DNA of 34,018 nucleotides, taken from assembly GCA_017465475.1 (NCBI GenBank), contig JAFTWC010000014.1, positions 1 to 34,018 on the forward strand, written 5' to 3'. The stretch's first letter is position 1, and each line of letters starts with the position of its first letter. A program made the position numbers and the translations under genes. This document shows, piece after piece, positions 1 to 34,018 of this stretch. This DNA is from Lachnospiraceae bacterium. GTDB lineage: Bacteria > Bacillota > Clostridia > Lachnospirales > Lachnospiraceae. The notes under the pieces are model-generated. The model searched no databases and was not told the origin of the DNA. It worked only from the letters and a program-made list of their open reading frames with translations.

Positions 1-55
1 GAACCCGCGACCCTCGCCTTGGCAAGGCGATACTCCACCACTGAGCCACTCGTGC
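1..55 (-). tRNA. tRNA-Gly (GCC anticodon), 5' part, cut by window edge
   Basis: Read on the minus strand, bases 55 to 1 give an acceptor 5' strand (GCACGAG), a D-arm with GGCTCAGTGGT-like sequence, a perfect 5-bp anticodon stem (TCGCC/GGCGA) around TTGCCAA with anticodon GCC at 23-21, the variable loop, and the start of the T-arm (GCGGGTTC). The 3' half with the T-loop and acceptor end lies outside the window. Glycine GCC follows directly from the anticodon. A consensus promoter lies just upstream, so it looks independently transcribed. Confidence 0.95.
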
Positions 56-85
56 ATGGTGTGTTGCTTTCTTCAAGCAAGGAGT

Positions 86-114
86 ATTATACCCTATGAA
101 AATGATTCTGTCAA
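86..114 (-). promoter_or_regulatory. Consensus sigma-A promoter of tRNA-Gly
   Basis: On the minus strand a perfect -35 TTGACA (plus-strand TGTCAA at 109-114) and a perfect -10 TATAAT (plus-strand ATTATA at 86-91) are separated by 17 bp. Transcription would start about 24 bases before the mature tRNA 5' end, which suits a stable RNA gene. Confidence 0.92.
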
Positions 115-124
115 CTACTTTTTT

Positions 125-174
125 AAAAAAAATCTGTCTTCCCACTTTTTTACATAAAAAAGCAGAAAGACAGA
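125..174 (-). terminator. Intrinsic terminator of the lysR / membrane protein operon
   Basis: On the minus strand TCTGTCTT (174-167) pairs with AAGACAGA (140-133), with a second inner helix of six to seven A/T pairs. It is followed at once by eight T residues (plus-strand A-run 125-132). It lies 14 bases beyond the stop of the 189-1211 gene and separates that operon from the tRNA promoter. Confidence 0.85.
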
Positions 175-188
175 AAGAGGAGGTATGA

Positions 189-1211
189 TTATGCTGCGTG
201 TCGTCTTGCGGTTCGAGCTGTATAGATACGGTTGCGAAAAGAAATCTTTCCACGCTTCTTTTGATGAAATAAGAAGATGCGGAACCATATCAATGTACGG
301 TGCAGAGCCGGACGAATGGCAGCAGCCAATGTAATGAGCAGAATGACACACCCTACAAGAAAATATCCGGCGGCATTTAGCTGTGAATACAATGCAACAG
401 TATTTAAGGAACTGCAAAACATAATTTCACTTGCAGCTTGTCGGACAGAAGAGGAACTGTCGCTTAGCAAGTAGTCGCCGTATATGGAGGAAAAGCTGTA
501 AGAGCCTTCTGCACCCAATAATAACTGTCCGGAAACATCGGTGAGAACGTTGCCGGCTGCATCTTTCGGACAAATATGAAGCAATCCGAAGGTGCGGGAG
601 GAAAGATAGTGAAACATACCAAAAGCAGCTTCGGTACTTACCACATAGTATAAATTGTCATCGGTTAACAGACTGTGTGTACCGTTTTCCGAAAACAAGG
701 TAATGTCAGTAGCACGGTTATATGGCAAACGCTTTGGATTGTAGGAATAGGAAAGTCCTCCTACATAAGGTGTGCCTCCCGGAAAAGCATCGGCAAAGGA
801 GGTGTAAAGCTCCGGTAAATAGGAGATTTCTTTGCCGGATAAATAAAATCCGTAAAGAGGAGAATTCAAAAAAGAGGTAAAAGCCTCGGAATCTTCGGTA
901 TCCGGAAGCAAAAATAAGGTGACGTCCGCATCCAGTTCTGCACGATGATTCTTCTGTGCATCATGACGAAGGGCATGAGTTAGTTCGCTTCCGAATACGG
1001 TAGGAACAGTAGCGCTTTCTTGTATGGTTTCGGTTCGGAAAAAGAATCCCACACACAAAAACAACAGAAAGAGAGCACAAACAATATAGAATAGAGAAAA
1101 TCTGATTTCGCCTTCATGTATGGCAACTAAAAAGTTGTAAATCTTCTGTTTTATCTTTCGTCGAAGTCGTTTCTTAAACGTCCGAAAAAAACGTGTCAGT
1201 TTTTTTGTCAT
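189..1211 (-). CDS. Membrane protein with a 5'-nucleotidase C-terminal-like extracytoplasmic domain, no catalytic domain
   Basis: A 340-residue protein with a very basic N-terminal tail (residues 1-30), a transmembrane segment at about 39-59, an outside domain at about 70-277, a second transmembrane segment at about 281-300 and a basic cytoplasmic tail. The outside domain follows the layout of the substrate-binding C-terminal domain of 5'-nucleotidases (my reading of the pattern): NSPLYGFYLSGKEI near 116-129, GGLSYSYNPK near 151-160, YNRATDITL, then NLYYVVST near 186-193. The metallophosphatase domain that normally precedes it, with its D-x-H and GNHE motifs, is absent, so hydrolysis is unlikely and a nucleotide-sensing or binding role is inference. 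Its ATG shares one base with the lysR stop (TAATG) and has a GGAGA site inside lysR, so the two genes are translationally coupled. An unrelated fold of similar pattern cannot be excluded. Confidence 0.6.
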   Translation of the reverse strand: MTKKLTRFFRTFKKRLRRKIKQKIYNFLVAIHEGEIRFSLFYIVCALFLLFLCVGFFFRTETIQESATVPTVFGSELTHALRHDAQKNHRAELDADVTLFLLPDTEDSEAFTSFLNSPLYGFYLSGKEISYLPELYTSFADAFPGGTPYVGGLSYSYNPKRLPYNRATDITLFSENGTHSLLTDDNLYYVVSTEAAFGMFHYLSSRTFGLLHICPKDAAGNVLTDVSGQLLLGAEGSYSFSSIYGDYLLSDSSSSVRQAASEIMFCSSLNTVALYSQLNAAGYFLVGCVILLITLAAAIRPALHRTLIWFRIFLFHQKKRGKISFRNRIYTARTARRHAA

Positions 1212-2125
1212 TAGTGAAGATCTCCTTTGTTAAAATCTATAAAACGTTTTACGGAATCGGTCTGAGCCGCTATTTTGTTATAGGCGAAGCCTACGGTGCG
1301 AGGGTTCGGGGAAGGAAGGAGGGAAAGCTCTGTTAAGGATCCTTCTTTCAGTTCCTGTTCCACAAACTCCCGGATAACACATCCGACTCCGAGACCGACC
1401 TTGGAAAACTCAATCAGCAGATCCATGTTATTCACATCCATAAGTTGTCCCGTCGGAATGTTATAGCCGGAAAAATAGTCTTCCCAATATTGCCTGGTAA
1501 TGTGATCTCTGTCCAACATCAGCAGAGTGGAATGACGAAAAAATGCGTCAATATGCTCCGTAACGGATGGCTCACGCTCTTTTAAATGTTCTAAATACGT
1601 GGGACTGGCAACGAATGTATCCTGAATGGTTTTGAAAGGGAAAAATTCGATGCCTCTGGAACGAGACGGCTTACCCAGTAAACCGATGTCCAGTTTCCCT
1701 TCTTCTAACAGTTCCAGTGTTTCTGAGGTGGAGTGGCACTCCACTGTTACTTTAATGTGTGGGTAGATTCCCATAAATGTCTGAATATAAGGGAGCAGCA
1801 TGTATTTGCATAATGTGGTGCTGACTCCGATTTTGATGTGTCCCATGCCGAGGGTATGTATTTTACGTATACTTTCTTCTCCCTGCCGCAGAGATTCAAA
1901 TGCGGAGCAAGTGTACTCGTACAACAGGGCACCCTCCTCCGTTAATTTGACGCCTCTGGAATTACGGGTGAAAAGTTTGACGGACAGACTCTGTTCCAGC
2001 TTGCTGACGGCTTTACTGATGGCCGGCTGACTGATAAAGAGTTCTTTCGCGGCTTTTGAAAGATTTCCCGATTCTGCAACTGCGTTAAAGATACGGTAGG
2101 AGGACAAGGTAGATTCGACTTCCAT
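1211..2125 (-). CDS. LysR-family transcriptional regulator
   Basis: 304 residues, the usual LysR length. The winged helix-turn-helix is at residues 5-65 (YRIFNAVAESGNLSKAAKEL, then SQPAISKAVSKLEQSL and LFTRNSRGVKLTEEG), followed by a linker helix and a periplasmic-binding-like effector domain from about 90 to 295. LysR proteins usually bind a small molecule and control themselves and a neighbouring gene. Here the only partner in the same transcript is the membrane protein that follows it with a 1-base overlap. The ATG at 2125 has a GGAGGG site only 3-4 bases away, and the leader can fold into a hairpin (2140-2183). A T-N11-A box at 2198-2212 lies downstream of the likely start site, which points to autorepression. 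The effector cannot be told from sequence. Confidence 0.93.
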   Translation of the reverse strand: MEVESTLSSYRIFNAVAESGNLSKAAKELFISQPAISKAVSKLEQSLSVKLFTRNSRGVKLTEEGALLYEYTCSAFESLRQGEESIRKIHTLGMGHIKIGVSTTLCKYMLLPYIQTFMGIYPHIKVTVECHSTSETLELLEEGKLDIGLLGKPSRSRGIEFFPFKTIQDTFVASPTYLEHLKEREPSVTEHIDAFFRHSTLLMLDRDHITRQYWEDYFSGYNIPTGQLMDVNNMDLLIEFSKVGLGVGCVIREFVEQELKEGSLTELSLLPSPNPRTVGFAYNKIAAQTDSVKRFIDFNKGDLH

Positions 2126-2139
2126 GTTCCCTCCTTTGT

Positions 2140-2183
2140 ATGATGTCTCACAGATTTCTTACAACAAGAACAAGAGACATCAT
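2140..2183 (-). promoter_or_regulatory. Perfect 10-bp stem-loop in the lysR leader, just before the ribosome binding site
   Basis: ATGATGTCTC (2140-2149) and GAGACATCAT (2174-2183) are perfect inverted repeats with a 24-base loop, and the loop itself contains TTCTT/AAGAA. In the minus-strand mRNA this hairpin ends six bases before GGAGGG. It could be a leader RNA structure or a protein-binding dyad; it has no T-run, so it is not a terminator. Confidence 0.6.
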
Positions 2184-2197
2184 CTATCATTTGCGAT

Positions 2198-2212
2198 ATA
2201 ACTATTTGTTAT
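2198..2212. promoter_or_regulatory. LysR-type box ATAAC-N5-GTTAT
   Basis: ATAAC (2198-2202) and GTTAT (2208-2212) form a perfect dyad with a 5-base centre. This matches the T-N11-A consensus and the ATAA-N7-TTAT form known for some Firmicute LysR regulators. It sits about 20-35 bases downstream of the predicted lysR start site, which fits autorepression (inference). A second, off-centre dyad, CTATCAT (2184-2190) with ATGATAG (2211-2217), overlaps it. Confidence 0.55.
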
Positions 2213-2238
2213 GATAGTATGACATAATATGCATTTTA

Positions 2239-2267
2239 ATTATATCAAATGCAAGAGAATATTACAA
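2239..2267 (-). promoter_or_regulatory. Promoter of lysR operon
   Basis: On the minus strand TTGTAA (plus 2262-2267) and TATAAT (plus 2239-2244) are 17 bp apart. This gives a leader of about 107 bases containing the LysR box and the hairpin. Confidence 0.6.
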
Positions 2268-2336
2268 GGGGAAAATGAAAATTTTGTAAACCATTTTCCT
2301 TTGAATGGTAAAATGAGGGGATAATAAAAGTTAAAG

Positions 2337-2365
2337 TTGGATTTGATATAACTTTAGATTATAAT
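2337..2365 (+). promoter_or_regulatory. Sigma-A type promoter upstream of the MerR operon
   Basis: TTGGAT (2337-2342) and TATAAT (2360-2365) are 17 bp apart. It lies about 95 bases upstream of the merR-like start and would give constitutive expression in addition to the MerR-type promoter closer to the gene. Confidence 0.45.
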
Positions 2366-2403
2366 AAAATGAGAAAAACAGAAAAATTACCTTGCGTAAG
2401 GTA

Positions 2404-2434
2404 TTGCTTATAACGCTGCGTCATGATGTAAAAT
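2404..2434 (+). promoter_or_regulatory. MerR-type promoter with a 19-bp spacer and a central dyad
   Basis: TTGCTT (2404-2409) and TAAAAT (2429-2434) are separated by 19 bp rather than 17, as in promoters that MerR-family activators untwist. The spacer holds the dyad ACGC-T-GCGT (2413-2421 region). A second short dyad, ACCTT-GCGT-AAGGT, lies just upstream at about 2389-2402. Transcription would begin about 18 bases before the ATG of the MerR gene itself, so autoregulation is likely (inference). Confidence 0.55.
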
Positions 2435-2458
2435 GAGCTGCGAAAGGAGGAAAAGGCT

Positions 2459-3193
2459 ATGTCAAAATACACGACGGGAGAAATCGCAAAGCTCTGTAAC
2501 GTATCAGTGAGGACGGTACAATATTATGATTCCAGAGATATTTTGGTTCCCAGTGAACTGAGTGAGGGCGGTAGACGCTTGTATTCGGAAGAAGATGTCA
2601 AACGGTTACAGGTCATCTGTTTCCTTCGGGATGCGGGAATCGGAATCAACAGTATCAGTGAATTGTTTTCGGAGGAGCATCCGGAGCAGGTTATTTCTGT
2701 ATTATTGGAACAACAGGAACAGACACTGCGAGAAGAACTTAGCGACCGACAGGAGAAATTAAATAAAGTAGAAGAAATGAAAAAGATGATGAAACGGATA
2801 GAAATTTTCTCCGTCGACTCCATCGGTGATATAGCATATCATATGGAAAATAAGTTGAAAATGAGAAAACTCCATGCAATGTTATTATTGACAGGAATTC
2901 CGTTAGAGCTGGCGGAATGGGGAGCTGTTGCGATTTGGATAGCAAAAGGAATTTGGTGGCCGTTTGCAACGGTGATGCTGTTGATGGTGGTGTACAGCGT
3001 TTGGGTAACTTGCTATTATTTTAAGAGAGTAGAGTATATCTGCCCGCAGTGTCATGCAATATTCCGACCGAAGATGAAAGAAGCTTTTTGGGCGAGACAT
3101 ACACCGACTTTAAGAAAGGTGACCTGTACCTGTTGCGGACATAAAGGATTTTGTGTGGAGACTTACGGAAAGGAGACAAAGGAAAATGGATAA
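2459..3193 (+). CDS. Membrane-anchored MerR-family regulator with a C-terminal zinc ribbon
   Basis: 244 residues. Residues 1-70 are a MerR winged helix-turn-helix (TTGEIAKLCNVSVRTVQYYD, GGRRLYSEEDVKRL), followed by a coiled-coil dimerisation helix at about 80-115. In place of a ligand pocket there are two hydrophobic segments at about 140-160 and 165-187, then Cys195-x2-Cys198 and a cluster at Cys223/225/226 with Cys232 that looks like a zinc ribbon. It heads an operon with a PLDc_N protein and an ABC-2 transporter, so it probably controls that transporter in answer to a membrane or envelope signal (inference). AAAGGAGG lies eight bases before the ATG. Its end overlaps the next gene by 8 bases. 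Confidence 0.88.
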   Translation: MSKYTTGEIAKLCNVSVRTVQYYDSRDILVPSELSEGGRRLYSEEDVKRLQVICFLRDAGIGINSISELFSEEHPEQVISVLLEQQEQTLREELSDRQEKLNKVEEMKKMMKRIEIFSVDSIGDIAYHMENKLKMRKLHAMLLLTGIPLELAEWGAVAIWIAKGIWWPFATVMLLMVVYSVWVTCYYFKRVEYICPQCHAIFRPKMKEAFWARHTPTLRKVTCTCCGHKGFCVETYGKETKENG

Positions 3194-3389
3194 GTTAATG
3201 GAATTTTTGCCGTTTTTGATACCGCTTGTAGTGGTGCAGTTTGGCTTGTTCGGCTACACGTTATATCATATTTTTACACATGAAAGATATAAAAGAGGGA
3301 ATCGGACGTTGTGGATTGTGGTGACCATTGTGGGAATGAATTTTGTAGGACCGGTTTTGTATTTCCTGTTGGGAAAGGAGGAAGCATAA
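3186..3389 (+). CDS. Small PLDc_N-domain membrane protein
   Basis: 67 residues with two transmembrane helices (about 8-28 and 42-62). The pattern NRTLWIVVTIVGMNFVGPVLYFLLG matches the PLDc_N module found at the N-terminus of cardiolipin synthases and as free-standing small proteins, often beside ABC-2 transporters. The start at 3186 is preferred to the upstream in-frame ATG at 3153 because a GGAGA site lies properly spaced upstream and the shorter form begins right at the domain. It overlaps the MerR gene by 8 bases and abuts the ATPase gene, so it is probably a transporter accessory or immunity-like component (inference). Confidence 0.8.
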   Translation: MDKLMEFLPFLIPLVVVQFGLFGYTLYHIFTHERYKRGNRTLWIVVTIVGMNFVGPVLYFLLGKEEA

Positions 3390-4289
3390 GTGGAGATGCT
3401 TCAAATTACAAATCTGAAGAAGCGGTTCGGCGATAAAGAAGTATTAAAGGGGGTTACACTGGCTGTACCGGAAGGGGGAGTGTTCGGTTTTATCGGGAAA
3501 AACGGTGCCGGAAAAACCACCACCATGAAGACCGTACTGGGCTTGTTAAAGCCGGATGAGGGAACAATCCTTGTGGCGGATGAACCGGTGGTGTACGGGC
3601 AAACCGCAACCAATCGCTATATCGGATATTTGCCGGATGTGCCGGAGTTTTACGATTTTATGACTCCGTCGGAGTACCTTACCTTTTGCGGAGAGATTAC
3701 CGGTATGGACAAAAAAGACATTGTGACCCGCAGAGAGGAGCTTCTGGAGCTGGTAGGACTGTCGGGGGAAAAGCACCGCATCAAAGGATTTTCCAGAGGA
3801 ATGAAGCAACGGCTTGGTATTGCACAGGCACTTTTAGGGCGCCCGAAACTTTTAATTTGTGATGAACCTACTTCGGCACTGGATCCGGTGGGCAGAAAAG
3901 AGATTTTAGATATTTTGCAGGCAGTAAAGGAACAGACGACGGTACTGTTTTCAACCCACATTCTTTCGGATGTGGAGCGGATTTGTACGGATATTGCGTT
4001 TTTACATGACGGTGTTGTCTGTATGCAGGGAAAGCTTTCCGAGATAAAAAGCGGGAAGCGTACTGAAGAATACCGGATTGAGACGGAACGGGAGGCTGAT
4101 GCAAGAACTCTGGCGGAAAAGTTTTCGGAATGTGCATTGTCAGGAGAACGGCAATTGTTATTCCGGGAAGGCAAGGCAACCATATTTGAGCTAATGCGCT
4201 TTTTGGCGGATAAGGAAATTGAAATTGCCGGGGTGGAACGTATGGAACCGTCGTTGGAATCTTTGTTTATGGAGGTGGTAAAGAAATGA
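3390..4289 (+). CDS. ABC transporter ATP-binding protein (ABC-2 type system)
   Basis: 299 residues. Walker A GKNGAGKTT is at about 36-44, the signature region reads FSRGMKQRLG (the variant common in this subfamily), Walker B is LLICDEPTSALDP, and the switch histidine is in FSTHILSDVE. A C-terminal extension of about 80 residues follows, typical of drug- or antibiotic-export ATPases. The start is taken as GTG at 3390, directly after the preceding stop, with AGGAGG eight bases before it. The ATG at 3396 is too far from that site. The permease gene overlaps its stop by ATGA, so the two are coupled. Confidence 0.93.
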   Translation: MEMLQITNLKKRFGDKEVLKGVTLAVPEGGVFGFIGKNGAGKTTTMKTVLGLLKPDEGTILVADEPVVYGQTATNRYIGYLPDVPEFYDFMTPSEYLTFCGEITGMDKKDIVTRREELLELVGLSGEKHRIKGFSRGMKQRLGIAQALLGRPKLLICDEPTSALDPVGRKEILDILQAVKEQTTVLFSTHILSDVERICTDIAFLHDGVVCMQGKLSEIKSGKRTEEYRIETEREADARTLAEKFSECALSGERQLLFREGKATIFELMRFLADKEIEIAGVERMEPSLESLFMEVVKK

Positions 4290-5056
4290 AATCTTTGATT
4301 GCCTTTACAAAAAAAGAATGGATGGAACAGCTTCGGTCCGGACGTCTGTTGCTTCTGTTGATTATTTTTACCTTGTTCGGAATTATGAATCCTGCCATTG
4401 CAAAGCTGACTCCGTGGATATTTGAACTGATGGCGGATTCCTTGGAAGAAAGCGGTATGGTTGTTACCACGGTGACGGTGGATGCCATGACTTCCTGGAC
4501 CCAGTTTTTTAAAAACATTCCTATGGCGCTTATTGTATTTGTACTGATGGAAAGCAGTATTTTTACAAGAGAGTATCAATCGGGCACGTTAGTACTTGCC
4601 CTTACAAAAGGGTTGGAGCGATATAAGGTAGTATTGGCAAAGTCTTTTGTACTGATTGTACTTTGGTCGGCGGGGTATTGGCTTTGCTTCGGAATTACTT
4701 ATGGATATAATTCTTATTTCTGGGACAATGGGATTGTACAGAATCTTTTGTTCTCCGTTACCTGCTGGTGGTTGTTCGGTTTGTTTGTAGTGATGCTGAT
4801 GGTGTTGTTTTCTGTAATGACGGATGCCAATACCGGTGTGCTGCTCGGAACAGGCGGAGTGACTTTGGCGGTATACCTGATTACCTTGTTACCGAAAGCT
4901 GCGCCGTTTTCACCGGCAAAGTTGATGGGAAGCGTTGCGTTGCTTACCGGGGCGGAAGAGAAGGGAGATTACTATAAGGCACTACCGATTACGGTGGTGC
5001 TGTGCGTAGTAGGTGTTATGGCGAGTATTCCGATTCAGAATAATAGGAGATTATAA
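4286..5056 (+). CDS. ABC-2 type permease
   Basis: 256 residues with about six transmembrane helices. It begins with the cytoplasmic KEWMEQLRSGR segment typical of ABC-2 permeases, has a large outside loop after helix 1 (about 45-80) and ends in a short polar tail. It partners the ATPase encoded just before it, with which it shares 4 bases (ATGA). The substrate is unknown. Export of a peptide, drug or lipid would fit the MerR and PLDc_N neighbours but is inference. No intrinsic terminator is obvious right after its stop; a hairpin array begins there instead. Confidence 0.88.
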   Translation: MKSLIAFTKKEWMEQLRSGRLLLLLIIFTLFGIMNPAIAKLTPWIFELMADSLEESGMVVTTVTVDAMTSWTQFFKNIPMALIVFVLMESSIFTREYQSGTLVLALTKGLERYKVVLAKSFVLIVLWSAGYWLCFGITYGYNSYFWDNGIVQNLLFSVTCWWLFGLFVVMLMVLFSVMTDANTGVLLGTGGVTLAVYLITLLPKAAPFSPAKLMGSVALLTGAEEKGDYYKALPITVVLCVVGVMASIPIQNNRRL

Positions 5057-5059
5057 GAA

Positions 5060-5474
5060 TCATGGGAAAGAGAGATTTTTACCATGATAAGCGTGATTTC
5101 CTTGTTTATCATGGTAAGAAAAAGTGCTTGTTTATTTTGAATGCCATGATAAAACTTCATTTCCTTGTTTGTCATGGTAAGAAAAAGTGCTTGTTTATTT
5201 TGAATGCCATGATATAGCTTCATTTTCTTCTTTTTCATGGTACAAAATGGAATGTTTCGCACATGTGAGTAGTTGATTTACTTAAAAAGAAGGGAAAATG
5301 GTCAAGTTCGTACCATGAAATGTAAAAAAAGTAAGGAACTTCATGGTAATATTATAAAAAGAGTTTGATTTTGTACCATGAGAATTTGGTTTGAGTAATC
5401 ATCTCATGGTATTCTGCTGATGTGAAAATATTTTCGTACCATGACAAGTTAAAAATACTAATTGTTCATGGTAA
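5060..5474. repeat. Array of six hairpins built from TACCATGA / TCATGGTA, 63-bp period
   Basis: Core CCATGA occurs at 5082, 5144, 5207, 5313, 5376 and 5439, and its reverse complement TCATGG at 5109, 5172, 5235, 5341, 5404 and 5466. The orientation strictly alternates. Spacing is 27-28 bp inside each pair and 35 bp between pairs, so units repeat every 62-63 bp, with one 106-bp jump between the third and fourth. The arms extend with matching but different bases: 12 bp in pair 1 (5079-5090 with 5106-5117), 9 bp in pair 4 and 10 bp in pair 5. A 43-bp stretch is directly duplicated (5109-5151, 5172-5214); later units share only the cores. An extra out-of-phase TCATGG sits at 5060. No credible gene is present. 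Confidence 0.9.
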
Positions 5475-5505
5475 TTTTCCCAACGAGTCGCTGATAAAAA
5501 TGAAA

Positions 5506-5576
5506 AGGACTGCACCGGGCTGAGTCTAACGGTTACTGCGTACCCGTTAGTCCGCGGCAGTCGCCGCGATAAGAAA
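5506..5576. repeat. GC-rich structured repeat, copy 1
   Basis: A 71-bp unit repeated 76 bp further on with two base differences. It can fold as nested helices: GACTGC with GCAGTC, CGGG with TCCG, and CTAACGG with CCGTTAG, capped by TAC-TGC-GTA. Alternatively its 3' part forms a perfect 6-bp hairpin CGCGGC-AGTC-GCCGCG, which uses the same GCAGTC bases. Its GC content is clearly higher than the surrounding DNA. Confidence 0.9.
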
Positions 5577-5581
5577 GCAAG

Positions 5582-5652
5582 AGGACTGCACCGGGCTGAG
5601 TCTAACGGTTACTTCGTACCCGTTAGCCCGCGGCAGTCGCCGCGATAAGAAA
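5582..5652. repeat. GC-rich structured repeat, copy 2
   Basis: Second copy of the 71-bp unit. One difference from copy 1 falls in the apical loop (TAC-TTC-GTA). The other changes a G.T pair to a G-C pair in the CGGG/CCCG helix, so the fold is kept. It ends in ATAAGAAA, three bases before the hairpin at 5656-5697. Confidence 0.9.
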
Positions 5653-5655
5653 CAT

Positions 5656-5697
5656 AAAAGAACTGACTGAGAACATAAAGTTCCCGTCAGTTCTTTT
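5656..5697. terminator. Bidirectional intrinsic terminator
   Basis: AAAAGAACTGAC (5656-5667) and GTCAGTTCTTTT (5686-5697) form a perfect 12-bp stem with an inner GAAC-ATAAA-GTTC helix. A run of four T follows the stem in both directions. It lies 43 bases past the stop of the minus-strand exporter gene and also closes the repeat region on the plus strand. Confidence 0.85.
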
Positions 5698-5740
5698 ACA
5701 TTTCTTATTCTTAGCTCGTTGCATCGCGAGTCTTTTTTGT

Positions 5741-7543
5741 TTATGCGTAGTAGGAAGCCTGTGCGTTCCAAAGTTCGTAGTATTTACCCTTTTCGTTCTG
5801 AAGAAGCTCTTCGTGGGTTCCCACCTGTACAATACGGCCCTGATCAAATACAGCAATCTTGTCGCAGAAGCGGCAGGAGGAGAGACGGTGGCTGATGTAG
5901 ATGGCGGTTTTGTCTCCTACGATTTCATCGAACTTCCCGTAAATCTCTGCTTCGGCAATGGGGTCTAAGGCTGCGGTAGGCTCATCAAGGATGATAAACG
6001 GAGCGTCCTTATAAAGTGCTCTTGCTAAAGCGATTTTCTGTGCTTCACCACCGGAAACGTTAACGCCTTCTTCGTCAAAGTTCTTGTAGAGAGAAGTCTC
6101 CAGCTTCTTTGGCATTTCTTCATAGCGTTCCCCGAAGCCCACCTCGTATAACATCTGCTCGGCCTTTACTGCGTCCCAGTTGGCTGCGGAGGCTACGTTG
6201 TTACCAAGCGGCATGGCAAGGAGGTTATAGTCTTGGAATACCACGGAGAACAAGTCCAGATACTGTCTGTAATCGTATTTGCGGACATTGAAATCATTCA
6301 TGTGGATTTCACCCTCTGTCGGGTCGTAGAGACGGCAGAGAAGCTTGATAAATGTGGTCTTACCGCTACCGTTTTGTCCTACCACTGCAAGGCGTTCGCC
6401 CACTTTTAAGTTCAGGTTAATGTCTTTTAAGGCATAGTCTTCGGAACCTGAGTAGCGGAAGCTGACATTTTTAAATTCAATGTCAAACTGCTTGTCGCTG
6501 CGCTTTTCCACGGAAAGGCTGCCCTGGTACATGTCGTTTTGGATATCGAAGTACTCTAAGTAAGTTTCAAGAAACTGCTCGTTGGTTTTCAGAGAACCCA
6601 AAGTATAGAATAAACCGGCGATGTTGTTGGTCAGGATGCCGAGATATCCTACATACTTAATGACACTGCCTACCGGGAAAGCCCCCAAGGTACAGTACAA
6701 ACCGATGATGAGATAGGAGCACAACTCAGAGGCTTTTGTGGAAAGAAAAATCGGGATACGCAGTAAAAAGTCGATATGATTGATTTTGCTGTAAAGTGCT
6801 TTATGTTCCTTCGCAAGACTTTTGTCGATTTCTTCTACAATGGCCTGTTGTTTGTAAAAACGGCTGTCCATGCCGGACTGGCTGTAGCCGCCGGCAAGGC
6901 GGTTTTCCCGGAGCATTAAGTCTCCGCCGAGATTCCAGGTTTCTGCCTGCTTTTTGCCACAACGAGACTGTATCACTACCGTAAGAATGACACAGACTAC
7001 CATGGCAACAAGGAGCAGAATGCCTCGGATATCAAAGGAAAGTTTTAGAATTAAGGATACCATCTCTGCAAATAAAACAATACAATACAGAATGTTAATA
7101 AAATAGGTTGCAATGTTTTCTAAACACATACTCATGTTTTTGACACCGTAGCAGTTAATCCAGGAATTTTCTATGATTTTTCGGCGTAGATGACGGATTT
7201 CCGGATTTTCCAGTTTGTCATAATCTAAGGAAAGTGTCTTTTTATTGAATGCGGCTGCTTCGTTGTGATCCAACTGTTTTTGTGCGTTTTCCACGGCTCT
7301 GCTGAGGAGCGCACCCATGATGTGAATGAACAGGGTTCCGCATAAGGTGATAGCCACCAAAAGGAACAGTTCTTCCTTTGTTTTCTTTTCGTATAATGCG
7401 GTTACGATTTCTGCAGACATCCACAAGGTAAAAAATGGTGTCAGATTGGAAAAAAGTATTTGAAACAGGCGAAGCGGAAAGTAGTGTGGATTATAGGAAT
7501 GGTACAACTTAAACGCCCGTCTGGTGGTTTTGTAATTATGCAT
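5741..7543 (-). CDS. ABC exporter half-transporter (permease-ATPase fusion), second gene of pair
   Basis: 600 residues. An N-terminal transmembrane domain of about six helices (roughly 1-330) is fused to a nucleotide-binding domain. Walker A is GQNGSGKTT, the signature NVSGGEAQKIALARAL, Walker B FIILDEPTAALDP with its catalytic Glu, and the H-loop YISHRLSS. All key residues are intact. The start is taken as the ATG at 7543: AGGAGG lies nine bases before it, whereas the in-frame GTG at 7552 touches that site. The gene overlaps the stop of the preceding exporter gene by 8 bases, so the two probably form a heterodimer. The export substrate is unknown. The upstream operator and the LytTR/GHKL pair suggest a peptide or envelope-stress link (inference). 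Confidence 0.92.
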   Translation of the reverse strand: MHNYKTTRRAFKLYHSYNPHYFPLRLFQILFSNLTPFFTLWMSAEIVTALYEKKTKEELFLLVAITLCGTLFIHIMGALLSRAVENAQKQLDHNEAAAFNKKTLSLDYDKLENPEIRHLRRKIIENSWINCYGVKNMSMCLENIATYFINILYCIVLFAEMVSLILKLSFDIRGILLLVAMVVCVILTVVIQSRCGKKQAETWNLGGDLMLRENRLAGGYSQSGMDSRFYKQQAIVEEIDKSLAKEHKALYSKINHIDFLLRIPIFLSTKASELCSYLIIGLYCTLGAFPVGSVIKYVGYLGILTNNIAGLFYTLGSLKTNEQFLETYLEYFDIQNDMYQGSLSVEKRSDKQFDIEFKNVSFRYSGSEDYALKDINLNLKVGERLAVVGQNGSGKTTFIKLLCRLYDPTEGEIHMNDFNVRKYDYRQYLDLFSVVFQDYNLLAMPLGNNVASAANWDAVKAEQMLYEVGFGERYEEMPKKLETSLYKNFDEEGVNVSGGEAQKIALARALYKDAPFIILDEPTAALDPIAEAEIYGKFDEIVGDKTAIYISHRLSSCRFCDKIAVFDQGRIVQVGTHEELLQNEKGKYYELWNAQASYYA

Positions 7544-9371
7544 GGACTTCACCCTCCTTATAGTATTTGCTTTGTACTTCGAACATTTCTGCGTATTTGC
7601 CTCCCGTAGCCATCAGTTCCTCATGGGAACCGGATTCCGCAATGACACCGTCTTCTAATAAGATGATGCGGTCACAGAAGCGGGTGGAGGCAAAACGGTG
7701 AGAAATATAGATGGAAGTTTTTCCTTCGGTTAATTCTCTGTAACGTAAATATAAGTTGTTTTCCGCAATGGGGTCCAGGGCTGCGGTCGGTTCGTCAAGG
7801 ATTAAAATAGAACCGTTTTTATAGATGGCTCTTGCCAACACCAGCTTTTGCATCTCGCCGCCGGATAAGTCTACGCTGTCGTCGTGGATTCCCTTCATTA
7901 AGTGAGTGTCGATGCCGTTTGGAAGCTTTTCGATTTTATCATAAATTCCGGCAAGCTTCATGGCGGCGATAGCATCTTCTCTTGCGGTAGGGCGCTCAAG
8001 GTCTACACTTGCCACAAACTCAAACATAGAAAAGGCAATGGTCTTGATGTCCTGGAAGACTGCGGAAATCATGGAGTAGTACTCCTCAATGTTATACTCG
8101 TGAATGTGTTTTCCGTTTACTAAGATTTCGCCGGAGGTCGGAGAATATAAGCCACAAATCAGCTTGATTAAGGTGGTCTTGCCGGCCCCGTTCATACCAA
8201 CAAGTGCAAGGCTTTCGCCGGCAGAGATTGTCAGGTTTAATCCGTTTATGGTATCTTTCTCTGCGCCGTCGTAGCGGTAATGAACATCCTTTAATTCAAT
8301 GGTCACCGGACCGGTCGGAAGAGGACAGCCTTCCCCGTGGTTGAAGGTGTTCGGATAGTTGTAGAAGTCGCGATAGTAAGCAATCTTCTCGGCTCTGGTA
8401 TTTAATTTTGCCACACTGCCGATGATGCCCTGCAAAAAGCCTGCGATACTGCCGGTAAGACCAAAATAAAATACAAATTCACCTACGGTGATTTTTCCTG
8501 CAAGAAGCAGTCCGATTAACACGATGTATGCCACACCGTTTTGTACAAAGGTCATAAGTCCCGCAAGAACGGAAGCAAACAGTCCCCTGAGAGTACAACG
8601 CTTATTCCACATGAGAAGGTAGCTTTGGTAATCCCGCATCATTTTGTCGAGCCAGCCCTCTAAATTGTACAGTTTAATATCCTTTGCCATGGAGAAGTTT
8701 TCGGAAAGACTTTGTAAGTAATTTCTCTTCCGGACTTCTTTTTCCCAGTTGTGTTTATTCTTCTCAAAGTAGGTCGGTTGCCAACGGGTGGTAAAGTAGG
8801 AAAGGACGGATACTATCGCAACCACGGCGAAGATAATCGGGTTCAGTACAATCAGAAGTGAAGCATAGGTGAAAATACCGAGGAAGTTAATCAAGGCTTC
8901 GCTTATATCACGCCAAAGGTATTCCAGTGCACAGTCTCCCTGACAGGAGTCACTGCTTGCGTATTCATGTACTTTTCGGTAGTCCTGCTTTTCTGTGTTT
9001 TCAAAGTCGGTTTCGTAATGGTAGATGCGTCCCATCTCCATTTGGTAAATGCCGGTAGGATAATACTGCCTTGCCTTGCAACGGGAATTGATAAAGCCCC
9101 GCAGCAACTCCAAAAGAACCAGTGGAAGTAAAAAGCTGATTGTGAACCGGCATAACGTTGAAAAGGAAGCACCGCTACCGATGCGGTCAATCAGTTCCTT
9201 TGAAAAGAAGGAAGATAACAGCGGAAGAATGACGGCAATCGGTACCACCGCAAATATAAAGAATACAAACATTTTGTCCAGCCCCCAGAGCTTTTTCAGT
9301 GCCCAGGCAAGACTTCCGATTTTGGAATACTTTTTCTTTTCTTTTTTTACTGTTTTGTTCTTTTGTTTCAT
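7536..9371 (-). CDS. ABC exporter half-transporter, first gene of pair
   Basis: 611 residues. A basic N-terminal tail (1-30) precedes a transmembrane domain (about 35-340) and a nucleotide-binding domain with Walker A GMNGAGKTT, signature DLSGGEMQKLVLARA, Walker B ILILDEPTAALDP and H-loop YISHRFAS. Like its partner it keeps the catalytic Glu, so both ATP sites look active, unlike heterodimers with one degenerate site. GGAGGGG precedes the ATG, and a hairpin (9389-9417) lies just upstream of that site in the leader. The next gene overlaps its end by 8 bases. Confidence 0.92.
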   Translation of the reverse strand: MKQKNKTVKKEKKKYSKIGSLAWALKKLWGLDKMFVFFIFAVVPIAVILPLLSSFFSKELIDRIGSGASFSTLCRFTISFLLPLVLLELLRGFINSRCKARQYYPTGIYQMEMGRIYHYETDFENTEKQDYRKVHEYASSDSCQGDCALEYLWRDISEALINFLGIFTYASLLIVLNPIIFAVVAIVSVLSYFTTRWQPTYFEKNKHNWEKEVRKRNYLQSLSENFSMAKDIKLYNLEGWLDKMMRDYQSYLLMWNKRCTLRGLFASVLAGLMTFVQNGVAYIVLIGLLLAGKITVGEFVFYFGLTGSIAGFLQGIIGSVAKLNTRAEKIAYYRDFYNYPNTFNHGEGCPLPTGPVTIELKDVHYRYDGAEKDTINGLNLTISAGESLALVGMNGAGKTTLIKLICGLYSPTSGEILVNGKHIHEYNIEEYYSMISAVFQDIKTIAFSMFEFVASVDLERPTAREDAIAAMKLAGIYDKIEKLPNGIDTHLMKGIHDDSVDLSGGEMQKLVLARAIYKNGSILILDEPTAALDPIAENNLYLRYRELTEGKTSIYISHRFASTRFCDRIILLEDGVIAESGSHEELMATGGKYAEMFEVQSKYYKEGEVHA

Positions 9372-9388
9372 AATTCCCCTCCATTATG

Positions 9389-9417
9389 CCGACGGATGTG
9401 TTGGTTTCATCTGTCGG
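9389..9417 (-). promoter_or_regulatory. Leader hairpin before the exporter operon
   Basis: CCGACGGATG (9389-9398) pairs with CATCTGTCGG (9408-9417) through a 10-bp stem with one G.T pair and a 9-base loop. It ends a few bases before the GGAGGGG site of the exporter gene. There is no T-run, so an mRNA-stabilising or translational role is more likely than termination. A second small hairpin, GGGC-N5-GCCC (9432-9444), precedes it in the transcript. Confidence 0.5.
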
Positions 9418-9457
9418 AGTGTATTTGTTTTGGGCTGTTTGCCCTTTGCTTGACTTT

Positions 9458-9527
9458 ACTATATCAAATAAAAAAAGAAAAAGTGCAATTTGTTGTCAAA
9501 TGCAAAAATTTGATGTCAAATGCACTT
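9458..9527 (-). promoter_or_regulatory. Exporter operon control region: -10 element and twin dyad operator
   Basis: A -10-like TATAGT (plus-strand ACTATA 9458-9463) stands without a good -35 box. Upstream of it in transcription order are two copies of ATTTG-N4-CAAAT (9488-9501 and 9508-9521), exactly 20 bp apart, enclosed by AAGTGCA (9481-9487) and TGCACTT (9521-9527). Read as direct repeats, GCATTTGACA occurs twice with a 20-bp period, similar to the paired sites of LytTR response regulators. A LytTR regulator is encoded nearby on the same strand, so control by it is plausible but inferred. Confidence 0.55.
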
Positions 9528-9534
9528 GGAAAGT

Positions 9535-9790
9535 GTTTGTGCGCTAAAAATGCCATATTAAAGTGAAATCGGCAACATGTCTATTGATAAAACCGCAAAC
9601 GACTGCAACGCGCTTGCAAACTAACATGTAACTTCGACTATTTTGCCGTTTCGGTAGCGTCCTCACGGCAAAGTCTGCGTAACATGTGGATTTCGCAAGT
9701 CGCTAAAAGCGCAGTTTAAATTGTTTGCTTATTTTATCAATAGACATGTTGCCGTGATACCGTGAAACAATGCATTTTTAGCGCACAAAC
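9535..9790. mobile_element. 256-bp MITE-like element with long terminal inverted repeats
   Basis: The ends are a perfect 19-bp inverted repeat, GTTTGTGCGCTAAAAATGC at 9535-9553 and its complement at 9772-9790. Inside it a second perfect 23-bp inverted repeat lies at 9570-9592 and 9732-9754. Weaker symmetry continues inward: GCAAAC/GTTTGC (9595, 9723), GCGCTT/AAGCGC (9610, 9707) and TTTGCCGT/ACGGCAAA (9642, 9665). The whole unit could fold into one long hairpin. It has no open reading frame of note. No clear target-site duplication is visible, so transposition is inferred from shape. It ends two bases beyond the kinase stop codon and starts seven bases from the operator. Confidence 0.7.
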
Positions 9791-9792
9791 TT

Positions 9793-10437
9793 CTACTGCG
9801 GTAACAGTACTTCGGTGGAAAAGGCTCCGTCCTCGGAAGCTCGTGTAATATATCCTCCGTACTTTTTGGCAATCATATCGATGCGCTTGAGGCCGAAGCC
9901 ATGCCCCTCACCCTTGGTGGTGTGATAGCTTGTTTTTTTCTTGCCGCCCGCGGTATTGATAACGGAGATGTAGAGGTAGTGTCCTTTCATTTCCATATAG
10001 ATACGAATCAGGCGTTCTTCCACCGGTAGCTCCATGCAGGCATCCATGGCATTATCAAGGAGATTACCGATGACAGTACAAAGATCCAGCTCTGACACCG
10101 TTAATGCCACCGGAATATTAGCTTCCGCTTTTACTTTAATTTCTTTTTGGGAGGCAAGGGAAAGCTTGCTGTTTAAAATGGCATCCGCCATGCGGTTTCC
10201 GGTTTTGATGACGGTTTCCACATTGGTTAAGTCATCGTCCAACATGTCCAAATAGGCGCCGATTTCATTAATCTCGCCGTTTGCCATATGTACTTTCATG
10301 GTTTGGATGTGGTGGCGGTAGTCGTGTCGCCAACCCCGCATCTTCTGATACATGTTTTCCACTTCTAAATAATATTTTTGAATCAATTCATTTTCAAAGG
10401 CCGCAACCTTTTTTGCAATCAGTTTTTCAAATAACAT
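9793..10437 (-). CDS. Soluble GHKL-type sensor histidine kinase (AgrC-like C-terminal part)
   Basis: 214 residues. A coiled-coil N-terminus leads to the phosphoacceptor box RHDYRHH (37-43, likely His38) and a GHKL ATPase domain with N-box NLLDNAMDAC (125-134) and G-box GHGFGLKRI (178-186). AgrC-like kinases normally carry five to seven transmembrane helices before this point. None is present here and the gene starts cleanly after AGAGGATCTT, so it appears naturally cytoplasmic rather than truncated. It follows the LytTR regulator by 10 bases on the same strand and is almost certainly its partner. How it senses is unknown. Confidence 0.85.
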   Translation of the reverse strand: MLFEKLIAKKVAAFENELIQKYYLEVENMYQKMRGWRHDYRHHIQTMKVHMANGEINEIGAYLDMLDDDLTNVETVIKTGNRMADAILNSKLSLASQKEIKVKAEANIPVALTVSELDLCTVIGNLLDNAMDACMELPVEERLIRIYMEMKGHYLYISVINTAGGKKKTSYHTTKGEGHGFGLKRIDMIAKKYGGYITRASEDGAFSTEVLLPQ

Positions 10438-10447
10438 AAGATCCTCT

Positions 10448-11149
10448 TTATAAATATTTTACCAAAGCCGCATGGATGTCGTGATAAATGCCGCGACTTA
10501 AGGGGACGATGGCACCGTTTGTCATGGTGACGTCGGTACGGGTAATCAGTTTGATGTATTTTAGATTTACAAGGAAGGAACGGTGAGCTTTAAAAAAGGT
10601 ATCGTCCAGTTCCTCAAAAAGCTTCCCTAAAGTCATACGGGTACGATATTCACCATGGATGGTATGGATATTTAAATATACATTTTCGGCTTCTATGTAA
10701 ATAATATCCGCAAGAGAAAGCTTTACATCTCCGTCTGAGGTGGAGATGAGTATGGAACGCATGCGGTTGGTAAGATTTCCGATGGCTTTATCTAATACCG
10801 GGGTGAGTTTGCCTGCATCCACAGGTTTGATTAAGTAATGTAAGGCGGATACATCAAAGCCGTCACTGAAGTATTCGTAAAAGCCCGTAATAAAAATCAG
10901 TTGTACTGCCTGATTCTCTTTTCGAACCTCTTTTGCCAGTTCGATACCGCTGCGTCCCGGCATTTCAACATCCAAAAGCAGAATGTCGAAGTCCTTTTCT
11001 TCCTCGTAATCAAAAAGGAAGGAATCTGCGCTGATATATTGTTTTAACTCGATGAGATGTCTGTTTTTCTTTCCCCAGGCGGTGACAATTTCGGTGAGAT
11101 AGTCCCGCTGTTTTGCATCGTCATCACAGATGGCCAGTTTTAATTTCAT
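10448..11149 (-). CDS. LytTR-family response regulator (AgrA/LytR type)
   Basis: 233 residues. The receiver domain (1-120) has the acidic cluster DDD at 9-11, phosphoacceptor Asp60 in ILLLDVEMPG and the conserved Lys in LIKPVDAG. The LytTR DNA-binding domain (about 133-233) has the typical FFKAHRSFLVNLKYI and LSRG motifs. Such regulators bind paired direct repeats about two helical turns apart, and a matching candidate lies at 9481-9527 before the ABC exporters. AAGGAG lies seven to eight bases before the ATG, and a sigma-A promoter is at 11181-11210. Confidence 0.93.
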   Translation of the reverse strand: MKLKLAICDDDAKQRDYLTEIVTAWGKKNRHLIELKQYISADSFLFDYEEEKDFDILLLDVEMPGRSGIELAKEVRKENQAVQLIFITGFYEYFSDGFDVSALHYLIKPVDAGKLTPVLDKAIGNLTNRMRSILISTSDGDVKLSLADIIYIEAENVYLNIHTIHGEYRTRMTLGKLFEELDDTFFKAHRSFLVNLKYIKLITRTDVTMTNGAIVPLSRGIYHDIHAALVKYL

Positions 11150-11180
11150 GAAAATACTCCTTCCCTAAGACAAATCCGAT

Positions 11181-11210
11181 ATAATAAAGAAAATATCGCG
11201 ATTAATGCAA
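11181..11210 (-). promoter_or_regulatory. Promoter of the response regulator-kinase operon
   Basis: On the minus strand TTGCAT (plus 11205-11210) and TATTAT (plus 11181-11186) are 18 bp apart, about 30 bases upstream of the regulator ATG. The pair therefore need not depend on aroC transcription. Confidence 0.65.
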
Positions 11211-11219
11211 AAATCTGAA

Positions 11220-12356
11220 TTAATCTCTGCCGTAAATCTGCTTCAGATGCTCCAGTTTGCTTCCTAAGTTACTAAGGAGTGCATCTGCAGCGGTCAGGGC
11301 GGCCATGCATTCTACCACTACAACGGCACGGGAAACAATAATGGGGTCGTGACGTCCGGTAATCTGACAAGTGTAGGCGGAGCCGTCCTTTTTTACGGTT
11401 TCCTGTGGTGTATAGACAGATGGGGTCGGCTTTACCGCTACACGGAACAGCACATCCGAACCGTCGGTCATGCCGCCGAGAACACCGCCTGCACGGTTGG
11501 TACGTTTCTTTATGGTGCCGGCATCATCGGCGTAAAACGGATCGTTTTGTTCCGTGCCGGTAAGAAGTGCTGCGTCAAAGCCGGAACCCAGCTCAAAGCC
11601 TTTCACGGCACCGATGGACATCATGGCGTGGGCCAGTCTTGCATCAAACTTTTCAAATACCGGGTCGCCCAGGCCTGCCGGAAGTCCGGTGAGAACGCAT
11701 TCGATGGTGCCCCCGGCAGAATTATGTTCTTCGCGTAGGCTCTGTAAAAATGCTTCTGCCTTTGCGGAAACATCGGAATCCGGCATATTAAGGGGACTTT
11801 GATCACGAAGGGAAACCAGTTCTTCCGGGGAGTAACGCTCTGTCAAATATTCGTTTGTGTCAAAACAGATGTATTTATTTACGGATTTTGTGTAAGCGCA
11901 AACCTTGATGCCCAGTTCCTGAAGAAGGGCACAAGCAACGGCACCGGCTGCCACTCTTGCCGCAGTTTCGCGTCCTGAGGAACGTCCGCCGCCCCGGTAA
12001 TCCCGAAAACCGTATTTTGCATCAAAGGTGAAATCCGCATGTCCCGGACGATAGTAAGAAGCAATCTCTGAATAATCGGCGGAACGTTGGGATTCGTTGC
12101 GAATGAGAAGGGCAATGGAGGTGCCGGTGGTCCTGCCTTCGAACACTCCGGATAAAATTTCTACCAAATCGCTTTCCTTTCGCGGGGTGGAATACATGTT
12201 TTGGCCCGGTTTTCTTCTGTCTAAAAATGTCTGAATATATTCTGCGGAAAGAGGAATTCCTGCCGGGCAACCGTCAATGATAACGCCGAGGGCTGCACCG
12301 TGGGATTCTCCGAATGTTGTAATTTTAAAATAGGTTCCGAAAGATGATCCGTTCAT
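11220..12356 (-). CDS. aroC: Chorismate synthase
   Basis: 378 residues, matching the family. It makes chorismate from 5-enolpyruvylshikimate-3-phosphate using reduced FMN, the last step of the shikimate pathway. Visible signatures are GSSFGTYFKITTFGESHG at the N-terminus, RPGHADFTFDAKYG with RDYRGGGRSSGRETAARVAAGA in the middle, and a C-terminal RHDPIIVSRAVVVVE. The start is placed at 12356 rather than the upstream in-frame ATG at 12398, because GGAGG lies seven bases before it, the family begins here and the promoter's -10 lies at 12387-12392. No other aromatic-pathway gene is adjacent. Confidence 0.96.
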   Translation of the reverse strand: MNGSSFGTYFKITTFGESHGAALGVIIDGCPAGIPLSAEYIQTFLDRRKPGQNMYSTPRKESDLVEILSGVFEGRTTGTSIALLIRNESQRSADYSEIASYYRPGHADFTFDAKYGFRDYRGGGRSSGRETAARVAAGAVACALLQELGIKVCAYTKSVNKYICFDTNEYLTERYSPEELVSLRDQSPLNMPDSDVSAKAEAFLQSLREEHNSAGGTIECVLTGLPAGLGDPVFEKFDARLAHAMMSIGAVKGFELGSGFDAALLTGTEQNDPFYADDAGTIKKRTNRAGGVLGGMTDGSDVLFRVAVKPTPSVYTPQETVKKDGSAYTCQITGRHDPIIVSRAVVVVECMAALTAADALLSNLGSKLEHLKQIYGRD

Positions 12357-12386
12357 AAAAATACCTCCGAAATGCATACTAAAAAC

Positions 12387-12415
12387 ATTGTAGTCCAATC
12401 GTTTCTAAAATGCAA
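12387..12415 (-). promoter_or_regulatory. aroC: aroC promoter
   Basis: On the minus strand TTGCAT (plus 12410-12415) and TACAAT (plus 12387-12392) are 17 bp apart, giving a leader of about 25 bases. No attenuator or T-box is visible. Confidence 0.75.
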
Positions 12416-12571
12416 GTGTAAAGTAAGAGGGAAAAGGAAAGGTAAAATAATGTCCGGGTTGTGAAAATTATTCCTATAGAAGAAAAAATCATCTTTGGAT
12501 TATGTCGGAATTAAATGGGAAAAGATATAATAATGAAGAAAAAAGAGATTCGGTTCAGAAAGGAGCGGCGG

Positions 12572-12943
12572 ATGGCAAAAGAATTAAATGAAGCAATAGG
12601 CGGAAGAATCCGCGCGTACAGAGAAAGTCTGGGAATGAACAGAGAATCCTTTTCGGAGCAGGTAGGATTGTCTCCGCAGTTCTTGGCAGAAGTAGAAAAT
12701 GGGAAAAAGGGGCTTTCGGCAGAAAGTATCTATAAAATTTGCAGTAGCAGTGAACTGTCAGCTGATTATCTGGTAATGGGAACAATAAAAAGAGATAAGT
12801 TAAAAAATCCGTTGGATAATGTGATACAGGATATGCCGGGAGATTATTCGGTGCAATGTGCAAAAGTGTTGCAAGCGGTGAATGATATTATTACCGAAGC
12901 ACAGCGGGACGGAATGGAATTGTATAAGAAATTTAATAAATAA
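12572..12943 (+). CDS. XRE-family helix-turn-helix regulator
   Basis: 123 residues. The Cro/CI-type helix-turn-helix is at about 10-65 (IGGRIRAYRESLGMNRESFSEQVGLSPQFLAEVENGKKGLSAESIYKIC), followed by SADYLVMG and a helical C-terminus of about 50 residues. The start at 12572 is chosen because AAGGAG lies six bases upstream and a TATAAT -10 element is at 12526-12531, which excludes the in-frame ATG at 12515. It is monocistronic and is followed by a terminator. Its target is unknown; proteins of this size often repress themselves or neighbouring genes. Confidence 0.88.
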   Translation: MAKELNEAIGGRIRAYRESLGMNRESFSEQVGLSPQFLAEVENGKKGLSAESIYKICSSSELSADYLVMGTIKRDKLKNPLDNVIQDMPGDYSVQCAKVLQAVNDIITEAQRDGMELYKKFNK

Positions 12944-12975
12944 GCCGATTCCGGACAGAAAAGAGCAAAGGATGT

Positions 12976-13021
12976 AAAAGACAAGAAAGCGTAAAAAAAG
13001 AACGTTGACTTGTCTTTTTTT
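12976..13021 (+). terminator. Terminator of the XRE gene
   Basis: AAAAGACAAG (12976-12985) pairs perfectly with CTTGTCTTTT (13009-13018) and is followed by more T. The loop is 23 bases, longer than usual. Confidence 0.7.
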
Positions 13022-13042
13022 GTATAAGAATTGTATTAAATC

Positions 13043-13071
13043 TTGAAATTATCTAAAAATTATGATACTAT
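13043..13071 (+). promoter_or_regulatory. Promoter of the EAL-domain gene
   Basis: TTGAAA (13043-13048) and TACTAT (13066-13071) are 17 bp apart. The leader is about 90 bases, AT-rich, with no c-di-GMP riboswitch pattern that I could recognise. Confidence 0.6.
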
Positions 13072-13168
13072 ATATGATAGAGAAAAATTGAATATTATAA
13101 ATGATATGGTTTGATTCTAATAGAGAAAAGGCGCAATGCGATGGCGTGTCGAAACAGAGGTTGCAAAT

Positions 13169-15505
13169 ATGGGTAGAAATCATAACAAAGGAAAACAGGT
13201 TAAAAAACAAAGGCACATAAAGGGTCTTTTGTTATTGTGCCTGTTTTTGTTTCTTTTGAGCGGCGCTGTTTTTTTCGGTTTGAATAAGACACGTAAGGAT
13301 CTGATTTCAGAATGCGAAACTAATCTTCTTTGGGATGTACAGTTGACGGCAAAAGAGGTTTCGGAAGATATTGAGAACAAACTTGCTGCAATGGAAACCG
13401 TACAGGAACTTATCGTTCGTTCGTATGGTATTGGTCCGGATGCAATAGAGGGTCTTCAGGCATCGAAAAATCGGTATAAAATGAGCTATCTGGGACTCAT
13501 TGACAGAGATTATGTGTATTATGACAGTGAAGGTGATGTTATACCGGACAAACGCTCGGATTATATTGAGACAGCGATGAGCGGCAAAAAGTTGATTTTT
13601 CGGGCAGAAGATGATGTGACCGGAGACGGTGTGGTATTTATGGTGCCGTGTAAGGAAGAGGAAAAAGTGGTAGGCGTGTTGGTTGCAAAGGCGGGCAGAG
13701 AAGAGCTTTTAAATAAGCTGAGTGTAAAGGCTCAGGAGGGAACCGAACTGGTGGTGGATGTAGCCGGAAACGTTGTTCTGATGTCGGAAGATGTGGGAAA
13801 TTATTTGGAAGGAATGTCATGGGAGGAGTTTTCGAAAAACGGCGCTTTTTGGAAGGATAAGCCGGCCTTTGATAAAGAAATGCAGTTAGTAGGTTGTTCT
13901 GTGGCTTCCGCAACAAGGAAATCCGGAAAAGAGATTTATTTTGCGGCAGCAACCATAGAGGGATATGAGGACTTTTTTGCGGTTCGTCTTACAAGCTCAG
14001 AAGTAGTGGAAGCAGAAATCAACGGAGCTATGTTCTGGGTATATGTTATGATGGTATTTATGGCATTCTTTATGATGAGTGTTTTTGTGGCGGCATTGAT
14101 TGTATATACGAGGAACCGGAGAGCAGTGTATAATGCGGCCTATGTGGACCCGTTGACCGGGATTCCGTCTAAAACCAAACATAAAATGGATGCCCAGGAG
14201 CTGATTGATAAGCAGGAAAGAAAGTACGCATATGTCACATTTGATGTGGATAATTTTAAGTACATTAATGAGATGTTTGATTATGAATACGGTAATCAAA
14301 TATTGATACATATAGCCAAAACGTTAAAAATATTTGCAAAGCCGGGAGAGTTGTATGCTCGTGTATCGTCGGACAATTTTGCATTGCTGTTAATTGATAC
14401 AGGGACAAAACAGGAGCTGACGGACCGAATCAGAGAGCTGTTTGCTTTGATTCCGGAGTACAGAGAGCCGGAAGAAGATTTGGAGGTTTGTGCATTAAGT
14501 TTTTCCTGCGGCGTATATCAAATCGAAGGGAAGATGGATATCAATACGGTGCGTGCAAATGCAAATTTGGCTCGTACGGAAAGTAAGAAGAACGTGGTGG
14601 ATGATATTACGTTTTATGATGAAAATCTGAAAAATCGCCGCGTGGAAGAGAAAGAGTTGGAGTACGAAGCGGAAAATGCTTTGGAAAATAAAGAGTTTTT
14701 AGTGTATTTCCAGCCGAAGTATGATGTGGACAGCGAGAAAATTATCGGTGCGGAGGCATTGATACGATGGAATCATCCGATTCGCGGAATGTTATCTCCG
14801 AATCTGTTTGTTCCGTTGTTCGAAACCAACGGATTTATTATCAAGTTAGATTTATTTGTGCTGGATCAGGTATGTGTATTAATAAAATCTTGGATTGATG
14901 CGGGAATTCCGCCGATTTGCATTTCCGTAAATTTGTCCAGAATTCACTTGTACGAGAGAGATATCGTCAGCGGATTGGTGGAGGTTGTGAAAAAGCATGA
15001 TGTTCCGCCGGAGTATATTGAATTTGAATTGACAGAGTCTGCTTTTTATGATGAGACGGATAGTCTGCTCCGGGTGATGTCCGAGATAAAGGAAGCGGGA
15101 TTCCGTTTGTCCATGGATGATTTCGGTTCCGGGTATTCTTCTTTGAATCTTCTCCGACGGCTTCCGGTGGATGTTTTAAAACTGGATCGCGTTTTTTTGG
15201 AGGATTGTGATGAAGAAGACGACGGTCTTCGCGGAAAACGAATTGTAATGCATGTAATATCCATGGCAAAAGATTTGCGGATGGAAGTATTGGCAGAAGG
15301 TGTGGAAACCGCAGATCAGAAAGATTTTTTAAAGGATGCCAGGTGTGATATGATTCAGGGATATTATTATGCACGACCAATGCCGATTAAAGAGTTTGAA
15401 CTTTTGTATAAAGGTCAGAACTGTTTAAAGGGTGCCGTTCATGAGCCTGTGGTGAAAACAGAAGAACAAGATGCGACTGAGGATAGTGCTCAAAGCGAGG
15501 CATAA
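13169..15505 (+). CDS. Membrane c-di-GMP phosphodiesterase: extracellular sensor, degenerate GGDEF, intact EAL
   Basis: 778 residues. After a basic N-terminus come a transmembrane helix (about 19-39), an outside Cache-like sensor domain (40-285), a second helix (285-312), a GGDEF-type domain from VDPLTGIPSKTK (about 325) and an EAL domain (about 510-755). The GGDEF signature reads SSDNF at about 401-405, so cyclase activity should be lost. The EAL catalytic set is present: EALIRW, ISVNLS, ELTES, DDFGSGYSSL, LKLDR and AEGVET. It should therefore cleave c-di-GMP to pGpG in answer to an outside ligand, favouring motility. The start at 13169 has AGAGG eight bases upstream; an in-frame ATG at 13136 has a weaker site. 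Its last 81 bases overlap a gene on the other strand. Confidence 0.92.
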   Translation: MGRNHNKGKQVKKQRHIKGLLLLCLFLFLLSGAVFFGLNKTRKDLISECETNLLWDVQLTAKEVSEDIENKLAAMETVQELIVRSYGIGPDAIEGLQASKNRYKMSYLGLIDRDYVYYDSEGDVIPDKRSDYIETAMSGKKLIFRAEDDVTGDGVVFMVPCKEEEKVVGVLVAKAGREELLNKLSVKAQEGTELVVDVAGNVVLMSEDVGNYLEGMSWEEFSKNGAFWKDKPAFDKEMQLVGCSVASATRKSGKEIYFAAATIEGYEDFFAVRLTSSEVVEAEINGAMFWVYVMMVFMAFFMMSVFVAALIVYTRNRRAVYNAAYVDPLTGIPSKTKHKMDAQELIDKQERKYAYVTFDVDNFKYINEMFDYEYGNQILIHIAKTLKIFAKPGELYARVSSDNFALLLIDTGTKQELTDRIRELFALIPEYREPEEDLEVCALSFSCGVYQIEGKMDINTVRANANLARTESKKNVVDDITFYDENLKNRRVEEKELEYEAENALENKEFLVYFQPKYDVDSEKIIGAEALIRWNHPIRGMLSPNLFVPLFETNGFIIKLDLFVLDQVCVLIKSWIDAGIPPICISVNLSRIHLYERDIVSGLVEVVKKHDVPPEYIEFELTESAFYDETDSLLRVMSEIKEAGFRLSMDDFGSGYSSLNLLRRLPVDVLKLDRVFLEDCDEEDDGLRGKRIVMHVISMAKDLRMEVLAEGVETADQKDFLKDARCDMIQGYYYARPMPIKEFELLYKGQNCLKGAVHEPVVKTEEQDATEDSAQSEA

Positions 15506-15916
15506 GGCCAAAAAAAGGAGCGGAAGGGAAACTCCAAAAAACAAAATCGGTGTTGTCAGGGTTTTATGCCAAATAAGTAATAACAACATACAAATAAATA
15601 AAGTAATACGATATGCTGTATAGTTTGAAAGGGAATAGTGATATCGCCGGAACAGGAATGATAAGGGCCGGTCACTGTTCTCTTTTTTTGTTTCTGACGC
15701 GGAGGAACCGTTGAGAAAAGATGGCAATACTAAGCAGAACACCGCAATGCCGAAAGGGGCAAATTGCGTTTTGTTCAGTAAAACGAGAAGGATTCCGGTA
15801 CCGGATAAGAGGAAAAGCATGAGACGGCAGGTTGCGGTAACGCCCAGAAAACGGCACAGAAGCAGTAATTGACGTTTGTTATCCTTATGGTCGGTTTTGG
15901 TCTTATGAACGCTCAT
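15425..15916 (-). CDS. Small membrane protein of unknown function, overlapping the EAL gene tail to tail
   Basis: 163 residues. A charged N-terminus (1-16) is followed by about four hydrophobic helices (roughly 30-48, 53-69, 100-117 and 122-150), with a polar loop at 70-98. I do not recognise the family. It is judged real because GGAGG lies seven bases before the ATG at 15916 and a consensus promoter precedes it. The longer frame from 15976 would start inside the -35 box. Its last 81 bases lie antisense to the C-terminal tail of the phosphodiesterase gene, so the two transcripts are complementary at their 3' ends. Confidence 0.72.
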   Translation of the reverse strand: MSVHKTKTDHKDNKRQLLLLCRFLGVTATCRLMLFLLSGTGILLVLLNKTQFAPFGIAVFCLVLPSFLNGSSASETKKENSDRPLSFLFRRYHYSLSNYTAYRITLFICMLLLLIWHKTLTTPILFFGVSLPLLFLALCLALSTILSRILFFCFHHRLMNGTL

Positions 15917-15947
15917 GGTATTACCTCCGTATTCCTTATGTGAAATC

Positions 15948-15976
15948 AGTGTAGCACAGGTGCATTTTTTTGTCAA
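15948..15976 (-). promoter_or_regulatory. Strong promoter of the small membrane protein gene
   Basis: On the minus strand a perfect TTGACA (plus 15971-15976) and TACACT (plus 15948-15953) are 17 bp apart, about 25 bases before the start of the leader carrying GGAGG. Confidence 0.8.
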
Positions 15977-16063
15977 AAGAGGGGAAATGACAGTGAAGAA
16001 ATGAGGTGATTTTACCGATATAAAAAATAGTAGAAAAAAATATCATATTATTGAAAAAATGCT

Positions 16064-16092
16064 TTGAAAAATCTCCCAAATATGTATATAAT
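16064..16092 (+). promoter_or_regulatory. Promoter of the mbl-flg operon
   Basis: TTGAAA (16064-16069) and a perfect TATAAT (16087-16092) are 17 bp apart, about 45 bases before the mbl ATG. No sigma-28 flagellar promoter is evident before the rod genes, so they may be read from this housekeeping promoter. Confidence 0.78.
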
Positions 16093-16137
16093 AGATACGG
16101 AGGCTTATATGGCACTCATGAAAGGAGAAATGGGAAG

Positions 16138-17127
16138 ATGTTGAGTAGTGATATCGGTATCGATCTTGGAACCGCAAGTGTTCTTGTATATATAAAAGGC
16201 AAGGGTGTGGTATTGAAGGAGCCGTCTGTAGTAGCGTTTGACAGAGACTTAAATAAGATTAAGGCCATCGGAGAAGAGGCAAGACTGATGCTTGGTCGTA
16301 CGCCGGGGAATATTGTTGCGGTACGTCCGCTTCGTGCAGGTGTTATTTCCGATTATACCGTTACGGAAAAAATGTTGAAGTATTTCCTGCAGAAGGCAGT
16401 GGGGAAGCGTCGTTTCCGCGGCAGACGTGTCAGTGTATGTGTGCCGAGCGGTGTAACGGAAGTAGAGAAAAAGGCAGTAGAAGATGCAACCCTGCAGGCA
16501 GGCGCCAAGGAAGTTGCGATTATTGAGGAGCCGATTGCGGCAGCCATCGGTGCAGGCATTGATATTGCAAGACCGTGCGGAAATATGGTGGTGGACATCG
16601 GCGGCGGCACCACGGATATTGCGGTGATTTCATTGGGTGGTACGGTAGTAAGTACTTCCATTAAGATTGCAGGCGATGATTTCGATGAAGCCATCGTTCG
16701 TTACATGAAAAAGAAAAACAGTCTTTTAATCGGTGAAAGAACCGCGGAAGATATTAAGATTCGTATCGGTTCTGCATATCGTCGTCCGGAGTCTGTTTCC
16801 ATCGACGTAAAGGGACGTAACCTGGTTTCCGGTCTTCCGAAGACCATTTCCGTAACCTCTGAGGAAACGGAAGAAGCACTTCGCGAGACAACATCCCAGA
16901 TTGTGGAAGCGGTGCATTCCGTTCTTGAGAAGACTCCGCCGGAACTTGCAGCAGACATTGCGGAGCGCGGTATCGTGTTAACCGGTGGCGGAAGTTTATT
17001 GTACGGCTTGGAAGAGTTGATTGAAGAAAAGACCGGTATTCCGACCATGACGGCGGAAGACCCGATGACGGCAGTAGCCATCGGTACCGGAAAGTATGTA
17101 GAATTTTTAAGCGGAAAGCGTGACTAA
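16138..17127 (+). CDS. mbl: MreB-family actin-like cell-shape protein (Mbl type)
   Basis: 329 residues, the usual MreB/Mbl length. It polymerises under the membrane and guides cell-wall synthesis along the cell cylinder. Visible are the phosphate-1 motif DIGIDLGTASVLVY, EEPIAAAIGAG, the phosphate-2 motif DIGGGTTDIAVISLGG and the adenosine motif VLTGGGSLLYG. The start at 16138 is chosen because AAAGGAG lies upstream and the family begins with the DLGT motif about nine residues in; the longer in-frame form starts upstream of the promoter. Bacillus subtilis has the same order, with mbl followed by flhO and flhP, which supports the Mbl assignment over MreB proper. Confidence 0.93.
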   Translation: MLSSDIGIDLGTASVLVYIKGKGVVLKEPSVVAFDRDLNKIKAIGEEARLMLGRTPGNIVAVRPLRAGVISDYTVTEKMLKYFLQKAVGKRRFRGRRVSVCVPSGVTEVEKKAVEDATLQAGAKEVAIIEEPIAAAIGAGIDIARPCGNMVVDIGGGTTDIAVISLGGTVVSTSIKIAGDDFDEAIVRYMKKKNSLLIGERTAEDIKIRIGSAYRRPESVSIDVKGRNLVSGLPKTISVTSEETEEALRETTSQIVEAVHSVLEKTPPELAADIAERGIVLTGGGSLLYGLEELIEEKTGIPTMTAEDPMTAVAIGTGKYVEFLSGKRD

Positions 17128-17197
17128 GGACAGCACAGATGTTGTCTTGTAACCTGCATGGAGGCGAGATATAGCTTAGGCAAGAAAGGAGAAAAAA

Positions 17198-17974
17198 GTG
17201 GTTCGAGGATTATATACAGCATGGACAGGTATGGCAAACGAACAAAAGCGTCTGGATGTTATCTCGAATAACTTGGCGAACTCGGCAACAGTAGGCTACA
17301 AAAAGGAAGGTGTAACCTCTCAGTCTTTTGACGAGCAGCTGACCATTAAAATTAAAGACAGGTCCGAACCGATTACGGGAGACCGTATTATCGGAAGTAT
17401 GAGTCTTGGTGTGAAAATCGGTGAAGTGTATACGGATTACTCCGGAGGTTCCTTAAGAGAAACCGGAAATACCTTTGACCTGGCACTGGACGGCACCGGC
17501 TTTTTCGGCGTTGCGGTGACAGACAGGAACGGAGAAACCCATATGCGGTATACCCGTGCGGGAGGCTTTCATATGACCAGTGACGGTTATGTGGTGAATT
17601 CCGAAGGAAATCATTTGCAGGGAGAGTCCGGTGATGTGTTGGTACCGACGGACGCCGGTGAGATTTTAGTGGATATCGACGGTAGTATTTATGCGGACGG
17701 CGAGTATGTGGATAAGATTAATCTGTATGATTTTGAAGATTATGATTATCTGAAAAAATACGGCGATGTGATGTACGAGCCGGTGGACGGTGCGACGGAA
17801 AAGGATGCAACGGGACTGATTCGCCAAGGCTATACGGAACAGTCTAATGTAAATGTGGTAAGTGAAATGGTGAATATGATTGCGATTACCAGAGCTTATG
17901 AAGCAAATCAGAAGGTAATCCAGTCTGTAGACCAAACTTTGGAGAATTCCGCAAATACCATCGGTCGCGTATAG
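17198..17974 (+). CDS. flgF: Flagellar basal-body rod protein, FlgF/FlhO type
   Basis: 258 residues. The N-terminal rod motif LYTAWTGMANEQKRLDVISNNLANSATVGYK and the C-terminal NVVSEMVNMIAITRAYEANQKVIQSVDQTL are the paired helices shared by rod, hook and hook-basal proteins. A central variable domain (about 85-190) lies between. It is exported by the flagellar type III system and forms part of the rod. It starts at a GTG with AAAGGAG upstream. It is 20 bases from flgG. The FlgF and FlgG labels follow gene order, since the two are homologous. Confidence 0.9.
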   Translation: MVRGLYTAWTGMANEQKRLDVISNNLANSATVGYKKEGVTSQSFDEQLTIKIKDRSEPITGDRIIGSMSLGVKIGEVYTDYSGGSLRETGNTFDLALDGTGFFGVAVTDRNGETHMRYTRAGGFHMTSDGYVVNSEGNHLQGESGDVLVPTDAGEILVDIDGSIYADGEYVDKINLYDFEDYDYLKKYGDVMYEPVDGATEKDATGLIRQGYTEQSNVNVVSEMVNMIAITRAYEANQKVIQSVDQTLENSANTIGRV

Positions 17975-17994
17975 CATAAGAAAGAGGTGACGGT

Positions 17995-18957
17995 ATGTTA
18001 AGATCATTGTGGACCGGTGCATCGGGAATGATTGCACAGCAGACCAATGTAGATACAATTTCAAATAACCTTGCCAATGTAAATACCGTTGGCTATAAAA
18101 AAGAAACCGTAGAGTTCCGTTCTCTTTTGTATCAGAAGTTACAGACGGAAACAACGGATAATAACGGTGATCCGAAGCCGGTGATCGGTCAGGTGGGTTC
18201 CGGTGTGCGTACAGGAGCGATTACCTCCAGATTTACCCAGGGAAATATGACGGCTACGGAAAATCCCTTTGATTTGGCTTTAGATGGAGAAGGGTTCTTT
18301 GCATTACAGACACCGAGCGGAGAGACCGCTTATACCCGCAACGGGTCTTTGGTGTTTGCTATTGCTTCCGACGGTCTGGCACTTACCAATTCCGAGGGGT
18401 ATCCGCTTTTGGATAAGAACGGTTCTCCTATTGTACTTCCTGCGACTACAGATGTTTCCAAATTATCTGTAGATGTGGACGGTCGCATTATCGAAGAAAT
18501 TCAGGTGCCGATAAAGGAGCCGGAGAAAGTCGAAGGCGAAGAAAATGTTGATGATGAAGAAAATGTTGATGGTGAAGAAAACGTCGAAGACGAAGAGAAC
18601 GTAGAAGGGGAAGAAAACGTCGAGGGCGAAGAAAAGAAGGAAGAAATTAAGTACAAAACCGAACATGTGACGGTTGCACAGCTTGGAATTGTACAGTTTA
18701 ATAATCCGTCCGGCCTTGAGAAAGTTTCCGGAAGTCTGTATCAGGTAACTGCAGCATCCGGTGAACCTCGTATGGAGTTGGAAGATACGGCGTTAAAGCG
18801 TAGTGCGGTGCGTTCCGGTTACTTGGAAGCATCCAATGTACAGACAGTGGACGAGATTGTAAATTTGATTGTTGCACAGCGTGCCTACGAAATGAATTCC
18901 AAAGTAATTACGGCATCGGACCAGATGTTGCAGCAGGCGAATAACTTGAGAGGCTAG
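17995..18957 (+). CDS. flgG: Flagellar basal-body rod protein FlgG/FlhP type with an acidic repeat insertion
   Basis: 320 residues, longer than the usual 260 or so. The N-terminal rod motif (LWTGASGMIAQQTNVDTISNNLANVNTVGYK), the central NPFDLALDGEGFFALQTPSGE block and the C-terminal NVQTVDEIVNLIVAQRAYEMNSKVI are typical of distal rod proteins. Between about residues 177 and 220 lies an acidic insert of hexapeptide repeats (E-N-V-D/E-D/G-E) that accounts for the extra length. It probably projects from the rod surface domain (inference). GAGGTG precedes the ATG. Confidence 0.92.
   Translation: MLRSLWTGASGMIAQQTNVDTISNNLANVNTVGYKKETVEFRSLLYQKLQTETTDNNGDPKPVIGQVGSGVRTGAITSRFTQGNMTATENPFDLALDGEGFFALQTPSGETAYTRNGSLVFAIASDGLALTNSEGYPLLDKNGSPIVLPATTDVSKLSVDVDGRIIEEIQVPIKEPEKVEGEENVDDEENVDGEENVEDEENVEGEENVEGEEKKEEIKYKTEHVTVAQLGIVQFNNPSGLEKVSGSLYQVTAASGEPRMELEDTALKRSAVRSGYLEASNVQTVDEIVNLIVAQRAYEMNSKVITASDQMLQQANNLRG
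18529..18645 (+). repeat. Acidic hexapeptide repeats within flgG
   Basis: Five in-frame 18-bp units (18541-18630) encode ENVDDE, ENVDGE, ENVEDE, ENVEGE and ENVEGE, preceded by VEGE and followed by EKKEE. Codons differ between units (AAT/AAC, GTT/GTC/GTA), so the repeat is older than a fresh slippage event and is kept at the protein level. Confidence 0.9.
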
Positions 18958-19012
18958 TGAATCAATCGGATAAATGGATAAGACGATAACAGTCTTTTGA
19001 CAGGAGGCAGTT

Positions 19013-19441
19013 ATGAGTATCGGATTAAGCAGTGAGCTTTTGTATTCCCAAATGCAGAAGAGCAAAAATGATACTAAAGCGATAGGCTTGCAGAATAAGC
19101 TTTCCGGGATAAACGGAGAATCTGCTACAGACGAGGAAATCATGGAAGTCTGTAAGGAGTTTGAGGCGTATCTTGTGGAAAAAGTGTTTGACCAAATGAA
19201 AGATGCACTTACGGATAGCGAAGAAGAAGAGGGAGATTATCTTACTTATTTCGGGGATATGTTGTATCAGGAGTATGCAAAGCAGATTGCGGAAAACGGT
19301 GAGTTGGGCTTGGCACAGCAATTGTACGAGTCCATGAAACGGAATACCGTGACGCCGATACAGGAAGCTTTACAAAATGTGACGGAAGCAGCAGAGGCAG
19401 TTGCAGGTGCTGCTGAACCGGAAAAAGAGAGCAACAAATAA
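19013..19441 (+). CDS. flgJ: Rod-binding protein (FlgJ N-terminal-domain type)
   Basis: 142 residues. The segment EIMEVCKEFEAYLVEKVFDQMKDAL, then FGDMLYQEYAKQIAENGELGLAQQLYESM matches the rod-binding domain that caps the growing flagellar rod. The muramidase domain of proteobacterial FlgJ is absent, as is usual in Firmicutes. CAGGAGG lies six bases before the ATG. It is the last gene of the mbl-flgF-flgG operon and is followed by a strong terminator. Confidence 0.87.
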   Translation: MSIGLSSELLYSQMQKSKNDTKAIGLQNKLSGINGESATDEEIMEVCKEFEAYLVEKVFDQMKDALTDSEEEEGDYLTYFGDMLYQEYAKQIAENGELGLAQQLYESMKRNTVTPIQEALQNVTEAAEAVAGAAEPEKESNK

Positions 19442-19453
19442 GATGGGTATTAC

Positions 19454-19487
19454 GGGCGTTACGGGCAAAAGCCTGTAACGCCCTTTT
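19454..19487 (+). terminator. Strong intrinsic terminator of the mbl-flg operon
   Basis: GGGCGTTACGGGC (19454-19466) pairs with GCCTGTAACGCCC (19471-19483) around an AAAA loop, with one G.T pair, and is followed by TTTT. Confidence 0.92.
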
Positions 19488-19550
19488 GCGTGAAGGCAAA
19501 GTGAGCATTGAATGATGCTACAAGTAAAAAGTAAGCAGTAAGGAGCCGGA

Positions 19551-21776
19551 ATGGAAAAGGAAAGTTTAAAAGGCTATGTGACACATATCAAGTATCGGAA
19601 TGAGAAGAACGGATACACCATATTGGAATTGGAAACCGACGAAGACGACGTGGTCTGTGTCGGCAGTTTTTCTGCAATCAGTGAAGGGGATTGTCTTTCC
19701 GTGAACGGTTCCTATACAGTACATAATGTTTACGGGGAACAGTTTCTTGTGGAAACTTATGAGATTCATGAGCCGGAGAATGCTGTAGCAATGGAACGCT
19801 ACTTGGCATCCGGTGCCATAAAAGGGGTAGGAGCAAAACTGGCAGCCAGAATCGTTCGCCGGTTTAAGGAGGATACCTTTCGCGTTATGGAGGAAGAACC
19901 GGAGCGCCTTTCTGAGGTATCCGGTATCAGTGAAAAATCAGCCCATGCCATTTATGAGCAGTTTGTGGAAAAGAGAGAGATGCGTCATGCCATGTTGTTT
20001 TTACAGCAATACGGCATATCCAATGCGTTGGCGGTGAAAATTTATGAGCGGTACAAAGGGCAGATGGAACAGGTTTTGGCACAGAATCCTTACCGTTTGG
20101 CGGAAGACATTGATGGTGTCGGTTTCCGAATTGCAGATGAAATAGCGACAAAAGTGGGACTTCGCAGTGATTCGGAGTACAGGGTCCGGGCTGCTATATT
20201 TTATGTTTTGACCCAGGCGGGAAGCAACGGCCATGTGTACTTGCCGGAAGAAGAATTGCTGGAAGGAACCTGTGAACTTTTGGAATTGGGAAGAGAAACA
20301 GTAAAACGGCAAATTGAATTTTTACAGATTGAAAAAAAGATTATTGTAAAGGAAACGGAAGGAGACCGTTTGATTTACGGAACGGTTGCATATTATACAG
20401 AGCTTAACACTGCCCGTATGTTACTGGATTTGAATGTGAGTTATGATTTACCTGATTCGGTGTTGGAAACAAAGCTGGTATCTTTGGAACGTGAAGAAGA
20501 AATTGAACTGGATGAACTTCAGAGAAAAGCGGTATTAGAGACGGCGAAGCACGGCGTGTTTATTCTGACGGGTGGTCCCGGAACCGGAAAGACAACAACC
20601 ATACGTACCATGTTACAATATTTTGAAAAGGAAGGACTGGATATTTTGCTTGCGGCACCTACCGGTCGCGCTGCAAAGCGTATGACGGAGACTACGGGCA
20701 GGGAGGCAAGGACGATACATCGCTTATTGGAATTAAAGGTTTCGGAAGCTACGGGGAACCGGATGCAATTTGAAAGAAACGAAGAAAATCCGTTGGAATG
20801 TGATTTGATTATTATTGACGAGATGTCGATGGTGGATATTTATCTGATGCACGCGCTGTTAAAGGCAATTTCCATCGGAACCAGATTGGTGTTGGTGGGG
20901 GATGTGAATCAGTTGCCGTCGGTGGGACCGGGAAATGTGTTACGGGATATTATTACGTCCGGATGTTTTTCGGTGGTAACCTTAGATAAAATTTTCAGAC
21001 AGGCTCAAGAAAGCGACATTATTACCAATGCCCACAAGATTCATGGGGGAGAGGAAATCAGACTGGACAATAAGAGTACAGACTTTTTCTTTTTACAGAG
21101 GGAAGATATAACGGTGATACAACAGTCCATTTTGTATCTTGTAAAGGAGAAACTTTCCCGACATTTGAAGGTAAAACCACAAGAAATACAAGTGTTAACT
21201 CCTATGCGAAAAGGAGAACTGGGCGTGGAACGACTGAATGAGTTGCTACAGGCCCATGTAAATCCGCCGGACGCGTCTAAAAAGGAGAAAGAACACAGTA
21301 AAGGTGTTTTTCGTGAAGGCGATAAAGTAATGCAAATAAAAAACAATTACCAAATGGAATGGGAAATTCGCAGTCGATACGGAATTCCGACGGAATCGGG
21401 AAGCGGTGTGTTTAACGGAGACTGCGGAACCATTACGGAGATAAATTTCTTTTCAGAGAGAGTGAGTGTCATGTTTGATGAAGGAAAGGTTGCGGAGTAT
21501 CCGTTTGCACAGCTGGATGAGTTGGAATTGGCCTATGCAGCCACTATTCATAAATCCCAGGGAAGTGAGTATCCGGCGGTGGTGTTACCGCTCTTAACGG
21601 GACCTCGACTTTTGATGAATCGTAATCTCCTCTATACTGCAGTGACCAGAGCAAAACAATGTGTTACCATAGTGGGAAGTGCAGCTACGGTAAATGCTAT
21701 GATAGACAATACGGATGAAATGAAACGATATTCCGGTTTGTGGAGTCGCCTTGATGAGATGGCAGAAGGAAAATAA
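19551..21776 (+). CDS. recD2: ATP-dependent RecD2-like DNA helicase
   Basis: 741 residues, the RecD2 length. The N-terminal OB-like part (KGYVTHIKYRNEKNGYTILELE) and helix-hairpin-helix repeats (about 85-190) are typical of RecD2 and absent from RecBCD RecD. The superfamily 1B helicase motifs follow: Walker A GGPGTGKTT (about 341-349), IIDEMSMVD (Walker B), GDVNQLPSVGPGNVL and the late motif YAATIHKSQGSEYPAV, VTRAK. It unwinds DNA 5' to 3' and helps with repair and replication-fork integrity. AAGGAG precedes the ATG. Confidence 0.95.
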   Translation: MEKESLKGYVTHIKYRNEKNGYTILELETDEDDVVCVGSFSAISEGDCLSVNGSYTVHNVYGEQFLVETYEIHEPENAVAMERYLASGAIKGVGAKLAARIVRRFKEDTFRVMEEEPERLSEVSGISEKSAHAIYEQFVEKREMRHAMLFLQQYGISNALAVKIYERYKGQMEQVLAQNPYRLAEDIDGVGFRIADEIATKVGLRSDSEYRVRAAIFYVLTQAGSNGHVYLPEEELLEGTCELLELGRETVKRQIEFLQIEKKIIVKETEGDRLIYGTVAYYTELNTARMLLDLNVSYDLPDSVLETKLVSLEREEEIELDELQRKAVLETAKHGVFILTGGPGTGKTTTIRTMLQYFEKEGLDILLAAPTGRAAKRMTETTGREARTIHRLLELKVSEATGNRMQFERNEENPLECDLIIIDEMSMVDIYLMHALLKAISIGTRLVLVGDVNQLPSVGPGNVLRDIITSGCFSVVTLDKIFRQAQESDIITNAHKIHGGEEIRLDNKSTDFFFLQREDITVIQQSILYLVKEKLSRHLKVKPQEIQVLTPMRKGELGVERLNELLQAHVNPPDASKKEKEHSKGVFREGDKVMQIKNNYQMEWEIRSRYGIPTESGSGVFNGDCGTITEINFFSERVSVMFDEGKVAEYPFAQLDELELAYAATIHKSQGSEYPAVVLPLLTGPRLLMNRNLLYTAVTRAKQCVTIVGSAATVNAMIDNTDEMKRYSGLWSRLDEMAEGK

Positions 21777-21795
21777 GAAATCTTTCTGAAAACTC

Positions 21796-21824
21796 TTGTA
21801 TTTAGTAGTGAAATATTGTAAAAT
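21796..21824 (+). promoter_or_regulatory. Promoter of comFC-yvyF
   Basis: TTGTAT (21796-21801) and TAAAAT (21819-21824) are 17 bp apart, about 50 bases before the TTG start of comFC. Confidence 0.6.
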
Positions 21825-21876
21825 AAACAAAAGGCGATAAGGGGGTTAGGTTTTACTGATAAGAAAAGGGAGTAAC

Positions 21877-22590
21877 TTGTTTATTTCATGTCTGTTTCCG
21901 CCACGTTGTCCTGTTTGCGGGGAACTGCGAATCCCTTGGGAAAGTATGACTTGTGCAGAGTGTTCCGGAAAGCTTCGGAAGCTTAAAGAACCGCTTTGTA
22001 TGTGTTGCGGACGGGAAATTTCGGATGAACGGGCAGAATACTGTGACAGTTGTAAAACACAGCATAGATTTCTGATAAGAAATTATGCTGTTTGGCAGTA
22101 TGACAGGCAGATGAAAAGCTCCATTGCCGGATTTAAGTATAAGGGCAGAACGGAGTACGCGGATTTTTATGTGTACCACATGGCACATACCTTTGGAAAA
22201 CAATTGTTACGACACGGGGTGACAGTGTTGGTTCCTGTGCCGGTTTCCGGTAAACGACGACGATTTCGAGGGTTTAATCAAGCGGAGTTGTTAGCGGAAG
22301 GGTTGGCAAAGACCTTGGGGATGCGTGTGGCTCATTTAGTAAAGAGAGTGCAGAACACTGTACCTCAAAGTAAATTAACCAAAAAAGAAAGAAAGAGAAA
22401 TTTGCTCCAATCCATGGCATGGAATGAGGCGGAAGCAAAGCAATTTTCCGAATTACCGCAATGTGTGGCAATTGTGGACGATATTTATACCACGGGAGCT
22501 ACATTAGAGGCTTGTGCGGGAGTATTGGCAGAACATGGAATATCCGGGATATACGGAGCATGTATTTGTCTCGGAAGTACATCAGAATAG
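21877..22590 (+). CDS. comFC: ComF-family protein (phosphoribosyltransferase fold)
   Basis: 237 residues. An N-terminal double zinc finger (CPVC, CAEC, CMCC, CDSC) precedes a phosphoribosyltransferase-like domain with VPVPVSGKRRRFRGFNQAELLA and the PRPP-loop motif VAIVDDIYTTGATLEACA. ComFC works with the ComFA helicase in single-strand DNA uptake in competent Firmicutes. No comFA is next to it here, only yvyF, as in part of the Bacillus comF-flagellar locus. It starts at TTG 21877, since no suitable ATG is present and GGGAG lies upstream. Confidence 0.9.
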   Translation: MFISCLFPPRCPVCGELRIPWESMTCAECSGKLRKLKEPLCMCCGREISDERAEYCDSCKTQHRFLIRNYAVWQYDRQMKSSIAGFKYKGRTEYADFYVYHMAHTFGKQLLRHGVTVLVPVPVSGKRRRFRGFNQAELLAEGLAKTLGMRVAHLVKRVQNTVPQSKLTKKERKRNLLQSMAWNEAEAKQFSELPQCVAIVDDIYTTGATLEACAGVLAEHGISGIYGACICLGSTSE

Positions 22591-22615
22591 AAGAGGTTTT
22601 GAGGAGGAAGAGAAA

Positions 22616-23023
22616 ATGGATGTTAGAAACTGTAAAGGATGTAGCCGTTTGTTTAACTATATCGGAGGACAGCCTCTTTGTCCGGAGTGTGCGAAAGCAC
22701 TGGATTTAAAGTTTGATGAAGTACGTGATTATGTGTATGACCATCCGCGGGCAGGTATGCAGGAGGTTGCAGAGGAAAATGATGTGACCATTGCTCAGAT
22801 TAAACGTTGGATTCGTGAAGAACGTCTGGCATTCAGCGAAGATGCGCAGGTGGGGTTGGAATGCGAAGGCTGTGGTAAGATGATTCGTACCGGTCGCTTT
22901 TGTGAAACCTGTAAGGCAAAATACATTAATGATTTCTCATCCTATATTAAGCCGAGGGAAGAGCCGAAGATGACAAGTATAAAGGGGCAGGGGCCTCAGA
23001 TGCGTTTCCTGGACAGAAAGTAA
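22616..23023 (+). CDS. yvyF: YvyF-family flagellar-region zinc protein
   Basis: 135 residues. An N-terminal zinc finger (CKGC with CPEC) is followed by a small winged-helix-like segment (VRDYVYDHPRAGMQEVAEENDVTIAQIKRWI) and a second zinc finger (CEGC, CETC). This is the conserved protein between comFC and flgM in many Firmicutes, and its function is not settled. The start at 22616 is chosen because GGAGGAAGAG lies just upstream and it begins at the first zinc finger. It follows comFC by 25 bases. The expected flgM-flgN genes do not follow; the operon ends in a terminator. Confidence 0.85.
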   Translation: MDVRNCKGCSRLFNYIGGQPLCPECAKALDLKFDEVRDYVYDHPRAGMQEVAEENDVTIAQIKRWIREERLAFSEDAQVGLECEGCGKMIRTGRFCETCKAKYINDFSSYIKPREEPKMTSIKGQGPQMRFLDRK

Positions 23024-23045
23024 GTTGGATTGATATAGCATATAG

Positions 23046-23083
23046 AAGAAAGCGGAACCGAGTTAGGGCTCCGCTTTCTTTTT
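23046..23083 (+). terminator. Terminator of comFC-yvyF
   Basis: AAGAAAGCGGA (23046-23056) pairs with TCCGCTTTCTT (23070-23080), followed by TTT. The 11-bp stem with a purine-rich left side could also act weakly in the other direction. Confidence 0.85.
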
Positions 23084-23135
23084 GGGTGCAGACAAAACTT
23101 GTATTGAGGTATTGCTGCAAGATTGGTTTAAAAGG

Positions 23136-24005
23136 TTAGTTTAATCGGATGCCGTCTTCTTCCAGAGTAAGAATACTATCCTTGTAAAGACGTCCGATGG
23201 CCCGCTTAAAGGCATTTTTACTAAGGCCGAATTTTGCCTTGATGGCTTCCGGATTGGATTTGTCGTGATACGGAAGATAGCCGCCGGCTTCTTTTAAAAG
23301 TCGTAACACGATTTCTGCGTCGTCATCCATCTGAAGATATGCTTTTTCACGGATGGAAAGTTCCAACCGTCCGTCCGGCTGAACCTTGGTGACACGGGCC
23401 TGTATTACGGTACCCGGACGAAGGGGAGTGATGACTTCACGACGAGGAATCAGTGCGGAGTAAAGTTCATCTACAGCCACATAGGTACCGAATTCATCGA
23501 TGTGTTCATATACAATACCGGTAACTCTGTCGTCCTTTTTGTACGGTGCATTGCCGGATAAATAGTCATAGACGTGCATGGTAGCACATAAACGACCGCT
23601 TTTGTCGATGTAAAGGGCAACGATAACTTTTTCCCCTTCTTTTACTTTTGCGGTCTGTTCTTTAAAAGGAAGAAGCAGATCCTTTGCCAGTCCCCAGTCT
23701 AAGAAAGCACCGATGGCAGAGGTCTGTTTCACCGTAAGAACAGCAGTTTCTCCTAATGTGAGGGGAGGAACCGTAGTGGTGGCAATGGCACGGTCCTCGG
23801 AGTCACGGTAAACGAAGACACGAATGGAGTCACCGTGTTTGATGCCTTCCGGCACTTGGTTTCGCGGAAGTAAAATCCGAGATTCCGGAATGGCTGCAGT
23901 GTCTGCGGAAAGGGATGGTGTGCCATCGGTTTTACTTTCCAGATAAACACCGTTTTCTGTAGAGCGGCAGACGGTAAGTGTCTGCATTTGTCCAAGCATA
24001 ATCAT
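23136..24005 (-). CDS. cvfB: CvfB/YitL-like RNA-binding protein with S1 domains
   Basis: 289 residues. Three to four S1-like beta-barrel repeats are visible: an N-terminal one to about 80, GETAVLTVKQTSAIGAFLDWGLAKDLLLP at about 82-110, and DRVTGIVYEHIDEFGTYVAVDELYSALIP at about 155-190. A C-terminal winged helix ends in SKNAFKRAIGRLYKD. Members bind RNA and affect virulence-factor expression in staphylococci; the role here is unknown. The start at 24005 has GAGAGGA upstream. It follows the thioesterase gene by 40 bases on the same strand and is probably co-transcribed. Confidence 0.87.
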   Translation of the reverse strand: MIMLGQMQTLTVCRSTENGVYLESKTDGTPSLSADTAAIPESRILLPRNQVPEGIKHGDSIRVFVYRDSEDRAIATTTVPPLTLGETAVLTVKQTSAIGAFLDWGLAKDLLLPFKEQTAKVKEGEKVIVALYIDKSGRLCATMHVYDYLSGNAPYKKDDRVTGIVYEHIDEFGTYVAVDELYSALIPRREVITPLRPGTVIQARVTKVQPDGRLELSIREKAYLQMDDDAEIVLRLLKEAGGYLPYHDKSNPEAIKAKFGLSKNAFKRAIGRLYKDSILTLEEDGIRLN

Positions 24006-24045
24006 AGCTGTAAGTCCTCTCTGTGAGATATAATTTCATAGGTAT

Positions 24046-24747
24046 TTATTTTTTGAATTCAGCAACCGCATAAGGGGTGCCGTCTTTGGCAGCAAGTACA
24101 ACGGTACAGATTTCATCCCGCATTGAAATGCGTGGATAAATCGTGTCTCCCAATTGTGCGGCTTTTTTGTATTCTACCCGTAAATTCCTGTAATCAGCAT
24201 GAGGAAGAAACGCAGAAGCCATTGCAACATATTGGCCGTTATTTACATGTTGATTGGAATCCAGATGGGATACCGTAACCGGAATGGGAGCTCCTTCGAT
24301 ATAATCGGCAGGAATGTCGATTTTTCTCGGAGCAGTGTCCATTGGTAGCGGCGGGTCCAAAGGATAGCGGGAGGCGTAATCCGGATCCGGTTTTACGGGA
24401 CGACCGGTATCCGTGTCCGCAAAGACCCATATGGAGTTGGCGGACACTAAAATGTTGTTTTCTTTGTCCGTCAGAGTGAAATTGCGGTAACCAAACATGG
24501 ATTTGAAATCATAAGGCCAAGTATTCACGTTTAATTCGTCGTTAAACTGCGGAAAACGGTGAATTTTGATTTGCCAGGAATTCAATAACCAGACACGATG
24601 TGCATCCTTTAAATAATCGATACCGATACCTAAATCTTCCGAGTGGAAAATGCTGCAGTCCTGGAAATAATTAATAATAGACGGATAGGATAGCTGTAGA
24701 GAAGCATCCACTTCACTGTATCGGATTTTTGTTGAAAACGAATACAT
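24046..24747 (-). CDS. Acyl-ACP thioesterase (double hotdog)
   Basis: 233 residues with two hotdog halves: YSEVDASLQLSYPSIINYFQD at the start, and DSNQHVNNGQYVAMA at about 162-176 carrying the conserved Asn/His pair of acyl-ACP thioesterases. It would release fatty acids from acyl carrier protein, setting chain length or free fatty-acid output. The start at 24747 is preferred to the ATG at 24807 because AAAGGAG lies five bases upstream and the hotdog fold begins right there. Upstream is a divergent CPBP protease gene; downstream is cvfB. Confidence 0.87.
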   Translation of the reverse strand: MYSFSTKIRYSEVDASLQLSYPSIINYFQDCSIFHSEDLGIGIDYLKDAHRVWLLNSWQIKIHRFPQFNDELNVNTWPYDFKSMFGYRNFTLTDKENNILVSANSIWVFADTDTGRPVKPDPDYASRYPLDPPLPMDTAPRKIDIPADYIEGAPIPVTVSHLDSNQHVNNGQYVAMASAFLPHADYRNLRVEYKKAAQLGDTIYPRISMRDEICTVVLAAKDGTPYAVAEFKK

Positions 24748-24808
24748 AGTAACTCCTTTGGCGCCGGTTTTTCTTGGCCGGCAAATCATTTGTTTTTGTA
24801 TGCACACA

Positions 24809-24864
24809 AGTATAGCATAAAATCAAAAAAAAAGCTAGAAATAGTGAGGAAAAAATTGTATACT
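24809..24864. promoter_or_regulatory. Divergent promoters of the thioesterase and CPBP genes
   Basis: Each strand carries TATACT: plus strand at 24859-24864, minus strand as AGTATA at 24809-24814. The matching -35 positions, TAGAAA (24836-24841) for the plus strand and TAGCTT for the minus strand (24832-24837), overlap each other and are weak. The two genes may compete for polymerase or share control (inference). Confidence 0.45.
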
Positions 24865-24897
24865 GGTAGAGGGAAGAAACTGTGTGGAGGAAAGAGC

Positions 24898-25791
24898 ATG
24901 AAACGGATATATGCCATAGAGGCGAATCGGGTGTTTTTATTCAGTATTGCGGTGTCCCAGGGAATGGTATTTCTACTGGCAGGAGCCGGTATGGGAAATG
25001 CGATGGTACAGCAGTTTCTGATAGAAGTGTTTTTGGCACTTCCCGGTGTGTATTACCTTTTACAAAGAAGACTGCCGTTTCGGGAAGCACTGGGGATTTC
25101 AAAGTTGGATGCGCTTCAATGGCTGTTGTTAATTCCCTTTGCCTTTTGTATTGAAACCATTGGTGAGTTTGTAAATCTGCTATCCCAGTTGTTTGCCACC
25201 AATGTGGTGGGAGAGCATATGATGGAACTGATTTTGGCATATCCGCTTCCACTGACATTATTAGTCATTGCGGTTATGCCGGCACTGTGTGAAGAATTCA
25301 TTTTTCGTGGAATATTGTACCAAGGATATAAAAAGTGCAGTGTATCGGGAGCGGTGATACTGACAGCAGTGTTGTTCGGTTTGATGCACATGAATATGAA
25401 TCAGCTGTCCTATGCAGTAGTAATCGGGATTTTATTCGCGGCAGTCAATGAAGTGACCGGTTCGATTTTGCCTTCGATGTTGTTGCATTTGTACATTAAC
25501 GGTAAATCCACCCTATTGTTGTATCTGACGGCGGATGAAGTTGCGGCTGCCGAAGAACAGTACAATGTGGCAGAACTGTTACCGCAGTTGATTCCGGGAG
25601 TTGTGACTGCTATTCTCGTTCTTGCAGCGATTTTTCGTGTTTTGGTAAAACACAGAAAGAAAGTATCGGATTCAGCAGAAGTATCGGAAGTGGCTGAAGC
25701 AAAGAAAAAAGGACTTGCGGGATGGATAGAATTAGGTTCCTGGTCCTTGTTATTCGGTGTTTTGATTTGCATTTATTTTATGATTTGGTAG
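24898..25791 (+). CDS. CPBP-family intramembrane metalloprotease
   Basis: 297 residues and about eight transmembrane helices. The Abi/CPBP motifs are intact: EEFIFRG with Glu132-Glu133 and Arg137, FGLMH with His164, and LLHLYIN with His197. Relatives process prenylated or small exported peptides or act in bacteriocin immunity; the substrate here is unknown. The start at 24898 has GGAGG seven bases upstream. A cytoplasmic charged loop lies at about 258-278 before the last helix. Confidence 0.9.
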   Translation: MKRIYAIEANRVFLFSIAVSQGMVFLLAGAGMGNAMVQQFLIEVFLALPGVYYLLQRRLPFREALGISKLDALQWLLLIPFAFCIETIGEFVNLLSQLFATNVVGEHMMELILAYPLPLTLLVIAVMPALCEEFIFRGILYQGYKKCSVSGAVILTAVLFGLMHMNMNQLSYAVVIGILFAAVNEVTGSILPSMLLHLYINGKSTLLLYLTADEVAAAEEQYNVAELLPQLIPGVVTAILVLAAIFRVLVKHRKKVSDSAEVSEVAEAKKKGLAGWIELGSWSLLFGVLICIYFMIW

Positions 25792-25824
25792 GAGAGAAAA
25801 TAAGTAATAACACGGAGAAAAGCA

Positions 25825-25852
25825 AAAAGCCCATGCAGTGGCATGAGCTTTA
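25825..25852 (-). terminator. Terminator of yjfB, overlapping its stop codon
   Basis: On the minus strand AAAGCTCATGC (25851-25841) pairs with GCATGGGCTTT (25836-25826) around a 4-base loop and runs into T-rich sequence. The stem begins inside the yjfB stop codon (25850-25852). Confidence 0.75.
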
Positions 25853-26026
25853 CACGCGAAGGTCAATGTTCTGACCGAGATTCGGTTGAACCGACTGCTC
25901 CATCATTTTAATCATGTTTTCTCCGGAGCCTTCGATGGTTTCAAGTGTTTTCTTGAATACCGCAACACTGACCATGTCGGAAGCTTTTAATGCAGAAGCC
26001 TGCATAGAAAGAGCGGCAATATCCAT
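25850..26026 (-). CDS. yjfB: YjfB-family putative motility protein
   Basis: 58 residues, begins MDIAALSMQAS and ends QPNLGQNIDLRV, both diagnostic of the small YjfB family that is often found in flagellated Firmicutes and is of unknown function. The protein is a short amphipathic helix bundle with no signal peptide. AAGGAGG lies seven bases before the ATG at 26026, and a promoter is present at 26085-26113, which excludes the longer frame starting at 26113. Confidence 0.88.
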   Translation of the reverse strand: MDIAALSMQASALKASDMVSVAVFKKTLETIEGSGENMIKMMEQSVQPNLGQNIDLRV

Positions 26027-26084
26027 AAGGCATCCTCCTTTCGTAATAAATAACAGAAAATGGACAAACAATGTTTCTAAAGTA

Positions 26085-26113
26085 AGTATAACACAAAGTT
26101 TATAAAAAAGCAA
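26085..26113 (-). promoter_or_regulatory. yjfB promoter (sigma-A type)
   Basis: On the minus strand TTGCTT (plus 26108-26113) and TATACT (plus 26085-26090) are 17 bp apart. It is not the sigma-28 form expected for late motility genes. Confidence 0.7.
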
Positions 26114-26148
26114 GAAAAGAGCGCAATAAGGCGCAGAAAGAGGTTTTT

Positions 26149-27057
26149 ATGTTAGATACGGTAATTATCGGAGCAGGTCCTGCGGGAATGGCAGCAGGGA
26201 TTTATGCAGCGAGAGCAGAGTTGTCCCACTTGGTGTTGGAAAGCGGCTTGATGAGCGGAGGACAGATTGTAAATACATCGGAAGTGGACAACTATCCGGG
26301 ATTAAAAGGAATCGGTGGTTTTGAGCTTGCCATGAAGTTCAGGGAACACTGCGATGCCTGTGGTGTGACCTTCCGGGATGGAAAAGTAACGGAAGTAAAG
26401 AAGCAAGAAAACGGATTTTTAGTTGTATTGGAGGATGGCGAAAGTTATACCGCTAAGACGGTTTTGTTTGCTACCGGCGCAAAACACAGAATGCTTTCCG
26501 TGCCGGGGGAAACGGAGTTTGCCGGAAGCGGAGTTTCCTATTGCGCCACCTGCGACGGGGCTTTTTTTAGAGGAAAGGAAGTGGCAGTAGTAGGCGGCGG
26601 GGACGTGGCCATTGAAGATGCTCTGTTTTTGGCCCGTATTTGTAAAAAAGTTTATTTGGTACATCGCAGAGACGGATTCCGTGCTGCAAAGACTCTGGTA
26701 AATCGTTTACGCAGTTGTGAAAATGTGGAGTTTGTATTAAAGGCCACGCCGGCAAGAATCGAAGGAAACGGAAAAGTGGAAACCCTTACGGTAGTTACGG
26801 AAGCAGGAGAGAGAGCACTTCCGGTTTCCGGCGTGTTTGTTGCGGTAGGTATGCTTCCGAATACGGAGCTTTTAAAAGGATTAGTTTCTTTAAATGAAGC
26901 AGGGTATGTGATGGCCGGAGAGGATTGTAAAACGGATGTGCCGGGTATTTTTGCAGCAGGTGATTTACGTACAAAGCAGTTAAGGCAGGTGGTGACGGCG
27001 GCAGCAGATGGTGCAACGGCAATTTATGGCATAGAAACGTATTTGAATGAACAGTAA
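26149..27057 (+). CDS. trxB: Thioredoxin-disulfide reductase
   Basis: 302 residues, typical length. It transfers electrons from NADPH through FAD to thioredoxin. Visible are the FAD motif GAGPAGMAAGIYAARA near the N-terminus, the redox pair Cys132-Ala-Thr-Cys135, the NADPH-binding GGGDVAIEDALFLA with the HRRDGFRA motif, and the C-terminal GIFAAGDLRTKQLRQVVTAAADGA. AGAGG precedes the ATG. No thioredoxin gene is adjacent. Confidence 0.95.
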   Translation: MLDTVIIGAGPAGMAAGIYAARAELSHLVLESGLMSGGQIVNTSEVDNYPGLKGIGGFELAMKFREHCDACGVTFRDGKVTEVKKQENGFLVVLEDGESYTAKTVLFATGAKHRMLSVPGETEFAGSGVSYCATCDGAFFRGKEVAVVGGGDVAIEDALFLARICKKVYLVHRRDGFRAAKTLVNRLRSCENVEFVLKATPARIEGNGKVETLTVVTEAGERALPVSGVFVAVGMLPNTELLKGLVSLNEAGYVMAGEDCKTDVPGIFAAGDLRTKQLRQVVTAAADGATAIYGIETYLNEQ

Positions 27058-27135
27058 TCGGAAGAAACAGATCTGTTCTGTGCTGACAGAAGTCGACAGA
27101 ATATATGTTTAAATTACAATAGGAAGAAATTGGAT

Positions 27136-27166
27136 GCCCTCGGTGTGTTGACATTGCACCGGGGGC
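27136..27166 (+). terminator. Hairpin after trxB, overlapping the next promoter
   Basis: GCCCTCGGTG (27136-27145) pairs with CACCGGGGGC (27157-27166) with one G.T pair and an 11-base loop. The following tract, TTGTTATAATTATG, is only partly T-rich, so termination is probable but not certain. Confidence 0.6.
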
Positions 27167-27176
27167 TTGTTATAAT
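27148..27176 (+). promoter_or_regulatory. Perfect consensus promoter of the NlpC/P60 gene
   Basis: TTGACA (27148-27153) and TATAAT (27171-27176) are 17 bp apart, an exact consensus. The -35 lies in the loop and the spacer in the right arm of the hairpin at 27136-27166. Confidence 0.88.
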
Positions 27177-27178
27177 TA

Positions 27179-27206
27179 TGTTACAAGTTTGTAATAAATT
27201 TGTAAC
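27179..27206 (+). promoter_or_regulatory. Triple WalR-like box
   Basis: TGTTAC (27179-27184), TGTAAT (27190-27195) and TGTAAC (27201-27206) are spaced by exactly 5 bp, an 11-bp period. Each neighbouring pair fits the known WalR/VicR consensus TGTWAH-N5-TGTWAH. The site covers the predicted transcription start, directly downstream of the -10, which suggests repression (inference). The following gene is a cell-wall hydrolase, the classic WalR target class. Confidence 0.6.
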
Positions 27207-27227
27207 ATTTAAAAGGGAGGGTTCCAT

Positions 27228-28454
27228 TTGAGTTGTTTTAAGTATAATAAGATGTTGTTGTGCCTGGGAGTGGCAGCGTTAGCCGGAATGATAAACAGTA
27301 AAGATGCAGTTGCGGCTAATGTGTTAGTAAATCCAATTGAAACGGAAATCGTGACGGTGATGCAAAATACGTTAACGGATGTTAAATATATTTGGAGGGC
27401 AGTCGGTGCAGAGTATCAATACATAGAGGGCCTGGAAGGACTGGAAAAATGTGTATTGCGGGGAGAGTTTGTTGGAAACGGGAATGAACCGGAGGGGGAG
27501 ATTGCGTTATTTTCAAGAACACGCGGGCTTGAAGGCACAAGAGTGTACGCGAATGTAACCAATTTTGTGAATGTCAGACAAAAGCCTACCACATCTTCCG
27601 GGGTGGTGGGAAAGTTGTACGGCGGCTGTGTAGCTACTGTCATGGAAGATTGCGGGAACTGGGTCTATATCTCTTCCGGTAATGTGACGGGATATGTAGT
27701 AAAAGAATATTTGTTACTGGAAGATGAGGCAGAAGAAGCCATTAATGAAAGATATGCTCCGAAGGTGCAGGTGACGGCAAATACATTGAATATCCGCTCC
27801 GGAGCGGGAACAAACTATGATATTTTAAAAACGGTCTCCAAGGGAACCGAGGCAGAACTTCTGAAGGAGGGAGCTAAGTGGATGAAAATCCGCTTTTGGG
27901 ACGGTAATACAATGAAAACCGGATATATGTCTGCAAACTATGTAAAAGTGACCGGACAACCGCCGGTGGGCGAAACCCTTTCCGAAGAAAAGGAGAGAAT
28001 CGCTGCAGAGAAAAAAGCGGCGGCTGAGGCTGCGGCAAAAGCGGAGGCAGAGAAAAAGGTGGCAGCGGAGCAGTCAAAGCGCAGTAAAGCCAGACAGGTG
28101 GCGGATTATGCGAAAACGGCGGTGGGAACTGCTTATGTCTGGGGCGGAACTAATATGAACACAGGGGTGGATTGTTCCGGTTTGTGTTATGCGGCCTATA
28201 AGAAGTACGGCTATACCCTGCCTCGGGTATCCAGAGATATGGCAGCCAGTAGTTCTTTGCTGTCTGTTACACCAAATACCACCTATTTAAAAGCAGGAGA
28301 TTTGGTATTTTATGCCTCGGGCGGAAGAGTGGATCATGTGGCTATGTATATCGGAGACGGAAAAGTAGTACACGCTTCGGATTATAACACCGGTGTCATT
28401 ATTTCAAGATACAACTATCGTACACCTCACAGCGCAAAGAGAGTTATTTATTAG
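27228..28454 (+). CDS. Secreted NlpC/P60 peptidoglycan hydrolase with two SH3 domains
   Basis: 408 residues. A signal peptide (1-29, cleavage near AVA-A) is followed by a non-conserved segment, two bacterial SH3 domains (about 105-165 and 180-245, the latter with ANTLNIRSGAGTNYDI), an Ala/Lys/Glu-rich helix (about 255-285) and a C-terminal NlpC/P60 domain. The catalytic residues are Cys316 (DCSGL), His370 (DHVAMY) and His382 (VHAS). It should cleave the gamma-D-Glu to diamino-acid bond of wall peptides. It starts at TTG 27228 with GGGAGGG six bases upstream. A consensus promoter and WalR-like boxes precede it. Confidence 0.93.
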   Translation: MSCFKYNKMLLCLGVAALAGMINSKDAVAANVLVNPIETEIVTVMQNTLTDVKYIWRAVGAEYQYIEGLEGLEKCVLRGEFVGNGNEPEGEIALFSRTRGLEGTRVYANVTNFVNVRQKPTTSSGVVGKLYGGCVATVMEDCGNWVYISSGNVTGYVVKEYLLLEDEAEEAINERYAPKVQVTANTLNIRSGAGTNYDILKTVSKGTEAELLKEGAKWMKIRFWDGNTMKTGYMSANYVKVTGQPPVGETLSEEKERIAAEKKAAAEAAAKAEAEKKVAAEQSKRSKARQVADYAKTAVGTAYVWGGTNMNTGVDCSGLCYAAYKKYGYTLPRVSRDMAASSSLLSVTPNTTYLKAGDLVFYASGGRVDHVAMYIGDGKVVHASDYNTGVIISRYNYRTPHSAKRVIY

Positions 28455-29317
28455 TCTTTTTCTTTCAACTTCGTGCGGGAGGCTCTGTATACGGAAGGAG
28501 AAACGCCGGTATGCTTGTGAAACAGGCGGCTGAAGTACAGCGGATTGTCGTATCCCACCGCTTCGGCGATTTCTGTTATGTTTAAGGTGGTATTTTCTAA
28601 AAGGTTCTGGGCATTCATCATGCGCAGAGAGACAATATACTGCATAGGAGTAACTTTTACAATTTCCTTAAAATTCCGGATAAACCAGCAAGGACTCAGG
28701 TGCCTTGATATGGCGTATTCTTTAATGCTGAGAACGGAATGATAATTTTCGTTAAAATAATGGGTAGCGCGTTCGATTTCATCCCGGATGTCGCTGCCCG
28801 TTTTTTGTCCTTCTGTTCTGTGGCGGTGGGAAAGCAAAAAGATTTGCTGTAAAAGAAGGGATAAGAGTTCTTCGTAACCGGGACGGCATAACCGGAGTTC
28901 TTCGATGATTTGTCCGTATAACTTTGGATAATCCGGGGAGGTGCCGGTGTAAAAGACCGGTTCTGCGGCGGATATGCCGAAAGCGGACAGAAAACGGTCT
29001 ACTTCCGAACCGGTAAAGTGAATCCAGTATACTTCGGTTTTATCGGAAGCATGGTAAAAATATTTTTGAGCATCTCCCGGATAGTAAAGAACCATGGTTC
29101 CTGCAGTCAAAAGATGTTCTTTTTCCTGAACATAAAAATGTGCTTTTCCGGAAGCAACATATAAAAGCTGATAGTCCTTTCTTCCCTGGGGACGTTCAGT
29201 GAGAAAGGTTGACATGGTATGAATCCGGTAATAGCCGCAGCAGGTTATAATGAGCGGTTTACTTAAATCCATGACATCGGAAAATGAATTGTGCAGATAG
29301 GCAGCATTGATATACAT
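28451..29317 (-). CDS. AraC-family regulator with cupin sensor domain
   Basis: 288 residues. The N-terminal cupin-like effector domain (about 20-150) contains DYQLLYVASGKAHFYVQ and GTMVLYYPGDAQKYFYH. The C-terminal double helix-turn-helix (about 185-285) has HLSPCWFIRNFKEIVKVTPMQYIVSLRMMNAQNLLENTTLNITEIAEAVGYDNPLYFSRLFHKHTGVSPSVYR. It is divergent from lacZ-galK and probably activates them in response to a galactoside (inference). The start at 29317 has AGGAGG six bases upstream; longer frames run through the promoter. Its stop overlaps the NlpC gene stop by 3-4 bases, tail to tail, without a visible terminator. Confidence 0.9.
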   Translation of the reverse strand: MYINAAYLHNSFSDVMDLSKPLIITCCGYYRIHTMSTFLTERPQGRKDYQLLYVASGKAHFYVQEKEHLLTAGTMVLYYPGDAQKYFYHASDKTEVYWIHFTGSEVDRFLSAFGISAAEPVFYTGTSPDYPKLYGQIIEELRLCRPGYEELLSLLLQQIFLLSHRHRTEGQKTGSDIRDEIERATHYFNENYHSVLSIKEYAISRHLSPCWFIRNFKEIVKVTPMQYIVSLRMMNAQNLLENTTLNITEIAEAVGYDNPLYFSRLFHKHTGVSPSVYRASRTKLKEKD

Positions 29318-29345
29318 AGTATTCCTCCTAGAGTATTCTATTTTT

Positions 29346-29374
29346 ATTATGTATCGGTTTGACGGAAAAAGCAA
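29346..29374 (-). promoter_or_regulatory. Promoter of the AraC-type regulator
   Basis: On the minus strand TTGCTT (plus 29369-29374) and CATAAT (plus 29346-29351) are 17 bp apart, about 29 bases before the ATG. Confidence 0.6.
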
Positions 29375-29379
29375 GTGCG

Positions 29380-29447
29380 TTTGTATCATTTTGTGCATGT
29401 TTTGTTGTATTGTGTTTATGGCGCTTTTACGGATGTGGTGGTAAAAT
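29380..29447 (+). promoter_or_regulatory. Candidate AraC-type control region of lacZ-galK
   Basis: TTTGT recurs at 29380, 29390 and 29401, phased by 10-11 bp. A -10-like TAAAAT (29442-29447) downstream has no recognisable -35 box 17 bp before it. A promoter with a poor -35 and phased direct repeats upstream is what an AraC-type activator would use, but the exact site is a guess. Confidence 0.3.
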
Positions 29448-29504
29448 AAGAGTAAAGTCAGACAAGCGATAAAGAAAAGTTTGTGAATCAACGTTATGCA
29501 ATGA

Positions 29505-32537
<3,033 letters not shown>

Positions 32538-32551
32538 AAAAGAGGAAATGT

Positions 32552-33838
32552 ATGAAACTGGAAGAAGTAAAGAAGAAATTGGAGCAGGGTGCGTTTTTAC
32601 CTACATTAAAAATGTTGTACGGCGGAGCCGAAGAAGTCATTGCAAAACAAAAAGAACGCTATGAAAAGGCGATAGAGCGGTTTGCAGAGATTTATCCGGA
32701 GAGAGAGGAAATCTCTCTGTTCTCCGCGCAGGGCAGAACCGAAATCGGAGGGAATCATACGGACCATCAACACGGCTGTGTGTTGGCCGCAGCAGTACAG
32801 TTAGATGCCATTGCGGTGGTTTCTTTCCATAGAGAAGGAGTAATCCGGGTATATTCGGAAGGATACGGAAGTTTTTCTGTAGATCTGTCCGACTTGTCGG
32901 TGCAGCAGGGAGAAAAGGGCTCCAAGGCCATTGTAAGAGGTATTGTATCCCGGTTTGCAAAAATGGGAGTACAGGTGGGCGGTTTTGATGTCTACAGCAC
33001 CTCTGATGTACTTGCAGGCAGTGGAATTTCTTCTTCCGCCGCATTTGAAACCTTAATCGGCACCATTATCGATAGCTATTATAATGAAGGAAAGGCCGGC
33101 GCGGTAGAAATTGCGAAAATCGGTCAGTATGCGGAAAATGTATACTTTGGAAAGAAGTGCGGATTGATGGATCAAATGGCAAGTTCTTTAGGCGGTCTGG
33201 TGTCCATTGATTTTGCGGATACGGAACATCCGTTGGTAGAGCGTTTTTCCTTTGATTTTGAAAAGGAAGGATATTGTATCTGTGTTACGGATACCGGCGG
33301 AAATCATGTGAATCTTACACCGGATTATGTGGCGGTACGCTCCGAAATGGAAAAAGTAGCGGCGCAGTTCGGAAAAGAGTATTTACGACAGGTGGAGGAA
33401 GAAGACTTTTACAGAGAAATTCCGAAGCTTCGTAACACTTGTTCCGACCGAGCGATTTTGCGTGCAATGCATTTCTTCTCTGACAATCGTCGGGCAAAGG
33501 AAGAGGCAGAGGCATTAAAGAGTGGAGATGCGAAGAAATTCTTATCCCTTGTGCAGGCGTCCGGTGACTCCTCGGCAAATCAATTGCAAAATCTGTATTC
33601 CAACTCTGCACCGACGGAACAAGCCATTCCGTTAGGAATTATGATCAGTAAGCTTGTTCTTGACGGAACCGGTGCGGTACGTGTTCATGGTGGCGGTTTT
33701 GCAGGAACCATACAGGCATTTGTGCCTTTGGAGAAGTCAGATGCCTATGTAAGGGAATTGGAGCGCGTGTTTGGGGAAGGAACCTGTTATGTATTCCGCA
33801 TCCGTCCGGTAGGTGGTGTAGAGGTGAGACCGGAATAA
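32552..33838 (+). CDS. galK: Galactokinase
   Basis: 428 residues, somewhat longer than the usual 390 because of an N-terminal extension of about 50 residues. It phosphorylates galactose at C1. Visible are the galactokinase signature GRTEIGGNHTDHQHG (61-75), the GHMP ATP-binding motif DVLAGSGISSSAAFE, CGLMDQMASSLGG and the C-terminal VHGGGFAGTIQAF. It takes the galactose released by LacZ into the Leloir pathway. galT and galE are not in the window. AGAGGAAA lies just before the ATG. Confidence 0.95.
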   Translation: MKLEEVKKKLEQGAFLPTLKMLYGGAEEVIAKQKERYEKAIERFAEIYPEREEISLFSAQGRTEIGGNHTDHQHGCVLAAAVQLDAIAVVSFHREGVIRVYSEGYGSFSVDLSDLSVQQGEKGSKAIVRGIVSRFAKMGVQVGGFDVYSTSDVLAGSGISSSAAFETLIGTIIDSYYNEGKAGAVEIAKIGQYAENVYFGKKCGLMDQMASSLGGLVSIDFADTEHPLVERFSFDFEKEGYCICVTDTGGNHVNLTPDYVAVRSEMEKVAAQFGKEYLRQVEEEDFYREIPKLRNTCSDRAILRAMHFFSDNRRAKEEAEALKSGDAKKFLSLVQASGDSSANQLQNLYSNSAPTEQAIPLGIMISKLVLDGTGAVRVHGGGFAGTIQAFVPLEKSDAYVRELERVFGEGTCYVFRIRPVGGVEVRPE

Positions 33839-33894
33839 GAGAGAACGCTGTATTGCCGGACGAAAGAAGTAAAATGAAAAAGGTTGAGTGAAAA

Positions 33895-34018
33895 TGTAAA
33901 TTCCTCATGTAAACTTAAATTCCATACTGAAGACTAAATTCAGCATTTTGGGGGTTGACGAATCGCGTCAGCCCCTTTAAAGTGGAATTTAGACCAGACA
34001 ATAAATGAGATTTGCCAA
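33895..34018. mobile_element. Possible terminus of an insertion sequence (IS21-like), cut by window edge
   Basis: TAAATTC recurs at 33897, 33916 and 33935 with an exact 19-bp period, and an inverted copy TGGAATTTA is at 33983-33991. Between them lies a hairpin of GGGGTTGACG (33951-33960) with CGTCAGCCCC (33966-33975). Multiple short repeats after a 5'-TG, as at 33895, are known from the ends of IS21-family elements. No transposase is visible before the window ends, so this is a pattern-based suggestion. The hairpin could alternatively end galK transcription. Confidence 0.35.

Follow-up and report, generated by a model that had tools for sequence, protein, structure and literature searches.

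Between an ABC-2 permease gene (4286–5056, + strand) and a convergent ABC-transporter gene (5741–7552, – strand), the window, by which we mean the whole 34,018-nucleotide stretch of Lachnospiraceae DNA analyzed here, carries twelve copies of one short word in strictly alternating orientation. Does this cluster work as a set of RNA hairpins, or is it DNA that a protein reads? As described below, the array is real, yet it is not a covarying set of RNA hairpins, and comparisons among related genomes indicate that it is DNA read by a protein, most probably a nuclease-like one. Genomes and loci are designated by G and L numbers, G000 being the genome of the window.

Layout of the array

The array occupies positions 5080–5473, 23 bp from the 3' end of the permease gene; the two flanking genes are context and lie outside the system. 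Its twelve half-sites start at 5080, 5142, 5205, 5311, 5374, and 5437 on the + strand and at 5109, 5172, 5235, 5341, 5404, and 5466 on the – strand, bearing out the strict alternation that the initial annotation had reported. The half-site word is TACCATGA, and two of the twelve, at 5142 and 5205, read TGCCATGA. Exact TACCATGA words occurred 11 times in the 34-kb window compared with 0.67 expected, ten of them within 5080–5473, and none of 100 shuffled windows contained 11 or more. The start at 5060 given in the initial annotation has to be moved to 5080, as TCATGGGA, found at 5060, matches with one mismatch and out of register.

The half-sites form six units, which like the array as a whole have no strand: unit 1 (5080–5116, TACCATGA-N21-TCATGGTA), units 2 and 3 (5142–5179 and 5205–5242, both TGCCATGA-N22-TCATGGTA), units 4 and 5 (5311–5348 and 5374–5411, both TACCATGA-N22-TCATGGTA), and unit 6 (5437–5473, TACCATGA-N21-TCATGGTA). 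Start-to-start spacings were 29, 33, 30, 33, 30, 76, 30, 33, 30, 33, and 29 bp, and thus 29 or 30 bp within units and 33 bp between them rather than the 27–28 and 35 bp stated previously. A view of six evenly phased units had also overlooked the step of 76 instead of 33 bp between units 3 and 4, which gives the array a layout of three units, a wide gap, and three units that recurs at other arrays. This central 68-bp gap (5243–5310) places the reference points of its bordering half-sites, defined below, 74 bp apart, or about seven helical turns, and we saw by eye no conserved word among 11 such gaps compared. Units 1–3 are indeed near-copies, forming a 63-bp direct repeat of 94% identity.

Recurrence of the array

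A search of the window's genome with the pattern ACCATGA-N15..35-TCATGGT returned 42 forward matches, distributed over nine arrays on nine contigs, and a backward-read control pattern gave no match there. Matches were present in five of ten genomes of the genus, which are 72–97% complete (42, 40, 8, 2, and 1 matches), the single G004 match being lost once the loop was held to 20–22. Among the stretches examined in G007, eight arrays have four or more half-sites. When one genome per species was searched with a three-arm pattern (84,980 species), we found 13 stretches, all in the Lachnospiraceae MAGs RGIG5355, RGIG7215, and SIG307; viral contigs yielded no TACCATGA half-site array. Degenerate patterns were the effective tool, because spacers diverge and direct BLAST of the window array against 61 genomes therefore found matches in just four. 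Recurrence at other loci and in other genomes, for which the initial annotation had proposed a search, was thus observed.

Helical phasing of the half-sites

For measurements of spacing, we collected 116 units (232 half-sites) from 20 arrays in four species, each represented by one genome, with no more than one mismatch in each arm to T[AG]CCATGA. In this sample, 202 of the 232 half-sites were exactly TACCATGA, a conservation that in part reflects how the units were selected, because they were collected by core match; the spacings are unaffected. Outside the half-site the flank is weakly T-rich, and an A stands two bases inside it. We set the reference point for intervals between half-site bases 3 and 4, chosen to equalize both kinds of interval; this choice bears on the equality of the two intervals and not on the unit length of ~63 bp.

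After dropping half-sites without a neighbor at 29–34 bp as off-register, neighboring half-sites were 31.43 ± 0.54 bp apart (n = 206), or three turns of 10.48 bp, with 203 of these 206 intervals being 31 or 32 bp and orientation alternating in 205. Before filtering, 201 of 225 intervals were 31 or 32 bp, three were 29–30 bp, ten were wide gaps of 63–75 bp, and the other 11 arose from stray one-mismatch matches, missing half-sites, or a distant neighbor. Counted by array, wide gaps measured 73–75 bp in nine arrays, 63 bp in one, and 43 bp in one (about seven, six, and four turns). As the regular intervals average 31.43 bp and the gaps also fall near whole turns, all half-sites lie on about one face of the helix. 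Among the 15 solo arrays of five or more units, nine had the form of three units, seven turns, and three units, and the gap was absent in all three TACCATGA arrays that adjoin a gene described below. The alternation in 205 of 206 neighbors, in place of direct repeats, and the absence of cas families among 30 flanking proteins scanned speak against a CRISPR array.

Tests of pairing

The initial annotation had taken arm extensions that differ between units and still match (GATAA/TTATC, GAA/TTC, GAGA/TCTC) as a sign of selection on pairing rather than on sequence. These extensions are present in the window, but they do not covary: over the 116 units of 20 arrays, no inner position from +1 to +8 and no outer position from –1 to –10 showed complementarity significantly above shuffled expectation, and several of these 18 positions fell below it. 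Within the core, one variant is common (A to G at base 2); of the 20 units that vary, three have it on both arms and 17 on a single arm (Fisher p = 0.08). What is kept is therefore the sequence, with its 202 exact half-sites, and not outer pairing, the reverse of the earlier claim. Folding of the window array was more favorable than that of shuffled sequences on both strands (z –6.27 and –4.64), and a scan of the window against Rfam 15 detected, at gathering score, a tRNA at the window edge and nothing else.

Conservation of arrays at single loci

Several arrays occupy the same place in different species. An array follows rplA in G000, G003, G005, and G007, with rplJ next in G003 and G007 and the contig end coming first in G000 and G005. 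Another lies between pheT and a sigma-factor gene in G007 and G000, the G000 copy having an acetyltransferase gene on its pheT side, and a third stands beside PadR and sigma genes in G000 and is matched in G007 by L055, judging from alignment and from the lengths and directions of the genes. A fourth group is the locus of the nuclease-like gene discussed below. In these four groups, with L051 of G005 outside the alignment, half-sites were 0.92–0.99 identical and the rest of the array 0.56–0.68; core columns were chosen by a half-site match in at least one sequence, which favors the core, though not to the extent observed. L024/L032, a fifth pair, has a Nudix gene nearby and is of unproven orthology; it gave 0.90 for half-sites and 0.42 for the rest. 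From these alignments, the arrays appear to be kept by selection at each place.

None of the ten arrays in G000 and G007 with a Pfam-recognized gene on both sides lies between two 5' ends (the window array, L024, L027, L029, L030, L032, L033, L034, L052, and L054, of which L032 has a nearer unscanned ORF). Two of the four solo arrays in G009, L171 and L173, do lie between ORFs that point away from each other, as judged from ORFs only. With about 6 kb per side compared, no ORF flanking the four G009 arrays matched one beside the arrays of G000, G003, or G007, and one neighbor of L172 has a homolog in L054, at a distance of about 6.5 kb from that array. L172 and L173 share spacers and one flank, together with a block of ~100 bp outside the array.

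The ABC-transporter gene of the window has close orthologs in G007, G003, G004, and G006 (91–95% identity) and a 67% one in G002. No array lies within 1.5 kb of these orthologs and their neighbors differ, so that no clean empty site was found with which the window array could be compared. By eye, L150, L152, and L153, beside this ortholog, have a gene resembling a small helix-turn-helix regulator where the window has the permease gene and the array, and the window locus has therefore been rearranged.

A nuclease-like protein encoded beside arrays

The longest TACCATGA arrays, L031 with nine units and L058 and L049 with seven, lie directly upstream of a gene for a protein of 268–279 residues that has no Pfam match. 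In the window's genome, a contig other than that of the window (C68) carries the gene, preceded immediately by an array of its own that is longer and has no gap. Homologs were found in 14 of 41 genomes searched; close orthologs (at least 72% identity) are present in G000, G003 (with a broken frame), G005, and G007, and one of 52% in G009, and all five adjoin the same aminotransferase gene. Among 299 genomes of the phylum, full-length matches occurred in four, all from the same family as the window's genome, and any match in 17, mostly confined to one of the two halves. For the viral and plasmid relatives found, the match lies mainly in the nuclease domain described next, and the 1 kb preceding a full-length relative in the phage record MT839528 contains no array.

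The C-terminal half is predicted to be a PD-(D/E)XK-type nuclease domain, which is also common to large proteins, some of them annotated as helicases. Ser163, Lys164, Glu166, Pro196, Asp197, Phe198, His213, and Gly215 were invariant in 19 sequences, and Glu212 was kept in at least 90%; the predicted domain thus retains S-x-x-E, PDF, and EH motifs, with histidine replacing the lysine of ExK. PD-(D/E)XK nuclease folds have a helix-strand-strand-strand-helix-strand order. A structure predicted from an eight-row alignment (mean pLDDT 80.5, pTM 0.54) contains a C-terminal helix at 164–175, strands at 180–182, 198–202, and 207–214, a helix at 220–235, and a strand at 244–248, blocks mostly above pLDDT 90, and this confidently modeled order would fit such folds.

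The modeled N-terminal half has a helix at 3–29, two short strands in a poorly predicted stretch, and a long helix at 66–104; with residues 35–60 below pLDDT 50, the model speaks neither for nor against a DNA-binding fold. Of four stand-alone relatives of this half, two matched DUF6788 below its cut-off (E values of 2e-4 and 2e-3; 18.5 and 21.7 bits compared with 27.2), and three N-terminal halves that were themselves scanned did not; the half may be distantly like DUF6788. Relatives of the N-terminal half without the nuclease half occur in other families of the phylum (L135, L137, L138, and L141), with no array before the match.

We found no curated family covering the full ~270-residue protein, and a sequence search of the PDB with one protein and the profile gave nothing convincing. 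No ribbon-helix-helix or helix-turn-helix ParB-type domain scored above cut-off in the protein, no transposase match did so in the gene beside the arrays, and eight homologs scanned against Pfam and NCBIfam contained no ToxN/CptN/TenpN-type toxin.

The distribution of gene and arrays among the ten genomes of the genus can be compared directly. G000 and G007, with an intact gene, have many TACCATGA arrays, and G009, also with an intact gene, has four solo arrays of the word TACCATT in addition to the gene array. G003, where the gene is broken, has, besides the gene array, one complete solo array and a single unit. In G005, where the N-terminus is changed, the array at the gene is built of TACCATT words, and a remnant of two TACCATGA units follows rplA. 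TACCATT was looked for in G005 and G009 only. No TACCATGA arrays were found in G001, G002, G004, G006, or G008, which have no close ortholog; G008 has a distant homolog with its own, different array.

Arrays with other half-sites

A phased array precedes the homolog in 19 of 32 upstream regions (19 of 30 distinct genes, as two genes were entered twice), mostly with half-sites other than TACCATGA, and one further array lies 3' of its gene, at L111. The detector accepted any period of 48–78 bp and found arrays in 12 of 19 upstream regions of its first set; model-1 shuffles gave no false array in 19 regions and one false score in 21 regions. As a control, 256 regions upstream of ORFs at these loci yielded 27 positives, all of which we assigned to array-bearing homologs, dispersed arrays of the genus, or ORFs adjoining these. 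The arrays of L096, where 182 bp were available, and L124 were missed by the detector and recognized by eye. No array was detectable in 13 of the 32 regions (11 of 30 distinct genes), which include those of the second and third homologs in the window's genome (L098 and L108), and of eight loci encoding the nuclease domain only, the five whose frame start lies within the DNA examined had no array before it. Direct tandem repeats of 36 bp and 30 bp, which do not alternate, are present at L108 (77–365) and in the upstream region of L109.

Half-site words at the homologs include TACCATT (G005), TACCATN (G009), GCATC (G013), TACCACC (G020), ACCAA (G007), CCCGACTA (G003), CCGTGGGCCTG (G008), CCAGCATGC (G043), TTACGTACTAC and TGACCGCA (both G016), and TTACAACTG and TTCACCT (both G018). 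In G016, the array occurs only at the gene. G202 has eight family matches, one a short fragment (L125, L140, and L143–L148), five of which have arrays of different words with units of five, six, or seven turns.

Unit length varied in steps. Mean units of the 19 upstream arrays were 51.5–54.5, 62.3–64.0, or 71.9–74.4 bp, and 17 of the 19 fell within 1.5 bp of five, six, or seven times 10.5 bp, the largest deviation being 2.0 bp. Placed on a 10.5-bp circle, these lengths gave R = 0.886, a value reached in none of 400,000 uniform draws; the helical modulus is not sharply fixed, with 9.9 to 10.5 fitting about equally, and the 19 lengths are not 19 independent draws, because homologs share ancestry. 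Together with the 31.43-bp spacing of TACCATGA half-sites, these multiples lend good support to one option of the initial annotation, an array of sites for a DNA-binding protein. Its suggestion of a hairpin-specific nuclease survives in part, as the arrays accompany a PD-(D/E)XK-type family; nothing indicates recognition of hairpins.

Seven of the eight upstream neighbors of gene-plus-array units were recognized and are housekeeping-type genes pointing in the same direction: tuf (L095), comEC (L099 and L107), rpsI (L101), guaA (L103 and L144), and yebC (L104). The guaA neighbors occur in two genera, and the comEC and guaA loci carry different words in different species.

Co-change of the N-terminal half and the half-site

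L058 and L093, whose arrays have TACCATGA and TACCATT half-sites, respectively, encode proteins that are 0.54 identical over N-terminal residues 25–85 and 0.92 identical over the nuclease domain. Windowed identity was 0.38–0.67 up to residue ~150 and 0.79–1.0 beyond it, and this sharp step looks like a probable exchange of the N-terminal half in one species. Two other pairs with different half-sites gave 0.51 and 0.83 (L097/L099) and 0.43 and 0.73 (L096/L100, the L096 word being read by eye) over the same regions, and a pair with the same half-site, L058/L031, gave 0.80 and 0.88. The array-less L098 compared with L097 and L099 gave 0.51–0.52 and 0.78, much as L097 and L099 compare with each other, and L058/L094 gave 0.54 and 0.62. 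Because L093 and L094 share a half-site despite an identity of only 0.56 over residues 25–85, compared with 0.62 over the nuclease domain, the link between N-terminus and half-site rests on few pairs.

Proposed explanation and alternatives

The reading that we consider probable, on grounds of sequence comparison, is that the arrays are binding arrays of a sequence-specific nuclease-like protein, with an operator beside its gene and solo arrays elsewhere. Monomers would bind 8-bp half-sites on one face of the helix, three turns apart and in alternating orientation, and neighboring monomers would meet head-to-head and tail-to-tail to form a regular nucleoprotein strip. The N-terminal half of the ~270-residue protein would read the half-site, with the predicted PD-(D/E)XK-type nuclease forming the C-terminal half. 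Because related arrays with other words adjoin genes of the nuclease-like family, the half-site word is very probably the landing site of the protein. The array upstream of the gene would most simply be an autoregulatory operator, the window array would be one of several solo arrays kept by selection, and these solo arrays would most likely hold or titrate the protein, keeping free nuclease low. Counting against this reading are the 13 array-less regions among the 32 upstream of homologs, the strict 3 + 3 layout, which titration does not explain, and the repeated origin that is needed because the solo arrays of G009 lie at other places than those of G000 and G007.

A tentative and rather unlikely further idea is that double-stranded DNA itself serves as a kind of antitoxin that keeps the nuclease in check. 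Each nuclease's phased strip would then be operator and storage rack, further solo strips would soak the nuclease up, and a changed recognition half would force a change of half-site in the strips.

Several alternatives place the cause elsewhere. An unrelated host regulator might bind the arrays, the adjacent nuclease-like gene being incidental; eight of the nine arrays in the window's genome have no such gene beside them, but the other-word arrays in 19 of 32 homolog regions and the joint change of N-terminus and half-site make this very unlikely. Little more probable, and in our judgment quite doubtful, is transcription of the array into an RNA of several hairpins, such as a repeat antitoxin preceding a toxin gene in the style of type III toxin-antitoxin systems. 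Covariation is absent, the array matches no Rfam family at gathering score, and no toxin family was matched by the nuclease-like protein; loops and linkers keep their lengths to about ±1 but not their sequence, and units fall near multiples of 10.5 bp, constancies that RNA hairpins do not need. Such an RNA would nevertheless suit the favorable folding of both window strands and the placement of tandem, inverted-arm repeats immediately before a nuclease-like gene, and at L058 the array may be in the 5' transcript, because a simple consensus scan found no promoter-like match between array and gene.

A mobile element, in which gene plus array would be an autonomous copy inserting 3' of housekeeping genes and solo arrays would be non-autonomous copies that it mobilizes, stays alive because gene-plus-array units follow housekeeping-type genes, seven of eight in number and co-directional, some of which we take to be integration hot spots. 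The shared spacers and flank of two G009 arrays and the different places of arrays in G009 compared with G000 and G007 also suit it, but the shared stretch of L172 and L173 includes the ~100-bp block outside the array, as in ordinary duplication, conservation beyond the half-sites is absent, and an unsystematic look revealed no target duplication. Moreover, solo arrays keep their locus across species with half-sites 96–99% identical as the rest falls to 56–64%, which asks for a function at the site; we regard a mobile origin as unlikely. We also think it unlikely that solo arrays are centromere-like or domain-marking sites of chromosome architecture or partition, distributed around the chromosome and bound by the nuclease-like or another protein. 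The nine intergenic arrays of the window's genome, the absence of both-side-recognized arrays between two 5' ends (zero of ten in G000 and G007), the symmetric 3 + 3 layout, and a resemblance to the multi-site arrays of pSM19035 (PMC9499535) speak for such a role. L171 and L173 of G009, between ORFs pointing away from each other (ORFs only), do not conform, and an array is hardly essential, because TACCATGA arrays are absent in five of ten congeners, one of which, G009, has TACCATT ones.

If the arrays are indeed binding arrays of the nuclease-like protein, some 18 different recognition words beside their proteins would form a natural series that follows one geometry rule, whole helical turns on one face, and that includes at least one case in which the recognition half was probably exchanged in nature. 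They would offer a ready system for studying how the N-terminal domain, and perhaps DUF6788 at large, reads DNA, and would explain a class of puzzling intergenic repeats in Lachnospiraceae. A further question would then be why such long tracts of sites exist for a nuclease-like protein.

Relation to known systems

The nearest working analog is the parS heptad arrays of pSM19035, which differ in spacing, protein, and partner (PMC9499535). The cited work describes short, non-palindromic sites in direct or inverted neighboring orientation that Omega (ParB) binds with high affinity, in arrays at six places that overlap the promoters of the plasmid's own genes (PMC9499535). Its sites are, by the same account, 7 bp long and consecutive, whereas the half-sites described here are three turns apart. 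Omega is a ribbon-helix-helix protein with a ParA partner, and the present protein is nuclease-like. To our knowledge, Omega has no nuclease domain.

The C-terminal ~120 residues of PDC-S68, a phage-defense candidate in PADLOC, match the present nuclease domain (best E values of 1e-22 to 1e-28 for six proteins). The PDC-S68 models span about 1200 positions and lack the N-terminal half, and the best model was matched only at ~1090–1219 of its 1221 positions, short of a full-length match. DUF6788 (PF20586) is of unknown function, and no array was seen before its two matching relatives.

Type III toxin-antitoxin loci, like the present ones, have tandem repeats directly upstream of a nuclease-like gene. 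The present loci differ in their DNA-phased alternating half-sites and in the protein domain, and L058, the one locus scanned (6800–7700), has no terminator-like site between repeats and gene. The REP/BIME elements of enterobacteria are intergenic repeats of alternating orientation in many copies; our arrays, by contrast, have no covarying palindrome and are helically phased, and the gene beside them has no transposase match. In HsdS-type switching of restriction specificity, the recognition half diverges or is exchanged and the nuclease part stays. The greater variation of the N-terminal half than of the nuclease half would be a likeness to this switching, by analogy; as differences, no methylase was seen beside the gene among the ORFs examined, and the cognate sites lie in arrays.

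Among open-licence papers in PubMed Central, judged by title and abstract, we found no description of such arrays or of their pairing with this protein, and in that collection we found no paper on PDC-S68 or DUF6788. With caution, we rate the pairing of gene and phased array as new as a system; its parts, DNA-binding arrays and a PD-(D/E)XK domain, are of known kinds.

Other repeats near array loci

Between the window array and the end of the ABC-transporter gene, a G+C-rich hairpin (CTAACGG...CCGTTAG, GGCAGTCGCCG) occurs as two tandem 76-bp copies at 5498–5649. These hairpins were first taken as part of the array element, because three arrays stop ~200 bp short of a contig end; no second copy was found beside other array loci examined, and the hairpin is a repeat separate from the array. 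Elsewhere in the window's genome, nothing beyond a 30-bp match was found, and by eye there are four copies in G007 (L150), two in G004 (L152), one in G006 (L153), and part of one in G003 (L151).

Within the window, 18-bp tandem repeats (18529–18635; 5.9 copies, 79%) lie inside an ORF at 17995–18957. Positions 33862–34018 are 97% identical to L025 (7807–7962); both are contig ends of one genome, one array contig stops there, and the stretch is perhaps the end of an insertion sequence.

Between rplA and rplJ in G004 (L061), a different insert of ~350 bp stands at the place of the relatives' array and has, by eye, inverted ends of ~18 bp (GAATTCGGGTGTCAAAGC). A G+C-rich repeat (GTGAGCATTGA...GCGAACGCGCCCACGAC) was seen by eye after the rplA terminator in three species (L059, L062, and L064), where it occurs with the array (G000, G007) or without it (G006).
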